Below the pieces are notes generated by a model that saw nothing but the letters and a program-made list of their open reading frames with translations, searched no databases and had not been told where the DNA came from. A program made the position numbers and the translations under genes. From Nostoc sp. TH1S01 (GTDB taxonomy: Bacteria; Cyanobacteriota; Cyanobacteriia; Cyanobacteriales; Nostocaceae): a DNA stretch of 61,023 nt. Location of the stretch: assembly GCA_018993265.1 (NCBI GenBank), contig JAGKSW010000097.1, positions 1-61,023 on the forward strand, given 5' to 3'. Below are positions 1 to 61,023 of the stretch, one piece after another. Numbering within the stretch: the first letter of the stretch is position 1; each line of letters starts with the position of its first letter.

Positions 1-15
1 CACACCTTTTTTCGT

Positions 16-573
16 TCACCCGAGTGCGACTAATTCGTCAATCGCCTGCTGCCGCACTTTACCACGTCCTAGCATTCTTAGCCATAGTGTTTCGGGAATA
101 GATAGTAACTGATGAATTGCAACTATGGCTGTGCGGAAATGCTTGGGTAAAAAGTACACTCCATCTCCCCAATCTGATTTTAATTGCCCACCATACCCAG
201 AGATAATATTTTTGGAGGCGCTGGGTGTGAGTATCCAAAGTTGGGGAATTTCTGCTTCTGGTATTTTAATTTTATTGCGTTTTGCTTCTCGTTGGATTGC
301 GCTCTTGATTTCTAATAACTTAGATATACAATCTCCTATTTCGTCTACTTATGCGGGGTTACGGAATGGTTCAAAGATGGCTGGGGTTGTCGCCATTCTA
401 CCTAATATTCCCAAGGTTTTTAAGTTAGCTGTTTGTGTGGGAATTGGTGTGAATAATACGTCTATTTCTTTGACTTCGGCTGCTACTCGACTTGGTGCTT
501 GGACTGTTCCGAATGGTTTTAGGAGTTCTTCTAAATAGTCTTTGGAGAATTGATCATGGATGAATCTTGTCAT
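16..573 (-). pseudogene. Broken cyanobacterial conserved hypothetical gene
   Basis: A reading frame of 186 codons starts at ATG 573 with MTRFIHDQFSKDYLEELL and is interrupted by an in-frame TAA at 349-351. The same frame then resumes with convincing coding sequence (EAEIPQLWILTPSASKN, then LLSIPETLWLRMLGRGK). It ends at TGA 16-18, shortly after AIDELVAL, where related cyanobacterial proteins, as I recall them, continue. The gene therefore looks inactivated by one nonsense change and perhaps a 3' frameshift. The family is a cyanobacterial protein of unknown role, possibly related to Rpn/DUF4351-type PD-(D/E)XK proteins. That relation is recollection only. Confidence 0.6.
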
Positions 574-708
574 TCATTTGGCATCAGCAATGATGATTTA
601 TGCTATTTTACCAAAGCGATCGCATCAAGAACTCAACTTATATTAAAATAGCGATCGCCCTCAGTTATACTTGCAATTTGGGGATGATCACTTTTTTGAT
701 AAGAATAT

Positions 709-1461
709 TTATTTCAATCGTAGAGAAACTCTTAGTCCCTGTTGACTAATTTTACCATCAATTCTTCCGGAAGCATTGTTAATTAAAGCAATCGCATATT
801 TTTGGCTAATTTTTGTTCTATTGGAAATATATTGATGTGCATTGGCTTTGATTAATATTTGTGCTATGTTATCTCCATTGTATTTTTGTATTTCACTTCT
901 CAATTCAGCTACAAATTGGTCTCTAAAGTTATCTTTTCCATAAACAATCAAATCTCCTATTAAGTCTCTAATAAACCCCTGTCCATTACGCTTTACATTA
1001 TTTTTACCAGGATTTACAATTAAATTTCCATTGTCAATACTTAGCCAAACTTCTTGAGAAAAATTACCATCATCTACTGACCAAGGTGTGTAATGTTTTT
1101 TGCCGAAAGTTTTAGCAATTAACTCTCGGTGAGAAAGTTTCCAATTACCTTCTATTCGATATCCACCATTTATAAAATTTCCTCTTAAATTGCTGATATC
1201 TACCTTGTTGAATTCTGTATCCCTTTGTCTTCCTTCTTTATTCTTTAAAATTATCTCTAACTTACTATCCAAACATTGAGCAGGAATGGTTGCATAAAAC
1301 AACCAACCATGACTTCCTATATTCATGTCAAAGTTTTGCACACATTGAAATTGTGCAATTAACAAACTATTCTTTGCTATTGCTTTGACTGGTATAATAG
1401 ACGAACTCATAGTCATAATAGATGTTAAACATAAAGCTGTAAATAAACTAGAAGATTTCAT
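709..1461 (-). CDS. Secreted hypothetical protein with signal peptide
   Basis: About 250 residues. I take ATG 1461 (MKSSSLFTALCLTSIMT) as the start because it puts a lysine and a hydrophobic core at the very N terminus of a Sec-type signal peptide. An ATG 27 bases upstream would add MTFFKNENT. The signal ends near VKAIAKNS. The mature part has no transmembrane helix and no motif I recognise. It carries two cysteines about 30 residues apart (QFQCVQNF and PAQCLDS) that could form a disulfide. No function can be assigned. An extracytoplasmic location is an inference from the signal peptide. Confidence 0.6.
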   Translation of the reverse strand: MKSSSLFTALCLTSIMTMSSSIIPVKAIAKNSLLIAQFQCVQNFDMNIGSHGWLFYATIPAQCLDSKLEIILKNKEGRQRDTEFNKVDISNLRGNFINGGYRIEGNWKLSHRELIAKTFGKKHYTPWSVDDGNFSQEVWLSIDNGNLIVNPGKNNVKRNGQGFIRDLIGDLIVYGKDNFRDQFVAELRSEIQKYNGDNIAQILIKANAHQYISNRTKISQKYAIALINNASGRIDGKISQQGLRVSLRLK

Positions 1462-1579
1462 TGTGTTTTCATTCTTAAAAAACGTCATGAATTACTCATT
1501 TTAACGACTACACAGCTTATAAAAATAAGGCGATCGCATACAGACCCACCTATTTCATGAGAGCGATCACCAGGACTGA

Positions 1580-1697
1580 TTAATCTTTGATATCAAAAAT
1601 TAAATTCCGATTTCCACCTCTATCTACTTCATAAAATCCCTTAAATTGATAATTACATCGCTGATCTGCTTGTCTAACTGTGAATCTTCTGTTTAAA
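1580..1697 (-). pseudogene. 3' remnant of an unknown gene
   Basis: The minus strand reads RRFTVRQADQRCNYQFKG, then FYEVDRGGNRNLIFDIKD and TAA at 1580-1582. This has the look of a genuine C terminus. Coding character stops near 1697, exactly where a plus-strand TPR gene appears to begin without its own 5' end. The sequence is therefore probably the tail of a gene whose beginning was deleted. No family identified. Confidence 0.35.
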
Positions 1698-1714
1698 ACC
1701 GACGGAAAGAGGTA

Positions 1715-2737
1715 TTGCAGAGGATACTGGCTGGTGAGACGGATGCAGAGATAGCTGCGGCTATGAATATTGGAGAGCCTAGTGTCAGGAAATTTATTGA
1801 AAGGATATGTCATGAGTTTGGGCTAAATAGTGATCATTCTGATAGCCGTCGCTACAAACGCTCAGAGTTAGTTACACTTGTTGCCAAACACAAACCCGAC
1901 TTACTTGGTGAGTATCAACCTCATATTAACCATCAACTAACAGTAACTGATACTGAAGAGACGGATGATACCAATGTTACTGAGTTCATTTTACAACTTC
2001 TGTCAACACATCAACCCATAAATGAGGAATTTACTAAATTTCTCACGCGGGTTAATTTCAACGAACAGGAGAAAAAACAAATGTCTAAAGCTCTTAACAA
2101 AATTGGCTATCAACACTACTTAAATAGTGATTTTAATAAAGCATTGTCTTATCTAAAAATTGCCGTGGAATTGAAACCAGATTTTGGTTCGGCTCATTAT
2201 AACTTAGGTGCGACTTATGAAAAGCTAGATAATTGGAATCAGGCTTGTAAGCATTATAAAATTGCGATGCAATATCAAAATCGGGCTGGTGATGCCGCGA
2301 TTAATAATTTAGCTCGGTTAGAAATTTTGCAAGGTAATAATGCTGAGGCGATAGAATTGATTGAGCCAATTTTATTTAGGGTGAAAGATAACACTGTCAA
2401 AGCAGCATTACATAAAAATCTTGGTTGGGCATATTTTCAGCAAAATTGTTATGCACAAGCAAAGCAACATTTACTCATATCATTGGAATTAGAAACAGAT
2501 TACGCTCCTGCTTATGGTTTATTAGCGCAAGTGCAAGAAGCGCAGGGAGATAAACAAGGAGCGATATTATCATGGCAAAACTTCCTGGAATCTTACTCTC
2601 ATGATCAACAATTAAATAAAGTGCGTTGGAAGTTACCAGAGTTAGAAGTTTGGAAATTGAATGCTATGAGAAATGTCAATCAGCCAAATTTCACAAATTG
2701 CGAGAGCCCCGACTTCTTTCAGAAGTCGGGGCTCTGA
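1715..2737 (+). CDS. HTH-TPR protein, probably 5'-truncated
   Basis: 340 residues from a weak TTG start; the frame is open only from 1697. Residues 1-60 form a helix-turn-helix domain (ILAGETDAEIAAAMNIGEPS) of the type at the N terminus of cyanobacterial NTPase and TPR signalling proteins. Residues 120-300 hold four or five TPR units (for example GYQHYLNSDFNKALSYLKIA). There is no ribosome-binding site, and RRKEVLQRI just upstream reads as a continuing domain, so part of the N terminus has probably been lost. The last ten or so codons and the stop lie inside a 33-bp palindromic repeat, so the native C terminus may also be altered. Probable scaffold or regulator; possibly not functional. Confidence 0.55.
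   Translation: MQRILAGETDAEIAAAMNIGEPSVRKFIERICHEFGLNSDHSDSRRYKRSELVTLVAKHKPDLLGEYQPHINHQLTVTDTEETDDTNVTEFILQLLSTHQPINEEFTKFLTRVNFNEQEKKQMSKALNKIGYQHYLNSDFNKALSYLKIAVELKPDFGSAHYNLGATYEKLDNWNQACKHYKIAMQYQNRAGDAAINNLARLEILQGNNAEAIELIEPILFRVKDNTVKAALHKNLGWAYFQQNCYAQAKQHLLISLELETDYAPAYGLLAQVQEAQGDKQGAILSWQNFLESYSHDQQLNKVRWKLPELEVWKLNAMRNVNQPNFTNCESPDFFQKSGL
2703..2735. repeat. 33-bp palindromic repeat, copy 1
   Basis: Perfect inverted repeat with 15-bp arms (AGAGCCCCGACTTCT and its complement) around a TTC loop. Copies of the same size and design occur at 30003-30035 and 31804-31836. Here it sits at the 3' end of the TPR gene and supplies its final codons. RNA from it would form a strong hairpin that may end transcription. 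Confidence 0.8.
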
Positions 2738-2755
2738 TAGCTTCATATCCTGCTG

Positions 2756-2842
2756 TCAATTAGGTGGAACAGTAGGATCATCATCCTCATCTTCATCTCC
2801 TCCATTAGGGTCATATCTAATAATTAATAAAGCAGATATCAT
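2756..2842 (-). CDS. Small acidic peptide ORF, 28 residues
   Basis: ATG 2842 to TGA 2756. It has a good GGAG ribosome-binding site about nine bases upstream. The peptide starts MISALLIIRYDPNGG and continues into a run of nine aspartate/glutamate residues with only one interruption, ending DPTVPPN. It is convergent with the TPR gene and divergent from the STAND ATPase gene. No family recognised. It could be a short regulatory peptide or precursor, or a chance ORF. The ribosome-binding site and strong composition bias favour a real gene only moderately. Confidence 0.35.
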   Translation of the reverse strand: MISALLIIRYDPNGGDEDEDDDPTVPPN

Positions 2843-3203
2843 AGCTCGTTTCTCCAGTTAAATTAATTGGTAGCCAAACCAAGAAGAAGCGAGAAAAATT
2901 TCTCCGCTTTGCAAATTTCTTGTTTAATATACCTAGATTTATTGTTGTTATTATGTCTGGAATTTTCTAAAATCCAAACACGAAAAACTAGGGAATATTG
3001 TGAGGTGAATGTAAGTTTTTTTAGCCTGAAGCAAGAAAAAGTAAGGAAAAGTAAGGTGCAGAGTAGAGATGTAGCGCCTTATGGTTAGTATCGCTTGATT
3101 CAAGCATGACAACTACCCAGATACTCGACCTTTCTAAAAAAGTGGGGTATCTATGGCTTGCAAAGTGCGGTAAAATTCTACTTATTTATACTTATATATA
3201 CCT
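2843..3203. other. Intergenic region before the STAND ATPase gene
   Basis: 361 AT-rich bases. An open frame from 2867 lacks protein-like composition and is not called. An imperfect inverted repeat, AGATACTCGACCTTT with AAAGTGGGGTATCT, lies at 3119-3152, about 50 bases before the ATG at 3204. It could be an operator or weak terminator. The stretch TTATACTTATATATACCT just before the start is promoter-like, but there is no clear ribosome-binding site. Confidence 0.3.
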
Positions 3204-5660
3204 ATGCGCTCCGAAGAAAAAATTCCTTGGGAGGATATTAAGCAATTAGTTGATGCTGTCGTATTTCAATCTACTAAGAAGTATCTCACTGACATAGAAG
3301 TGAAAGTATTAAAAGGTAGTTGGGATGGTAAAAAATATGAGGATATTGCGAGAGAGCTAAATTTAACCAATACATATATTCAAAATGATGTTGGTGCTAA
3401 ATTATGGAAAAAACTTACAGATGCTATCGGAGAACCTGTGAGTAAAAGTAATTTTCGCCAAGCACTAAATCGCGCCAGAGAAAAGCAAAAATCACAACAG
3501 ATATTTCCATCTACTAATCTGCGAGAACTTCCTCATCATCCAGTTCCGCTCAATTCTCCTCTCTATATAGAACGCTACTCCCCAGAATCTCTGCATTACA
3601 CTATAGAATCTTTTTGTTATGATGCGATCGCCCAACCCGCAGCTCTCATCCGCATCAAAGCACCAAGACAAATGGGCAAAACTTCCCTACTGGACAGAAT
3701 TCTGGCTCAAGCACACAACTATGGTTATCGTACAGTACGTTTGAACCTCCAGGATGTAGATGAAGTAAACTTTAGTAACTTGGATAACTTTTTGCGTTGG
3801 TTTTGTGCATACATCAGCCTAGAGCTAAATGTGAGCGATCGCGTCCAAGATTTTTGGAAACAACCCATTGGCAGTAAAATTAGCTGTAAAACATACTTAC
3901 AAGACTATGTATTTCCGCAAATAAACACTCCCTTAGTCTTGGCTTTTGATGAAGTAGATCGTATTTTTAGTTATCCTGAATTGTCTCAGGGCTTTTTTGG
4001 ACTACTGCGAACTTGTCACGAAGAAGCCAACAACCGATATATCTGGAAACAACTACGACTGGTGGTGGTACATTCCACCGAAAATTATGGGCTATTGGAT
4101 ATCAATCATTCACCGTTTAATGTCGTAGAGTATAAACGTATTACATTTTGTCTTTTAGGAGTGGTAACACCGTCGGATTTGAAAGATAAAAAGGGAATTC
4201 CTTTCAATATTGGTAAAGCTATTGAATTAGCTGGATTTTCTTTTGAAGAAGCCTAGCAATCCTTAACTAAAGGACTAGTGCATAAAGTCGATGCACCCGA
4301 AATAGTTTTACAAGAAATCTTATCTTGGACTGGTGGGCAACCATTTCTTACACAGAAATTGTGTAAACTGATTATTGAAAAAGAAGCAACTATAAATCCA
4401 AATATTAACGAAATAGTTGAAAATTACATTATTAAAAATTGGGAATTTTATGATGATCCAGAACATTTGAGAACAATCAAAAATCGACTACTGATCGATA
4501 AAATCTTAGCTTATAACCGACTAAAAATTTATCAACAAATATTGCATAATCAACACATAGACGCTGATGATAGCGATGAACAAATAGCATTACGCTTATC
4601 AGGGTTAGTAGTTAAACAGCAAGGTAAATTAAAAGTTTGTAATAAAATTTACCAAAATGTTTTTAATCAAAGTTGGGTTGAAAAAAACTTGGCTACGCTA
4701 CGAGAACTGTTAGATATAGATATCAATGCTGAATTAAAAACTAATAAAATTTTAAATTATACTTTACTAGTACCCATAGCTATTATTCTTGCTATTATCA
4801 GTTTAATTTCTTTAGGTTTTTCATACATAGTTGTTGAAAGTCAGCCGTGGAATCAAGCATATAATAGTAGTAATATCGGGGCTATACTTGAGTGTATCAG
4901 AGTCTGCTTTTTATTAACATTAGAAGTATATGTAATCTGTTCTGAATTTAGCCAAGAAACAATCCAATTTATTTTAGACAAAAGATTCTATTTAAGACGT
5001 AGAGTTACATATTTTGTAGGGTTTATATTTTGTCTAATGTTGGTATTTCATCACTTTTGGTATGGGGCACATCAACTCTTAGGAAATAATCAAGTAACCT
5101 CTGACGAATACTTCCATCAGTATCTACTACCTTATATATGTTATTTTCCTTACTCTATCATTAACTTCATCATTATAGGTGTTCCGCTATCTGGCTTAAG
5201 TATACACGTAGTTATTGAAGATTGTAACAAGCTCAGTATAAAAATCCGAAAATATAAAAACTACCTGAATCAAATAACAAATGAAATATCTCTATTACCT
5301 TATATTGATAAAAATGAGATTATCCAAAAATTTAAACAAATATACTGGAGTTTTTATGAAAAAATTAACCGACCTATGAATTTGCTTTTAGGCATTGTAA
5401 TTCTGATTTATTTTGACGCAACTTTCAGTAAAAGCACATTATCTAATAGCGCCTACTTGTGGACGCAATTATTTTGTATATTTGGTTTTATAACTCCGGC
5501 AATTGTGTTGATTTTGTGGGGATTGTTGGCGTATCAAAAAAATATGGAAAAAACTATTGGTATTCTATTTAATTTAAATTGTGATTTTACTGAAATTGAA
5601 AGTCAATATAGTACATTTAATTTATTAAAAAAATTGTCATCTCAAATATTTTCTTACTGA
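3204..5660 (+). pseudogene. STAND-type ATPase with six-helix membrane domain, split by one TAG
   Basis: The frame is open from ATG 3204 to TGA 5660 (about 818 codons) except for TAG at 4254-4256 (codon 351). Coding continues in the same frame directly after it (QSLTKGLVHKVDAPEIV), so this is one gene with a nonsense change or a recoded stop. Residues 1-95 are an N-terminal HTH of the vMAP-N type (YEDIARELNLTNTYIQNDVG). Residues 115 onward form the AAA-like NTPase, with Walker A APRQMGKTS at 153-161 and Walker B LVLAFDEVD ending at 251. LSWTGGQPFLTQKLCKLI belongs to the helical region that normally follows the NTPase. About six predicted transmembrane helices fill residues 515-785. Relatives usually carry WD40, TPR or CHASE2 domains instead. 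Probable conflict or signalling NTPase acting at the membrane. Confidence 0.7.
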
Positions 5661-5730
5661 CAATTTGTATAATATGTTTTTTGCAGATTATCTACACAAC
5701 ATTTAAATTTTAGTTTTCAATACTTAAATT

Positions 5731-6267
5731 ATGGTTAAAATTTTAAAAAGAAAAGTTACTAAATCTGAAGCGGAGTTACTTGTTAAACAAATCAAGCTCA
5801 CACCTAATATTATAGGTTATTCCTTAACAGAGTGGCTGGCAGCAGAACACGTAATAGTAGCTGAAGATGAAGACTGTAAAATGCTAGGAGTCTGCTTAAA
5901 TTATGATATTAATAAATATTGGTATAAAATAGCCTCTTTATTTGTATTTGAGGAATTTCGAGGTAAAGGTATTGGCAAATTATTGTTTTATGAGTCATAT
6001 AAATATGCTGTAAAAAGGCACAAGAACGCATATACAATCAGTGCTAATAAAATTGTCATAAAAATGATGAGAGATTTAGATTTTTTGTTATTTGACAATT
6101 TATTAAATTTGCCCAAAATGGTCAGTAAACATAAATTAGTATTATGTTTGCATTCTCTAATTTGGATAACAAACCTTTATAGAATTCAAGAAGTAATTCG
6201 GAAATCAATAGTTTACCAAAATCATACCAACTTTATTTACGGTATTCATATTTTTCAGAATAAATAG
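5731..6267 (+). CDS. GNAT-family acetyltransferase
   Basis: 178 residues. The acetyl-CoA binding motif A is clear near residue 80 (FVFEEFRGKGIGKLLFYES). The N-terminal half follows the GNAT fold. The C-terminal 60 residues (KLVLCLHSLIWITNLYRI) are hydrophobic and atypical. It lies 70 bases downstream of the STAND gene on the same strand and shares its very low GC content, so the two may have arrived together and be co-expressed. Substrate unknown. Confidence 0.65.
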   Translation: MVKILKRKVTKSEAELLVKQIKLTPNIIGYSLTEWLAAEHVIVAEDEDCKMLGVCLNYDINKYWYKIASLFVFEEFRGKGIGKLLFYESYKYAVKRHKNAYTISANKIVIKMMRDLDFLLFDNLLNLPKMVSKHKLVLCLHSLIWITNLYRIQEVIRKSIVYQNHTNFIYGIHIFQNK

Positions 6268-6371
6268 ATAAAAAACATCATTTGATAAACTTAAGAGTCA
6301 AAAATCTCAATAGCAATACTGGTAAAGTTGCAAAAGAACAAGCATCTAGTTTCAGCCAGGAGGAAAGTATT

Positions 6372-7379
6372 GTGAAAGCCGTCTTAATGACAGCAGCCGG
6401 TAGTCCCGAAGTACTGCAATTACAGGAAGTACCAACCCCTAGTGTTCCTTTGGATAATACGCAACTTTTAGTCCGCTTGGTAGCGGCTGGGGTAAATCCG
6501 ATTGATACGAAACTGCGTAAACGTGGCACTTTTTACCCTGATAAAATGCCGGCAATTTTAGGATGTGATGGTGCAGGTGTTGTGGAAGCGGTGGGTGCTG
6601 GTGTGCAGAAGTTTCGTCCGGGGGATGCAGTGTATTTTTGCTATGGTGGCTTAGGCGGACACCAAGGTAATTATGCAGAATATACGGTTGTGGATGAGCG
6701 ATTTGTGGCGCGTAAACCTGCATCTGTGTCTTTTGCAGAAGCAGCCGCCGCACCGTTAGTTTTAATTACGGCTTGGGAAGCTTTATATGAACGGGGAAGA
6801 TTGGAACCTGGGGAACGGGTACTCATTCATGCTGGTGCTGGTGGTGTCGGACATGTAGCCATTCAATTAGCGAAACTCAAAGGTGCTGCTGTCGCTACAA
6901 CGGTGAGTAATCAGGAAAAGGCGGATTTTGTGCAGCAACTTGGTGCAGATTACCCGATATTTTACAAACAAACAGATTTTGTCCAAGCCACTTTAGAATG
7001 GACTGGTGGCGAAGGCGTAGACTTAGCCTTTGATACAGTTGGCGGTGAAACTTTTCAAAAAACCTTTCCGGCAGTGCGGGTGTATGGTGATATTGTGACG
7101 ATTTTGGAACCTGATGCAAATACCGTGTGGAAAACGGCGCGGAATCGCAATCTCCGCATTGGGTTGGAATTGATGCTAACACCAATGTTGTTGGGAATGG
7201 ATGAAAGTCTGCAACATCATGCAGAAATTTTGTCACAGTGCGCGAGTTGGATGGAACAAGGGAAGCTGAAAATTCAGGTTAACCATCAGTTTCCGTTAAA
7301 AGATGCGGCAAAAGCTCATGAATTAATTGAAACTGGTGCGATCGCGGGTAAAATTGTCCTGCTGATTAGTGATGAATGA
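6372..7379 (+). CDS. NAD(P)H:quinone oxidoreductase, zinc-independent MDR family
   Basis: 335 residues from GTG 6372, chosen because an AGGAGG ribosome-binding site ends eight bases upstream and MKAVLMTAAGSPEVLQL is a typical family N terminus. The frame is open further upstream, but that part is not protein-like. The GroES-like domain includes ILGCDGAGVVEAVG. The Rossmann nucleotide site is HAGAGGVGHVAIQLAK. The structural zinc cysteines of alcohol dehydrogenases are absent, as in quinone oxidoreductases (QOR). Likely NADPH-dependent reduction of quinones or reactive enones in the cytosol. Confidence 0.85.
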   Translation: MKAVLMTAAGSPEVLQLQEVPTPSVPLDNTQLLVRLVAAGVNPIDTKLRKRGTFYPDKMPAILGCDGAGVVEAVGAGVQKFRPGDAVYFCYGGLGGHQGNYAEYTVVDERFVARKPASVSFAEAAAAPLVLITAWEALYERGRLEPGERVLIHAGAGGVGHVAIQLAKLKGAAVATTVSNQEKADFVQQLGADYPIFYKQTDFVQATLEWTGGEGVDLAFDTVGGETFQKTFPAVRVYGDIVTILEPDANTVWKTARNRNLRIGLELMLTPMLLGMDESLQHHAEILSQCASWMEQGKLKIQVNHQFPLKDAAKAHELIETGAIAGKIVLLISDE

Positions 7380-9629
7380 TTGAATAAGTTATTTTTTCAA
7401 CGCCAAGTTACGCTGAGAGAAACGCAGAGGTTCGCAAAGAAGTTACTCTGTGTGACTTTGCGTTTAACCTTTGTGTTCCTCTGCGTTTTATTTTTGAGCT
7501 TTTTTCTCCCCTCGCCTGTGTTAGCTGCACAAACGCAACTAGAACGCACACCGCTAACACTGGAAATTTTACAAGAAAGAATAGGTAAACCAATACTCCG
7601 CGAAGGTAATTTAACTTTTGATTTGCGGCAGATGGTGATTGATTTGCGTCCAGAAAATAGCAGTTTTCGGGATGCTTTTTATCAGTTGTTGCGGAAAGAA
7701 TTGCAAAAGGCTGGTGCGAAACCTTTGGGTTTAGACTTGAGTTATTCTGTAATTCAAGGTGATTTTATTGGGAGTGATTTGGGTTTACGTACACCTTTAT
7801 ATGCTCAGGCGATCGCACCAATTTTCACTGCCACAGAACAAGCACAATTAGAAAGTTTACGTCTGGTTTGTTTACAGGCACTAGCCATTGCTTTACCTAA
7901 CTCTAAAGATTGTCGCTCACTGTTGGCAACTGATACAAATACCTCTGGCGAAATTAATGTTTTTCGTGGCACTTTAACGCTGGTAAATACTCGGTTTAAT
8001 GGACAAGTAAATTTCCTGAATACTTTCTTTCTTCAGTCTGTAGATGCTCAAAATGCCACATTCTTACAATCAGCAAATTGGAGTGAAACTAGATTTAGTC
8101 GTCTGGTTAGCTTTATGAATGCAACTTTCCGGCAAGGCAGTAATTTTCAAGGTAGTATTTTTTTTGATAAAGTTAATTTTAAACAAGCTCAGTTTCAAGA
8201 ACTAGCTGATTTTCATGCCATTTTTTTTGCTCAAGCTGCTAACTTTAGTCAAGCGTTATTTAAGCAGTTAGCTAAATTTAATAAAGTGCAATGGCAAGGT
8301 AATATTAATTTTGCTGATGTCCGCTTTGCTGGTCAATCGCAATTTACCAAAGCAAATTTTAATCAGTTTGTGTTATTGGCAGAAGCAACTTTTGAACAGG
8401 CTGTTAGCTTTCGGGAAGCACAATTTTACCAGCCTGTAAATCTACGTGGTGCTAGTATTCTCAATTTAGCAGATTTTAGTGATGCGAGTTTTGCGAAAAC
8501 TGCTTTTTTAAATGTGCCAGGATTGAGTTTTAATTCTAACCAAGCCAAAATATTAGGAAATCTTGGTCAAATTGGTAAGCTGTTTTGTGTACCAAGTTTA
8601 CAAGGTAATCAAAATGTTTTGCGGAATTTAAGCCAGAATTTTCGCCAACAACAACAAATTGCTGATGCTAATCAATTGGAATATACAAAACAGCGACTCA
8701 AATTAATTGAGTTAAGTCAAAGGTTGTTGAGAACAAATATTAATAGTGCTTCTAGCACGCGGTTGATCAATTTGGGTTTTTCAGCCACACAAGCAGAAGA
8801 AATAATTAACCGTCGTAATATCAGAATGTTTCAAAATAGTTCTGAGTTATTAGCTTTAGCAGATATTGATTTAGAAACATATAATAAACTGAGCGATCGC
8901 CTGAGTTTTGGTGAACCTCTAGCTGTGGGTGGATGGATATTACAAGCTTGGAGTTGGTTAGCTTTAAGTTTACTACTCTTACTAAGTGGTTATGGGACAA
9001 ATTTTTGGTTAGCTTTTGGTGTGGGTGGCGTGGCGATCGCTTACTTTGGTTTACTCTTTTGGCTAGTAGACCGTTGTCGTCGTCTTCATCCTATACCAAT
9101 AGTTCCCACTTGCTACGAAACTGTTTCGATATTGTTAGGTTTTAGTTGTATAGAATTTTTCAGTTTATTAGCTATATTCCGCAATGCCGAACAGCCTTGG
9201 CTAACCTTGGGATGTTTATTTATGATTATTATCCCTGTGCCAATCACTTTAATTATTCGGTTATATCAACAAGGACGCTATCACGATTTAATGGATGTTT
9301 CTTACTTCACCGAAGATGGAACATTCCGCCAATTAAGATTATTAATTGGACGTTTACCAGTGATTCCCCGAAATCAAACATTTCGGGAAAGATATATGCC
9401 ATTATTAAGCGATCGCCGCTGGAATTGGCTGAATTATTATGACTTTAGCCTGAATAATTTAGTGCGATTAGGATTTAATGATATTCGTCTGCGCGACCAA
9501 CATTTACCAGGAATTATTGCTACCATTGCTTGGTATCAATGGAGTTTAGGCGTACTTTATATTACTCTCATTTTATGGACACTTTCGCGCACAATCCCAG
9601 GATTGAATTTACTGATTTATCTTAAATAA
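7380..9629 (+). CDS. Pentapeptide-repeat, helix-hairpin-helix membrane protein
   Basis: Up to 749 residues. TTG 7380 directly follows the preceding TGA; the exact start is uncertain. A hydrophobic signal segment (FVFLCVLFLSFFLPSPVLA) ends near residue 50. Residues 185-390 are pentapeptide repeats with phenylalanine at the centre (NFSQALFKQLAKFNKVQW), which form a right-handed beta helix. Residues 455-510 resemble a ComEA-like helix-hairpin-helix (INLGFSATQAEEIINRRN). About four transmembrane helices follow from 515 to the end. The order suggests an export-side repeat domain anchored in a membrane. Function unknown. Possibly co-transcribed with the oxidoreductase. Confidence 0.7.
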   Translation: MNKLFFQRQVTLRETQRFAKKLLCVTLRLTFVFLCVLFLSFFLPSPVLAAQTQLERTPLTLEILQERIGKPILREGNLTFDLRQMVIDLRPENSSFRDAFYQLLRKELQKAGAKPLGLDLSYSVIQGDFIGSDLGLRTPLYAQAIAPIFTATEQAQLESLRLVCLQALAIALPNSKDCRSLLATDTNTSGEINVFRGTLTLVNTRFNGQVNFLNTFFLQSVDAQNATFLQSANWSETRFSRLVSFMNATFRQGSNFQGSIFFDKVNFKQAQFQELADFHAIFFAQAANFSQALFKQLAKFNKVQWQGNINFADVRFAGQSQFTKANFNQFVLLAEATFEQAVSFREAQFYQPVNLRGASILNLADFSDASFAKTAFLNVPGLSFNSNQAKILGNLGQIGKLFCVPSLQGNQNVLRNLSQNFRQQQQIADANQLEYTKQRLKLIELSQRLLRTNINSASSTRLINLGFSATQAEEIINRRNIRMFQNSSELLALADIDLETYNKLSDRLSFGEPLAVGGWILQAWSWLALSLLLLLSGYGTNFWLAFGVGGVAIAYFGLLFWLVDRCRRLHPIPIVPTCYETVSILLGFSCIEFFSLLAIFRNAEQPWLTLGCLFMIIIPVPITLIIRLYQQGRYHDLMDVSYFTEDGTFRQLRLLIGRLPVIPRNQTFRERYMPLLSDRRWNWLNYYDFSLNNLVRLGFNDIRLRDQHLPGIIATIAWYQWSLGVLYITLILWTLSRTIPGLNLLIYLK
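7400..7487 (+). repeat. Intergenic repeat used as leader coding sequence
   Basis: The stretch ACGCCAAGTTACGCTGAGAG through CTTTGCGTTTAACCTTTGTG and CCTCTGCGTTTTA is a degenerate inverted repeat of the ACGCAGAG type, which occurs in untranslated DNA elsewhere in this window (32482-32500 and 28705-28775). Here it lies in frame and encodes residues of the basic N-terminal leader of the pentapeptide protein. Confidence 0.5.
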
Positions 9630-9651
9630 TTAGTAAATATCTCATCCTTCA

Positions 9652-10140
9652 ATGGAGTTTTTTGTGGCTATCTTAAGAACCTTGCAACCAGGCGATGAAG
9701 CATTGCTCGAAAAGTTTTTGTTGCAACACGCCGATACTTCGATGTTTTTGCGATCAAATTGGCGTGAAGCAGGTTTACTCGACCAAGGTGCAAGGTTTCA
9801 GGGAACATACATAGCTGCGATCGCCAATGAAACTATAGTTGCAGTCGCTGCTAGACACTGGATTTTAGTAGCCGAAGATACTCCCATAGCTTATACAACT
9901 TTTAATGCTTGGCTACCTGATATTGTGCAGATTGGCGGAGTCTGGACACCGCCAGCATTACGCAGCAGAGGTTATGCCAAATGTGTAGTAGCTGGCTCAT
10001 TATTGGAGGCGCGATCGCACGGAGTTGAACGCGCTATCTTATTTACCAATCGAGAAAACCACGCAGCCCAAGCAGCATATCGAGGTATAGGTTTTCGCAC
10101 CACAGGCGAAGAATTTGGTCTAGTAATTTTTAGTGATTAA
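9652..10140 (+). CDS. GNAT-family N-acetyltransferase
   Basis: 162 residues. The central beta strand IVQIGGVWTPPALRSRGYAK carries the acetyl-CoA motif, with RSRGYA as the pyrophosphate loop. The C-terminal ILFTNRENHAAQAAYRGIGF is the usual GNAT motif B end, with the tyrosine that often acts as general acid. ATG 9652 is used; GTG 9664 would remove four residues. It lies 22 bases after the pentapeptide gene on the same strand. Substrate unknown. Confidence 0.8.
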   Translation: MEFFVAILRTLQPGDEALLEKFLLQHADTSMFLRSNWREAGLLDQGARFQGTYIAAIANETIVAVAARHWILVAEDTPIAYTTFNAWLPDIVQIGGVWTPPALRSRGYAKCVVAGSLLEARSHGVERAILFTNRENHAAQAAYRGIGFRTTGEEFGLVIFSD

Positions 10141-10218
10141 TACCAAGTTGCAGTCAAGGATAGTAACCTAGGGTGGGAGTAGAGACTAGGAATCCTATTT
10201 CTGAAAGCAACTTAGTAT
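10140..10218. repeat. Small inverted-repeat element
   Basis: 79 bp bounded by ATACCAAGTTGC on the left and its near complement GCAACTTAGTAT on the right (one mismatch). It fills the gap between the convergent GNAT and LuxR genes, and its first base is the last base of the GNAT stop codon. MITE-like. It could also act as a two-way terminator. Confidence 0.5.
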
Positions 10219-10243
10219 CAGAAGTCGAAAATTGCTGCCAAGT

Positions 10244-10861
10244 TTACAGCATAATTAAACCCAGCCTGACACCAGCCGTCACCGCCTCGGTACGGGAGGA
10301 GACAGCCAGCTTTTGAAAGATTGATGAAACATGGAATTTTACCGTATGTTCGGAAATTTGCAGACGTTTAGCGATCGCTTTATTACCCAACCCAGAACCT
10401 AACATTCCCAAAACTTCTATTTCTCTCGGTGTCAATGTTTGCACTGGATTAGCCACAACTTTTTCCTTAATGGAAAGTAATTCTAAATAATCTGGGTGCA
10501 GTACTATCAAACCCGATGCGATCGCTTCGATAGCTGTAGTAATTTCTGCTTCTGTGCTAGTACTTGGTAATATCCCCCGAATGCCAGAACGTAATCCTGT
10601 TTCCAAGTCGATACTGTCAATATCTTCAGTAATCAGCAAAATTTGCGGTTCTGATGTCAGTGGTAATTTTGCCCACGCCGATGGAAGATTACTGCTGAAA
10701 TCTAACAGCACTACATCTGGTTGTAATTGCTCAAATTCCTTGGTGAATGTATCCAAATCTGATGTACTTCCCACTACGGTCAGTTGGGGATGATTATTGA
10801 TCATAGATGACAAACCCAACCGCACCACCAAAGAAGCAGCAATTACCATCACTCGGATCAT
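10244..10861 (-). CDS. LuxR/NarL-type regulator with degenerate receiver domain
   Basis: 205 residues. The C-terminal LuxR HTH is complete (LTPREIEVLGMLGSGLGNKA, then LQISEHTVKFHVSSIFQKL). The N-terminal receiver keeps the phospho-acceptor position Asp54 (VVLLDFSS) and a switch Thr (LLIT). It has Ala8-Ala9 (VMVIAAS) in place of the acidic pair that binds magnesium. The beta-5 lysine is also missing, since GIRGILPST replaces the usual GxxGYLLKD. Phosphorylation is therefore unlikely and control by protein contact is more probable. Its ATG overlaps the stop of the upstream protease gene (ATGA), so the two are translationally coupled. It is the last gene of a three-gene operon. Confidence 0.85.
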   Translation of the reverse strand: MIRVMVIAASLVVRLGLSSMINNHPQLTVVGSTSDLDTFTKEFEQLQPDVVLLDFSSNLPSAWAKLPLTSEPQILLITEDIDSIDLETGLRSGIRGILPSTSTEAEITTAIEAIASGLIVLHPDYLELLSIKEKVVANPVQTLTPREIEVLGMLGSGLGNKAIAKRLQISEHTVKFHVSSIFQKLAVSSRTEAVTAGVRLGLIML

Positions 10862-11673
10862 GTAGCCTCCACAGTGGTTTTCCTGGTAATGTTAACTACA
10901 AATTGCTTTTTCCCCCGCAGAACTTGTAATGGGATAAACTCCTGGCTGTGATGCAGATATTTTGCCAAGTCATCAGGTTGAGTAAATAACCGTCCAGAAA
11001 CCCCAATTAATACATCACCAATTTGCAAACCAAACGTTTCCGCGACACTACCTGGAAGTATGGATAATATTAGTAAACCGAGAGTGCGCCTGTCTAAAAC
11101 CACAGGTTGCAAGGTTACTCCGAGTTGCCAACGATGATGACCACACAGAAAGCGGTTAACTGTGTTGCTGGGAATTGCCACCGCCAAACCGTTGACAATC
11201 ATTGTATTGATACCAACGACTCGCCCCAGACAATCAGCCAAACATCCGCCAGAATTACCAGGATAAAGTTGTAAATCTGCGATGACTGCTCGTTGATTAT
11301 TGCTGTGAACCATCCCCATTGTGAATGCACCATCATCACCTAAAGGATTACCCACAGCCAAAACTAATTCACCAACTCTGAGTGCATCGGAATTACCAAT
11401 GGTTGCAGTATTTAAGTTCGTTGCCGTAATTTTGAGTGCGGCTAAATCTTGCTGGGGGTCAAAGTGCGATCGCACAGCCGCAAATACCCGACCATCAAAT
11501 AATTCTACAGTTGCCTGCTGGCTGGTTGCCACATGAGCATTTGTGATAATCAATCCGTCTGTTTGCCAGATAACCCCAGAACCAACTCCCAACCCACCGC
11601 TTTTGACTTTGACTGTACTTTGACGCAATTTAGCGGCGACTGCTGACAGTTCATCATTGAATTGTGTAATCAT
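10858..11673 (-). CDS. HtrA-like serine protease with PDZ domain (S1C), cytoplasmic
   Basis: 271 residues. The chymotrypsin-fold triad is intact: His47 (IITNAHVA), Asp76 (DPQQDLAAL) and Ser141 (LYPGNSGGCL). A PDZ domain follows at about 185-265 (LGLLILSILPGSVAETFGLQ). There is no signal peptide or transmembrane anchor, unlike the HhoA/HhoB/HtrA proteins of cyanobacteria, so a cytoplasmic site is likely. It lies 26 bases after a catalytically dead paralogue and overlaps the LuxR regulator by four bases. The context suggests a protease, pseudoprotease and transcription factor circuit. Confidence 0.88.
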   Translation of the reverse strand: MITQFNDELSAVAAKLRQSTVKVKSGGLGVGSGVIWQTDGLIITNAHVATSQQATVELFDGRVFAAVRSHFDPQQDLAALKITATNLNTATIGNSDALRVGELVLAVGNPLGDDGAFTMGMVHSNNQRAVIADLQLYPGNSGGCLADCLGRVVGINTMIVNGLAVAIPSNTVNRFLCGHHRWQLGVTLQPVVLDRRTLGLLILSILPGSVAETFGLQIGDVLIGVSGRLFTQPDDLAKYLHHSQEFIPLQVLRGKKQFVVNITRKTTVEAT

Positions 11674-11699
11674 AGTTGCTAAAAATAAACGGAAATTAC

Positions 11700-12605
11700 T
11701 TACTCAACGGGGCGTTCGCCAACTAGAATATCTAACTCAATTAATGCCCCACCCCGGACAACCTGCACTTTGATGAGTTTACCAATGCGATCGCTATTAT
11801 TTAGTAGTGCCAAGACATCGCCTGTATCACTCACGGCTACATTATCCAATGTTACCAACACATCTCCCAGCAAGATACCTGCCTGGTCAGCCGGGCTAGA
11901 TGCTTCCACATTGACAACAATTACCCCTGTTGTTGTCGGTAAATTTAAACTATTTTTCAAGTTGTGAGGTAAGCGTACAGGCTGCATACCTACACCCAAA
12001 TAACCGCGAGCAATGTGTCCTTTAGTGAGTAATTGATTGACCACACGCTCAATTGTACTAGCCGGAATTGTCAAAGCCGTACCCCGCCGTCCCGCTGTAT
12101 TCATTCCCAGCACGTAACCAGCCGCGTCTACCAGCGCCCCACCAGCAAAACCAGGGTAAAGAGTGATATCTGGGCGGATAAATTGGTCAATATTACCACC
12201 ACTCATACTCCGCCAAGCCCCACTAACTACACTTACCGCCCCCATCGCCGCCCGTATATCACCTTCGCTACTTCTGGCTAATCCCAAAACTAAATGACCA
12301 ACTTTGAGTTTTGTGACATCACCAATTTTTGCCACTGGAATTGAAACATTTTGCAACTGAAAAATAGCTAGATCAGTACTCGGATCATGACCGAGAAACG
12401 ACACTGGTACAGTATGTCCATCTGAAAAAGTTACTGTGATTTCTTCATAACTTCCCAGAGATTCATCCGAAGTTACAATGATGCTGTTGCGCCAGTGAAT
12501 GCCACTTGAGCAAATACGTTTACCAGCATTAACAGCAACTACAGCACTTCCAGCCTGTTCTACAATGTCAGCTAAACTGTTGGATAGAGCCAGCAATGAA
12601 GACAT
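11700..12605 (-). CDS. HtrA-like pseudoprotease with PDZ domain
   Basis: 301 residues from ATG 12605, preceded by GGCGGAG. It aligns along its whole length with the next gene. The catalytic His is replaced (IIVTSDESL, Glu48) and the Ser by Ala154 (LYPGFAGGALV). Only the Asp survives (DPSTDLAIF, Asp78). A PDZ domain occupies 205-295 (VIVVNVEASSPADQAGILLG). No signal peptide. The fold is well preserved and the reading frame intact, so it is likely a functional non-catalytic partner, such as a substrate adaptor or regulator of the active protease encoded 26 bases downstream. Confidence 0.85.
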   Translation of the reverse strand: MSSLLALSNSLADIVEQAGSAVVAVNAGKRICSSGIHWRNSIIVTSDESLGSYEEITVTFSDGHTVPVSFLGHDPSTDLAIFQLQNVSIPVAKIGDVTKLKVGHLVLGLARSSEGDIRAAMGAVSVVSGAWRSMSGGNIDQFIRPDITLYPGFAGGALVDAAGYVLGMNTAGRRGTALTIPASTIERVVNQLLTKGHIARGYLGVGMQPVRLPHNLKNSLNLPTTTGVIVVNVEASSPADQAGILLGDVLVTLDNVAVSDTGDVLALLNNSDRIGKLIKVQVVRGGALIELDILVGERPVE

Positions 12606-13298
12606 AAAATTCTCCGCCAATATTTTTTGATGTTTCTATCTTGTCGCTTTGCATCTAGAGATAGCATCAGAAAAATGGGGAGAATTCCACCTAGAAAAAT
12701 GGCTAGTACCGCTACGCGGAAGTCAAAAGTCAAAAGGAGCCAGTGCATTGTGCTGCTTTGTCAACTCTCTCACTAGCCTTCATAAGTTAAAAATTTTTCT
12801 GATGTAAATTAATATAAATTTCTCCGAAATTCAGTCTTAACAATTGGTAACTGCTGAATATAAGTCATTGATTTGACAGATATATGTTAGCAACTAATTT
12901 CAATCACAAACTTATATTGAAATTTTATTTGCAATATGATAATTGTCGGTTTAACAAACTGTAAAAAACCCTGATTTATGCAAAAAAGCTTAATAAAATA
13001 TTTAGGAAATATCCTGTAAAAGAACTGTAGAAAATAGCATAATCGTTCTTAAAAGCAAGCATCATTTTAGCTCTGCTATTTATGTAGAAAATTTTAATTG
13101 ATTGGTGCAAACACTAAGGCTAAAATGATATGTTTTAAGCTTTTTTGTTCAGGATTATGGGTGCTGAAAAGACATATCCAAAAAACTAGGAGAAAATTCC
13201 ATAAAAATTATAGTTAGAGGATATGCTGCCCGCATTAATTAGCCGATTTATGTTCGCCAAATTGGCGATCGCTAAGTTTTTTAAGGAGAATATCTAAT
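12606..13298. other. Divergent promoter region, about 690 bp
   Basis: Lies between the divergent protease operon and the M4 protease gene. No ORF with protein character. The last part carries a HIP1 site (13266-13273) and a strong ribosome-binding site, TTTTTTAAGGAGAATATC, just before ATG 13299. The middle is AT-rich (around 12830-13110) and probably holds both promoters. I saw no confident operator. Confidence 0.4.
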
Positions 13299-14378
13299 AT
13301 GGCTCGGAAGAAAAAATCATCTGGTTCTAAAAAATTTCAGGATTTACTACATACTAGATGCCCTATCTGTTGCATTGTTCCACCTCACATGCTGGAACAT
13401 GTGGCTGTGAATGGTAATCCTCAACAACGTGCATGGGCATTTCATACATTAAACGTTTCAGCTCAGTTTCAAGGGCGACGGAATGTTGTGGGGAATATTT
13501 TCTTCTCTCCTTCTCCTGGTGAGAAGCGACGCACTATCTACGACGCGAAAAATGGACAACAACTTCCAGGTACCTTGGTGCGTGGTGAAGGGGATCCGCC
13601 TAGCACTGATGAAGCAGTGAATGAAGCTTACGATGCTGCTGGTGCTACTTATGACTTATATTATGAAGTATTTGAACGTAACTCGATTGATGATAAGGGT
13701 TTGCGTTTAGATTCTACCGTCCATTATGGTGTCAAATATGACAACGCTTTTTGGAACGGTGACCAAATGGTCTACGGCGATGGCGATGGCGAACTTTTCC
13801 AACGCTTCACAAAATGTGTTGATATTATTGGGCATGAGTTAACACATGGAGTAACTCAATACGAAGCTGGGCTGCAATATTATGGTGAACCAGGCGCATT
13901 AAATGAGTCATTTTCTGATGTTTTTGGTTCTTTAGTAAAACAAAAATTAAAAAATCAAACAGCCGACCAAGCCGACTGGATTATTGGTGAAGGTCTTTTA
14001 GCGCCTGGTGTTAAAGGTATTGGTATTCGCTCCATGAAAGCCCCAGGAACAGCTTATGATGATTCTGTGTTAGGCAAAGATCCACAACCTGCACACATGC
14101 GCGACAAATATACTGGTTGGGAAGATAATGCGGGAGTGCATATCAATTCCGGTATCCCTAACTATGCCTTTTATTTAGCCGCAATGGAAATTGGTGGTTA
14201 TGCTTGGGAAAAAGCAGGAAAAATCTGGTATATTGCTTTGCGCGATCGCTTACGTAACCAAGCACAATTTAAAACCGCAGCTAACGTCACTATCCAAGTA
14301 GCAGGAGAACTTTACGGTACAGATAGTTCAGAACAAAAAGCTGTACAGAATGCTTGGCAAAAAGTAGGAGTAATTTAG
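13299..14378 (+). CDS. Protealysin-like M4 metalloprotease
   Basis: 359 residues. The zinc motif HELTH is at 179-183, the third ligand Glu203 is in GALNESFSDVFG, and the transition-state His281 is in AGVHINSGIPNYAFYLAA. The N terminus has no signal peptide. It carries a short PPxxL-type precursor segment (CIVPPHMLEHVAVNGNPQ) as in protealysin precursors, rather than the long thermolysin propeptide. A Cys-rich start (RCPICCIVPP) is a variation. The gene 275 bases downstream encodes the emfourin-type inhibitor that usually accompanies these enzymes. Likely a neutral endopeptidase, stored inactive and matured by self-cleavage. It may act inside the cell or leave by a non-Sec route. Confidence 0.92.
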   Translation: MARKKKSSGSKKFQDLLHTRCPICCIVPPHMLEHVAVNGNPQQRAWAFHTLNVSAQFQGRRNVVGNIFFSPSPGEKRRTIYDAKNGQQLPGTLVRGEGDPPSTDEAVNEAYDAAGATYDLYYEVFERNSIDDKGLRLDSTVHYGVKYDNAFWNGDQMVYGDGDGELFQRFTKCVDIIGHELTHGVTQYEAGLQYYGEPGALNESFSDVFGSLVKQKLKNQTADQADWIIGEGLLAPGVKGIGIRSMKAPGTAYDDSVLGKDPQPAHMRDKYTGWEDNAGVHINSGIPNYAFYLAAMEIGGYAWEKAGKIWYIALRDRLRNQAQFKTAANVTIQVAGELYGTDSSEQKAVQNAWQKVGVI

Positions 14379-14451
14379 TAAGAAGAATTCAGGAGTCAGA
14401 AGCCAGAATACAGAACAGCGTGTGTAGATAGTAGGACGAAAAATTTAGGGT

Positions 14452-14532
14452 TCGGGGTAGGGTGAAGGGGTGGGTGTAAGCATTCAAAACCCTTACACCC
14501 ATTCTAAACAGACAACCCTTGTGTATAAGTCC
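14452..14532. repeat. Dispersed repeat, copy 1
   Basis: GGGTTCGGGGTAGGGTGAAG, an imperfect inverted repeat (GGGTGTAAG...CTTACACCC), then ACAACCCTTGTGTATAAGTC. A diverged copy at about 32614-32723 has the same order: GGGTGAAGGGGT, an inverted repeat around AAAACCCT, and a CTTTGTGCGTAAGCCCT end. Noncoding. Confidence 0.5.
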
Positions 14533-14590
14533 TGTTCTTTTCATTGTTGCTAAACTGGGGGAAGATATTTAAGTACTCACACAGAGTTAA

Positions 14591-14623
14591 TTCCTGTTCC
14601 CTGTTCCCTGTTTCCTGTTCCCT
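14591..14623 (+). repeat. Heptad short tandem repeat (TTCCCTG)n
   Basis: Four to five copies of TTCC(C)TG in tandem, a typical heterocystous-cyanobacterial STRR. Similar arrays are at 47675-47698 and 47780-47794. Lies between the M4 protease and its inhibitor gene. Confidence 0.75.
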
Positions 14624-14653
14624 CAGTTTTTGTATACAACGGAGAGCAAAACA

Positions 14654-14953
14654 ATGCGGATCACGTTTGAACGCACAGGTGGCTTTGCTGGGATAACTAA
14701 GAAAACAACCCTTGACACCAACACTCTTCCATCAAAGGAAGCTAAAGAACTACCATTATTAGTCCAAGCGGCTGATTTATTTCATTTACCTGCACAAATT
14801 CCCTCACCTAATCCTCAAAGCGATCGCTTTCAATATAGGTTAACTGTAGAAGACAACGATAAACAGCACACAGTAATTGTTAGTGAAGCAGCCTTACCAG
14901 GGACTTTAAGACCTCTGATTGAATGGCTAAATAATGCGGCCAAGCAAAAATAA
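14654..14953 (+). CDS. Emfourin-type inhibitor of M4 protease
   Basis: 99 residues from ATG 14654 (MRITFERTGGFAGITKK), with GGAG about eleven bases upstream. The same frame is open from TTG 14630. Small beta-rich protein with a conserved C-terminal LTVEDNDKQHTVIVSEAALP and LRPLIEWLNN, matching the protealysin-associated inhibitor emfourin as I know it. No signal peptide, like its partner. Position directly after the protealysin-like gene on the same strand supports the call. Likely binds the mature protease and keeps it inactive in the cell. Confidence 0.8.
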   Translation: MRITFERTGGFAGITKKTTLDTNTLPSKEAKELPLLVQAADLFHLPAQIPSPNPQSDRFQYRLTVEDNDKQHTVIVSEAALPGTLRPLIEWLNNAAKQK

Positions 14954-15235
14954 TTGAGAGAAATTAGAGGCTAGGGATTAGAGGATAGTATTCTTTACTA
15001 AGAAGAATACATACGTTATACCATTTCACGAAAATCCTGATCTGGTTCACTCCCTAGCTCAGGTATTCTGATATCATTTCCGGTTAATCAGTTATGATTC
15101 GGTCAATCTGTGCAGAAACGTTAAAACCCTCTCCTCTGCTCCCTCTGCTCCCTCTGCGGCCTTAATGATAAGTATTTGGCCGGACACGATATGACTCCTG
15201 AATTCTGAGTTCTCACTTCTTTTGATTCAGGACTT
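14954..15235. repeat. Intergenic region with repeat remnants
   Basis: Contains TATACCATTTCACGAAAATC near 15014-15035, which matches an end of the element at 26245-26348. Also contains a short tandem repeat (CTCCCTCTG)n around 15132-15155, and an ACTCCTGAATTCTGAGTTCT segment near 15191 of the GAATTCAG repeat type. No gene seen. Confidence 0.4.
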
Positions 15236-16162
15236 TTACAAAGTTTCCCAGGCTTTACCTTTATAACCATAGTCAAAAATTTCTGGATGCAAGATTTCTG
15301 CCAAAATTTCTAAAGAATCTACTAACCGCGGCCCAGGACGGTTGAAGTAAGAATTGCCATCAGTAATATACACTCTACCTGTTTGGTTCGCGTGGAGTTT
15401 TTGCCATTCTGAACGTTGAGTTAATAACTCCGCTGCTTGGCGAGTGCGAATTAAATCAAAGCCACAAGGCATAAATACAATTATATCTGGATTGGTAGCA
15501 ATGAGTGTGTCCCATTCTACAGTTGCAGAAGGTTTACCTGGCTCACTAAACAGTGATTGTCCACCTGCAAAATTGACTAATTCAGGAATCCAGTTTGCTC
15601 CTGTCATCAAAGGATCTGTCCACTCAATACAGGCAACTTTGGGTAGTTCTGTAAGTGCCAGTCCTTGAATTTTTTGTTGAACAATTTTAACTCTTGCTTC
15701 TAAGTTTTCCAGTATTTGTACTGAATCTACATCAAAGATATGAGCAACTTGTTCAATATCAGTCCAAACATCTTCGAGAAGATTAGGTTGTAAAGAAATA
15801 ATTTTTGGTGAAGTTAAGACTAAATTAGCAACTGCTTTTTCCACTTCTGGCAAGCTAACTGCACAAACATCACACTGGTCTTGGGTAAGAATGTGAGTAG
15901 GTTGTAACTGCTCTAAAACCTCGGTTTTGATGTGATAAATACTCAGCGCAGATTGCAACAAATCATTGACTTTAGTATGAATCTCGCTGCTAGGCACATC
16001 AGTATTAAAGCGGGCTTCAGTGCATACAGGAATATTTGTAATATCGGGCGGATAGTCACACTCATGCGATCGCCCGACAATTACATCCGTTAATCCTAGT
16101 GTGGCTAAAATCTCCGTTGCACTTGGTATTAAAGAAACAATTCTGATATTGCTATTAGTCAT
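15236..16162 (-). CDS. BtuF-like cobalamin-binding protein, no signal peptide
   Basis: 308 residues. Helical-backbone type III substrate-binding fold: the N-terminal IRIVSLIPSATEILATLGLT with GRSHECDYP, then HILTQDQCDVCAVSLPEV and the second lobe with PDIIVFMPCGFDLIRTR and FNRPGPRLVDSLEILAE. These are typical of BtuF-like vitamin B12-binding proteins. No signal peptide or lipobox is visible at the start (MTNSNIRIVSL), so it is probably cytoplasmic and not the periplasmic component of a transporter. No transporter genes are nearby. Could bind B12 or act as a sensor; ligand unproven. Confidence 0.75.
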   Translation of the reverse strand: MTNSNIRIVSLIPSATEILATLGLTDVIVGRSHECDYPPDITNIPVCTEARFNTDVPSSEIHTKVNDLLQSALSIYHIKTEVLEQLQPTHILTQDQCDVCAVSLPEVEKAVANLVLTSPKIISLQPNLLEDVWTDIEQVAHIFDVDSVQILENLEARVKIVQQKIQGLALTELPKVACIEWTDPLMTGANWIPELVNFAGGQSLFSEPGKPSATVEWDTLIATNPDIIVFMPCGFDLIRTRQAAELLTQRSEWQKLHANQTGRVYITDGNSYFNRPGPRLVDSLEILAEILHPEIFDYGYKGKAWETL

Positions 16163-16725
16163 TACTATATATCCAGAACATCTACTGACAGTCTAATTTT
16201 TGCAAACTTTAAATAATTAAGTATCTTTCTGGGGGAGAATGGCCAAATTTATTAACATCCAGATTAACTGAATAAATTGACTATTTAAAAAACTGCCATC
16301 AATATATTATTTGACTGTATTGCCTCTCATTTTATGACATATCTTCTTCCAGAGTGATGCTAGCTTCGGTACTTCTATGGTATTTAGTGGTAAGCATTAA
16401 TCATATTTCCTGAAAAAGGTGTATCTTGAAATTATATAAGCTTGTTAATCGCATAATAGCTATCTGTAATTTATCGCTTCAAATCATAAAATTTTTAACA
16501 AACATTTATTCCGCACGTAGTTATATACCAGAGGATTGTCAAAGGTGGATGGGTGATAATAATGTATTTTTAGTGATAAGTATTGCACTGAACTCAAAAA
16601 TTTTGATGAAAAAAAATATACTATCCGGGTTTGAAAAATCCTGTGGAGTAATTGTAGTCATAAAAGATAGTTTTGTTTCTGCGATAGCTCCGCCAGACAT
16701 GGTAATTACTTAACAGGTGTAATAG
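16163..16725. other. Intergenic region, 560 bp
   Basis: AT-rich spacer between the divergent BtuF-like gene and the hybrid kinase. A plus-strand open frame at 16426-16713 and a minus-strand one near 16700 have no ribosome-binding site and no protein-like pattern, so neither is called. It probably contains both promoters. I see no riboswitch-like B12 box. Confidence 0.35.
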
Positions 16726-18837
16726 ATGCAGTTAGCAGTGGTTAATGATAGCAAACAAGAGATTGTGCAAATTAAAGAAAATGAGCAGCGCAAACAAATT
16801 CAATCCCTAGTGCAATTAGCAAGGAGCAAAACATTCCAAACAGGCAATCTCAAAGCTACATTACAAGAAATTACAGAAGTAGCAGCAAACACACTTGCTG
16901 TTGAGCGCGTTGGTGTATGGTTATACACCGCTGATCACACCGCAATTGAATGTAGCAATTTGTATGATTTGCGGAAGAAAATATACACATCAGGGCAGAC
17001 TTTATTCAAAGCAAGTTATCCTATTTATTTCCAAAGTTTGGAAATGGAGCGTAGTCTGGCTGTAAATGATGCCATTAACGACACGAAAACCCAAGAATTA
17101 GCAGCATCTTATTTAAAAGTATTTGGCATTACATCATTACTAGACGCGCCAATTTGGTTAGGAGGGCGTGTAGTAGGAGTAGTATGTAATGAACATGTTG
17201 GCGAAATGCGCCAGTGGACTGTAGAGGAAGAAAATTTTGCTAGTTCAATTGCTGATTTTGTTGCCTTAGCCATAGAAGCCAGCGATCGCCACACTGTACA
17301 AGAAGCTCTACGAAAAAGTGAAGCACAATTTCGCGCAATTTTTGAGCGTTCATCAATTGGTATTGGACTTGCAGATATCAAAGCTCAGATAGTAGATATT
17401 AATCCGGCGCTATGCCAAATGTTAGGCTACAGTCGGGAAGAATTGTATGGTAAATACTTTAGCGATTATATTTCGCCCCAGAAAGGAGATTTAGAGCTAT
17501 ATAAACAACTAATATCAGGAATGCGCGATCGCATTGAAATCGAAAAACATTTTCGGCATAAAAATGGCCAGTTAGTTTGGACAAACCTTTCGATTTCGAT
17601 GATTCCTGGGAGTAATGGTACGCCAGAATTCTTTTTAGCAATTATTGAAGATATTACTGAGCGCAAACAAACCGAGTTAAAACTCCGTGCATCTCAAGCA
17701 GCAGCGGAAGCAGGTAATCGTGCCAAAAATGAATTTTTAGCTACTATGAGCCATGAACTACGGACTCCTTTAAATGCAATTATGGGTTTATCACAGTTGT
17801 TGCAACAAGGAATGGTAGGTTCTTTAAATGAAAAACAACAAGAATATGTGAGTTGTATATATAGTAGCGGAGAGCATTTACTAGCAATTATTAATGATAT
17901 TCTTGACTTGTCGAAAGCAGAAGCAGGTACAGAAGAATTACTTTTATCAACTGCATCGGTAGTCGATTTATGTAATTATGCTCTTTCGACGGTGCGCGAT
18001 CAAGCTCAAGAAAAAGGGTTAAAACTGATCAGCGAAATTGATCCACAGGCTGAAACTTGTAAAGTGGATATTCGCCGCATGAAACAAATGTTAATTAACC
18101 TGCTGACTAATGCTATTAAATTTACTCCAGCAGGTCAGGTAAGCCTAGAAATCAAAAAAGTTCCGGAAGGAATTACGTTTACAGTTGGAGATACTGGGAT
18201 TGGTATAGATACTAATCAATTTCAGTTTCTCTTTGAACCATTTAAACAGTTAGACAGCCGCTTGAATCGTCAGTATGAAGGTACTGGTTTAGGGTTAGCC
18301 TTAACTCGTAAACTAGCAAGGTTACATGGTGGAGATGTAACAGTCGAATCAAAACTAGGTGAAGGTAGCCGTTTCACATTATTTCTGCCCAATCATGTAG
18401 ATTTAACCACAGATACAAATTTGAGCGATGAAAATGCAAATAAATTATTGACATCGCCACATCAATTAAATCAAAAACGCATTTTATTGATTGAAGCAGA
18501 AGAAAATATAGGGGTATTTTTGCAAGATTATCTCCAAATAATGGGCTACGAAGTTGAGTGGAATAATAATGTAGATAATTTTGGGGGAAAAATCAAAAAA
18601 TTTCAACCAAATCTAATCTTGTTAGATACAAATTTTTTCGCAATTAAAGAGACAGGTTTACTGCAAACTTTAAAGCAAGAAGCTGAAGGGCAAAATCTGG
18701 CTGTGGTCTTGATGGGTGTTCAGGAAGATGAGTTACGAGAATTGAGTGCAAGTCAAGCAGATAATTATGATTATATTGTGAAGCCAATTAGGATAATGCA
18801 ACTTGAGTCAATTGTGATGCGATATCTAAGCACTTAG
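16726..18837 (+). CDS. Hybrid histidine kinase GAF-PAS-HisKA-HATPase-REC
   Basis: 703 residues. GAF at about 30-185, PAS at 193-312 (RAIFERSSIGIGLADI), HisKA with phospho-acceptor His343 (ATMSHELRTPLNAIMG), HATPase with TGLGLALTRKLARLHGG, and a C-terminal receiver at 580-700. The receiver has IEAEE where DD is usual but keeps the Asp (LILLDTNF) and Lys (YIVKPI). No membrane helix, so it is a soluble sensor. The GAF lacks an obvious bilin cysteine motif. Stands alone. No cognate regulator adjacent. Confidence 0.88.
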   Translation: MQLAVVNDSKQEIVQIKENEQRKQIQSLVQLARSKTFQTGNLKATLQEITEVAANTLAVERVGVWLYTADHTAIECSNLYDLRKKIYTSGQTLFKASYPIYFQSLEMERSLAVNDAINDTKTQELAASYLKVFGITSLLDAPIWLGGRVVGVVCNEHVGEMRQWTVEEENFASSIADFVALAIEASDRHTVQEALRKSEAQFRAIFERSSIGIGLADIKAQIVDINPALCQMLGYSREELYGKYFSDYISPQKGDLELYKQLISGMRDRIEIEKHFRHKNGQLVWTNLSISMIPGSNGTPEFFLAIIEDITERKQTELKLRASQAAAEAGNRAKNEFLATMSHELRTPLNAIMGLSQLLQQGMVGSLNEKQQEYVSCIYSSGEHLLAIINDILDLSKAEAGTEELLLSTASVVDLCNYALSTVRDQAQEKGLKLISEIDPQAETCKVDIRRMKQMLINLLTNAIKFTPAGQVSLEIKKVPEGITFTVGDTGIGIDTNQFQFLFEPFKQLDSRLNRQYEGTGLGLALTRKLARLHGGDVTVESKLGEGSRFTLFLPNHVDLTTDTNLSDENANKLLTSPHQLNQKRILLIEAEENIGVFLQDYLQIMGYEVEWNNNVDNFGGKIKKFQPNLILLDTNFFAIKETGLLQTLKQEAEGQNLAVVLMGVQEDELRELSASQADNYDYIVKPIRIMQLESIVMRYLST

Positions 18838-19207
18838 ATTGTCCTTGGTTATTTTTCACCCATGATGCAGGAAAGCAATGTGAAAAGATATTCAAACAAA
18901 GTATCAAAAATTTCACAGTAAAATTATACTCAGATAAATAGTGATAAATTGCTAGTTGTTAGCCAAAAATAGCCTTTTTTTAGCTTTTCAGCAGCAAAAT
19001 CTGGCTATATCTGGCTTTTAGCAACTTGGCGTAATCCTGAGTTTGTATATCATCCCCAAGAGAAGGCCTTAGCTACGCCACAGTTGTAGTGACACGAAAT
19101 ATTGAGTCCTTGTTATCGACTAAATGAAAAATTGCTACTGACAATCCACTGATCTAGCGAAGTAAACTAGAAGGAATCTTATGAATCCTATGGTGTAATA
19201 CCAAACT
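18838..19207. other. Intergenic region, 370 bp
   Basis: Contains an imperfect dyad around AGCCAAAAATAGCCTTTTTT (18960-18980), which may end the kinase transcript, and TTTAGCAACTTGGCG (19016-19030), similar to an end of the element at 10140-10218. No gene seen. Confidence 0.3.
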
Positions 19208-20155
19208 ATGTCGCTAAAAATAGATCGTGGATTGTTCAAATATGACTTTATAGATCATCATGCAGTTTTGTGCGTTACAGTAGATGCGGATGTGAAAGAT
19301 ATTCGGAAGCGTTATCTGCAAATTGCCCGACGTTTACATCCTGATAGTAATGCTTCTGCAACTGCGGTGGAGAAAAAGCTGGCTAGTGAACTTTTATCTA
19401 AGCTAGTTAATCCAGCCTATGAATCCCTATCGAACGATCGCAACCGCACAGAATATATGATCATTTTGTCCCAAATGGGTAAGCGTTTGGTACAAGATTC
19501 AGCTTCGATAGAACTTACCACAGATTTAGGCAGACAACTAGCTGCGGCTCCCAATATTGATCATTCCTATAAAACTGCGATCGCTAAAATTGCTGAAACT
19601 CAATTCAATTCCTTACAGCAAGTAATACCTATTATTGCTCAAATTAGCGAGTTGAACTTAGTCTATTTAATGCGGAGTGCGGGTAAAGCTTTCTCTAACC
19701 AAGCGCCTGCACCTAAATCTGCTCCCACTACGCCCGCAACTACAGCCGCTGCACCCCCACCACCACCCGCGCCACCCAAAGAAGACGCAGCAGTAGAACA
19801 ATACATTCGGCGAGCGCAAACTTTAATTGAGAAAAACCAATTTGCTCAAGCTAAAGTCGAATTGCAAGATGCGCTGAAACTCTCACCCAAGAGTAGCCGC
19901 TGTCATAGTTTGATTGGCTTGGTCTATCTCAAGCAAAATCAGCTAAAAATGGCCAAGATTCATTTTGATAATGCTTTAAAATTAGACCCGAACGACCAAA
20001 TAGCGGGTACATGGAAACCTAAAATAGATAAAGCTTTGGGTCAACAATCAGGTGGTTCTAAAGCTACTTCATCTGCCAAAACTGGGAATACACAACCAGA
20101 AAAATCGGGAGGTGGAGGTTTATTTGGAGGTTTGTTTGGTGGGAATAAAAAATAA
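19208..20155 (+). CDS. J-domain and TPR protein
   Basis: 315 residues. The J domain occupies about 10-85 with the essential HPD (IARRLHPDSNAS). A proline-rich linker (APPPPPAPP) leads to two or three TPR units at 200-275 (LIGLVYLKQNQLKMAKIHFD). The tail is glycine-rich (GGGGLFGGLFGG). It should stimulate a DnaK partner and recruit clients through the TPR. No membrane segment. Its TAA shares one base with the ATG of hisZ, so the two are translationally coupled. Confidence 0.85.
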   Translation: MSLKIDRGLFKYDFIDHHAVLCVTVDADVKDIRKRYLQIARRLHPDSNASATAVEKKLASELLSKLVNPAYESLSNDRNRTEYMIILSQMGKRLVQDSASIELTTDLGRQLAAAPNIDHSYKTAIAKIAETQFNSLQQVIPIIAQISELNLVYLMRSAGKAFSNQAPAPKSAPTTPATTAAAPPPPPAPPKEDAAVEQYIRRAQTLIEKNQFAQAKVELQDALKLSPKSSRCHSLIGLVYLKQNQLKMAKIHFDNALKLDPNDQIAGTWKPKIDKALGQQSGGSKATSSAKTGNTQPEKSGGGGLFGGLFGGNKK

Positions 20156-21369
20156 TGGTGTATCAACCAGCAGCGGGAGCAAGGGATTTATTACCTTTAG
20201 ATGTAGCTCAAAAACGCTGGATTGAAGACAGATTACAGCAAGTGTTCCATCGTTGGGGATATCACAAGATTATTACCTCAACGCTGGAACGGATGGACAC
20301 TTTGATGGCGGGAGAAGCAATTCAACGCCAGATGGTGATTCAACTGCAAAATTCTGAAGATGAAGAATTAGGGTTGCGTCCAGAACTGACTGCTTCTATT
20401 GCTCGTGCTGTAGTTACGCGCATGGAAGCTGTCACTTATCCGCAACGACTTTACTATCATGCCAATGTCTTCCGACGGATATGGGAAAATCGGCACAATC
20501 GTCAGCAAGAGTTTTATCAGGCTGGTGTGGAACTTTTAGGCGTTGGTGGATTGCGAGCTAATGCTGAAGTACTGCTACTAGTGGGTAATTGTTTAGACGC
20601 ATTGGGTTTGCCGGACTGGCAGATAATTTTAGGTGAGGCGGGAATTACTCGCTCGCTTTTACAAGCCTTTCCGGCTAATTTACAAGCAAAAGTGCGTCAG
20701 GCGATCGCTCACCTTGACCGCGTGACTATCGATACTTTACCTTTGAGCGAAGATTTACGCGATCGCGCTAGAATCATGCTCGACCTGCGCGGCAAAAGTC
20801 AAGACGTATTACAAAAAGTCAGTAGTCTGGGTTTAGATGCAGAACAGCAAGCAGCCGTAAATAACCTCAAATCTCTGGTAGAGTTACTGGAATTAGAAAG
20901 GAATTTTCCTGTCATCTTGGATCTCAGCTTGATCCAGACCATTGACTATTACACTGGGATTGTCTTTGAAATTGTCAGCAATAGCGATCATCCAGCCAGA
21001 GTTTTAGGCCGCGGTGGTCGCTACGATCAACTTTTAGGACTGTATCATCCCCAAGGCGAAAATATCCCCGGAATTGGTTTTGTCCTCAATATTGAAGATT
21101 TATACCAAGTTCTGTTATCAAGTCAGCAATTACCGCAAGATATCCCTGCCAGCAATTGGTTAGTAGTCCCAGAAACAGAAAGTGCTGAAGCGGCGGCTTT
21201 TGCATATTCCCAAAAACTCCGTGATTCCACTCATCTAGTCATAGTAGAAATGGAATTAGGAGGCAGAGATGCACAAGCCATCCGTCAGTATGCCAGCGAT
21301 CGCCGTATTGCTCAAATTGCTTGGATTAAAGCCGATGGCTCACCCACAATAGAAAGTGTTAGTCAATAG
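20155..21369 (+). CDS. hisZ: ATP phosphoribosyltransferase regulatory subunit HisZ
   Basis: 404 residues, a HisRS-like protein. MVYQPAAGARDLLPLDVAQK is a typical N terminus. Class II synthetase motif 2 is recognisable (LYYHANVFRRIWENRHNRQQ) and LGRGGRYDQLLGLYHPQGEN is the histidine-binding loop region. The C terminus lacks a full anticodon-binding domain, which fits HisZ rather than HisS. Activates the short-form HisG in the first step of histidine synthesis. Expressed with the J-domain gene by overlap. Confidence 0.93.
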   Translation: MVYQPAAGARDLLPLDVAQKRWIEDRLQQVFHRWGYHKIITSTLERMDTLMAGEAIQRQMVIQLQNSEDEELGLRPELTASIARAVVTRMEAVTYPQRLYYHANVFRRIWENRHNRQQEFYQAGVELLGVGGLRANAEVLLLVGNCLDALGLPDWQIILGEAGITRSLLQAFPANLQAKVRQAIAHLDRVTIDTLPLSEDLRDRARIMLDLRGKSQDVLQKVSSLGLDAEQQAAVNNLKSLVELLELERNFPVILDLSLIQTIDYYTGIVFEIVSNSDHPARVLGRGGRYDQLLGLYHPQGENIPGIGFVLNIEDLYQVLLSSQQLPQDIPASNWLVVPETESAEAAAFAYSQKLRDSTHLVIVEMELGGRDAQAIRQYASDRRIAQIAWIKADGSPTIESVSQ

Positions 21370-21453
21370 TCATTTATTATTTGTCCTTTGTCATTTGTTA
21401 TTTGTCATTTGTGAATAAAAATAGCCAATGACCAATGACCAATGACCAATGAC
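21369..21453. repeat. Heptad short tandem repeats
   Basis: A run of imperfect (GTCATTT)n units at 21369-21413 is followed by (CCAATGA)n at 21425-21453. The two arrays are partly complementary and could pair as a hairpin. Located between hisZ and the ferredoxin gene. Confidence 0.75.
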
Positions 21454-21482
21454 TTGATCACTAAAGAGAGGGAATCTATCAA

Positions 21483-21707
21483 ATGCCACACACAATTGTG
21501 ACTGATGTTTGTCAAGGTGTTGCCGACTGTGTAGATGCTTGTCCAGTAGCCTGCATCCATCCAGGCCCCGGCAAAAATGTTCAAGGAACCGATTGGTACT
21601 GGATTGACTTTTCTACCTGCATTGATTGTGGGATATGTTTCCAAGTATGCCCAGTAGAAGGTGCGATCGTTCAAGAAGAACGACCAGATTTGCAAAAAAC
21701 ACCTTAA
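21483..21707 (+). CDS. Bacterial-type two-cluster ferredoxin
   Basis: 74 residues. Cysteines at 10, 16, 20, 24 and 46, 49, 52, 56. The second motif is a canonical CIDCGICFQVCP. The first (CxxxxxCxxxCPxxC) has the spacing variant seen in 7Fe and 8Fe ferredoxins. A ribosome-binding site (AGAGAGGGAATC) precedes ATG 21483. Soluble electron carrier. The partner is unknown. Resembles the FdxB-type ferredoxins of heterocystous cyanobacteria but I do not assign a symbol. Confidence 0.88.
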   Translation: MPHTIVTDVCQGVADCVDACPVACIHPGPGKNVQGTDWYWIDFSTCIDCGICFQVCPVEGAIVQEERPDLQKTP

Positions 21708-22487
21708 CAGGGAATAGGGAACAGGGACAAAATATTGCCAGTTACCCGTTAAGAGTTCCCTGTTGCGACGGGAGTTGAAAAATTCCGAAATCAATTAATT
21801 AAGCGTAGTAGCGCATCAGCCTGAAAAATTTGGCTTGAGACCGTAAATCTTACATTGGTACATACTTTGTTGGGTAGAGCGATCGCTCTACCCAACTTAC
21901 TTTTCTGAACAGATATTTTTCTAGTTAATTTATCAAAACAGAATTTAGGAGTCAGTAGTCAGAATTTAATTCTGTGCGAAGCAGCGGATGAATAAATGGG
22001 TTTAAGACACCTACTAAATCCTATCCATTACCTGGACTTTCTCAATATTTACGAGAGTATTCACTCACTTTTTTTATAAACTTTATTACTTCGTCCTTAA
22101 TTCTCAATAAAAAACAAATTTTAGCGATATTTAGTGGTCTTAAATTAGTGAACGGTCTTTTTCCTCCATTAATTGATTCTGACCAGCGTTGCACTCTCGC
22201 TTGTCGAAGTGTCGAGATTCAGAACAAGCTCAGGGCATCGCTCCTGAATTCTTCTTCAAAACCATTTCATGATTTAATTAACAGACATTCGTTAACTTCA
22301 TAAATGCCTGTTTTTACATTCATACATGATACTGCGACTCAGTATTGTGTAAAAAATTTATATTGTCTTGATATATTTTTTGTAATAGTTGCTAAAATAT
22401 CTAGTTGATTACCTCAGTTATCATCCTGAGCTAAATCTAAAAAATAAGTAATATTTGCATTTTTCTTAGAAAAACAGATTAAAATTC
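21708..22487. other. Intergenic region, 780 bp
   Basis: No gene seen. Holds a perfect 28-bp palindrome (21869-21896), GAATTCAG-type repeats near 21945-21980, and a short inverted repeat around CGCTTGTCGAAGTGTCGAG (22197-22216). The last 150 bases before ATG 22488 are AT-rich and should contain the promoter of the PEP-CTERM gene. Confidence 0.4.
21869..21896. repeat. Perfect 28-bp palindrome centred on HIP1
   Basis: GTTGGGTAGAGCGATCGCTC continuing to CTACCCAAC: every base pairs with its mirror, and GCGATCGC is at the centre. It sits about 160 bases after the ferredoxin stop. Could form a cruciform, serve as a terminator, or bind a dimeric protein. Confidence 0.7.
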
Positions 22488-23240
22488 ATGAAAAAACTCA
22501 GTAGTTTTTCTAGTGTTAATTTTTTAACTTCTAGTATAGCTACGTTAGCTATTAGCTTGATATCAAGTCAAAGTGCTACAGCTGCAACAATTGCTCTTGG
22601 CTTTACCAAGCTAACAGGTTTAACTGGTGGTTCTCCAGCAACTACTGCTGTTTTTCGCGCTGAAATTAAGCCAATCAGCTTTGATAAGGCTTCGATTGTG
22701 ATTAAAGATGTCAGTAATCGCAAGGGTGGATATGTTGGCGGATTCAGTGGCTTTGATTTAGATGGGATTAAACTGAGTTACAGGTCTGTAGACAGCGCCA
22801 CCGCAGCAAGAAATATCCCTACATCAGATTTACTAGATGTTTTTGATTTTACTCCCGCAGGAACTCTCTTCACTCCTGGAAGCCAGCGTCCCCCCACAGA
22901 GCCAGAATTGTTTGGGACTAAAGATGGTAATGTCAATAATGCTGTGGCGACGCTAGGAAAGTTTGACGCTAACTCTACTACTGATCCTAAGAAAGTTTTT
23001 GGGTTTTTCAGCTTGGGAGATAATGGTCAAGTCGAATTTAAACTCAAAAGTCCTGTTTCTACCAATATTCCGCTATACCTTTATATTGGTGAAGTAGGGG
23101 ACAACGGCGAGGTAGCAGCTGGTGAAGTAATTGTCCCTGATCCACCAACTCCAGTTCCAGAGCCTAGTGGTTTAGCTGGATTATCTTTAGCGGGAATATA
23201 TTTGGCAGTTCGTTACCGCAAAAAAAATAAGTCTAAATAA
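22488..23240 (+). CDS. PEP-CTERM sorted, secreted protein
   Basis: 250 residues. Signal peptide MKKLSSFSSVNFLTSSIATL with cleavage near SATA. The mature part is rich in Thr, Ser and Gly with no cysteines. The C terminus is a PEP-CTERM signal: PVPEPSGLAGLSLAGIYLAV followed by RYRKKNKSK. This directs processing by an exosortase and delivery to the cell surface. Function of the mature domain unknown. Confidence 0.85.
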   Translation: MKKLSSFSSVNFLTSSIATLAISLISSQSATAATIALGFTKLTGLTGGSPATTAVFRAEIKPISFDKASIVIKDVSNRKGGYVGGFSGFDLDGIKLSYRSVDSATAARNIPTSDLLDVFDFTPAGTLFTPGSQRPPTEPELFGTKDGNVNNAVATLGKFDANSTTDPKKVFGFFSLGDNGQVEFKLKSPVSTNIPLYLYIGEVGDNGEVAAGEVIVPDPPTPVPEPSGLAGLSLAGIYLAVRYRKKNKSK

Positions 23241-23258
23241 TTTTCAATAGAGTTATAT

Positions 23259-23369
23259 CTAGTACAAAAAGGCTGAAGTATGAAGTCTGAAGTATGAAAT
23301 GAAAAAACCCTCATAGTGAGCTTTTCAGCAATTTATCATGGTTGCTTTATTTCCGCCAATCTGTACTAG
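23259..23369. mobile_element. MITE family A, intact copy 1
   Basis: 111 bp between CTAGTACA and its complement TGTACTAG. Internal sequence: AAAAAGGCTGAAGTATGAAG, a heptad-like GAAGTATGAAGTCT run, then TTTTCAGCAATTTATCATGG and TTTATTTCCGCCAATC. Nearly the same sequence occurs at 50344-50714 (interrupted) and a diverged one at 41486-41589. Too short to encode a protein, so a non-autonomous element. Confidence 0.75.
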
Positions 23370-23484
23370 TATTTGATGAGTAAACATAGGTAAAAGACCT
23401 ATGTTTTTTTCTTGCAAGCGGTTATGGTAAATAAAATTTACGCGACTGCATCGCATTATAAAATTCGATTAATTTAAGGATTGT

Positions 23485-24228
23485 ATGTCAGGTTCAGTTG
23501 ATCATTCTGCCCCAATACTCGAAGTGAAAAATGTCCATGCTGGTTACATTAAGGATGTAGATATCTTGCAAGGTGTCAACTTTCGGGTAGATGCAGGAGA
23601 ATTAGTGACCGTAATTGGCCCCAACGGTGCGGGTAAATCTACCTTGGCAAAAACCATTTTTGGGCTTTTAACACCGCATACAGGCACAATTACCTTTAAG
23701 GGTGAGAATATTGCTGGACTAAAGTCAAATCAAATTGTTAAAAAAGGCTTGTGCTATGTACCCCAAATTGCCAATGTTTTTCCTTCTTTGAGTGTGGAAG
23801 AGAATTTAGAAATGGGGGCGTTTGTGAGTAATGCACCTCTGAAGCCTGTAAAAGATAAAATCTTTGCGATGTTTCCGAAATTGAGCGATCGCCGTCGTCA
23901 ACGGGCTGGTACACTCTCTGGAGGAGAAAGGCAAATGCTGGCGATGGGCAAAGCATTGATGTTAGAACCCAGTTTATTACTATTAGATGAACCTTCGGCG
24001 GCTTTATCTCCGATTCTTGTCACCCAAGTGTTTGAGCAGATTAAACAAATTAATCAAAGTGGTACTGCGATCGTACTTGTAGAACAAAATGCTCGGAAAG
24101 CCTTAGAAATGGCTCATCGTGGCTATGTACTCGAATCTGGACGCGATGCGATTTCTGGCCCTGGTCAACAATTACTAACAGACCCGAAAGTAGGTGAATT
24201 ATATTTGGGCGCAGGGAAAGGTCATTAA
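23485..24228 (+). CDS. LivF-type amino-acid ABC transporter ATPase
   Basis: 247 residues. Walker A GPNGAGKST, signature LSGGERQMLAMGKALM, Walker B LLLLDEPSAALSP. The VPQIANVFPSLSVEENLEMG and VLVEQNARKALEMAHRGYVL segments are typical of the LivF/UrtE branch of hydrophobic amino-acid and urea importers. No permease or binding-protein gene is adjacent, which fits the scattered Nat-type neutral amino-acid permease genes of Anabaena. NatE is a candidate but not proven. GTA-N8-TAC NtcA sites were not found by eye. Confidence 0.85.
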   Translation: MSGSVDHSAPILEVKNVHAGYIKDVDILQGVNFRVDAGELVTVIGPNGAGKSTLAKTIFGLLTPHTGTITFKGENIAGLKSNQIVKKGLCYVPQIANVFPSLSVEENLEMGAFVSNAPLKPVKDKIFAMFPKLSDRRRQRAGTLSGGERQMLAMGKALMLEPSLLLLDEPSAALSPILVTQVFEQIKQINQSGTAIVLVEQNARKALEMAHRGYVLESGRDAISGPGQQLLTDPKVGELYLGAGKGH

Positions 24229-24369
24229 AAAAGAATTCAGCATTCAGAATCCAGGAGTCAGAATCAAGCAGTGGGGCATTTTTTTGATAGATTTTTCAGA
24301 TATCGCATTGATTTTAGCAAGCTGGAGTTTATGATTTTGGGGTGCATACTAAAAACAAAATATAAATAA

Positions 24370-26016
24370 ATGCAATTAGCTCAAAAGTGGTTGGCTAGAA
24401 AAACTAATCAATCAGTACTGTGTTTGCTGGTGGGGGGACTGTTGTTTCGAGCCATAATTGCTTTTTGGCTTTACCCTACCTTTGATGAAGCGTACTACTA
24501 CCTTTACAGTTTGCATCTGGACTGGAGCTATTTTGATCATCCCGCAATGGTTGCTCTGACGACGGGTTTTGGGCCTTGGATAACGGGAGAAGTCTCACAA
24601 TTTACGATTCGTATAGGAGCAATACTTTGGTATACAGGCAGTTTGGTATTGTTATATCTGACTAGTAGAAAAATATTTTCTGCCAAGGCTGCTGAGTTTA
24701 CTTTGGCAATTGCTACCATCAGTCCGATTTTTCAGATTGGCTTTGGTGTATTGAGTTTACCCGATAGTCCATTAATCTTTTTTTGGTCGGCTAGTTTATA
24801 TTGTGCCGTTGTTGAATTTCTTGGTCAGCGATCGCAAGATAAATCTTGTAACACTCTTGCATATATTCCTAGTTACCGTTTAGCAATTCTGGGAATTTTG
24901 GTTGGTTTAGCCTGCAATAGTAAATATCATGGGTTTATTTTAGGACTAGGGTTAGTTGGTTTTTGTTTAAGCAGTCCACCACATCGGGTTGTTGTGCGAT
25001 CGCCGTGGGCATGGTTAAGTTTAGGATTATTTATCATTACCATCTCCCCAATTGTGTTGTGGAATATGCAGCATGATTGGATTTCTTTTAGTTTTCAATC
25101 AGAACGAGCCGTACCTAAAAATAGCTATAACTTGCTAAATGTCGGATTAGTATATTTAACTCAGGTAGCTTATCTTTTTCCAAGCATAGGGTTTCCTCTG
25201 TGGCAGATTAGTTTGCAACCAATACTAATAAAAATTAAGCAAGTTTTTTCTAGAAAAACATTTACTTACAAAGATGATTTTCATACAGCAAAATTCTTAA
25301 TTTTCTGGATTTCTCTAACTTTAATTTTAGGCTTCACTTTTATTGGAGGATATAGGCAGATTTTACCAGCTTGGACAATGCCAGGATTTTGGGGAATCAC
25401 TTTATTATTAGGACAACAAGCTGTAATTTGGCAGCAGAAATCTCGGCGTTGGGTGCGGCGATGGCTTTTAGGTTCGGGAATTATGGTAGCTAGTATCTTC
25501 CTGATTGTACTGCTGCAATTGACAATCGGCATATTACAAAAACCTAGTCAATACGCTCTCATGGGAGGATTTTTACCTGTTAAAAATGACCCTTCTACAG
25601 AACTAATTGATATTCAGCAACTACGACGCAGTTTTCATGAGTCTCCAATTCTCCAAGCCGCGCTACAAAATTCTAGCTTTATATTCACCAATCGCTACTA
25701 TTTAGGCGGCCCAATTGCTATGTCTGTGCAACCTTTAGCCAAAATTCCGATTACTTGCTTTGATATTGGCAATGATAACCGTGGTTTTGCTTTTTGGTCT
25801 AAGGCTGAACAATGGGTAGGAAAGGACGCACTATATATTACTACGGCACCTTTTAATCTCAGGCAAGACTTAATGGCTAGTTATCGAAATCACTTTCATA
25901 GCTTAGAAGAGATTGAACAAATAGTAATTCGACGCGGTGGAGTGGCCGTGAACGTTGTTTATGTGTATCAAGCCAAAAAACTGCTGAAACCCTATCCTCG
26001 TTCTTACGGGATTTGA
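24370..26016 (+). CDS. Membrane glycosyltransferase, GT-C (PMT/ArnT-like)
   Basis: 548 residues with about ten to twelve transmembrane helices. The first luminal loop has the GT-C acidic motif (LYPTFDEAYYYLYSLHLDWS, FDHPAMVA) that binds the metal and lipid-phosphate sugar. A C-terminal soluble domain follows the last helix near residue 400. Transfers a sugar from a polyprenyl-phosphate donor at the outer face of the membrane. Acceptor unknown. Start ATG 24370 has no strong ribosome-binding site. A second GT-C protein is at 57319-58938. Confidence 0.8.
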   Translation: MQLAQKWLARKTNQSVLCLLVGGLLFRAIIAFWLYPTFDEAYYYLYSLHLDWSYFDHPAMVALTTGFGPWITGEVSQFTIRIGAILWYTGSLVLLYLTSRKIFSAKAAEFTLAIATISPIFQIGFGVLSLPDSPLIFFWSASLYCAVVEFLGQRSQDKSCNTLAYIPSYRLAILGILVGLACNSKYHGFILGLGLVGFCLSSPPHRVVVRSPWAWLSLGLFIITISPIVLWNMQHDWISFSFQSERAVPKNSYNLLNVGLVYLTQVAYLFPSIGFPLWQISLQPILIKIKQVFSRKTFTYKDDFHTAKFLIFWISLTLILGFTFIGGYRQILPAWTMPGFWGITLLLGQQAVIWQQKSRRWVRRWLLGSGIMVASIFLIVLLQLTIGILQKPSQYALMGGFLPVKNDPSTELIDIQQLRRSFHESPILQAALQNSSFIFTNRYYLGGPIAMSVQPLAKIPITCFDIGNDNRGFAFWSKAEQWVGKDALYITTAPFNLRQDLMASYRNHFHSLEEIEQIVIRRGGVAVNVVYVYQAKKLLKPYPRSYGI

Positions 26017-26244
26017 GTTGGGAATTCATACAGTCTTGTGTTAAAAAAGTTGGGTATTTGTGTGAGCGATCGCAATATTGCCCTAAAAAGGAGTCAGAAG
26101 ACAAAATTCAGAATTCAGAATACTCTACCCATAAAGGGATAGAGTTTTAATTAAGAAGAATATTTTATTTTTTTTCGCCCACTAGGGGCGAGGGTTTAAC
26201 CAATATTCATCAACCACTCGTACAGAATTCATGCGCTCATTCTG
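26017..26244. repeat. GAATTCAG-type repeat and hairpin after the glycosyltransferase
   Basis: AAAATTCAGAATTCAGAATA at 26102-26121 belongs to a dispersed ATTCAGA heptad family. TTTTTTCGCCCACTAGGGGC at 26169-26188 contains a short inverted repeat (CGCCC/GGGCG). No gene seen. Confidence 0.4.
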
Positions 26245-26348
26245 ATACCAATTCACCAAAATCTTGATACACATCCAAGAACTCGTAGGGGCGAACGGCC
26301 GTTCGCCCTTACATCTGTATTTGTATCATTTATAAAGTGAAATGGTAT
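26245..26348. mobile_element. MITE family D with central palindrome
   Basis: Ends ATACCAATTCACCAAAATCT and, complemented from the right, ATACCATTTCACTTTATAAA. The centre, 26285-26312, is a near-perfect palindrome (GTAGGGGCGAACGGCCGTTC to CCTTAC, one mismatched pair). An end of the same type is at about 15014-15035. 104 bp, noncoding. Confidence 0.6.
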
Positions 26349-26441
26349 GACTCCTGATTTCTGAATTCTTCTGATAAAAAGAAAAATGGGAAGTAAAATC
26401 AATTACTTCCCTAATTTTCTTTGGATCATTTGCAGTCTATT

Positions 26442-27614
26442 TTAGTATTCTGGAACCGATGGATCAACTTCTCGACTCCATGCGGTGATCCCGCCTTTGA
26501 CATTTGTACCAACAATTCCTGCTTCCTTGAGGATGCTGAGGGCTTTGGCAGAACGACCGCCCATCTTACAATGAGCAATTAAACGGTGTCCGTTCAGGAT
26601 TTCTTTTACCTGAGCTACGCCATTGCCATTTTCAATATCTGGTAATGGTACTAACACGGAACCAGGAATCTTGGCAATGTCGTATTCGTGAGGGTTACGT
26701 ACATCCAACAAGACAAAATCTTTTGCACCACTATCTAGCAATGCTTTTAACTCTGTCACAGTCATTTCGGCAATTTCTTGCTGCTGTTTTGCTTCCTCAG
26801 CTTTAGCTTGGGGAATACCGCAGAATTGTTCGTAGTCTATCAGCTTTTCTATGACTGGGCGGATGGGGTTAGGACGCAGTTTTAACTCCCGAAATTTCAT
26901 ATCTAAGGCGTTGTACAGCAATAGCCGTCCACTTAAAGTATTGCCATTACCGAGAATAATTTTAACGGTTTCTGTTGCTTGGATAACACCAATGATTCCT
27001 GGCAAAATTCCCAAAACGCCGCCTTCTGCACAGGAAGGAACCATTCCTGGTGGTGGTGGTTCGGGATACAAGTCGCGGTAGTTCGGCCCGCCTTCGTAGT
27101 TAAATACCGTTGCTTGGCCTTCAAACCGGAAAATTGAACCGTAAACGTTGGGCTTGTTCAACAACACACAAGCATCGTTGACTAGATATCTAGTGGGGAA
27201 GTTATCAGTTCCATCCACCACGATGTCGTAAGGTCTAATGATATCGAGGGCGTTTTCGGAACTCAGGCGAGTTTCGTATAAATCAACCTGACAATAAGGG
27301 TTAATTTCGTGAATGCGGTTTTTGGCGGATTCAATTTTGGGTTTACCGACCCAAGAAGTACCGTGAATAACTTGACGTTGCAGGTTGGAAGTATCAACAA
27401 CATCAAAATCCACAATACCAATGCGGCCGATACCAGCTGCGGCTAAATATAACAGCAGTGGTGAACCGAGACCGCCTGTACCGATACACAGTACACTGGA
27501 CGCTTTCAGGCGTTTTTGTCCTTCGACACCGACTTCTGGCAAAATCAGGTGGCGAGAGTATCGTTCGTAGTCGTCTTTAGTTAGCTGGATTTCATCCAGA
27601 TTGGGATTTAACAT
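26442..27614 (-). CDS. moeB: MoeB/ThiF-type adenylyltransferase with rhodanese domain
   Basis: 390 residues. ThiF/MoeB domain 1-255 with nucleotide loop GTGGLGSPLLLYLAAAGIG and catalytic region MVPSCAEGGVLGILPGIIGV. The C-terminal rhodanese is at 280-388 with active-site Cys in AHCKMGGRSA and FVLLDVRNPHEYDIAKIPGS. This MoeBR architecture activates the C terminus of MoaD or ThiS-like sulfur carriers and loads sulfur on them. Zinc-binding CxxC pairs of classical MoeB are not evident. Next gene on the strand, 212 bases downstream in the opposite direction of reading order, is a JAMM protease that trims sulfur-carrier tails in related systems. Confidence 0.9.
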   Translation of the reverse strand: MLNPNLDEIQLTKDDYERYSRHLILPEVGVEGQKRLKASSVLCIGTGGLGSPLLLYLAAAGIGRIGIVDFDVVDTSNLQRQVIHGTSWVGKPKIESAKNRIHEINPYCQVDLYETRLSSENALDIIRPYDIVVDGTDNFPTRYLVNDACVLLNKPNVYGSIFRFEGQATVFNYEGGPNYRDLYPEPPPPGMVPSCAEGGVLGILPGIIGVIQATETVKIILGNGNTLSGRLLLYNALDMKFRELKLRPNPIRPVIEKLIDYEQFCGIPQAKAEEAKQQQEIAEMTVTELKALLDSGAKDFVLLDVRNPHEYDIAKIPGSVLVPLPDIENGNGVAQVKEILNGHRLIAHCKMGGRSAKALSILKEAGIVGTNVKGGITAWSREVDPSVPEY

Positions 27615-27826
27615 AGCAGTTTTGCTGTGGACGAGCGGATCATTAATCCTATCGAAAAATGATGTGTTTATTTAACTTAAGTAGCTAAATTTATCAAGAA
27701 GAATTCAGAACGCAGGAGTCAGAATTCAGAATGAATTTTGACCAACTGATTAGAGAATTCGATGAATTTAGTCTGATTGTGACTTCACCTATGCAGGAAT
27801 GAAGTATTCTGAATTCTTAATTCTGG
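27615..27826. repeat. Inverted GAATTCAG-type repeat pair
   Basis: GAAGAATTCAGAACGCAGGA and GTCAGAATTCAGAATGAATT at 27699-27737 face TATTCTGAATTCTTAATTCT at 27806-27825. The arms could pair over about 130 bases. Noncoding. Confidence 0.4.
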
Positions 27827-28297
27827 CTACTGTTTTATGGTATCAATTGTCTCTGGTTGAAACTGATGCTGGTCGTCAAGGCTCCAACTGAGGAGTTCGC
27901 CAGCTTGGCCATTTTGAACGGAAACTATTATATACGAGTATGCAGGCCAAGCATACTGGCGATCGCATTCTGAAGGAATAGCGGGGTGGTCAGGATGGGA
28001 GTGATAAATTCCAATTATGTTTAATGATTTATCCCGCGCTGATTTTTGTACTTGTAACATAACTTGGGGTGCGATCGCATATCTGCTGGTTTCGCTACGT
28101 TCTGTGTTAGGAGCGAAGTTAGCTGACTCAGCACTCCAGGCGTTTTCTGTGGGGATAATTTCGACTACAGTTTTAATATGATTTTCTAGATAGCCAAGAA
28201 TAATTCCGCAGCATTCGTTGGGGTAGGTACTTTCGGCGTGGCTGCGGGTAATTTGGATGTGTTCTGGGAGGAGATTAATAACTGCTTTGTTCAACAA
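27827..28297 (-). CDS. JAMM/MPN (M67) metalloprotease
   Basis: 156 residues. The complete JAMM motif is present: Glu in YPNECCGIILGYL and HSHPDHPAIPSECD with both His and the Asp zinc ligands. Single-domain prokaryotic JAMM proteins of this size remove residues or cysteine from the C terminus of ThiS/MoaD-like carriers, or cleave isopeptides. Same strand and just upstream of the MoeBR gene. The start is uncertain (TTG 28297 or 28294 by reading frame). ATP-independent, cytosolic. Confidence 0.85.
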   Translation of the reverse strand: MLNKAVINLLPEHIQITRSHAESTYPNECCGIILGYLENHIKTVVEIIPTENAWSAESANFAPNTERSETSRYAIAPQVMLQVQKSARDKSLNIIGIYHSHPDHPAIPSECDRQYAWPAYSYIIVSVQNGQAGELLSWSLDDQHQFQPETIDTIKQ

Positions 28298-28395
28298 TTC
28301 CGACTTTGCTGGTTAATAAAAATTATGCTAACAGGTGCTTCACTTCCAGTATTCATCAAGCGATCGCAATCAGATGGATAAAGCATTTCTAACTT

Positions 28396-28515
28396 TTGAC
28401 ATAATCCCCACGCCTTTAGGCGTGGGGATTATGTCAACAAAATATGGAAGCTAAAAATTCAAATTTTTCTTAAATTAAGCAAAGTCGCCCTTCAAGGGCG
28501 AGGAACCTCAGACCC
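28396..28515. mobile_element. Internally deleted IS200/IS605-like element
   Basis: Left end: perfect 19-bp stem (TTGACATAATCCCCACGCC and complement) with a TTTA loop at 28396-28437. Right end: TCGCCCTTCAAGGGCGA hairpin at 28485-28501 followed by GGAACCTCAGAC. These two subterminal hairpins resemble the ends of tnpB-carrying IS605-family elements in cyanobacteria, but only about 45 bases lie between them and no transposase is present. The right boundary is approximate. Confidence 0.5.
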
Positions 28516-28621
28516 ATGTTTTTGGTAACACAATAGACGATAATCAGCTGATGTGCATTCAAGTGGCATATTCTAGGAGTGGAGATTGTCATTAATCATT
28601 TGTCCCTTGTCCTTTATCAAG

Positions 28622-28668
28622 GCCTCGACTTCGCTCGGCGTTGACCCTGAGCGGAGCCGAAGGGTCAA
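28622..28668. repeat. GC-rich palindromic repeat
   Basis: GCCTCGACTTCGCTCGGCGT then TGACCCTGAGCGGAGCCGAA and GGGTCAA. Contains interlocked inverted repeats (CTCGGC/GCCGAG-like and TTGACCC/GGGTCAA). Much richer in GC than the surroundings, hence probably a mobile palindromic unit. Confidence 0.5.
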
Positions 28669-28673
28669 TACAA

Positions 28674-28817
28674 ATATAGCAATCCTAAATCATTTGTGAA
28701 ATTCTCTTTCTTCTCTTTCTTTGTGTCCTACCCTGCGGGAAGCCGCTATCGCGTCTATGCGTCCTTTGCGGTTCGTTAAAAAGAATATTTTTCACAACTC
28801 AGATAGGATTGCTATAT
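28674..28817. mobile_element. MITE family B, copy 1
   Basis: 144 bp. Left end ATATAGCAATCCTAAATCAT TTGTGAA; right end, complemented, ATATAGCAATCCTATCTGAG TTGTGAA. The interior holds a GTGTCC...GCGTCC variant of the ACGCAGAG repeat. A second member is at 47734-47836 and a lone end is at 30050-30076. Confidence 0.7.
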
Positions 28818-28927
28818 ACAAATGACTAAAGACGAATGACCAAATTTAAATAAATAGGGTGAATCATGTCCACCCTAATAATATCAATTCTGATTTATGC
28901 AATTTTTTCACTCAGCAACTCAAATCA

Positions 28928-29662
28928 TCAAGCTACCATAGTAACTTTTCCGGTTGCTATCTCATAACGACCGCCAGCAATTTTTAGTTTCTTTTCTTTG
29001 ATCAGGCTTCTTAAAATTGTTGAACTTTCTTCTAACCTTTTTACCTGATATTGAACATTCGCGATTACAGAATTATCTTCTAAATTACCTGGTTTACTTC
29101 TCACCATTTCTACGGCTGGTTTTATTTCTTCCACAAAAGCACCAATTCTACCGGGAAGTGGGTCACCTTTAACAGCAGCTGAGACTGCACCACATTTTGT
29201 ATGTCCTAAAACTACTATTAATGGCGCACCTAATACAGCCGTGGCGAATTCTAAGCTACCAATACCTTCTGGGCTAACAATATTACCAGCTACCCGTACA
29301 ATAAATAAGTCTCCAAATCCCTGATCAAAAACAATTTCGGCTGGAACTCTAGAATCTCCACAGCCTAGTATTGCTGCAAACGGATATTGACCAGCAGCAA
29401 TTTCTTGTAAACGCAATTTTGATTGATTTGGATTCATGCGTTTATCTTCTACAAATCTTTTGTTACCATCCATTAATGCTTTTAAAGCTTCTTGGGGATC
29501 TACTATTTGAGGTTTTGGTTCAGGCTTAGATGGTTGTTGGGCAATAGCTTGTTCTTCTTGCCAAACTATACTACTAGCAGCACTTGCACCGACCGCAACA
29601 CTGCCGATACCTGCTAATTTCAAAAAATTACGCCGCCCGACAAATCCATTAATTCTGCTCAT
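28928..29662 (-). CDS. Tat-exported beta-carbonic anhydrase, copy 1
   Basis: 244 residues. Twin-arginine signal at the start (FVGRRNFLKLAGIGSVAVGA). Beta-class active site: Cys and Asp-Arg dyad in ILGCGDSRVPAEIVFDQG and the HxxC pair in VLGHTKCGAV. All zinc ligands are present. Converts CO2 and bicarbonate outside the cytoplasm, where it may limit CO2 leakage or feed bicarbonate transporters. Ribosome-binding site GTGAGGTAGATA before ATG 29662. Paralogue of the gene 427 bases upstream on the same strand. Confidence 0.9.
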   Translation of the reverse strand: MSRINGFVGRRNFLKLAGIGSVAVGASAASSIVWQEEQAIAQQPSKPEPKPQIVDPQEALKALMDGNKRFVEDKRMNPNQSKLRLQEIAAGQYPFAAILGCGDSRVPAEIVFDQGFGDLFIVRVAGNIVSPEGIGSLEFATAVLGAPLIVVLGHTKCGAVSAAVKGDPLPGRIGAFVEEIKPAVEMVRSKPGNLEDNSVIANVQYQVKRLEESSTILRSLIKEKKLKIAGGRYEIATGKVTMVA

Positions 29663-30088
29663 TATCTACCTCACTCCCAACAATAAACCTAGACTAAGTT
29701 ACAGTGTTTCAAATCAAGTTAAACCCTCTTACCTGAAGACGCGATCGCTCTAAAGCACATTTTGTCTTTTAAGCAAAGATAAATTTGTTGATTTAACTTA
29801 TAAATTTTCAATGTTTGTCATTTACTGAAATATATCAGAGTGGTGTATTGTTACTAAACATAATTTTCATATAAGAATAATATGGTTAAGTATGGATTTA
29901 ATCTATGGTTAATTTTTCTATGTACACAAGACTTAAGTCACAAATTAGTGTATGGCAGAAATACACAGCATTGATCGCACTTAGAATTATTGGTGAACGA
30001 CAAGATCCCTAACTTCTTCAAGAAGTCGGGGATCTGAAACACTACGATGTTCACAAATTAAATAGGATTGCTATATCTACCTGATAAT
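29663..30088. other. Spacer between the carbonic anhydrase genes
   Basis: Contains a HIP1 site near 29741, a 33-bp palindromic repeat (30003-30035), and a lone family B MITE end (TTCACAAATTAAATAGGATT GCTATAT, 30050-30076). No gene seen. Confidence 0.5.
30003..30035. repeat. 33-bp palindromic repeat, copy 2
   Basis: AGATCCCTAACTTCTT and its near complement GAAGTCGGGGATCT around a short CAA loop, with two mismatched positions. Same length and design as 2703-2735. Lies 53 bases after the end of the upstream carbonic anhydrase gene (minus strand), a position fitting a terminator. Confidence 0.7.
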
Positions 30089-30802
30089 TTAAGTAATTAG
30101 ATTCACCTTGCCAGTATCGATATCGTAGCAAGCACCAACTATTTGGAGTTTGCTGGCTTGTAGCAATTGATTTAATATTGGCGAACTTTGTTGTATTTTT
30201 TTTGACTGGTACTGCACATTGGCAATGACTGCATCAGTGGAATTTAAGTTGGTTAATGCAGGTTGAATACTTTCAGCTACGTTGCTAATCATACCAGGCA
30301 TAGGTTCTTTTTTCATGGCTGCTGTTACAGCACCACATTTTGTATGACCCAATACGACTATTAGTTGTGTTCCTAATACAGATGTAGTATATTCCAGGCT
30401 ACCTATAGCTATATCACTGGCGACATTACCAGCAACGCGCACAACAAATAAATCTCCTAATCCTTGGTCGAAAATAATTTCTGTCGGTACTCTAGAATCA
30501 GCACAACCTAAAATAGCCGCAAAAGGGTACTGTGCTTTAGCTACTAATTGTAAGCGTGCCAATGATTGATGAGGATATTGGCGTTTGTATTGGATAAATC
30601 TTTGATTACCATCCAGCAAAAGTTTTAAAGCCTGAGTAGGGTTAACTGGATTTGGATTAGCTGGATTAATATCTGCGATCGCAGTTTTCTGAATACTACC
30701 TGTTAGACTACCACCAATCGCTGTAGCGGCGATCGCTAAACTACCTGTCCCTGCAAATTTCAAAAAATTACGGCGACCAATAAATCCATTAATTCTTGTC
30801 AT
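30089..30802 (-). CDS. Tat-exported beta-carbonic anhydrase, copy 2
   Basis: 237 residues from ATG 30802 (MTRINGFIGRRNFLKFAGTG), chosen because the paralogue starts at the equivalent codon with the same upstream AGGTAGATTA. The frame is open to 30856 but the extra 18 residues would spoil the Tat signal. Active-site residues are complete: AILGCADSRVPTEIIFDQG and VLGHTKCGAVTAA. Diverged from copy 1 mainly in the linker after the signal and the C terminus. Predicted extracytoplasmic CO2 hydration. Confidence 0.9.
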   Translation of the reverse strand: MTRINGFIGRRNFLKFAGTGSLAIAATAIGGSLTGSIQKTAIADINPANPNPVNPTQALKLLLDGNQRFIQYKRQYPHQSLARLQLVAKAQYPFAAILGCADSRVPTEIIFDQGLGDLFVVRVAGNVASDIAIGSLEYTTSVLGTQLIVVLGHTKCGAVTAAMKKEPMPGMISNVAESIQPALTNLNSTDAVIANVQYQSKKIQQSSPILNQLLQASKLQIVGACYDIDTGKVNLIT

Positions 30803-31277
30803 TAATCTACCTGACAACACTTTCGCTGTTAACAGGAAGATATCAACTTTATTCAAGTAGAAGAGTACCTTCTGACACGGTTTTAATCAAATTCTCCTGC
30901 TTGCTGATAAACATTGCTTAATAACAAGCTTTTGTAAACTACGGTTTTGTTTAAAATTTAGCCAAAATTCTTAGTTACTCGTAAATACTAATAAATACTA
31001 CAGATGATGTAGAAATAACCGAACTTAATAATCATTGAGGATTTTATAGAATATTGGGTTTTACCTATAAAATCATGTTTTATTTTTGAAATAGATTAAG
31101 GGCGAACCGTCGTTTTTTTAGGTGTGTAAAACCCTACTAGTAAAGTTGTGTTCTCTGTATTTTCATTTGCTTGAACATTAAGGCAAGATTACAAGTGTGA
31201 GCGACAAAAATAATCAACATCGCTAAAGCTTAAGAAAATCGCAATTCGATTAGTTATCAATCCAGAGGTAAAATAAT
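30803..31277. other. Divergent promoter region of carbonic anhydrase 2 and hsp20
   Basis: 475 bases with no gene. AT-rich around 30950-31100. CCAGAGGTAAAATAATATG gives the hsp20 ribosome-binding site. I found neither a CIRCE-type inverted repeat nor another confident heat-shock element. Confidence 0.35.
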
Positions 31278-31772
31278 ATGGTGATTCGTTACTTTCAACC
31301 CATCCGCGAACTCGAAAACTTAAGTCGGCAATTCGATTTAGTATTTGATGAACTATCTGCACACACTACTCAAGCAACTGAAACGACAGCAGCAGCTTGG
31401 AGTCCAGCTATAGAGTTAATTGATGCAGGTGATAGTTTAATTCTCAAAGCGCAATTACCTGGAATTGTTGCTCAAAATCTTGATGTGCAAGTAACTCGTG
31501 ATACTGTTTCAATTTCCGGCGATCGCCAGCATCAAAATCAAAATACAAACTATCTCCATTCCGAATTCCGTTACGGTAAATTCCAAAGAGTAGTTAACTT
31601 ACCTGTTGCTGTGCAGAACGATAAAGTACAAGCAGAATTCCAAGATGGAATTTTAACTTTAACTCTTCCCAAAGTTGAAGAAGTGCGTAATCGAGTTGTG
31701 AAAATTAACTTGGGTGAAGTTGCTAATTCTGCCACAAGTGTAGATACAAATACCCAAACAGTAAACTCTTAA
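31278..31772 (+). CDS. hspA: Small heat-shock protein, Hsp20 family
   Basis: 164 residues. Alpha-crystallin domain at about 45-145: WSPAIELIDAGDSLILKAQL, FRYGKFQRVVNLPVAVQNDK and the GILTLTLPK signature before a short tail. N-terminal region MVIRYFQPIRELENLSRQFD is typical of cyanobacterial HspA. ATP-independent holdase that binds unfolding proteins and membranes under stress. Followed by a hairpin at 31804-31836. Confidence 0.92.
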   Translation: MVIRYFQPIRELENLSRQFDLVFDELSAHTTQATETTAAAWSPAIELIDAGDSLILKAQLPGIVAQNLDVQVTRDTVSISGDRQHQNQNTNYLHSEFRYGKFQRVVNLPVAVQNDKVQAEFQDGILTLTLPKVEEVRNRVVKINLGEVANSATSVDTNTQTVNS

Positions 31773-31803
31773 AATTTTCTTGACAAAATTCAAGTTAAGA
31801 CTC

Positions 31804-31836
31804 AAATCCCCGAATTATCAAATAAGTCGGGGATTT
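31804..31836 (+). terminator. Probable terminator of hsp20 (33-bp palindrome, copy 3)
   Basis: AAATCCCCGAATTA and near complement TAAGTCGGGGATTT around a 5-base loop, followed by TATTTATCC. It lies 32 bases after the hsp20 stop. Belongs to the same 33-bp palindrome family as 2703-2735 and 30003-30035. Confidence 0.7.
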
Positions 31837-31884
31837 ATTTATCCATGAATAATTGAGAAATTCTATAACTAGTGAGCATCATTT

Positions 31885-32415
31885 CTAATTTGTTGGAATT
31901 GATGATGTTTCTAATGAATTATCTGTAGCCACAGGAATTATACCTTGAACTGTCAAAACTGAGCAAGGTGCATGATGCAAAACATAATTACTAACGCTAC
32001 CAAGAAATAATTCACTAATGCCACTTAACCCGCGCCGACCAATAACTATTACATCAGCATTCCAACTTTGAGCTACTTCACAAATCATTCGACTAGGATC
32101 GCCTAGTTCTTGTGTAAATTCTGCTGCTATACCTTGGGCGATCGCTTGATTTGTCAGTAATGTTAAAAATTCAATGCCTTGTTGCTTTAATTTTTCCCAT
32201 TCTCCTAAATAATATTCCACATTATGGCTTTGGGATGAGGTATAGGTACTATGTATTTCTGGGGCGGAAGTATTCAGTAAGTCATCATTAAAAGGAGAAA
32301 TGACTTGTAGCACCATCAATTCAGCATTAGTTAATCTTGCTAAAGATAAAGCTTGTTCAAAAACGTGACGACCAATTTCTGTATTATTAACTGCTACGAG
32401 AATTTTCTTAAACAT
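31885..32415 (-). CDS. Universal stress protein, UspA family
   Basis: 176 residues, a single Usp domain. Start MFKKILVAVNNTEIGRHVFE and the ATP-binding C terminus GRRGLSGISELFLGSVSNYV (G2xG9xG(S/T) motif). A slightly enlarged loop at 45-75 is rich in Ser and Asn. Probably an ATP-binding stress protein. Convergent with hsp20. Confidence 0.88.
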   Translation of the reverse strand: MFKKILVAVNNTEIGRHVFEQALSLARLTNAELMVLQVISPFNDDLLNTSAPEIHSTYTSSQSHNVEYYLGEWEKLKQQGIEFLTLLTNQAIAQGIAAEFTQELGDPSRMICEVAQSWNADVIVIGRRGLSGISELFLGSVSNYVLHHAPCSVLTVQGIIPVATDNSLETSSIPTN

Positions 32416-32451
32416 AAGTCGAAGCCTTTAGTAAATCATCATTTTGATAAA

Positions 32452-32591
32452 ATAGGACTTACGCACAGTCCACGGAAAATCGAACCACAGAGACGCAGAG
32501 AGAAGTTGCGTGCGCGGGTTCCCCGCGTTGAGCAAACTTCGGGAGTTCACGGAGAAATAAGAGTTTGAGAGTTTTTTTGCGTAAGTCCTAT
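32452..32591. mobile_element. MITE family C
   Basis: 140 bp with 14-bp perfect terminal inverted repeats, ATAGGACTTACGCA and TGCGTAAGTCCTAT. The interior carries an ACGCAGAGAGAAG repeat and a GCGCGGGTTCCCCGCGTT hairpin. Related ends occur at 36600-36613, 41476-41489 (GCGTAAGTCCTAG) and 32709-32722. Confidence 0.75.
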
Positions 32592-32613
32592 AAAAATGAA
32601 AAATTAAGAGTTG

Positions 32614-32723
32614 GGGAGAGGGTGAAGGGGTAGAAGGGTATAGGGGTGTATGTATCTAAAACCCTCATACCCCACACCTTTACACCCAGTCTCCACAGAA
32701 AATCTTTGTGCGTAAGCCCTATT
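32614..32723. repeat. Dispersed repeat, copy 2
   Basis: GGGTGAAGGGGTAGAAGGGT, then ATGTATCTAAAACCCTCATA, ending CTTTGTGCGTAAGCCCTATT. Same order of motifs as 14452-14532. It abuts the end of the PEP synthase gene, whose stop codon (32722-32724) lies at the repeat end. Confidence 0.45.
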
Positions 32724-35166
32724 AACCAATACTTTCTTCAGCGTTGGCAATTTCTAACAGAGTCTTGAGTACAGAGTCAGGGTTGAGACTGATAGAATCA
32801 ATTCCCTGTTCAACTAAGAAGCGGGCAAATTCAGGATAATCGCTTGGTGCTTGACCACAAATCCCAATTTTGCGACCATATTTTTTAACAGTAGCGATCG
32901 CATTTGTAATGGTTCTGGTGACGGCTTCATCCCGTTCATCAAATAAATGGGCGACTAATTCCGAATCTCTATCAAGTCCCAAGGTTAACTGGGTTAAATC
33001 ATTGGAACCAATCGAAAAACCATCAAAAATTTCACTAAATTTATCTGCAAGTTGCACATTACTGGGTAATTCACACATTACATATACTTGCAGTCCGTTT
33101 TCACCTCGCACCAAACCATGTTGTGCCATTTCTGCCAAAACGCGCTTTCCTTCTTGGGGAGTCCGACAGAAAGGAATCATCAGAATGACGTTTGTCAAAC
33201 CCATCTCATCCCGCACCCGCTTCATGGCCTGACATTCCAGGGCGAAACCTTCACTATAGCGGGGGTCGTAATAACGCGAAGCACCACGCCAACCAATCAT
33301 CGGGTTTTCTTCTTTGGGTTCAAATTGCTTACCACCCAAGAGATTGGCATATTCGTTACTCTTGAAATCTGATAGCCGGACGATGACAGGTTTAGGATAA
33401 AAAGCTGCGGCGATGGTGCCTATGCCTTGGGCTAGTTTATCAACAAAGAATTTAGCTTTATCTTCGTATTGGGCAGTTAACTCAGTAATTTTGTATCTTG
33501 CCAATTCATCTTCTAACTGATCAAAGTGAATTAAAGCTAGTGGATGAGCTTTGATGTGATTATTAATAATAAATTCCATCCTCGCTAATCCCACACCATC
33601 ATTCGGAATTGCAGTTAAACCCAAAGCCTCTTCGGGATTCGCCAAATTCATCATGATTTGGGTGCGTGTACGGGGCAATTTTTCCAAAGGTAATTCTTGG
33701 ACTTCGTAAGGTAGTAAACCTTGATAAACTTTCCCTGTTTCCCCTTCAGCACAACTAACAGTAATTTCCGTGCCAGTTTTAATTACAGTTGTCGCATTAC
33801 CGCTACCTACAATCGCTGGAATTCCCATCTCCCTAGCGATAATTGCTGCATGACAAGTCCTTCCGCCAGAATTAGTGACAATAGCACTCGCCCGTTTCAT
33901 AATCGGTTCCCAATCAGGGTCAGTGCGGTTAGTAACTAACACTTCTCCGGGTTGAAACTGGTTAATTTGGCGTACATCCAGAATGACTCTGGCTTTACCT
34001 TGACCTATCATCTCGCCAACGCTGCGACCTGTTAACAGTACCTCACCCTTTTCTTTGAGTTGATATTGTTTGAGAACATTTTTAGTTTTTTGTGACTGGA
34101 CTGTTTCTGGACGTGCTTGCACAATAAATAATTCATCAGTCAAGCCGTCTTTCGCCCATTCAATATCCATCGGCGTATAAGTTCCACGCACTTGGGAATA
34201 ATGTTCTTCAATGATGCAAGCCCAGTTTGCTAATTGGAGAATTTCTTCATCATTGAGGGCATATTGATTTCGTTCTGCGGGTGGAACAGAGATATTTTTA
34301 GTTAATTTCAAGCCTTCTAGGTCATAAACCATTTTGATTTCTTTTGTACCTAGGCGCTTTTGAATAATTGGGTGATACCCTTGTTTGAGAGTTGGTTTAA
34401 ACACTAAATATTCATCGGGGTTGACAGCACCTTGAACGACGTTTTCACCCAGACCGTAAGCGGCGGTAATTAAAGCTGCATCTTTAAAACCTGTTTCGGT
34501 ATCGATAGAAAACATCACACCAGACACTGCCAAATCAGAACGTACCATTTTTTGTACGCCCACTGATAAGGCAATATTAAAGTGATCAAAGCCTTTAATT
34601 TGGCGATAGGAAATCGCACGGTCAGTAAAAATTGAGGCAAAACATTTATGACAGGCTTCTAAAACGGCTTGCAGTCCGTGGACGTTTAAGTAAGTTTCTT
34701 GTTGACCTGCAAAGCTGGCATCAGGTAAATCTTCGGCGGTGGCGCTAGAACGCACAGCAACATCAGTGTCAGCACCGTATTCTTCGCAAAGATTTTGATA
34801 AAATTGAGCGATCGCTGCTTGTAAATCTGGCGGAAACGGAGTTTGCAACATCAGCATTCTCGCCTTTTTGCCACATTGCCGCAGATTCTGCACATCCTCC
34901 ACATTTAAATCGGCAAATATCTCTCTCAGTTTTGTTTCGATTCCTGCGGCAGAAATAAAATAGCGATAAGCAAAAGCAGTTGTCGCAAAGCCCGTAGGAA
35001 CTTTGACTCCTTTCTGCCGCAATTGCTGAATCATTTCTCCCAAAGAAGCATTTTTACCACCAACTAAAGGAATATCTGCAATTCCCACATTACTTAAAGG
35101 TAAAACTAAAGCTTGTTCTTGAGCAGTTGAAAGAGATGTTGCTGAATATAAAAATGTGTCTAGCAT
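32722..35166 (-). CDS. ppsA: Phosphoenolpyruvate synthase
   Basis: 814 residues, full length for the family. Order: ATP-grasp PEP/pyruvate-binding domain at 20-365 (GGKNASLGEMIQQL, VAVRSSATAEDLPDASFAGQ), phospho-histidine swivelling domain near 400-480 (GGRTCHAAIIAREMGIPAIV), and C-terminal TIM barrel with PMIGWRGASRYYDP and GICGQAPSDYPEFARFL. Makes PEP from pyruvate and ATP with release of AMP and phosphate. Monocistronic. Confidence 0.95.
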   Translation of the reverse strand: MLDTFLYSATSLSTAQEQALVLPLSNVGIADIPLVGGKNASLGEMIQQLRQKGVKVPTGFATTAFAYRYFISAAGIETKLREIFADLNVEDVQNLRQCGKKARMLMLQTPFPPDLQAAIAQFYQNLCEEYGADTDVAVRSSATAEDLPDASFAGQQETYLNVHGLQAVLEACHKCFASIFTDRAISYRQIKGFDHFNIALSVGVQKMVRSDLAVSGVMFSIDTETGFKDAALITAAYGLGENVVQGAVNPDEYLVFKPTLKQGYHPIIQKRLGTKEIKMVYDLEGLKLTKNISVPPAERNQYALNDEEILQLANWACIIEEHYSQVRGTYTPMDIEWAKDGLTDELFIVQARPETVQSQKTKNVLKQYQLKEKGEVLLTGRSVGEMIGQGKARVILDVRQINQFQPGEVLVTNRTDPDWEPIMKRASAIVTNSGGRTCHAAIIAREMGIPAIVGSGNATTVIKTGTEITVSCAEGETGKVYQGLLPYEVQELPLEKLPRTRTQIMMNLANPEEALGLTAIPNDGVGLARMEFIINNHIKAHPLALIHFDQLEDELARYKITELTAQYEDKAKFFVDKLAQGIGTIAAAFYPKPVIVRLSDFKSNEYANLLGGKQFEPKEENPMIGWRGASRYYDPRYSEGFALECQAMKRVRDEMGLTNVILMIPFCRTPQEGKRVLAEMAQHGLVRGENGLQVYVMCELPSNVQLADKFSEIFDGFSIGSNDLTQLTLGLDRDSELVAHLFDERDEAVTRTITNAIATVKKYGRKIGICGQAPSDYPEFARFLVEQGIDSISLNPDSVLKTLLEIANAEESIG

Positions 35167-35565
35167 AGTAGAGTTTCCATAAATGATAGTGAACTCTAAG
35201 AACCTTTGGCTGTTGGGCGATTAACGCTTTTAATAGCAACACATTCAGTCGAAAAATTATATCTATTTAAGAAATACTCAAAACGCCAGATTTTGAGCTT
35301 GATTTTAGAAAGTGTTGCCTTTCAGAAGTTATCTTTAATTAATTGGCTCTTAGGTGTCACACTCTTATTTATAGAAAGATAATTTGAGGAAGTTGTGAGG
35401 ATACAGCAACTAAGGTTGTGGCATATCCTAAACTTTCTGCTTCTCAATAATAGAGTTGTTGGGAAATAACTGAGAGTTGGGTTTGAAATTCTAACCCCTG
35501 TGGTTTTTGATGTAATGTTCATGCTGCCATCAAGTAGAAGTTCCATAATTCAGCAGCAGTCAACA
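35167..35565. other. Upstream region of ppsA, no gene
   Basis: 400 bases of mixed sequence. A minus-strand frame at 35322-35546 has a composition unlike its neighbours and no ribosome-binding site, so it is not called. Should contain the ppsA promoter near 35180-35300. Confidence 0.35.
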
Positions 35566-35690
35566 TTAAATGATCATACTGCCTGCAATGTCTTCTTCGT
35601 CATGAAATCTTTTATCATGTAGTTTCCCTTCACGCGCCGTACTCAACACCAACACACGTTGACGCTGATCTACTGCGGCTAAGTGCGCTC
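35566..35690 (-). pseudogene. 3' fragment of an unknown gene
   Basis: Minus strand reads AHLAAVDQRQRVLVLSTARE then GKLHDKRFHDEEDIAGSMII and TAA at 35566-35568. Strongly protein-like, but the frame runs straight into the plus-strand flavoprotein fragment with no start. A gene end left by a deletion. Family not recognised. Confidence 0.45.
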
Positions 35691-36237
35691 GTGTATGTCG
35701 CCGCGTTATGACTGGCGTGCAGTGATTGATTCTTTACGCCCCATGACTCAACAAATCTGGCAAAAACTACCAACTGTAGAAAAGCAGCGTTTTTTGCGTC
35801 ATGTAACACCTTATTGGGATGTGCATCGTCATCGCATTGCCCAAAAAGTAGCAGATGTAATCAGAGAAATGCTGGATTCTGGTCAACTGATGATTTCCGC
35901 AGGACGAATTCAAGAATATCAACCATTATCAGACGGTGTAGCAGTTACTATATCTGGGCGTAAAACTCAGACGAATATTATCTTACATGTCAATCGGGTA
36001 GTGAATTGTACAGGAGTAGCCGCAGATTATCGCCAGTCGCCTCATCCGCTAATTGACAATTTGCGATCGCAAGGATTAATTCGCCCTAATAGTATCGGTT
36101 TAGGGCTAGATACAAATACTGATGGTGCTTTATATACAGCAGACAATAATGTTTCAACTTTACTTTATACCTTGGGAACTCCCCGCAAAGGCGACTTGTG
36201 GGAAACAATCGCGGTTCCAGAATTACGGGTACGGTGA
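35683..36237 (+). pseudogene. C-terminal fragment of FAD/NAD(P)-binding protein (COG4529-like)
   Basis: 184 residues that match only the C-terminal third of the family: RYDWRAVIDSLRPMTQQIWQ, RFLRHVTPYWDVHRHRI, VNRVVNCTGVAADYRQSPHP and IGLGLDTNTDGALY. The N-terminal FAD-binding Rossmann motif is missing. At about 36225-36235 the frame runs out and a metallo-beta-lactamase fragment starts in another frame. Not functional. Confidence 0.65.
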
Positions 36238-36578
36238 CACAAGGCTTATTCACCTTGCCAGACGATACCTTGATATATCCAGCGCACGACTACAAAGGAC
36301 GTACAGTTTCTACGATTGGTGAAGAAAAACGCCTCAATCCCAGATTTAGCGATCGCACCCGCAGTCAGTTTATGACTATCATGAATAATCTCAAATTGAG
36401 TTATCCCCAAAAGATGAATGCAGCAGTCCCGGCAAATCAATACTGTGGTGATTTTATTCCTCAAGAAAGTTTAGAGACAACCACAAGTCCAACTACAGAT
36501 GAAGAACAGAAACAAATAGAACTCACTGTGATGACTAATACAGAAATTTACAATGATTACTTTGCTATGTATATCTAG
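36222..36578 (+). pseudogene. C-terminal fragment of ETHE1-like persulfide dioxygenase
   Basis: Reads GTVTQGLFTLPDDTLIYPAH then DYKGRTVSTIGEEKRLNPRF and ends at TAG 36578. LYPAHDYKG and STIGEEKR are hallmarks of the MBL-fold persulfide dioxygenase family (ETHE1/SdoA). The N-terminal HxHxDH metal site is absent. Fused by deletion to the flavoprotein fragment upstream. Confidence 0.65.
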
Positions 36579-36599
36579 AGCAGATTAAAACTAACACCA

Positions 36600-36692
36600 C
36601 TAGGACTTACGCAAAAATCCTCTCAAACTCACATTTCTCTGTGACGCGCCAGTGAGGGAGTCTGGCGACCGAACGCACTGGCTTCTCTGTGT
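36600..36692. repeat. Partial MITE family C with GC-rich insert
   Basis: TAGGACTTACGCAAAAATCC TCTCAAACTC is a family C left end. ACGCGCCAGTGAGGGAGTCT to GCACTGGC is an inverted-repeat unit embedded in TTCTCTGTG repeat sequence. No matching right end. Confidence 0.5.
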
Positions 36693-36807
36693 CTAGAGTG
36701 GGTCTATGGGTTCGTTATCTTGGGCAAATTTCAGTTCGCTGTCTGCAATGTCTGCTTTTTCGCTGTTCAAAAGTTTAATGATTACTACGCACCTTGCCGA
36801 AAAATAG
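36693..36807 (-). pseudogene. Possible C-terminal gene fragment
   Basis: The minus strand ends with CVVIIKLLNSEKADIADSEL KFAQDNEPIDPL and TAG 36693-36695. Composition is protein-like but no start is present and no family is recognised. It would lie just downstream of moaE before the inferred insertion. Confidence 0.25.
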
Positions 36808-36842
36808 ATTTAGCAAATCAAAGAAGTTAATTGCCTTTTAGG

Positions 36843-36927
36843 AATTTTAACAATTTTGTCCTGACTGTTCACAAGCACCAATACTGACCCAAGTGCTAGA
36901 ACCATTCTGCTAGTATTCTTTTTTCCA
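36843..36927 (-). repeat. Displaced copy of the moaE 3' end (candidate attL)
   Basis: 85 bp matching 40868-40952 at 83 positions, in the same orientation and 4,025 bp away. It encodes the last 26 or so residues of MoaE (GSSTWVSIGACEQSGQ) but has no gene body attached. This is the pattern left when an element integrates in the 3' end of a gene and brings its own copy of that end. Confidence 0.8.
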
Positions 36928-37089
36928 AAAGAGTCAGGACTTACGTGCTAAAAGTCTTGCAAATTAAAATTTTTGAGTGTATACAACATAACGTGTAGGG
37001 GTAAAAGAATTGCGATCGCTCTTGGGGAATCATGAGGGCGATCGCTTTATAATAGAATATGAAAAATAAATCACCATCATGTAAAAAAT

Positions 37090-37407
37090 ATGACATACTC
37101 TTCACCCGAAAGAATTGTCAGACGTGGAAGAGTATTTCCGGAAATTCAGTGGACAGAAGCCCAAAAAGCCCAAGATAGAGTCAGAAGACAAGCATTTTAT
37201 GAGCGTTGTTGGGCGATTTTTGAGCGTTTGAAACCAGAAATCCTAGATAAATATTACGCTTGGTATATTGCTATTGAACCGGATAGCGGCGATTATTTTA
37301 TTAATCAGGATAAAGAATTAGCCAGCACAATGGTTAGAGAAAAACACCCCCAAGTGATTCATCATATTTTTGGCATTAACGAAACAGGTATAAGTGGCAG
37401 AATTTAA
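37090..37407 (+). CDS. Cyanobacterial conserved hypothetical protein
   Basis: 105 residues: MTYSSPERIVRRGRVFPEIQ, then KYYAWYIAIEPDSGDYFINQ and a C terminus NETGISGRI. Small soluble protein with a recurrent cyanobacterial pattern (YIAIEPDSGDYF) that I recognise but cannot assign a role to. Preceded by a HIP1-rich spacer. Inside the inferred integrative element. In other cyanobacteria such proteins often sit next to small aspartyl-protease-like genes, which is not the case here. Confidence 0.6.
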   Translation: MTYSSPERIVRRGRVFPEIQWTEAQKAQDRVRRQAFYERCWAIFERLKPEILDKYYAWYIAIEPDSGDYFINQDKELASTMVREKHPQVIHHIFGINETGISGRI

Positions 37408-37431
37408 CATAGTCCTTGACAGTACAAATAC

Positions 37432-37791
37432 TTATTTTCCTGGTGGAGTGTGTTCGCTTTCTAGCTCATCTGGTGCGGCGATGTCTGAAAAACCTACTAG
37501 GCTGACGGGTGGACGGTTGGGAAATTCTACAACAAGGCGTAATTCTCCTCCCATTGCTGCAATATACTTCCGCAAAGTTGACAGCATTAAATCTGTACGC
37601 TGTTCCAGTCGAGAAACATTCCCTTGGTCAATTTGGAGAAGTTCTGACATTTGTTCCTGAGTCATTTTGAGTGCAAGTCTTAGTTGCTGTCGAGTCATTT
37701 CCTCTGCAATGAGCAAGTTAGATTCTTCTTCAATCTTTTTACGTCGTTCTGGTGATAACTCGTCTAGTTTTTCTTTCAAAGTTTTCCCCAT
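37432..37791 (-). CDS. XRE-family antitoxin (HigA-like)
   Basis: 119 residues. Helix-turn-helix at about 40-75 (LRLALKMTQEQMSELLQIDQ GNVSRLEQRTD), then IAAMGGELRLVVEFP, a common HigA-type tail. Located nine bases after a HigB-type toxin gene on the same strand. It should neutralise the toxin and repress the operon. Confidence 0.85.
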   Translation of the reverse strand: MGKTLKEKLDELSPERRKKIEEESNLLIAEEMTRQQLRLALKMTQEQMSELLQIDQGNVSRLEQRTDLMLSTLRKYIAAMGGELRLVVEFPNRPPVSLVGFSDIAAPDELESEHTPPGK

Positions 37792-37800
37792 AGATAATCC

Positions 37801-38169
37801 TCACTTTTCCTCATGTTCACTTTTTAGTTGAGCTAAGTGTGCATCGAATCTAGCATCAGCAGTTTTAATAAGTTTTTTGTAAAAACGACTTTCACTACCA
37901 CCTGATTTATCACCTGCAACTAGTAATATTGCATAGCATCTGGGGTCAAATGCAAACGCAACACGCCAAACACCATCTGCGGCTTGAAATCTGAGTTCCT
38001 TCATATTGCTATGTCGTGAACCATTAAGCGTGTCAACATGAGGCCGTCCCAATTCAAAACCAAAAGTTTCCAATAGACCAGCACGAGCAAGTAACTTATT
38101 CTGCACTTCTTCTGGTAGAGCATTAAATTCTGGTTCAAAGTGTGGATGAAACTCAACAACCCAATTCAT
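37801..38169 (-). CDS. HigB/Gp49-like RelE-superfamily toxin
   Basis: 122 residues. WVVEFHPHFEPEFNALPEEV at the start, ELRFQAADGVWRVAFAFDPR in the middle and GDKSGGSESRFYKKLIKTAD near the end are typical of the phage Gp49-like HigB family, a ribosome-dependent mRNA interferase. Toxin-first order with the XRE antitoxin is the HigBA arrangement. Apparently intact; the only complete toxin-antitoxin pair in the element. Confidence 0.85.
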   Translation of the reverse strand: MNWVVEFHPHFEPEFNALPEEVQNKLLARAGLLETFGFELGRPHVDTLNGSRHSNMKELRFQAADGVWRVAFAFDPRCYAILLVAGDKSGGSESRFYKKLIKTADARFDAHLAQLKSEHEEK

Positions 38170-38210
38170 TATTAATTATGCACTCAAAAACATATGTTTT
38201 CAAGAGCATA

Positions 38211-38390
38211 TTAAGGCTTTGAGATTTTTTTTGAAAGCTCTCTTCTTGAAATCGGAAGTTCAGGCGACATAATTTGAAGGGGTGGGATTCTCAACTCAAT
38301 TATGACTTGCTCGTAGAGAAGAGGCAGAAGCCTTAGCTGGTCTATTGCTGCCAAATTCGTGATTGCTGATGTGTCGCTAATGACAATCAC
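38211..38390 (-). pseudogene. Truncated DUF3368 PIN-domain toxin
   Basis: From GTG 38390 the frame reads VIVISDTSAITNLAAIDQLR LLPLLYEQVIIEL. The VSDTSAITNL pattern holds the first PIN aspartate. After about 33 residues the sequence leaves the family and stops at 38211, so later catalytic acids are lost. It overlaps the stop of the upstream UPF0175 remnant (GTGA), the usual coupling of this pair. Confidence 0.65.
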
Positions 38391-38550
38391 AATCGCCCCA
38401 ACTCTTGTAAGTTTTTCAAATCTAACTCAAAATCTTCAACATCATAGGAATACAGCGCAATTTTTCGCTGTTTCAGAAGTTGGCGAAACGCATGGAGTGG
38501 CATATCTGCTAATCTGCTGGAGTAGCCAAGCGTTAAACGACCACTTTTAA
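38387..38550 (-). pseudogene. 5'-truncated UPF0175 antitoxin
   Basis: GRLTLGYSSRLADMPLHAFR then QLLKQRKIALYSYDVEDFEL and LKNLQELGRL. This is the C-terminal two thirds of a UPF0175 antitoxin. Its 5' end merges with the end of the 81-residue gene upstream in another frame. With the DUF3368 fragment it forms a dead toxin-antitoxin pair. Confidence 0.6.
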
Positions 38551-38778
38551 AAGGTCTGATAAGGCTTGAACCGAGGCAGAATCGGCTTGAGGAGACCATA
38601 CAACTGCTTGAGTTGATTTCAGTTGGTTGAGAAGGTCATGTTTGGTTACTGCATCATCATTAAGCTCCAAGGTACACCCATCTTCTTTGGCTACCTCAAG
38701 TAGAAGAAAATGAATCAAGCGTAATTTATCCTGATGAGACAGCTGATTAATGGTAGGTAAAATTTCTTGGAGTGACAT
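38533..38778 (-). CDS. Small hypothetical protein, antitoxin-like
   Basis: 81 residues: MSLQEILPTINQLSHQDKLR LIHFLLLEVAKEDGC. This N terminus recurs in small cyanobacterial proteins often placed beside toxin genes, but the role is unproven. Its 3' end overlaps the UPF0175 remnant in another frame, so its last codons may not be native. Confidence 0.5.
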   Translation of the reverse strand: MSLQEILPTINQLSHQDKLRLIHFLLLEVAKEDGCTLELNDDAVTKHDLLNQLKSTQAVVWSPQADSASVQALSDLLKVVV

Positions 38779-38919
38779 ACCACAAAATTGAAAAGGTCTA
38801 GCTTCTAGTTTATCCCAGTAACATTTTGCATAAACAGTATGGCGATCGCTTCCACAGTCACAGTCTTAAATGCGATCGCTCTTTTGGTCAGTGCTGGCAA
38901 GGAAAAATAATGCTAAAAA

Positions 38920-39444
38920 TTAAAATTTATTCTTTTTCAGACCATTCAACTTCACTAACGAGGGAAGCTTTCTTTCCTGAATTGACATCTTTTTTCGGAA
39001 TAACTCACGGGTAATATAAATTTGATTTGTAAACCACTTAAGCAATTCTGCATTTTCATGCGCTATACTAGAACGCTCATCACCGAGAGGAAGCCCAGGA
39101 CTACCATCAAAAGGATAAAGTTGATTATGTAGATACGATAGCTGTATTCCTTGGTTATAAAGTTCATCAGCTTTTTCGACAAGTTCAGCATCAAACAGGA
39201 ACTCGCCTTCACTAGCTTCAGCATAAAATTGAAGGACACGATTATGATGAACCTTGCCATCCCGTACTATTTCACTCAAGTATGACATAAATGCTTGGTA
39301 GACTCTGAGCCGCTTTTCATACAAATCTTTTCTAAGGGTCAAGCGACTAACTTGATATTGTTGCCAAGCAATATAGACCGTTGTCCCAGCAATAACTGGT
39401 GTAAGCAAAGCATTGAAAACATCAATAATTTCTTTCAATGTCAT
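38920..39444 (-). CDS. Membrane-anchored hypothetical protein
   Basis: 174 residues. One N-terminal transmembrane helix (FNALLTPVIAGTTVYIAWQQ) followed by a helical cytoplasmic domain beginning LRKDLYEKRLRVYQAFMSYL. The helix-then-KxxLYxxRxxVY pattern is seen in small accessory proteins of unknown function in many bacteria. Start ATG 39444. Isolated between toxin-antitoxin remnants, inside the inferred element. Confidence 0.6.
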   Translation of the reverse strand: MTLKEIIDVFNALLTPVIAGTTVYIAWQQYQVSRLTLRKDLYEKRLRVYQAFMSYLSEIVRDGKVHHNRVLQFYAEASEGEFLFDAELVEKADELYNQGIQLSYLHNQLYPFDGSPGLPLGDERSSIAHENAELLKWFTNQIYITRELFRKKMSIQERKLPSLVKLNGLKKNKF

Positions 39445-39462
39445 ATTTGGTGAGGATTTGAA

Positions 39463-39596
39463 ATGGTCACTCTTTATTCAATTAATAATATAGTGCTTGA
39501 ACTAACGCTTGAGGATTTCAAGGAATATATGGAATGAGATTTTTGCTTGATACTCATACATTTATCTGGTTTGTCACTGATAGTCCTTTTACCTGA
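39463..39596 (+). pseudogene. VapBC toxin-antitoxin remnant
   Basis: ATG 39463 to TGA 39537 encodes a 24-residue antitoxin-like tail (LELTLEDFKEYME). Overlapping at ATGA, ATG 39534 to TGA 39596 encodes MRFLLDTHTFIWFVTDSPFT, the unmistakable first 20 residues of a VapC-type PIN toxin, then stops. Both genes are truncated. Confidence 0.6.
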
Positions 39597-39690
39597 TTCA
39601 TTTTAAAAGCAGAAAAACATAACGAAAAGTTGAGCGCAGGAAACCCACGCTCAAGACTTTTCAAAAACGAGTATTTCCCATTGAATGAAT

Positions 39691-40245
39691 TTACAATAAC
39701 TTGAAGCCGAAGTTATTGAGAGTCTCACGCAAATTCTTGCAGCCTTTGAGATAGTCAAGGGTGGCGATTCTCTCGGCAGAGTGTTCTGACCAATCACCTG
39801 CGACTTTCATGTTTTGTTCGGTGTAGAACTTTTTCATAATATCGTTGTAACGAGCGATCGCATCTTCTTGTTCTCCTAATTTATAAGTCTCCCGATGCAA
39901 CACAGCCGCTTGGGGTAGACGGGGTTTAATTGCTGGTTTCTCTTCAGGATTGGGGAAACCCACACACATCCCAAATACAGGGAACACAAAAGGAGGTAAG
40001 TTCAATAATATGGCTACCTCTTGCGTATTTTTACGGTTTGCACCGATATAGATTGTTCCCAAACCCAAAGACTCAGCAGCGACGATCGCATTTTGTGATG
40101 CAACTGAAGAATCAAATATGGCTTTCACCAACAGTTCTACATAGTCAAGAGCAACATGAGGTAGTCCGCGACTGTCAGCAATATGAGCTAGACGACCTAA
40201 ATCTGCTAACCAGTTAAGCAGGGTATGACTATTGTCCCAGCGCAA
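39691..40245 (-). pseudogene. 5'-truncated nitroreductase-family oxidoreductase
   Basis: 184 residues of an expected 250-270. The part present covers the second half of an NfsA/FRP-like FMN enzyme: FDSSVASQNAIVAAESLGLG TIYIGANR, then FPVFGMCVGFPNPEEKPAIK PRLP, and YLKGCKNLRETLNNFGF at the end. The N-terminal FMN-phosphate binding arginines are missing, so it is unlikely to be active. The break is near 40245. Confidence 0.65.
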
Positions 40246-40279
40246 TAATATGGAAGAGTAGTTTAATCTATTGTTGATA

Positions 40280-40317
40280 TTCTCTCCTGCTACACTGTAT
40301 GGTTAGCAGGAGATTTT
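40280..40317. repeat. Inverted repeat near the element's IS remnant
   Basis: TCTCCTGCTACACTGTATGG TTAGCAGGAGA: perfect arms of 10-11 bp around an 8-10 base loop, followed by TTTTAAT. Could be a terminator or part of an insertion-sequence end. Confidence 0.4.
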
Positions 40318-40515
40318 AATAATGACACGTTTAGTTTTCTCTTCTTCCAACTCGACTTATTTTGATAGAGTTTTTTCGCGTTAAAAACCCGCTGCATCAA
40401 GTGATTGTCCTAGAGCGTGTTTTAAAACTCGATAAAATGGTTGAGAACACAAAAAATTAACGAATTTAGCATTTATCTATGATCCTTCCACTGCAAAGTC
40501 GGGGCGATTTGACTC

Positions 40516-40674
40516 AGCGATGAAGCCGTGGTATTTGAGCAATTAATGGCGCAAGGAGCGGTCAAACGCATAAAAGTTGCTCGTCCATACCTCCGTCCTG
40601 GTCAAGTAGTTGGCGATAAAGGTTATAGCAGCTTCAATATTCGTCGCTATTTGCAGCAACGTGGGATTCGCTAA
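40516..40674 (+). mobile_element. IS5-type transposase C-terminal-region fragment
   Basis: The plus strand reads FEQLMAQGAVKRIKVARPYL RPGQVVGDKGYSSFNIRRYL QQRGIR and TAA. VVGDKGYSS with the second catalytic Asp is typical of IS5-family DDE transposases. Only about 50 codons remain, so the insertion sequence is dead. Confidence 0.6.
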
Positions 40675-40725
40675 ACCATTCTATGTAGGTCGAACGAACG
40701 CAGACACGGTAAGTTTGATAAATTT

Positions 40726-40861
40726 CTTTGCCTTCACGTCCAGATTCAGTATCAATTAATACTATTTCTGCCCCTGCCGCCTTAAGACGAGCTATTTGCT
40801 GATCTAAGGCCGCCGAATTTTCTGCCTGTTCTCTAGACGAAACACGGGCATAGGCAACCAC
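40726..40861 (-). pseudogene. Truncated serine recombinase (XisF-like)
   Basis: From GTG 40861 the frame reads VAYARVSSREQAENSAALDQ QIARLKAAGAEIVLIDTESG. The YARVSSREQ start with the catalytic serine is that of large serine recombinases, close to XisF of the fdxN excision element as I recall it. Homology ends after SGREGK near 40726, so only about 45 of several hundred residues remain. The start lies ten bases from the moaE stop, as expected for a recombinase beside its attachment site. Confidence 0.65.
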
Positions 40862-40867
40862 TTCGGT

Positions 40868-40952
40868 AATTTTAACAATTTTGTCCTGACTGTTCACAAG
40901 CACCAATACTGACCCAAGTGCTAGAACCATTCTGCCAGTGTTCTTTTTTCCA
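40868..40952 (-). repeat. moaE 3' end repeat (candidate attR)
   Basis: Direct repeat of 36843-36927, two differences in 85 positions. Includes the last 26 codons and stop of the intact moaE gene. The putative element lies on the side away from the moaE body. Confidence 0.8.
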
Positions 40953-41357
40953 TATCGGTGCATTATGTTTGAGGGTATCAATACCATAGCGACAGGCTTC
41001 AAAAGCTTCACTCCGATGGGGACAACCAACTGCAACTAAAACGCTGATTTCTCCAACTTGTAAACGTCCAATGCGGTGGTGAATTACAACTCGGTTGACA
41101 TCAGGCCACAATGACCGAATATCAGCAGCAATTTGATAAAACACCCGCATTGCCATTGGTTCGTAGGCTTGATATTCTAAGGCAACTACAGCTTCTCCAT
41201 CAGTATTATTCCGTACCATACCACTCATCACCACCACAGCACCGTTAGCTGGAGCATCAGCCTTGGCGTAGACTTCTTCAAGGGATAATGGGGCGAAGGT
41301 AATTGCAAAGCTATCTTCGCTTCTCGGTTTAAGTGGTGCGGTAAATGTATTGGTCAT
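40872..41357 (-). CDS. moaE: Molybdopterin synthase catalytic subunit
   Basis: 161 residues. ADAPANGAVVVMSGMVRNNT, LEYQAYEPMAMRVFYQIAAD and VVIHHRIGRLQVGEISVLVA are the MoaE core. PIWKKEHWQNGSSTW holds the catalytic lysines. Dithiolene formation on precursor Z with MoaD as sulfur donor. MoaD is not nearby; the MoeBR gene 13 kb away may serve it. The 3' end is duplicated 4 kb downstream, apparently by integration of a mobile element. Confidence 0.93.
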   Translation of the reverse strand: MTNTFTAPLKPRSEDSFAITFAPLSLEEVYAKADAPANGAVVVMSGMVRNNTDGEAVVALEYQAYEPMAMRVFYQIAADIRSLWPDVNRVVIHHRIGRLQVGEISVLVAVGCPHRSEAFEACRYGIDTLKHNAPIWKKEHWQNGSSTWVSIGACEQSGQNC

Positions 41358-42111
41358 AACAGAGTTGATGATAATTTATATAAGTTAGGACTGGCTGATA
41401 AAGGTGAGTTATTGAGATGAGTGATCAGAGTTTTGATGACTTACACCAGTCTCAAACCTTGATTTTACGTCTGACTGCGTAAGTCCTAGTACAACAAGGC
41501 AAAAGTCAAAAAGAAAAAGAAACAATAGTGATACCACAAGCCTTTTAGCAATTCCAGATGGTCTGTTTATTTACGCCAACCTGTACTAGTATATTGCTCT
41601 GAGGCAAAATGCTACATCTTTCTTATACCAGTTTCTGCTTACCTAAAATTTCAAGACTGCAACTTGTCCATAAAACAAATTTCTAATTTTATTTAAAAAA
41701 TAAATTAGAAATACTTAGAAATACTGACGGAAAATTCAAGGACAGGTGTAAATTTAATTAAACATATAGATAACCTTGTCATCCTCCTGAAGGAAGATTA
41801 CTATAATTGCAATAATAAAATCTGCGGGATCTTATATCTAATTCCACTGATGAGGTTGTTTTGGCTGGCGTGCATTCACCGCAGAATTTATTCAACTGTG
41901 ACTTATTTGTTTAAGTTACTTAATAAATTTAGTGAATATAGCATTTAAACCCAAACTTACGGTCAGTGATACTTTAAAGTCAACGTTTTTACAATTTCTC
42001 TCTTATTTATATCTAGCACCAAGTAATAATTACCATTTTTTTAACCTGTTAAAAACTAAAAATTTGAGTGCCATAGCCAACGGTAATTGAATAAATTTTA
42101 GGAAAAATTGA
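41358..42111. other. Intergenic region, 750 bp, with a MITE
   Basis: Contains a family C end (41476-41489) directly overlapping a family A MITE copy (41486-41589). The remainder (41600-42111) is AT-rich with no ORF. AGGAAAAATTGAATG gives the ribosome-binding site of the following kinase. Confidence 0.45.
41486..41589. mobile_element. MITE family A, diverged copy 2
   Basis: 104 bp between CTAGTACA and TGTACTAG. The right end (TTTACGCCAACCTGTACTAG) matches copy 1 well; the interior has AAAAGTCAAAAAGAAAAAGA instead of the GAAGTATG run. Its left end shares CCTAG with a family C end. Confidence 0.6.
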
Positions 42112-44955
42112 ATGAGAACTTTAGTGTGTAACCATGAACTAGCAAGGCTGGAGGCTTTAGAACAGTATCAAATTCTTGATACTTCACCAGAGCAAGCATT
42201 TGATGATTTAGTAGCTTTAGCGGCGCAGGTTTGTGATACACCAATAGCCTTGATTAATTTTATTGATAATAACCGTCAGTGGTTCAAAGCCAAAGTAGGA
42301 TTAGATATTGAGCAAATGCCTTTAGGTATGGGCTTTTGTCGCTTTTGTATTGAGCAAAAAGATGTTTTAGTAATTCCTGACACGTTGTTAGATGCTCGTT
42401 TCGCTAACGAAGTAGTTGTCACATCAGAGCCATACGTGAGATTTTACGCTGGTGTACCTTTATTTGCGCCAGGGGGAGAAGCAATTGGGACTGTATGTGT
42501 GCTAGATAAAATACCACGAGAGATTAATTCCAAACAGATAGAAGCACTCCAAGCTATTAGCCGCTTAATAGTTCGACAATTAGAAATTCGGCGCAAATTA
42601 GGGGAACTCTCTGAGATTAAAATGGAGTACCAGCAAGCAAAAGTAGCATTGCAAGAAAGTCAATCTACTCTTGAGAGTTTCTTTGATAGTGCGCCGATGA
42701 TGATGGGCATTGTGGAATTAGTAGAAAATGATATTTTACATATTTCTGCTAACCTGAGTGCGGCGAAATTTTTTGGACTTACGTCCAATGGGGAGCAAAA
42801 TCGCTGTGAACAGAAAATTGGTATAAAAACTTCATATTTACAGCAGTGGCGACATTATTTTTATAAAGCAGAACAAACCCAACTACCTGTGAAGTTTGAA
42901 GATAGTTACGATACTCCGCAAGGCAGAAAATGCTTATCAGTAACTATCTCAGTCATTGCAGGAAGTACATCTGGACAAATTTCCCAAGGAGACGCGGCGC
43001 GATCGCAATTTGCCTATATAGTAGAAGACATTAGCGATCGCGAGCAAACTGAAACGCAATTACGCTGGAAAGAAACACTGTTACACTCCATGAATAGTGT
43101 CTCACCACTAGCATTTTATGTTGTTGATAAATACACCGATAATATTTTATATTTTAATGACCGCTTCTGTGAGATTTGGGGACTTCTCCACCTCAAATCA
43201 TTGATAGAAAAACAACAATTACAGCATCAAGATATTTTCAACGAAGTTTGCCAATCAATTGTCGATCTGCCCAGTTTTATCAATTCGAGCCAAGTGTTAC
43301 AACAAACAGATAACTGTTGTGTATTTGAAGATGAAATTTCCTTAACTGATGGGCGGACTATCCGGCGTTTTTCTACCCAAATTTGCAATCGAAACAATCA
43401 ATATTGTGTTCGGTTATATATTTTTGAAGATATCACACTTCAGAAACAAACAGAACAAAAATTCCGCGAACAAGCTGCCTTACTAGATATTGCTACCGAT
43501 GCAATTACTTTAAGAGATTTATCTGATAAGATTTTACTTTGGAATCAAAGTGCCGCCAATCTTTATGGTTGGACAACAGCAGAAGCACTGGGGAAAAATG
43601 CCAATCAACTGTTAAACCATAACTCTTTGCCCCAATACTTAGAAATTCGCAATACCGTTTTAAAAGAGGGTTGTTGGCAAGGCGAATTACAAAAAACCAA
43701 CCGTGACGGTAAAAAACTCATTGTAGAAAGTCGCTGGACATTAGTACGTGATGAATATCATCAACCAAAATCAATTTTAGTTGTAGACACCGATATTACC
43801 CAACGCAAACAACTAGAAAAGCAATTTTTACGTACCCAGCGTATGGAGAGTATTGGCACTCTCGCTAGTGGAATTGCCCACGATTTGAATAATGTTTTAG
43901 CGCCCATTTTAATGTCTGTACAGTTATTAAAAAATAAACTGCCAGAACAAAATCAACATCAGATATTATCAATCGTTGAAAGTAATGTAAAACGGGGCGC
44001 AAATTTAGTTAAACAAGTACTGTCTTTTGTGCGGGGAACAGAAGGCGATCGCACAGTAATTCAAGTTAAACATTTGATTCTGGATATTCAGCAAATTATT
44101 CAACAAACCTTCCCCAAAAACATTGAATTTAATGCAGAAATTCAGCCAGATTTATCGTTAGTTTGTGGAGATAGTACCCAATTACATCAAGTTTTGTTAA
44201 ATTTATGTGTGAATGCGCGAGATGCTATGCATACAGGGGGAAGTTTGAGCATTTCCGCGCAAAATATTTTAATTGATCAAGATTATGTGCAAATACATCT
44301 TGATGCTCAAGTTGGTGCCTATATTGTCTTAACAGTTAGTGATACTGGAATTGGCATTGATAATGCTTTATTAGATAGAATATTTGAACCATTTTTTACT
44401 ACAAAAGAATTTGGTAAAGGTACAGGGCTAGGTTTATCAACAGTCATGGGTATTATTAAAGGACATGGTGGATTTATTACCGTGTCTAGTTGTCGCAATC
44501 AAGGTACAACATTTAAAGTTTACTTACCTGCGGTGCAGACAGATGTAACTGAAATATTGGCAGATAAAGAAATACTCAACGGTCAAGGAGAATTGATTTT
44601 AGTTGTTGATGACGAGACAGCAATTCAAGCAATTACCACATCTTCCCTCGCCAACCATAACTACCAAACAATTTGTGCGAGTAATGGCCTAGAAGCGATC
44701 GCACTTTACACTCAGCAGCAAAATCAAATTAGTGCGGTAATTATCGATATGATGATGCCTAACATGGATGGAGCCAGCACCATCAGGAACTTACAAAAAA
44801 TTAATCCTCAAATCCCGATTATTGCTGTCAGTGGGCTAGCTACCAGTGAGCAAGTACCGACTGAGCAAATCTTGGGAAAAATAGTCTTTTTACCGAAACC
44901 CTACAGTACTCCAGAATTATTGCAAGCTCTGCATAAAATTCTGCATTCACAGTGA
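42112..44955 (+). CDS. Hybrid histidine kinase GAF-PAS-PAS-PAS-HisKA-HATPase-REC
   Basis: 947 residues, soluble. GAF 10-165 (FDDLVALAAQVCDTPIALIN, no bilin Cys motif), PAS at about 180-310, 325-450 and 455-570, HisKA with His590 (ASGIAHDLNNVLAPILMSVQ), HATPase with GKGTGLGLSTVMGIIKGHGG, receiver at 825-945 (LILVVDDETAIQ, VIIDMMMPNMDG, LPKPYS). From the third PAS to the end it is a close paralogue of 48440-50332. First of four two-component genes on this strand. Confidence 0.9.
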   Translation: MRTLVCNHELARLEALEQYQILDTSPEQAFDDLVALAAQVCDTPIALINFIDNNRQWFKAKVGLDIEQMPLGMGFCRFCIEQKDVLVIPDTLLDARFANEVVVTSEPYVRFYAGVPLFAPGGEAIGTVCVLDKIPREINSKQIEALQAISRLIVRQLEIRRKLGELSEIKMEYQQAKVALQESQSTLESFFDSAPMMMGIVELVENDILHISANLSAAKFFGLTSNGEQNRCEQKIGIKTSYLQQWRHYFYKAEQTQLPVKFEDSYDTPQGRKCLSVTISVIAGSTSGQISQGDAARSQFAYIVEDISDREQTETQLRWKETLLHSMNSVSPLAFYVVDKYTDNILYFNDRFCEIWGLLHLKSLIEKQQLQHQDIFNEVCQSIVDLPSFINSSQVLQQTDNCCVFEDEISLTDGRTIRRFSTQICNRNNQYCVRLYIFEDITLQKQTEQKFREQAALLDIATDAITLRDLSDKILLWNQSAANLYGWTTAEALGKNANQLLNHNSLPQYLEIRNTVLKEGCWQGELQKTNRDGKKLIVESRWTLVRDEYHQPKSILVVDTDITQRKQLEKQFLRTQRMESIGTLASGIAHDLNNVLAPILMSVQLLKNKLPEQNQHQILSIVESNVKRGANLVKQVLSFVRGTEGDRTVIQVKHLILDIQQIIQQTFPKNIEFNAEIQPDLSLVCGDSTQLHQVLLNLCVNARDAMHTGGSLSISAQNILIDQDYVQIHLDAQVGAYIVLTVSDTGIGIDNALLDRIFEPFFTTKEFGKGTGLGLSTVMGIIKGHGGFITVSSCRNQGTTFKVYLPAVQTDVTEILADKEILNGQGELILVVDDETAIQAITTSSLANHNYQTICASNGLEAIALYTQQQNQISAVIIDMMMPNMDGASTIRNLQKINPQIPIIAVSGLATSEQVPTEQILGKIVFLPKPYSTPELLQALHKILHSQ

Positions 44956-45014
44956 TAAATCAGTAAACACTTAGTAGGGGTGGTCAGAAAACTTATGACG
45001 AATTACTAATCACC

Positions 45015-47468
45015 ATGACTCATCAAGATTCTGCGCTGATTCTGATTGTCGATGACGACGATGTAACACGATTTCAACTGTGTCAACTGATGGAATATGC
45101 AGGATATCGAGTGGTAGAAGCTAGTAATGGTGGCGACGCTATTACTACCTACACTGATTTACATCCAGATATGGTGATTATGGATGCCATGATGCCAGTC
45201 ATGGATGGATTTACCTGCTGCGCTCAATTGCAAACATTGCCGGATATCCAAGACACACCGATATTAATGATTACAGATGCCTATGATCCAGCAACAGTAG
45301 AGCGAGCCTTTGCAGTAGGTGCGATCGACTACATTACCAAACCAATTCAATGGACAGTAATATCCCATAGAATCCGCTATCTTTTGGCAGCATCTCGTGC
45401 TATCAAGCAATTACGGCAACAAAACCAGCAGGCGCAATTACGAGAATCCCAAATGAAAATTGCCTTAGAAGCCGCTCGTATGGGGACTTGGGACTGGGAT
45501 ACTACCACCAATCAAGTAACTTGGTCAGACAACAAAGAAATATTATTTGGCTTAGAACCTGATAGTTTTGATGGTAAGTATGAAACTTTTTTGAACTATA
45601 TTCATCCCCAAGACCGAGATTTGGTCAAAGCTTCAGTGATGCAAGCGGTTGAAACAGGCGCAGAGTATGATGTTGAATTTCGCATTGTGCTGGCTGACAA
45701 TAGCATTCGCTGGTTAGTTAGCAAAGGTGTAGTTTTTCGCAATACTACTGGGGAAGCTGTACGAATGTCTGGGATAGTAATAGATATTACCAAGTGTAAA
45801 CAAGCCGAAGCCGAACTCAGGCAGAGTGAAGAGCGATTTCAAATCATGACTCGTGCAACGAATGATGTGATTTGGGATTGGGATTTGCTGAACGGTCAAG
45901 TTTGGTGGAATCAAGCTGTACAAACACTGTTTGGTTATCCATTGGCAGAATTGAGTGCGGATTTAAGTTGGTGGTATGAACGCATACATCCAGAAGATCA
46001 GCAAAGAATCGAGACTGATATGTGGGCTGCTATAAATAGTGGTCAACAATTCTGGTCACATGAATATCGCTTTCGTCGTCATGATAATTCCTACGCCTAC
46101 ATTTTAGACCGGGCTTACGTTGTTCATGACCAGACAGGCAAACCAGTCAGGATGATTGGTGCAATGATGGATATTACAGAACGTAACCGAGTACAGGCAC
46201 AATTACAATGGCAACACTTGCGATCGCAGTTGTTTGCTGATATCACCTTAAAAATTCGCCAGTCTTTACAAATTGATGAAATTTTGCAAACCAGCGTCAC
46301 GGAGGTACAAAAATTACTCAGTGCAGACAGAGTGTTGATTGTAAGGCTACGCTCAGATGGCAAAATCCTGATTTTGAAGGAAGCTGTGGTTCCTGGTTTG
46401 ACAATCGCTTCCAAAATGGAAATAAACGATCTGACCATTGGACAAATGTGTTTTTTCAAAATCAGTCAGGGAGAGATTCATCCCATCAGTAACTTAGAGA
46501 AACAGCAAGCAGAAATTTCCTCAGATTATCTTGAAATGCTGCAAAAATTGGGTGTCAAAGCCATTCTTTCGGTGCCGATTTTTCTGCAAAATCAAATCTG
46601 GGGCTTATTGGTTGTTCATCAGTGCGTCCATCCCCAGCAGTGGAATAACTGGGAAATTGAACTTTTGCAACAACTTGCAGATCAAATTGGCATTGCTTTA
46701 GCCCAAAGCAAAATTCTCGAAACAGAAACTCGTCAACGGCAAGAACTTAGCCGTTCTAACGAAGAACTGCAAGAATTTGCCTTCATCGCCTCCCATGATT
46801 TACAAGAACCACTACGAAAAATTAAAACCTTTAGCGACAGGCTAATTACTTCCTGTGGCGACTCTTTACCCGAAACAGCATCTGATTATCTGATGCGAAT
46901 GCAGAATGCTGTTTTGAGAATGCAGACTTTAATCGAAGATTTGTTAAAACTCTCACGGGTAACCACCAGAGCGCAACCTTCGGTCTGTGTAAATTTAGCC
47001 CAAATTACCCAAGAGGTATTATCTGATTTAGAAGTGCTGATTCAACAAACAGGCGCAACCATAGAAGTGGGAGATTTACCAAAAATTAAAGCTGATCCCC
47101 TGCAAATGCGTCAATTAATGCAAAACTTAATTGGCAACGCCTTGAAATTTCACCGTCCCCAAGTGCCACCCATTGTCAAAATATATAGTCAGCATTTCAC
47201 CGATAAATCAGCTCAATCTGTTGTGGGTTTGGAGCTTTGCAAAATTATCGTCGAAGATAATGGTATTGGATTTGAGCAAAAGTATAGAGATCGCATCTTT
47301 CAAATTTTTCAAAGGTTACATGGTCGTGGAGAATACGAAGGTACAGGCATTGGCTTAACTATTTGTCGCAAAATTGCCGAACGGCATTTTGGCAAAATTA
47401 CTGCTCAAAGTAAACCCGGTAAAGGAACTAAATTTATTGTCACTTTACCGATTAATTCCCCTATCTAA
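45015..47468 (+). CDS. REC-PAS-PAS-GAF histidine kinase
   Basis: 817 residues. N-terminal receiver at 8-125 (LILIVDDDDVTRFQL, MVIMDAMMPVMDG, DYITKPIQ). PAS at about 145-265 (MGTWDWDTTTNQVTWSDNKE) and 275-395. GAF at 410-570. HisKA His594 (FAFIASHDLQEPLRKIKTFS) and HATPase with GTGIGLTICRKIAERHFGKI. The His box is of the phytochrome/Cph1 type, and the GAF keeps no clear chromophore cysteine. Begins 59 bases after the preceding kinase, which suggests an operon. Confidence 0.9.
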   Translation: MTHQDSALILIVDDDDVTRFQLCQLMEYAGYRVVEASNGGDAITTYTDLHPDMVIMDAMMPVMDGFTCCAQLQTLPDIQDTPILMITDAYDPATVERAFAVGAIDYITKPIQWTVISHRIRYLLAASRAIKQLRQQNQQAQLRESQMKIALEAARMGTWDWDTTTNQVTWSDNKEILFGLEPDSFDGKYETFLNYIHPQDRDLVKASVMQAVETGAEYDVEFRIVLADNSIRWLVSKGVVFRNTTGEAVRMSGIVIDITKCKQAEAELRQSEERFQIMTRATNDVIWDWDLLNGQVWWNQAVQTLFGYPLAELSADLSWWYERIHPEDQQRIETDMWAAINSGQQFWSHEYRFRRHDNSYAYILDRAYVVHDQTGKPVRMIGAMMDITERNRVQAQLQWQHLRSQLFADITLKIRQSLQIDEILQTSVTEVQKLLSADRVLIVRLRSDGKILILKEAVVPGLTIASKMEINDLTIGQMCFFKISQGEIHPISNLEKQQAEISSDYLEMLQKLGVKAILSVPIFLQNQIWGLLVVHQCVHPQQWNNWEIELLQQLADQIGIALAQSKILETETRQRQELSRSNEELQEFAFIASHDLQEPLRKIKTFSDRLITSCGDSLPETASDYLMRMQNAVLRMQTLIEDLLKLSRVTTRAQPSVCVNLAQITQEVLSDLEVLIQQTGATIEVGDLPKIKADPLQMRQLMQNLIGNALKFHRPQVPPIVKIYSQHFTDKSAQSVVGLELCKIIVEDNGIGFEQKYRDRIFQIFQRLHGRGEYEGTGIGLTICRKIAERHFGKITAQSKPGKGTKFIVTLPINSPI

Positions 47469-47640
47469 TTTTTATTCATTATAGAGGGATTACTAAAGTT
47501 ACTAAAAATCAGCTTTATAAAACAAATACATCCGAAGATGGAAGTAATTTCAGGACAAAGTTCCCAGGTTGATCCTTTGAAAAACACGATCTAAAATGAC
47601 TACTATATGCTAAAGCATAAGTAAAGGAGGCTAATATAAG

Positions 47641-47732
47641 ACAATACAGTTCAGATAAGCTTTTTTTTCTGTTGCTGTTCCCCGTTCCCTGTTCCCTTGT
47701 CTCCAGAAACTTTCTTAACTGAACCGTATTGT
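47641..47732. mobile_element. Short inverted-repeat element with heptad interior
   Basis: 92 bp. Ends ACAATACAGTTCAGATAAG and, complemented, ACAATACGGTTCAGTTAAG. Interior GTTCCCCGTTCCCTGTTCCC is a TTCCCTG heptad array. Confidence 0.6.
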
Positions 47733-47733
47733 A

Positions 47734-47836
47734 ATATAGGACTGATATTTGATTTTTGAAAAAAACTCAGTACAGTTTCTGTTCCCTGTTCCCTACCTTC
47801 ACGAGTAAGTTCAAAAATCAAATCAGATTGCTATAT
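47734..47836. mobile_element. MITE family B, copy 2
   Basis: 103 bp. Left ATATAGGACTGATATTTGAT TTTTGAA; right, complemented, ATATAGCAATCTGATTTGAT TTTTGAA. The inner 14 bp of the arms pair perfectly. Interior carries another TTCCCTG array. Separated by one base from the preceding element. Confidence 0.65.
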
Positions 47837-47976
47837 CTACTCTAAAGGCGAATTTGATGAATTTCATCTCGAATCATAGTTGAAATCTTTACCTTACCTC
47901 TCAACTATGAAAGTATGAGTTTTTTACCAAGGTTTAATTCATACTAATAACTATATATCTTAGGAGAAAATTCAGA

Positions 47977-48474
47977 GTGAAGGGTCGGCAACCAACCGTG
48001 ACCATCTTGATGGCTGATGATGACGAAGATGACAGCATGTTAATCCGTGAGGCAATAACAGCCAGTCAATTGCCCATCAATTTATATGCAGTCAGTAATG
48101 GTGAGGAATTGATGGATTATCTCTATCATCGCGGTCAATATACAGACAGCAGCCTTGCTCCTCGTCCCAGCTTAATTTTACTAGACTTGAATATGCCTAA
48201 AAAAAACGGTCTGGAGGTACTCAAAGAAATTAAAACTGACCCCGAACTACGACCAATTCCGATTATCGTCCTGACAACTTCCAAGGCAGAAGAAAACATT
48301 TATCACACTTACAGCTTGGGGGCTAATTCTTACATAGTCAAACCGATGACATTTTCTGCCTTAGTGGAACTCATGAAAACGTTAGGGAAATACTGGTTTG
48401 AAATTGTGGAATTGCCACTGGCAGTAGCGGGAGGAGGACATGAACAAAAATCCAATCAGAGTTCTGCTAATTGA
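47977..48474 (+). CDS. Rcp1-type single-domain response regulator
   Basis: 165 residues, receiver only. MADDDEDDSMLIREAI, phospho-acceptor in LILLDLNMPKKNGLEVLKEI and TTSKAEENIYHTYSLGANSY IVKP are the Rcp1 pattern used by phytochrome-type kinases. The upstream kinase with a Cph1-type His box is the likely partner. The last 35 bases overlap the start of the next gene. Confidence 0.9.
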   Translation: MKGRQPTVTILMADDDEDDSMLIREAITASQLPINLYAVSNGEELMDYLYHRGQYTDSSLAPRPSLILLDLNMPKKNGLEVLKEIKTDPELRPIPIIVLTTSKAEENIYHTYSLGANSYIVKPMTFSALVELMKTLGKYWFEIVELPLAVAGGGHEQKSNQSSAN

Positions 48475-50332
48475 TGACGACGAAGATGATTATATTTTGA
48501 CTCGTGATTGGTTTGGTGAATTTCAAGCAGCCTGCTGTGAGTTGTCATGGGTAGATAATTATGCAGATGCAAAAGGTGCGATCGCTCAAAATCAATATGA
48601 TATATATCTTGTAGATTATCGTTTAGGCATCCACAACGGACTCGAACTTTTACACGAAGCAGTGGCTAATGGCTGTGCTGCACCGATAATTTTGCTTACA
48701 GGTCAAGGTGATAGAGAAATTGACCTCGAAGCCATGAAAGCCGGCGCAGCCGATTATTTAGAAAAAAGTCAGTTAACAGCACCTTTACTAGAACGTTCCA
48801 TTCGTTACGCGATCGAACGCAAACAAACAGAACAACAAATCCGCGAACAAGCAGCATTACTTGATGTTGCTACCGATGCAATTTTTGTCCGCGATTTAAA
48901 CGACCAAATTTTATTTTGGAACAAAGCCGCTGAAACTTTATATGGTTGGCGTAAAGACGAAGCAATTGCCAGAAAAACACAAGAATTGTGGCAAGAAAAA
49001 AACTTATCTCGCTTGCAAGAAGCACTGCGGTTATTAATGAAAAATGGCTCCTGGCAAGGAGAATTACATCAAACAACCACATCTAACAAAAAAATTATTG
49101 TTGAAAGTCGTTGGACACTTGTGCGCGATTTTGCTCACCAACCCCAAGCCATATTAATAGTAAATACTGATATTACTCAAAAACAACAACTAGAAGCGCA
49201 ATTTCTGCGGGCGCAAAGATTAGAAAGTATTGGCACACTAGCCAGTGGTATCGCTCACGACTTAAATAATGTCCTAGCACCAATTTTGATGACAGCCCAA
49301 CTTTTAGAATCACAGTTACAAGATGAGCGTTCTCGCAAGCTAGTACCAATAATCACAGCTAATGCTAAACGTGGGGCAGACTTAGTTAAGCAAGTACTGT
49401 CTTTCACGCGGGGAATTGAGGGAGAACGTACTCTTTTGCAATTCAAGCACTTAATCATCGAAATCCAGCATATTGTCAAAGAAACCTTTCCTAAAACTAT
49501 CGAAATTACAACTCGACTACCACAAAATCTCTGGGTAATCTCCGGTGATGCGACTCAATTACATCAAGTGTTGATGAATTTGTGTGTTAATGCCCGTGAT
49601 GCCATGCCCAACGGCGGAATGTTGAAAATTATCGCCGAAAATCTCCTGATTGATGAAAATTATGCCAGAATGCACATTGATGCGAAAGTTGGCCCTTATG
49701 TAGTCATTTCTGTGATTGACACGGGTCTTGGTATTCCCACAGAAATATTGGATCGCATATTTGAGCCATTTTTTAGTACTAAAGAACTTGGTAAAGGCAC
49801 GGGACTGGGACTTTCTACAGTATTAGGAATTGTCAAAAATCACGGTGGTTTTATCAGTGTCTACAGTGAAGAAGGACAAGGCAGTGAATTTAAAATATAT
49901 TTACCCGCACAGGAAATCACAGAAACCATAGAAGAAGTAGAACCAGTTTTTTCTTACGGTAATGGAGAATTAATTTTGATTGTTGATGATGAAGCCGCCA
50001 TTCGGGATATTACCAAAACATCTCTCGAAACTTACAACTACAAAGCCATTACAGCCAGCGACGGGATTGAGGCCATAGCTTTATACGCTGAACATCGAGA
50101 TGAAATTTCTCTAGTATTGACAGATATGGTAATGCCGTCTATGGATGGTTTGACCACTATTCGCACGTTGCAAAAAATTAACCCAGATGTCAAAATTATT
50201 GCCATTAGTGGACTGGCTTCTAGCGATAAAGTGACTGCCGCTTATGAAATTGGGATTAAAGCTTTTTTGTCTAAGCCTTATACAGCTAATCAGTTATTAG
50301 AAGCGATTAGTGTGATCAAAGATAATAACTAG
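48440..50332 (+). CDS. REC-PAS-HisKA-HATPase-REC hybrid kinase
   Basis: 630 residues. Receiver 5-125 (VLLIDDDEDDYILTRDWFG, IYLVDYRLG), PAS 132-250, HisKA His273 (ASGIAHDLNNVLAPILMTAQ), HATPase with GKGTGLGLSTVLGIVKNHGG, receiver 510-628 (LILIVDDEAAIRD, LVLTDMVMPSMDG, FLSKPYT). ATG 48440 lies inside the Rcp1-like gene with GGAGGAGG just before it, so translation is coupled. PAS to C terminus is paralogous to 42112-44955. Confidence 0.9.
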   Translation: MNKNPIRVLLIDDDEDDYILTRDWFGEFQAACCELSWVDNYADAKGAIAQNQYDIYLVDYRLGIHNGLELLHEAVANGCAAPIILLTGQGDREIDLEAMKAGAADYLEKSQLTAPLLERSIRYAIERKQTEQQIREQAALLDVATDAIFVRDLNDQILFWNKAAETLYGWRKDEAIARKTQELWQEKNLSRLQEALRLLMKNGSWQGELHQTTTSNKKIIVESRWTLVRDFAHQPQAILIVNTDITQKQQLEAQFLRAQRLESIGTLASGIAHDLNNVLAPILMTAQLLESQLQDERSRKLVPIITANAKRGADLVKQVLSFTRGIEGERTLLQFKHLIIEIQHIVKETFPKTIEITTRLPQNLWVISGDATQLHQVLMNLCVNARDAMPNGGMLKIIAENLLIDENYARMHIDAKVGPYVVISVIDTGLGIPTEILDRIFEPFFSTKELGKGTGLGLSTVLGIVKNHGGFISVYSEEGQGSEFKIYLPAQEITETIEEVEPVFSYGNGELILIVDDEAAIRDITKTSLETYNYKAITASDGIEAIALYAEHRDEISLVLTDMVMPSMDGLTTIRTLQKINPDVKIIAISGLASSDKVTAAYEIGIKAFLSKPYTANQLLEAISVIKDNN

Positions 50333-50343
50333 GGTTTGGAAGT

Positions 50344-50714
50344 CTAGTACAAAAAGGCTGAAGTATGAAGTCTGAAGTATGAAATGAAGAAACCCTTACA
50401 GGTTGTTTGAAAAGTCTAAATTATTACTCACCGGGCGATTGGAAATCGCGGCTACACAGACGAAACCCCTCCGGGTGACGCTCCTAACGTCGCTAACGCT
50501 GCGCTAACGCCAGTTGCTTGTGGAGGGAAACCCTCCCGCAGCACTGGTCTCACCACCTACGTGGGTTTGAAAATCTTGATTTTGGTTAGTCCACGCAGGT
50601 GGACTTTGCTTGTGTAGTAGCGAATTCTATCGCCCAATACTTTTCAAACATCCTCTTAGAGTGAGTTTTTCAGCAATTGATCATGGGTGCTTTATTTCCG
50701 CCATACTGTACTAG
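50344..50714. mobile_element. MITE family A, copy 3, interrupted by another element
   Basis: The left part (CTAGTACAAAAAGGCTGAAG and on) and right part (TTTTTCAGCAATTGATCATG to TGTACTAG) match copy 1 at 23259-23369. The middle is split by a 257-bp insertion at 50399-50655. Starts 11 bases after the kinase stop. Confidence 0.75.
50399..50655. mobile_element. Inner MITE nested in the family A copy
   Basis: 257 bp with 17-bp terminal inverted repeats, CAGGTTGTTTGAAAAGT and (complemented) GAGGATGTTTGAAAAGT, flanked on both sides by TTA (50396-50398 and 50656-50658). Interior ACCGGGCGATTGGAAATCGC and CCACGCAGGTGGACTTTGC are Nostoc-type repeats. A GC-rich palindromic unit (GTGGAGGGAAACCCTCCCGC) is itself embedded in it. 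Confidence 0.7.
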
Positions 50715-50727
50715 TGATGATTACAGA

Positions 50728-50919
50728 TTAATTACCCTGTTGAATCCATTCACGCCCTGCTTTCTCCGCAGCTTCGGGCGTATAGTAAAGTTTGCGCTCA
50801 CCAAACACTGCACCACCAGGACTAATCAATCGAAACTGCCAGCAATCAATCTCGGTGTAAAACACCATCAAAATCATGTTATGAATGCCAACAGCTAAAT
50901 GAATTTTGGTAGTAGTCAT
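50728..50919 (-). CDS. Small conserved hypothetical protein
   Basis: 63 residues: MTTTKIHLAVGIHNMILMVF, then WQFRLISPGGAVFGERKLYY TPEAAEKAGREWIQQGN. The end looks like a small beta-sheet domain followed by an amphipathic helix, and the YYTPEAAEKAGREWI pattern is familiar from small cyanobacterial proteins. No function known to me. Codon usage and the clean start at ATG 50919 support a real gene. Confidence 0.6.
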   Translation of the reverse strand: MTTTKIHLAVGIHNMILMVFYTEIDCWQFRLISPGGAVFGERKLYYTPEAAEKAGREWIQQGN

Positions 50920-51085
50920 TAGTGGTAGCTCAAACTCTACCCTTGTTTTATCAAACTATTTACAGGCAAGAATGCGATCGCTTCTACAAAATTCTTGCAA
51001 TTTTTCTTTTGATAAGAGTTGATTAGTCAAGGCTTAATTACCTTCCTTTACTTAATACTTTGACTCCACAGTGCAAATACTTGTC

Positions 51086-51622
51086 TTAATCTCCAATTAA
51101 CTCCACTGCATCTCGTCCATCTAAATCTTGTAAATACACTTTGACGACTTCTTCTTTTGCTGTGGGTAACTGCTTCCCAACAAAATCTGCGTGAATTGGC
51201 AGTTCTCGATGACCCCGGTCTACTAACACAGCTAAACGAATAATTTCCGGCCTACCATACTCAGTGACAGCGTTCAAAGCGGCGCGAATGGTTCTACCTT
51301 TGAATATTACATCATCCACCAAGACAACGGTTTTTCCCGTTAAGTCAAAAGGGATGTCGGTTTTGGCAGGAGTCCGCAAGCCAATTTTGTCAAGGTCATC
51401 TCGATAAAAAGTAATATCCAATGCTCCCACAGGCACGCTTACACCTTCTAAAGCCTCAATTTGACGTGCCAATGATTCTGCTAGGGGTACACCTTTAGTA
51501 TAAATACCTAGTAGTACCAATTGCGATAAATCACGCGTCCGTTCGACAATTTGGGAAGCCAAGCGGGTTAAGGTACGCCGTAAATCTTCTGATGAGAGAA
51601 TTTCAACTACTTTTGCACACAT
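51086..51622 (-). CDS. pyrR: PyrR bifunctional regulator / uracil phosphoribosyltransferase
   Basis: 178 residues from ATG 51622 ([20 protein letters not shown]). A TTG 15 bases upstream is possible but less likely. The PRPP loop is [40 protein letters not shown] and [15 protein letters not shown] are PyrR features. Binds pyr mRNA in response to UMP in many bacteria and has UPRT activity. No pyr structural gene is adjacent, so it may act mainly as an enzyme here. Followed upstream by cobD. Confidence 0.93.
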
Positions 51623-51637
51623 AAAAAATTTGGTCAA

Positions 51638-51698
51638 TAGTCAACAGTCAAAGGTCAACTCTAACTATGGACTATTGACCATTGACTTATTACTTCTA
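51638..51698. repeat. Heptad inverted repeat between pyrR and cobD
   Basis: GTCAATAGTCAACAGTCAAA at 51638-51657 faces GACTATTGACCATTGACTTA at 51669-51688. The arms can fold into a hairpin over the gap between the two genes. Confidence 0.6.
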
Positions 51699-51701
51699 TC
51701 A

Positions 51702-52658
51702 TTACCTGTTTGGCAGCAAGAATAGTATAGCGATCGCTATTCCTAGCCACAATAAAAAACTCAAGCGAGTTAATTGCAAAGCCTGATCAATACTAGTTGG
51801 CGTAATTGGGTAAATGGCATCTCCTAATAAGGGCTTTTCCTTGGCTACACCACGATACCAATTTGTCCCCCCCATTTGGACACCCAAAATCGCTGCATAA
51901 GCACATTCACTCCAACCAGAGTTGGGACTAGGGTCTAAGATGGCATCTCTGCGGCATATTCGCCAAACATGCAACGGTTTACCTGATAACAATGCCAAGG
52001 TCATCACAGTTAAACGACAAGGTAGCCAAGTTAAATAATCTTCTAATCGGGCGCTAAACCAACCTAAATAAGTGTAAGGTGCTTCTTTATAACCCACCAT
52101 TGAATCTAAGGTACTGCTGGCTTTATATGCCAAAGCCAAAGGAACTGCACTTAAATTTGGCAAGCAAGCACTGACAATAGCATAAAACAGGGGAGCCATT
52201 GCTCCATCGGTGGCATTTTCGGTGACAGTTTCTAACACAGCACGCAAAATTTCTGCTTCTGATAAGTTTTGGGTATCTCGCCCAACATAATTACTTAAAG
52301 CCTGACGCGCCTGGGATAAATTACCCGCAATTAAGGGTTGTAAAACATCAGTGGCGGCGGTGCGTAAACTTCTCAACGCAAAACAACTAGCAAGAATAAT
52401 ACTTTCTATCACTATTGCCAAGATTGGATGTAACCATCTGGCAACTTGAATTATTAACCAACCTATGCAGCCACTACCAATAATTAAAATTATTCCCAGT
52501 ACAATTCCGGCAATTCTTTGTGTTATGGAATTTTGACATATCGACAAAGCCAATTTCGTGAAGCGAGAAATTATCCATCCCATCATTTGTACTGGATGAG
52601 GCCAACCCCAAGGATCACCTATTAAGAAATCTAAAATTGCCGCGATGATTAATGTCAT
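51702..52658 (-). CDS. cobD: Adenosylcobinamide-phosphate synthase
   Basis: 318 residues, four to five membrane helices. MTLIIAAILDFLIGDPWGWP HPVQMMGWII is the family start. NYVGRDTQNLSEAEILRAVL ETVTENATDGAMAPLFYA is its signature. Joins aminopropanol phosphate to cobyric acid in B12 synthesis (CobD, also named CbiB). No other cobalamin gene is close; a BtuF-like gene is at 15236-16162. Confidence 0.93.
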   Translation of the reverse strand: MTLIIAAILDFLIGDPWGWPHPVQMMGWIISRFTKLALSICQNSITQRIAGIVLGIILIIGSGCIGWLIIQVARWLHPILAIVIESIILASCFALRSLRTAATDVLQPLIAGNLSQARQALSNYVGRDTQNLSEAEILRAVLETVTENATDGAMAPLFYAIVSACLPNLSAVPLALAYKASSTLDSMVGYKEAPYTYLGWFSARLEDYLTWLPCRLTVMTLALLSGKPLHVWRICRRDAILDPSPNSGWSECAYAAILGVQMGGTNWYRGVAKEKPLLGDAIYPITPTSIDQALQLTRLSFLLWLGIAIAILFLLPNR

Positions 52659-52736
52659 TTGTTGTTTGTCCTTAGTCCTTTGTCATCAGTCATTTGTCTG
52701 GAGTGTTACCAATGACTAATGACCATTGATCATTGA
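52659..52736. repeat. Heptad repeats between cobD and the Rrf2 gene
   Basis: TTGTTTGTCCTTAGTCCTTT and GTCATCAGTCATTTGTC face CAATGACTAATGACCATTGA TCATTGACT. Same arrangement as 51638-51698. Confidence 0.6.
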
Positions 52737-53180
52737 CTAAACCACAAAACTCGCTTCTTCCCCTAAAGATGCTTGCCAACTGCGGGCATCATAATAAAGA
52801 TCAGCCAATGTAATACTGTATAAAGCTTCTTTAAGTTTTTGGTTAAGTCTTTGCCAGAGTGTATAAGTTACCCAATCTTCTGCTTGTATTGGTGTTGGGT
52901 GGCGTTCAGGAATATGGGTAATGGTTTCACCGACGGCTTCTAATATTTGTCCAATGGAGATTTCTCTTGGTTGTCTTGCTAGTTGGTAGCCACCAATGCT
53001 GCCACGAATTGATTTCACTAACCCCGAACGACGCATTTCTATTAGTAATTTTTCGAGGTAAGGAGCTGGAATATCTTGGCGTTGAGCGATCGCTCTTACA
53101 GATACAGGCCCATAATCTGGTTGTAAGCTTAAATCTAGCAATGCCTTGACACTGTAATGTCCTTTGGTAGTTAGTTTCAT
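52737..53180 (-). CDS. Rrf2-family transcriptional regulator
   Basis: 147 residues. Winged HTH at 1-80 (MKLTTKGHYSVKALLDLSLQ, then DIPAPYLEKLLIEMRRSGLV KSIRGSIGGYQLAR). The three-cysteine cluster of IscR/NsrR is absent, so it does not hold an iron-sulfur cluster by the usual ligands. Its regulon is unknown. Possibly linked to cysteine synthesis as in CymR-like members, which also lack the cysteines. Confidence 0.88.
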   Translation of the reverse strand: MKLTTKGHYSVKALLDLSLQPDYGPVSVRAIAQRQDIPAPYLEKLLIEMRRSGLVKSIRGSIGGYQLARQPREISIGQILEAVGETITHIPERHPTPIQAEDWVTYTLWQRLNQKLKEALYSITLADLYYDARSWQASLGEEASFVV

Positions 53181-53672
53181 TATTTTTTAGTCAAGAGTCC
53201 ATAGTCAAAAGTCTATAGTTCATAAATAAATAGTCAAAAATCTATATTTTTTCTTCTCAAGTCCCTAGTCGAAAGTTTATCTTCCAGAAGTAGATAGCCA
53301 AAAATCCATAGTTCCTAATCCAAATATTGACTTTTGACTGTTGACTAATGACTAAAGATCAGGTTTGCTTATCATTTTATGTTCCCACAAGCAAGCTGAC
53401 TAAGTAGATAAACTTTTTTGCCTTAGTTTAAAAAACTTAAACAAGAATAGTTTAGCAGTTTTTTACCAACTATATATACTAATCAGCATTGTCGATATAT
53501 AAACAATAGATTGTCTTGACATTATTGATAATTGTGCAACAATTCTGGCTAGGATTGTAATATACTTGGCTAGGTTGATATAAAAACGAAAGGATTTTGT
53601 TTCTATCAACTCAACCTCAGCTAAAATAAAATCGATTCAACTACTTCAACCATTCATTTTCAATCCAAGTTG
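53181..53672. promoter_or_regulatory. Heptad repeats and calA promoter region
   Basis: 53181-53350 is filled with (AGTCAAA)n-type heptads and their inverse. Nearer the gene, TTGACA lies at 53516-53521. Two copies of TGGCTAGG occur at 53546-53553 and 53567-53574, starting 21 bp apart (two helical turns) on the same face, followed by GTTGATATAAA. The repeated octamer is a candidate operator of calA. Confidence 0.4.
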
Positions 53673-54086
53673 ATGCCTAAACAGAAAAAAATTGAACCCC
53701 TAGTTGGGGAGGATCTGCTCAGAAAAGTCAAAGAGCTAGAGAACCTTAGCAAAGAAGAAAAAGCTAAGCAGTGCGGCTACTATACCGTTACCAAAAATGG
53801 TATAGAGCGTGTCAATATGATGAAATTTTTGAATGCTCTCATTGATGCTGAAGGCATTCAGTTAGATAGTGCGCCGAATGCAAATGGACGTGGTGGCCGC
53901 AGTGCTAGCTATCGCATTAGTGTACAATCCAACGGTAACTTACTGATTGGTTCTGCTTACACAAAACAAATGAATCTCAAACCAGGTGACGAGTTTCTGA
54001 TCACTTTAGGTAAGAAGCACATTCGCCTGCGTCAAGTAGATCCAGAAGACAGAGAAGGTATTGAGGAAATCGAAGCTTCAGCATAG
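53673..54086 (+). CDS. calA: cyAbrB1 transcriptional regulator (CalA type)
   Basis: 137 residues from ATG 53673. The N-terminal LENLSKEEKAKQCGYYTVTK NGIERVNMMKFLNALIDAEG and the C-terminal AbrB-like DNA-binding part (SASYRISVQSNGNLLIGSAY TKQMNLKPGDEF) define cyAbrB. LSKEEKAKxCGYYTVTKNG is the cyAbrB1 form as I recall it, against a divergent cyAbrB2. Global regulator tied to carbon/nitrogen balance, hydrogenase and heterocyst genes. Divergent from the Rrf2 gene. Confidence 0.88.
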   Translation: MPKQKKIEPLVGEDLLRKVKELENLSKEEKAKQCGYYTVTKNGIERVNMMKFLNALIDAEGIQLDSAPNANGRGGRSASYRISVQSNGNLLIGSAYTKQMNLKPGDEFLITLGKKHIRLRQVDPEDREGIEEIEASA

Positions 54087-54096
54087 TAAATACTCA

Positions 54097-54205
54097 AGAG
54101 TCTAAAGTCAAGAGTCAAGAGTCAAGAGTCAATAATTGCAGTCGAAATCATGACTATTGACTATTGACCATTGACCAATAACTATTGACCATTGAGCATT
54201 GACTT
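54097..54205. repeat. Heptad inverted repeat between calA and clc
   Basis: (AGTCAAG)n at 54097-54131 faces (TTGACCA)n at 54156-54205. The clc stop codon (54182-54184) and its last eight or so codons (SQKSMLNGQ) lie within the right-hand array. A transcript would form a long hairpin between the convergent genes. Confidence 0.7.
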
Positions 54206-56080
54206 TTGACTAAAAAGATACTGGTGGAGTGTTTTGCGGGTGACAGCTAAATTGCAAGTTAATGCTATTTGCTCTTTTTCTAATAAACCCAAAATTCGCT
54301 CATGGTTGTCTCTAGCTACCACTGGTAACTGATGCAAACCACGCAAAGCCATGCGATCTAAAGCTTCAGATAAAGGTTCATCCCGCCAAGCATAAAGAAT
54401 TTCAGTGGTGCAGATATCCATGAGAGTTTGATTGGATAATTCACTGCTGATTTCTGTGGCAGAATTTTGGTAATTTTTCCAGCGAGCCAGAACGCGATTA
54501 ATATCTTCTAAAGAAATAATCCCGACTAATTGCTCGGCTTCATTCATGACTAAAGCACTGCGTGTGCGATCGCGGGTCATTTCCATCGCGGCTTCTAATA
54601 ATCCTAAAGTTGCAGGCAATTTTTTTGGGCAGGAAAGTACAGCATCTTCCACTAAAATTTCCTGCACAATTTCTGCTTGCTCATCTTTCAAATCAGCCAA
54701 ACCAAATTGTTGAAGTTTCGAGTTAGAGTTAACATTTGGTTTGATTTGATCTATTAACCACACACTTAAACCCACCGCCGCCATTAACGGTAAAACAATG
54801 CGATAATCACGAGTGAGTTCAAACAGCATAATAATTGCTGTTAATGGCGCTCTCACACTAGCCGCCAGTACCGCAGCCATCCCCACCATTGCATAGGCTG
54901 GGGGTGCAGCCATGTATGCGTCAATTCCTGGGACTACGAGACACAAAATTTTGGCATAAGCCGAGCCGAACGAAGCACCTAAAAACATGGCTGGGGCAAA
55001 TAAACCACCTACAAAACCGCTCCCAGCACTGATTGCAGTCATCAATAATTTGACTACCAGCAACGCCAACAACAGATTCAGCGAAAACTTCACATCTTGC
55101 AGCATGGCTTGGACAGTACCATAACCAATGCCTAAAATCTGTGGGAATTGCAAAGCCACTATACCTAAAATTACGCCACCGATAATTGGATGAATTGATT
55201 TGGGGATGCTTTTAAAAAATCCCAAGCCAGGAATTGAACCAGCAAAGCCAGCTTTGGCTAACCGAATTAATTCGGTATAGAACAAGGAAATTAAACTAGC
55301 GCCCAAACCTAAACCAAGATACAGAGGTAATTCAAAAGGACTACGGACTTGGTATGCAGGTAAAGCAAAGGCTGGTTGCGCTCCTAAGCCAATTTGGGCA
55401 ATTAACGCCGCCACAACAGCAGCTAGTAACACCACACTCACCGCCGAAGTGGCAAAAGATGTTGCCCCCATAACTACTTCTAAAGCAAAAAATACCCCGG
55501 CGATCGGTGCATTAAATCCAGCGGCTAAACCTGCGGCTGCACCAGCACTTAAAAGTAACCGCTGACGCTCTTGGGAGACTTGGAGAATCAAAGACAACAA
55601 CATCCCGAAGTTAGCGCCAATTTCCACACTCGGCCCTTCTGGCCCTAAAGAAGCACCACTTCCCAAAGAAACAGATGCGGCAATCATTTTGGTAACTGGC
55701 CTTAAAGGGCGCTTAATTGCTGTTCCTTGGGACGCGGCGATTAAAGTTGACAAACCAGGGCCAAAATCTTGCGTACGCCAGCGCATTAATCCAACAAGCA
55801 AGCCACCCATAATTGGGACACAGGCTAAAGTCCAGCCTCCCCAAGTACCAATCACACTCATCACATCTTCCAGCATCAGATGGTGAATTAGCTCAATTAA
55901 ATAGTGAAATGTCACTACACCCATGCCAGTACCACCACCAATCAGCATGGCTAAAAACAGCACAACTGTTTCTGGTGTAGGTTGAAAACGGTTAATTAGA
56001 TGCGTTAAGCGGTGAGAAGGTGTAGGAAATGCAGGTTGTTCCGTTACCTTCCTTAAGTTGGTGGGAGGCAAGAGAGTCAT
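54182..56080 (-). CDS. ClC chloride channel/transporter with CBS pair
   Basis: 632 residues. ClC core at 40-450 with SLGSGASLGPEGPSVEIGAN (the GxEGP filter and gating glutamate), GFNAPIAGVFFALEVVMG and GGLFAPAMFLGASFGSAYA. Two CBS domains at 480-540 and 560-620 (TRSALVMNEAEQLVGIISLE). The SxGxGxxLGPEGP form keeps the external gating Glu, which is common in H+/Cl- exchangers. CBS domains may bind adenine nucleotides. The final nine residues are repeat-encoded. Confidence 0.92.
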   Translation of the reverse strand: MTLLPPTNLRKVTEQPAFPTPSHRLTHLINRFQPTPETVVLFLAMLIGGGTGMGVVTFHYLIELIHHLMLEDVMSVIGTWGGWTLACVPIMGGLLVGLMRWRTQDFGPGLSTLIAASQGTAIKRPLRPVTKMIAASVSLGSGASLGPEGPSVEIGANFGMLLSLILQVSQERQRLLLSAGAAAGLAAGFNAPIAGVFFALEVVMGATSFATSAVSVVLLAAVVAALIAQIGLGAQPAFALPAYQVRSPFELPLYLGLGLGASLISLFYTELIRLAKAGFAGSIPGLGFFKSIPKSIHPIIGGVILGIVALQFPQILGIGYGTVQAMLQDVKFSLNLLLALLVVKLLMTAISAGSGFVGGLFAPAMFLGASFGSAYAKILCLVVPGIDAYMAAPPAYAMVGMAAVLAASVRAPLTAIIMLFELTRDYRIVLPLMAAVGLSVWLIDQIKPNVNSNSKLQQFGLADLKDEQAEIVQEILVEDAVLSCPKKLPATLGLLEAAMEMTRDRTRSALVMNEAEQLVGIISLEDINRVLARWKNYQNSATEISSELSNQTLMDICTTEILYAWRDEPLSEALDRMALRGLHQLPVVARDNHERILGLLEKEQIALTCNLAVTRKTLHQYLFSQKSMLNGQ

Positions 56081-56810
56081 TGAAGGTTGGGGTAAATGTC
56101 AGAAAAAATTTAAATTATTATCTGTTACTTCTCATTGTGAGCCATTATTTATCAACCAGACAAGTGAGTGAGATTGTCTGGATTTATGCAGAAGAATTCA
56201 GAAATCAGGAGCCAGAATTCAGTATGTAGACGCAGTAGCAGCTTAAGCGTGACTATTTCGCGTTTTAGCAAATGCTGTGGCAAAACTACTATTAAATATT
56301 TTACGTAATGAAAACTCGCTGCCTTTGTGGCTAGAGTATTCTGAATTCTGTTTTCTGACTCCTTTTTATAAAGCTTTGATTAAGAAAAGTTGTTGGGTGA
56401 AAGTTTTATAGGATATACGCTAGATGACAGAAAATTAATATTCAATGGTCAGCGATCGCTGGTATGGTACAAATTAGCAGTTTCACAATTTTCTTTAGAT
56501 AAAATACAGTATTAATGTATTGAGTAGATGTACCATAAGTGAGCAGCAAACAGCAGTCATCCTCACTTAAATATAGCTATACTCGTGTTGCGACCATTGA
56601 GTTATTTCTAGTAGAAGGCTTAAAGGATGATTGACTGTGCCAATTTGAGATTTTTTGGTTCATATCCACCCCTAGTGGTGAGAACCCCAAAATCCAAAAT
56701 CGTTTGGTTAAGGTCATCCTACCTAAATAGCAGGCCTACTAAGCATTACTCAGAAATTCCATATAACTATATTTTATAGAGCGAGTAGATGGACTAGGCG
56801 GACAAGGTAA
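56081..56810. other. Intergenic region, 730 bp, with inverted-repeat element
   Basis: At 56191-56365 an approximate MITE-like unit is bounded by AGAAGAATTCAGAAATCAGG AGCCAGAATTC and, inverted, AGTATTCTGAATTCTGTTTT CTGACTCCT. No ORF of note. 56440-56800 appears plain AT-rich spacer with one HIP1 site. Confidence 0.45.
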
Positions 56811-57179
56811 ATGAATACACCCATATTTGATAATCATTATGTTACTTGCCCAATTTGCCACAGAAATGCTAGACCCAAACCAATAAAGACTTACATAGGT
56901 TTGTTTACCTGTCCGTATTGCCAGGAAAGATTAGTAGTCTGTCGTAGCGGTCATTATGTCCGCGATCCTTTTACTTTTAAGCAGATGATTCTGGCTTCGT
57001 CCTTACGCCGCCAAAGCAGCCCTTTTGCCAGAATTATTCGAGATTTTCTGCCGCTAAAACGGCCTTTGCTGACTTTAGCACTTGGCGGTGCAGTTTTATT
57101 GAGTGCGATCGCCATAGCCCAGCAAAGCACTAACCACGATGATTTGGTTGCGCCGAAAAACGAAAGAATTCAAGATTAA
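56811..57179 (+). CDS. Zinc-ribbon and single-helix hypothetical protein
   Basis: 122 residues. Two CxxC knuckles form a zinc ribbon (VTCPICHRNARPKPIKTYIG LFTCPYCQERLVVC), followed by a basic stretch and one transmembrane helix (LLTLALGGAVLLSAIAIAQQ) with a short tail. Likely anchored in the membrane with the ribbon in the cytoplasm. Function unknown. Confidence 0.65.
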   Translation: MNTPIFDNHYVTCPICHRNARPKPIKTYIGLFTCPYCQERLVVCRSGHYVRDPFTFKQMILASSLRRQSSPFARIIRDFLPLKRPLLTLALGGAVLLSAIAIAQQSTNHDDLVAPKNERIQD

Positions 57180-57182
57180 GAA

Positions 57183-57322
57183 AGTATGAAGTCTGAAGTA
57201 TGAAGTCTGAAGTCGCGCTTTGCGCGGCTTACCGTTCGGCTTCAGGCGTTAGTGATGGGTAGAGTTGTATAAAATTTAAGACTTCAGAGAAAATTCTGAT
57301 AATTTCATACTTCACACTTCAC
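57183..57322. repeat. GAAGTATG/GAAGTCT heptad inverted repeat
   Basis: AGTATGAAGTCTGAAGTATG AAGTCTGAAGTC faces GACTTCAGAG and ATTTCATACTTCACACTTCA. A GCGCGCTTTGCGCGGC hairpin is embedded. The same GAAGTATGAAG unit is inside MITE family A. The stop codon of the following gene lies in the right arm. Confidence 0.6.
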
Positions 57323-58938
57323 AAACGCGGTGTTTCTTTGGTAACGAGTTTCCAACCTTCAGCTTGATCAATAATTTTCATTGATTGTAGCTGGAGGTTG
57401 TACAGCGCAGCAGCATTGAGTAAAAAGTATGGTTTGCTGTTGTAATGCCAATAATATTGCAGTTCGCCCACAGTAGCAGGAATAATAGTGCGATCGCTAT
57501 AAAAATCTAAGGAAGAACGATGGTAAGGAAAAGATGTATAAATCTTTTTCACAACGGGATTAGCACGAGATATCATCGTCGCCACTGGTTTGACTGGGTA
57601 AGCTTCTGATAATTCCCAAGCCCAATAGTTAGATTTCACTAATAAAAATAACGAAATATAACTTCCCCAAAATAAAATCTTTAAAAATTGCCCATCACCG
57701 CGTTCTGCTAAAATTGCTGCCAAAATCATAGTGATAGCAACTGCGGCAAAAATCAGTTGTAAATCAGTTTTTGGTGGTATACCCCAACTGAAGTACATAC
57801 TACTAGCAGAAGCCAGAACCGCCAGTACAGACAACCCTACTACCCAACTCCGGGGATAAGATGACAGTAAAGGTAAGTTTTCTGTCTGTGCTAATAGCGC
57901 CCCAAAAGCTAAAGCTAAACCTGGGTAAATTGGTAATATATACCAAGGTAGCTTGGCATCCAACAGTGAAATACTTATTAAGTAAAAGCCACACCATACC
58001 TGAATTAATTTAGCCCAACTGAGGTTGCGATTTTCCCAGACATAACGCACAGTTTGTGGTAAAAACAGTAACCAAGGCCATGTCCACTTCAAAAGCTCAA
58101 TCATGTAATACCAAGGTGCTTGAGAACTGTTGAGGAGAAATGTCTCAACTTGGTTGCGCGATTGATTCTGTAAGCTTACTTCCACAAAAGTATAACCATA
58201 GTGCCAGATTTGGGCAACATACCAACCCACAGCCGGCAAAATCCCAATCAAGATACCTGTCCAGAAATAGTAACTCGTCAGCAATCTGGGCGTATCCCAA
58301 AACAAAAATATCATAGCGATCGCACCCAGCAAAAGACCAAAAAACCCTTGCGTGAGGCAAATTAAGCCAAAACTAATGCCAATTCCTAAGCAATAACGCA
58401 AATCACGGCGCGATCGCAACACACACAGCATCATTACTAGCAGAAAGCAGACTACTACGCCATCTATCGTTGCTAATCTGCCATAACGTACCACAGGCAG
58501 CATTGTCAGATAAATTAAAGCACTGTAAATAGCCGCCCAACGTTGACGAAATATTTCTCGACCAATGCAATACAGCAAAGGTACAGAAAAAGCTGTTAAA
58601 ATTGCTCCTGGTAAACGTGTTGTCCACTCATTTACGCCAACAACAGCATAAGTCCCAGCAATTAACCAATGGGCAAGAGGTGGCTTGTGATAGTAAGGTT
58701 CGCCGCCTAAAGTCGGATAAAGCCAACGCATAGAACCTGTGGGCGCACTCCAAATTTCACGGGAAATTTGAGCGACAGTCCCTTCATCCCAATCTCGCAG
58801 CGGTAAGCTTCCTAGATTGATGCTAAATAATAGCACCGCTGCCAACAGCAATACTAATATCCAAACTCGATCAATCCATTTTTCCAGCGCACGATGCTGC
58901 TTTTCTCGATGACCCCAAATAAAGCTTCCTTGTTGCAT
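57319..58938 (-). CDS. Membrane glycosyltransferase, ArnT/GT83-like
   Basis: 539 residues, about eleven transmembrane helices. The first periplasmic loop has LPLRDWDEGTVAQISREIW with the GT-C acidic motif and LYPTLGGEPYYHKPPLAHWL, which is the ArnT/PMT donor loop. The C-terminal soluble part (YTSFPYHRSSLDFYSDRTII) is short. Transfers a sugar from a polyprenyl-phosphate carrier, perhaps to lipid or protein. Paralogous in type, not closely related, to 24370-26016. Confidence 0.82.
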   Translation of the reverse strand: MQQGSFIWGHREKQHRALEKWIDRVWILVLLLAAVLLFSINLGSLPLRDWDEGTVAQISREIWSAPTGSMRWLYPTLGGEPYYHKPPLAHWLIAGTYAVVGVNEWTTRLPGAILTAFSVPLLYCIGREIFRQRWAAIYSALIYLTMLPVVRYGRLATIDGVVVCFLLVMMLCVLRSRRDLRYCLGIGISFGLICLTQGFFGLLLGAIAMIFLFWDTPRLLTSYYFWTGILIGILPAVGWYVAQIWHYGYTFVEVSLQNQSRNQVETFLLNSSQAPWYYMIELLKWTWPWLLFLPQTVRYVWENRNLSWAKLIQVWCGFYLISISLLDAKLPWYILPIYPGLALAFGALLAQTENLPLLSSYPRSWVVGLSVLAVLASASSMYFSWGIPPKTDLQLIFAAVAITMILAAILAERGDGQFLKILFWGSYISLFLLVKSNYWAWELSEAYPVKPVATMISRANPVVKKIYTSFPYHRSSLDFYSDRTIIPATVGELQYYWHYNSKPYFLLNAAALYNLQLQSMKIIDQAEGWKLVTKETPRL

Positions 58939-59190
58939 ATTCTACGATCATCATTTTACTTGCTAGTTTGACTGCATAGAGAGCAAAGCGCATCTCTAAT
59001 GTTGCACCCTGTCACAACATTTGTCTTTACAATTACTAGATTCCAAGGTTAACTCAATTTTCTCTGATTAGCGATAAATTTTTTGAGCAAACCTACTCTG
59101 TTTTTTCACTTTATTTAACACTAATTGATTGATAGAAATGATACAACTGTTACCAACCAGGTGTGTGAATTATTCGTTAGGAAGCAGTCG
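58939..59190. other. Divergent promoter region
   Basis: 250 bases between the glycosyltransferase and the following hypothetical gene. No recognisable operator. The coding frame is open upstream of 59191 to 59125, but that part is not protein-like. Confidence 0.3.
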
Positions 59191-60795
59191 ATGAGTCTAC
59201 CTTTTATACTAGATATAACAATTGGATTAGTATTTATTTACTTAATATTAAGTTTATTGGCTTCGGAAATACAGGAATTAATTACAACAATCTTGCAATG
59301 GCGTGCTGTGCACTTAAAGAAATCTATTGAAATTTTGATAGCAGGTGATGTGAGCAAATCAGATGATGATAACGTCATTCAACTAGTAAACGATTTATAT
59401 AATCATCCACTGCTCCAAAGCGTTAACCAAGAAGCTAAAGGATTTTTAACGACCTTACCGCGGAAATTTATTTGGTTCTTATCCTCTTTTCTCAATAAAA
59501 TTTCTTTCCCCGGAGAGAAGAGAACAAAAAGTATTTTTGGCTATGTCAGAAATGGTAAAGATGATGTGAGAAAGCAAAAACACAGTGCGCCTTCTTACAT
59601 ACCTGCGGAAACTTTTGCTACAACCTTGATGGATACATTAGGGCTGCCCAAGCTAGTGCAGAAATTAACAGAATCAAGATTGATAAATTTTACACATCAA
59701 CAATTAGAGGAATTTAAAATTATATTATCCAGGTTAGAAGCCAAGGTAGACAATACTGATGAGAATATTCAGCAGTTTTTAGCAAATACTCGTGATGAGT
59801 TTACCAAAAATGTAGAAGAAAGTTTTCAACTAATTCTTGCTGATTTTCAAAAAGATAAAATAGATTTATATACTAGCCTCAATCGCATGGCTAAAAGTGT
59901 AGATAGATATATTGGCTGTTTTGCGGCTGATATGCCAGAGCATGATTTACTCAGTAACGCTCTCCAGCGATTAAAAGTTTTAAGAGCAGATACTTTTGAT
60001 GATATTGAACAGACCATTTGTTTAAAAGGATTGCGCCCGAATATTAACGAAGTTGTGCAACTAATTAATGTTGGTAGTGAAATTCAACAAGAATTTATCA
60101 ATGAGTTTCAAGATAAAGACAGCGAAGCATATCAAACCTTTCAATATCTCAGCCAAAGATTAGAACAGTTCAGTCAAAAACTACCACCATCAGTGGTGAG
60201 TAACATGGCGACACTCGCCAGACGCGCTCAACTGAAAGCCAAGTCCACAGAGGATGGAGTTAATATATTACGCCGAGAAATTGAGCAAACCTTTAATAAT
60301 TCAATGGAAAGAGCCTCTGGTGTTTACAAGCGGAATGCCAAAGGTGTAGCGTTGTTAATTGGATTTGCGATCGCGATTATTGCCAATGCAGATACCTTCC
60401 ATATTGTCAGTAGATTATCGAAAGATACAGCTATTCGCACAGCGATTGTCAATAATGCTGGACAAATAGTGGAAACTAATACAACCCAAGATTTACAACG
60501 GCTTAAAGAAGCAACAGACCAAGTTTTGACAGATATTTCTCTGCCAATTGGTTGGAACCAAGTTAACCTAGATCAACAAATTCCAAAAGCCAGTAGTAGT
60601 GAAAAATCTACTATGTTTCCGATTAAAAACTATTTCACAATGGTTGCGGGCTGGTTTATCAGTGGAATTGCAATTTCGATGGGTGCGCCCTTTTGGTTCG
60701 ACTTACTGAGTAAGATTGTCAATGTGCGTAATTCCGGGAAAAAACCCGCGGCTTCTACTCACGAACAGGCTACTGAAGGAGAAAGCACTTATTAA
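59191..60795 (+). CDS. Large membrane protein of unknown function
   Basis: 534 residues from ATG 59191 (MSLPFILDITIGLVFIYLIL), chosen because a hydrophobic helix begins at once and AGGAAGC precedes it. Residues 60-390 are soluble, mainly helical and coiled-coil-like (FKIILSRLEAKVDNTDENIQ). Two helices follow at about 400-420 (KGVALLIGFAIAIIANADTF) and 485-510 (YFTMVAGWFISGIAISMGAP). The tail is short and charged. No enzymatic motif seen. Overall form suggests a membrane-tethered scaffold. Confidence 0.7.
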   Translation: MSLPFILDITIGLVFIYLILSLLASEIQELITTILQWRAVHLKKSIEILIAGDVSKSDDDNVIQLVNDLYNHPLLQSVNQEAKGFLTTLPRKFIWFLSSFLNKISFPGEKRTKSIFGYVRNGKDDVRKQKHSAPSYIPAETFATTLMDTLGLPKLVQKLTESRLINFTHQQLEEFKIILSRLEAKVDNTDENIQQFLANTRDEFTKNVEESFQLILADFQKDKIDLYTSLNRMAKSVDRYIGCFAADMPEHDLLSNALQRLKVLRADTFDDIEQTICLKGLRPNINEVVQLINVGSEIQQEFINEFQDKDSEAYQTFQYLSQRLEQFSQKLPPSVVSNMATLARRAQLKAKSTEDGVNILRREIEQTFNNSMERASGVYKRNAKGVALLIGFAIAIIANADTFHIVSRLSKDTAIRTAIVNNAGQIVETNTTQDLQRLKEATDQVLTDISLPIGWNQVNLDQQIPKASSSEKSTMFPIKNYFTMVAGWFISGIAISMGAPFWFDLLSKIVNVRNSGKKPAASTHEQATEGESTY

Positions 60796-61023
60796 GTGAG
60801 TCAGGAAAAAGAACGCACTCCTTATCGATTAGGTTCTGACCAAGCCCCTTCGGGGCGGGAACAGGCACTCTTGGGACAGGGAATAGGTAAAGAATTAGCC
60901 TCGAATTTTGGAAGCCCCTAAATTTATTTATGAAAATTAGTAAAAACATTTTTTCGAGACACGTAGTGCGAGAAAGAATACATCCTTATACAAATCCCCA
61001 TTATTTAATTATGGGTGCGACCC
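60796..61023. other. Window end with small hairpin
   Basis: AGCCCCTTCGGGGCGGG near 60843-60859 is a stable hairpin that may end transcription of the upstream gene. No complete gene is visible to the window edge. Confidence 0.35.

Follow-up and report, generated by a model that had tools for sequence, protein, structure and literature searches.

HtrA proteins of the DegS/AlgW type sense peptides through their PDZ domain and are active, anchored, periplasmic proteases that act through an anti-sigma factor. The DegS-RseA system is also treated in a 2016 review (PMC4877387), whose text describes Degs of Nostoc punctiforme and Anabaena variabilis as mutated, inactive proteins, possibly neo-functionalised, in one cluster with Gloeobacter Degs and Degs that have no PDZ; its main text contains no occurrence of 'LuxR' or 'response regulator', and its section 4 neither an operator nor other phyla. 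An HtrA pseudoprotease established by genetics and structure is MamO, which is encoded beside the active HtrA MamE and has a non-catalytic role, inactive copies of this kind having arisen several times; it is a metal-binding protein with a TauE-like transporter domain, and the consulted portions of the article describe no regulator partner (PMC4794232). A link between an HtrA and a response regulator is described in Arabidopsis, where DEG9, an active protease, acts on ARR4 and lowers it (PMC6963811). On the regulator side, pseudo-receivers, defined as receivers without any one of five residues, are common, and a 2025 review calls their on/off switching in bacteria a mystery; for BldM, WhiI and NblR phosphorylation is not needed or receiver residues are absent, and none of the three is paired with an HtrA in the relevant parts of that review (PMC12632262).

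Here we describe a gene cassette in a stretch of 61,023 nucleotides from Nostoc sp. TH1S01 (the window), the minus strand of which encodes, in this order, a dead HtrA, a live HtrA and a NarL/LuxR-type regulator (LuxR; Table 1). The arrangement is as given in a preliminary description of this DNA: three genes on one strand, the first two separated by 26 bp and the last two overlapping, the overlap between live HtrA and LuxR being 4 bp.

Table 1. Position and properties of the cassette features in the window.
Feature	Position	Strand	Properties
Dead HtrA (pseudoprotease + PDZ)	11700..12605	-	301 aa; ATG at 12605, stop ending at 11700; E48-D78-A154
Live HtrA (one PDZ)	10858..11673	-	271 aa; H47-D76-S141 intact
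NarL/LuxR-type regulator, pseudo-receiver + GerE HTH	10244..10861	-	205 aa; A8, A9, D54, T78, P99
Bipartite element, putative LuxR operator	12665..12706	-	60-101 bp upstream of the dead-HtrA start

By Pfam and NCBIfam both HtrAs belong to the HtrA/Deg group, although neither reaches the cut-off of the curated models for cyanobacterial HtrAs or for DegS: both have the S1C fold (a trypsin-like domain followed by PDZ), and their scores against NF041521 (HhoA/HhoB/HtrA of cyanobacteria), 132.4 bits for the dead and 132.9 bits for the live protein, fall short of the curated 450 bits. The same libraries identify the regulator as GerE-type with a weak receiver match, its receiver and GerE HTH giving it the architecture of a NarL/FixJ response regulator. 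Among close relatives of the dead HtrA, those with a species name are Nostoc piscinale proteins (89-90% identity), and the inactive Nostoc punctiforme and Anabaena variabilis Degs of the 2016 review probably belong to the same family. No kinase gene adjoins the cassette within the window; by eye, the frame at 16726-18837, 4 kb off with other genes between, reads like a hybrid kinase.

The His-Asp-Ser triad of active HtrAs is broken in the dead HtrA, with Glu48 in place of His and Ala154 in place of Ser (Asp78 is kept), and complete in its paralogue, both as first described. Despite the loss of His and Ser, the Asp is conserved among the relatives of the dead protein, as are the YLG motif of the PDZ domain and much of the rest. 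Glu-type proteins make up 69 of the 81 members of this set, and in its Nostocales part the Glu occurs without exception while the Ser position varies; these residue counts lean to Nostocales because the loci are the best 80 of 102 found via peptide patterns of the window protein. One member, L066, shows no match over its first 33 residues. As opposed to DegS and AlgW, the dead HtrA has no hydrophobic N-terminus, and protease activity is not expected of it. In a simple hydropathy test, as distinct from a signal-peptide predictor, the maximum over 19 residues within the first 60 was at most 1.26 in the 81 dead and at most 1.18 in 66 live proteins, and within the first 80 residues of the five other HtrAs of the same genome it was 1.92, 1.74, 1.70, 1.45 and 2.09; a limit of 1.6 was thus exceeded by 0/81 dead, 0/66 live and 4/5 other HtrAs. 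By this test neither HtrA has a DegS-type anchor or signal sequence, in agreement with the earlier claim that neither has a signal peptide, and a cytosolic location is probable for both.

The missing catalytic residues could mark the dead gene as a functionless duplicate in decay, but its frame is open in 81/81 cases (290-332 aa; the set again drawn from the best 80 of 102 relatives), Glu48 does not vary in Nostocales, and the same residues were lost in parallel in distant lineages. In addition, selection was compared over 46 of the 81 loci, with 878 of 1035 pairs used (a pair was dropped if dS lay outside 0.05-1.5 in any gene); in these pairs, which like the surveyed genomes are phylogenetically non-independent, the median dN/dS was 0.127 for the dead HtrA, 0.131 for LuxR and 0.168 for the live HtrA, and the value of the dead gene was below that of the live gene in 753/878. 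Purifying selection is stronger on the dead gene than on the live gene, with no sign of relaxation in the dead copy, and because its dN/dS is so low (~0.13), we reject the decaying duplicate as extremely unlikely.

The preliminary description had treated the genes as one cassette, and the distribution of dead HtrA and LuxR bears this out. Among 145 Nostocaceae genomes, 65 have the dead HtrA and 65 have LuxR, 64 have both and one has each alone (Fisher p 4e-39 for the association, kinship ignored), whereas the live HtrA was found in 57; the partners of all 64 pairs lie on the same contig within ~2.5 kb, as read from the listed coordinates. This draw may share members with the 80 loci, and its E limits (1e-45, 1e-27 and 1e-40), together with the fact that in some genomes not every first-look candidate was scored, mean that more diverged copies would be missed. 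Of eight genomes drawn from the window's own genus, three carry the complete set and, at the survey limits, the other five carry none of the genes; across the phylum 7/292 genomes were positive, a patchy distribution. When frames downstream of the dead gene were counted by length alone (150 aa or more for live HtrA, 190 aa or more for LuxR) in the best 80 of 102 loci, live HtrA and LuxR were present in 60, LuxR without live HtrA in 12, live HtrA without a full LuxR in 5 and neither in 3, the broken live gene of L033 and the LuxR of L066, which matches in two pieces, being counted as present. The eight loci without an adjacent full LuxR include two near a contig edge (L019 and L076), one with a shortened frame (L062) and four (L027, L031, L033 and L046) in whose genomes a LuxR orthologue lies on another contig, with no HtrA in the 3.5-4 kb around it (L191-L194). 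In these four relatives the genes are apart, the outcome that the preliminary description had named as refuting its model, although LuxR is still present in each. In L025 (Fischerella), the dead HtrA is kept and LuxR is lost, leaving a 39-aa remnant only.

The live HtrA is the less constant member. No live copy was found at E 1e-40 in nine of the 65 Nostocaceae genomes with a dead HtrA, eight of which retain LuxR, and in 11 of 14 genomes searched whole at a looser setting no live orthologue came up; L085 and L088, which are among the 11, represent distant lineages in which any live orthologue would be more diverged. Where live relatives are found, the whole triad is present in 65/66 (window included), and in several lineages they are without a PDZ domain, as in the proteins of 182-202 aa that adjoin LuxR in L045, L069, L072, L075, L080 and L086. 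Since the live HtrA was not found in these genomes, the constant core of the cassette is dead HtrA plus LuxR. This distribution bears on the model of the preliminary description, in which the protease pair acts as the sensor and the live protease cleaves LuxR under the control of its dead partner. Such a model would suit the exact 4-bp overlap between live HtrA and LuxR in 53 of the 60 loci holding both (best 80 of 102), and has a parallel in plant DEG9, which controls the level of the response regulator ARR4 (PMC6963811). However, with no live protease found in the genomes just listed, including eight that keep dead HtrA and LuxR, and with PDZ-less versions in several lineages, the pair is not supported as the sensor, cleavage of LuxR is unlikely as a general mechanism, and we regard the model as distinctly improbable.

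A further alternative is that the dead HtrA serves the live one as a regulatory subunit, akin to MamO with MamE, and that LuxR only sets the expression of the pair. MamO activates MamE without catalysis (PMC4794232), and the combination of a PDZ-less live HtrA and a PDZ-bearing dead HtrA, with LuxR adjoining at the six loci above, recalls the hetero-oligomers of plant Deg5, which has no PDZ (PMC3473262), and Deg8 (PMC4877387). Yet the dead HtrA persists in the 11 of 14 searched genomes without a recognised live orthologue, and the plasmid versions described below show one HtrA only, so that we consider this explanation unlikely. Unlike MamO, the cassette HtrA has no hydrophobic N-terminus, is linked to LuxR and can dispense with a live partner; a general need for such a partner is disfavoured by the nine genomes of 65.

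In LuxR, the acidic pair is replaced by Ala8/Ala9 and the Lys by Pro99, as had been noted, and the phospho-acceptor Asp54, which had gone unmentioned, and Thr78 are retained. Position 54 is Asp in 66/79 family members from the loci (window included), and the acceptor position is Glu, a classical phosphomimic, in 106/120 metagenomic relatives among the matches listed. The window LuxR is thus no canonical phospho-receiver (DD, D, T/S and K all present) and, lacking both acidic residues and the Lys, falls within the definition of a pseudo-receiver as worded in PMC12632262. As opposed to BldM, WhiI and NblR, the family has a signature in which Ala replaces the first acidic residue and Pro the Lys. 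The earlier proposal of a phosphorylation-independent circuit stands insofar as the receiver is by definition a pseudo-receiver; since Asp54 is kept in most cyanobacterial members, some phospho-chemistry is still possible. For the LuxR relative P0281, which is named Thermomicrobiales (Chloroflexota-type), none was confirmed in viral contigs and none in plasmids.

Dead-HtrA relatives with an adjoining LuxR also occur in the phylum of G408, the genome behind L085, which is titled Acidobacteria. LuxR follows HtrA in L085, L096 and L103 and precedes it in L097 and L098, and a second HtrA is present in L097 and L103; identity to the window dead HtrA is 39-53% in L085 and L096-L098, and the L103 protein is 47% identical to that of L085. 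The genes are rare there (4/247 genomes of the phylum and 2/12 of the order, G408 being in both counts). HtrA followed by LuxR is further found on plasmids of Paraburkholderia sprentiae, with 18 bp between the genes, and of Bradyrhizobium sp. Ash2021, where they overlap by 4 bp; on neither plasmid is another HtrA annotated within 5 kb. The P. phymatum version is frame-broken. In Bradyrhizobium the HtrA triad reads E-D-Q, and most of the receiver is gone from LuxR.

This receiver loss, like the prevalence of Glu among the metagenomic relatives listed, would fit a protein-quality operon with the dead HtrA as a holdase chaperone and LuxR as an always-on autoregulator acting via its amount rather than by contact; PMC12632262, where it deals with switching, names as one option that a constitutively active pseudo-receiver works through how much of it is expressed. 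We find this reading improbable, as it leaves unexplained why an HtrA and this one regulator remain linked across phyla, even where their order differs, and why the receiver is mostly kept (dN/dS 0.17).

H-D-S is kept beside such a regulator in basal cyanobacterial, acidobacterial and Paraburkholderia relatives, and as reconstructed from the protein sequences the dead HtrA is shown to descend from an active HtrA, with repeated loss of His and Ser. A quick tree was built without these two columns from 64 of 120 listed sequences, chosen with preference for odd triads, together with 21 loci thinned from L009-L073 and three additional P sequences, the P sequences being mostly metagenomic and taken among the matches listed (at least 120 each). 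On this tree, in which 43 of 111 inner branches are open, there are at least eight changes at His and at least ten at Ser, counts that vary with tree sampling because of the choice of sequences. The Glu rows do not form one clade, and a single origin of Glu was rejected (p=0.00015). Parallel His-to-Glu changes are seen in Cyanobacteriota, Acidobacteriota and Pseudomonadota. Because L078 may belong with Nostocales, we put the origins of Glu at four or more, one each in Nostocales, L088, Acidobacteriota and Bradyrhizobium (the last outside the tree).

Upstream of the dead HtrA lies a bipartite element, composed of module 1, the 17-mer CTAGCCATTTTTCTAGG (12690-12706), and the copy-like module 2, CTCCCCATTTTTCTGATG, which by hand count begins 23-24 bp further on, and 24 bp further on in the window. 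With up to three mismatches, module 1 is present in 78/81 upstream regions (0, 1, 2 and 3 mismatches in 49, 17, 8 and 4), starting 94-166 bases ahead of the start codon (81 regions), as against 14 of 400 random pieces of 400 bases cut from these loci, in part perhaps overlapping the element itself. Similarly, 10-mers were common to up to 47 of 59 thinned regions compared to at most 5 resampled ones, and the dyad CCTAG-N8-CTAGG occurs in 25 of the 59. A strict bipartite pattern, too stringent for 49 of the 65 cassette genomes, was found in 16/145 genomes, once each and by coordinates always at the cassette (reversed control 0). For the other phyla, matrices from other loci (L085 left out) were scored against 1000 Markov-resampled sequences, yielding 16 uncorrected p-values: 0.001 and 0.002 for L103, 0.008 and 0.001 for L106, 0.004 and 0.003 for L107, 0.051 and 0.006 for L085, 0.011 and 0.027 for L100, and 0.022 and 0.20 for L108, with no element in L101 and L102. 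Even with L106 and L107 counted as one because they are of the same genus, relatives of the element are likely in Acidobacteriota and Paraburkholderia. As the element follows the HtrA-LuxR pair over phyla and LuxR is the only DNA-binding protein of the pair, it is best read as a LuxR site, that is, a putative LuxR operator.

Single modules are more widespread. With at most one mismatch they occur in 63/99 genomes, some of them cassette-less (control hits 5), and 20 of 26 inspected single-module loci (two places twice) lie inside reading frames of at least 90 aa. In the Nostoc sp. TH1S01 genome the 17-mer has 35 matches with up to three mismatches, against 18 for the reversed control, the only exact one being at the cassette, and no second module was found in the adjoining bases inspected at the three matches with two mismatches. 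We claim no wider regulon from such matches, which fall mostly inside frames and also in cassette-less genomes. L025, L027, L031, L033 and L046 have no adjacent full LuxR, yet keep the element at 0 or 1 mismatch, and no copy within three mismatches was found in the 3.5-4 kb around the four relocated LuxR genes. Rfam returned one chance-level match for 10000-13400 (snR41, E 0.76, below the gathering score), and the element is therefore not read as a known RNA; a simple promoter scan gave no clear excess (11 versus 8.9, sd 3.3).

The reading that we favour, at a probability of about 0.5, is a two-part cytosolic signalling unit: a phosphate-independent sensor-regulator pair with an accessory protease. 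An HtrA without a signal peptide is co-inherited with a LuxR that lacks phosphotransfer residues, and the HtrA fold would serve as the receptor, its PDZ domain and dead cleft binding a peptide or an unfolded segment. Together with Asp78, Glu48 might form a new site, for instance one for a metal, as in the repurposed MamO. The signal may then reach LuxR by direct contact of the HtrA with the pseudo-receiver, in place of phosphate; the simplest reading would be that sensing was kept while the output shifted from cutting to contact. LuxR would bind the bipartite element, conserved as described above, and control the cassette, perhaps with few targets besides. The live HtrA, where kept, would be accessory, either forming a mixed oligomer with the dead copy or removing the signal peptide. 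Binding of LuxR by the dead HtrA is possible, and co-inheritance would also follow if LuxR merely regulates the operon. Counting against the two-part unit are the LuxR remnant of L025, the element at loci without an adjacent full LuxR and its lack around the relocated LuxR genes and in L101 and L102, the single modules outside the cassette, the retention of Asp54 in most cyanobacterial members and the patchy distribution. More tentatively, and with somewhat less than even confidence, we propose a class of bacterial signalling systems in which an HtrA-derived, often inactive cytosolic receptor switches a pseudo-receiver LuxR by contact instead of phosphate; such two-gene units, each with an operator of its own, would occur in several phyla, and their protease would repeatedly have become a pseudoenzyme.

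In the open-access literature searched, there is no report of the HtrA-LuxR pairing, of the upstream element or of an occurrence in other phyla, so that the cassette apparently joins known parts in an undescribed, strongly conserved combination. For its LuxR, a pseudo-receiver, a co-inherited partner is strongly predicted and an operator is predicted, and natural variants with parts missing exist, which makes the question of how pseudo-receivers are switched testable with three genes. Furthermore, at a single gene position the relatives span a natural range from active proteases to pseudoproteases. Many Nostoc-type cyanobacteria and, here and there, soil bacteria inherit the two genes together behind an exceptionally conserved DNA site, which suggests an undescribed form of sensing inside bacterial cells.

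The 26 bp that part the pseudoprotease (dead HtrA) gene from its intact paralogue (live HtrA) in the window are replaced by more than 230 bp in 26 loci (e.g. L011, L017, L020 and L024). When these loci were thinned to 17, shared words such as GAACTCGGAA or AACGTTGAGC were found to be common to up to 10 of the 17 long gaps, in the manner of a mobile or hairpin repeat placed within the operon. In public records, the dead HtrA itself is named ‘LuxR family transcriptional regulator’ in relatives P0003, P0014, P0015, P0017, P0030 and others, a label that seems to be the annotation of the neighbouring gene. On a plasmid of Paraburkholderia phymatum (L107), the HtrA and LuxR copies both appear frame-broken, whereas those of P. 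sprentiae have open frames.

Some other genes noted in the window are given in the table below. Among the 80 loci compared (the best 80 of 102 dead HtrA relatives, each covered over about 13 kb at most), the pair of M4 protease and Emfourin genes was found in L009 only. The AAA_35 protein seems to be spread across two reading frames, only the first of which was searched for the match, and a frame break in its gene is likely. We read the N-termini of both carbonic anhydrases as Tat-like. The HTH_3/Gp49-like pair resembles toxin-antitoxin pairs of the HigB/HigA type. The overlap of MoaE with the resolvase-like fragment is perhaps an insertion scar.

Genes of the window outside the protease-regulator cassette
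Position	Feature	Basis	Arrangement
3204-5660	AAA_35 domain protein	match in first frame, reaching profile position 192 of 331	
13299-14953	M4 (thermolysin/protealysin-like) protease gene, then Emfourin (PF20242) gene	family match	adjoining the cassette, divergent from it
28928-30856	two carbonic anhydrase (Pro_CA) genes	domain match	adjoining
37432-38169	HTH_3 and Gp49-like (DUF891) genes	domain match	two-gene pair
40634-41357	MoaE gene and resolvase-like N-terminal fragment	resolvase match weak, below its cut-off	overlapping, in different frames

The 17-mer that forms the first module of the bipartite element upstream of dead HtrA also occurs singly. An exact copy lies within a long reading frame at L169 and L170 (two genomes), and because one of these genomes, G174, is listed without a dead HtrA, one module by itself has no diagnostic value. 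Outside reading frames, the 17-mer recurs exactly at L171 (2792) and L172 (2823) and with one mismatch at L173 (2792) and L174 (2782); no second module was seen in the bases inspected at these four copies. By our reading, the genes close to these copies are a monooxygenase-like one and an SDR-like one, and the sites are possible further targets.
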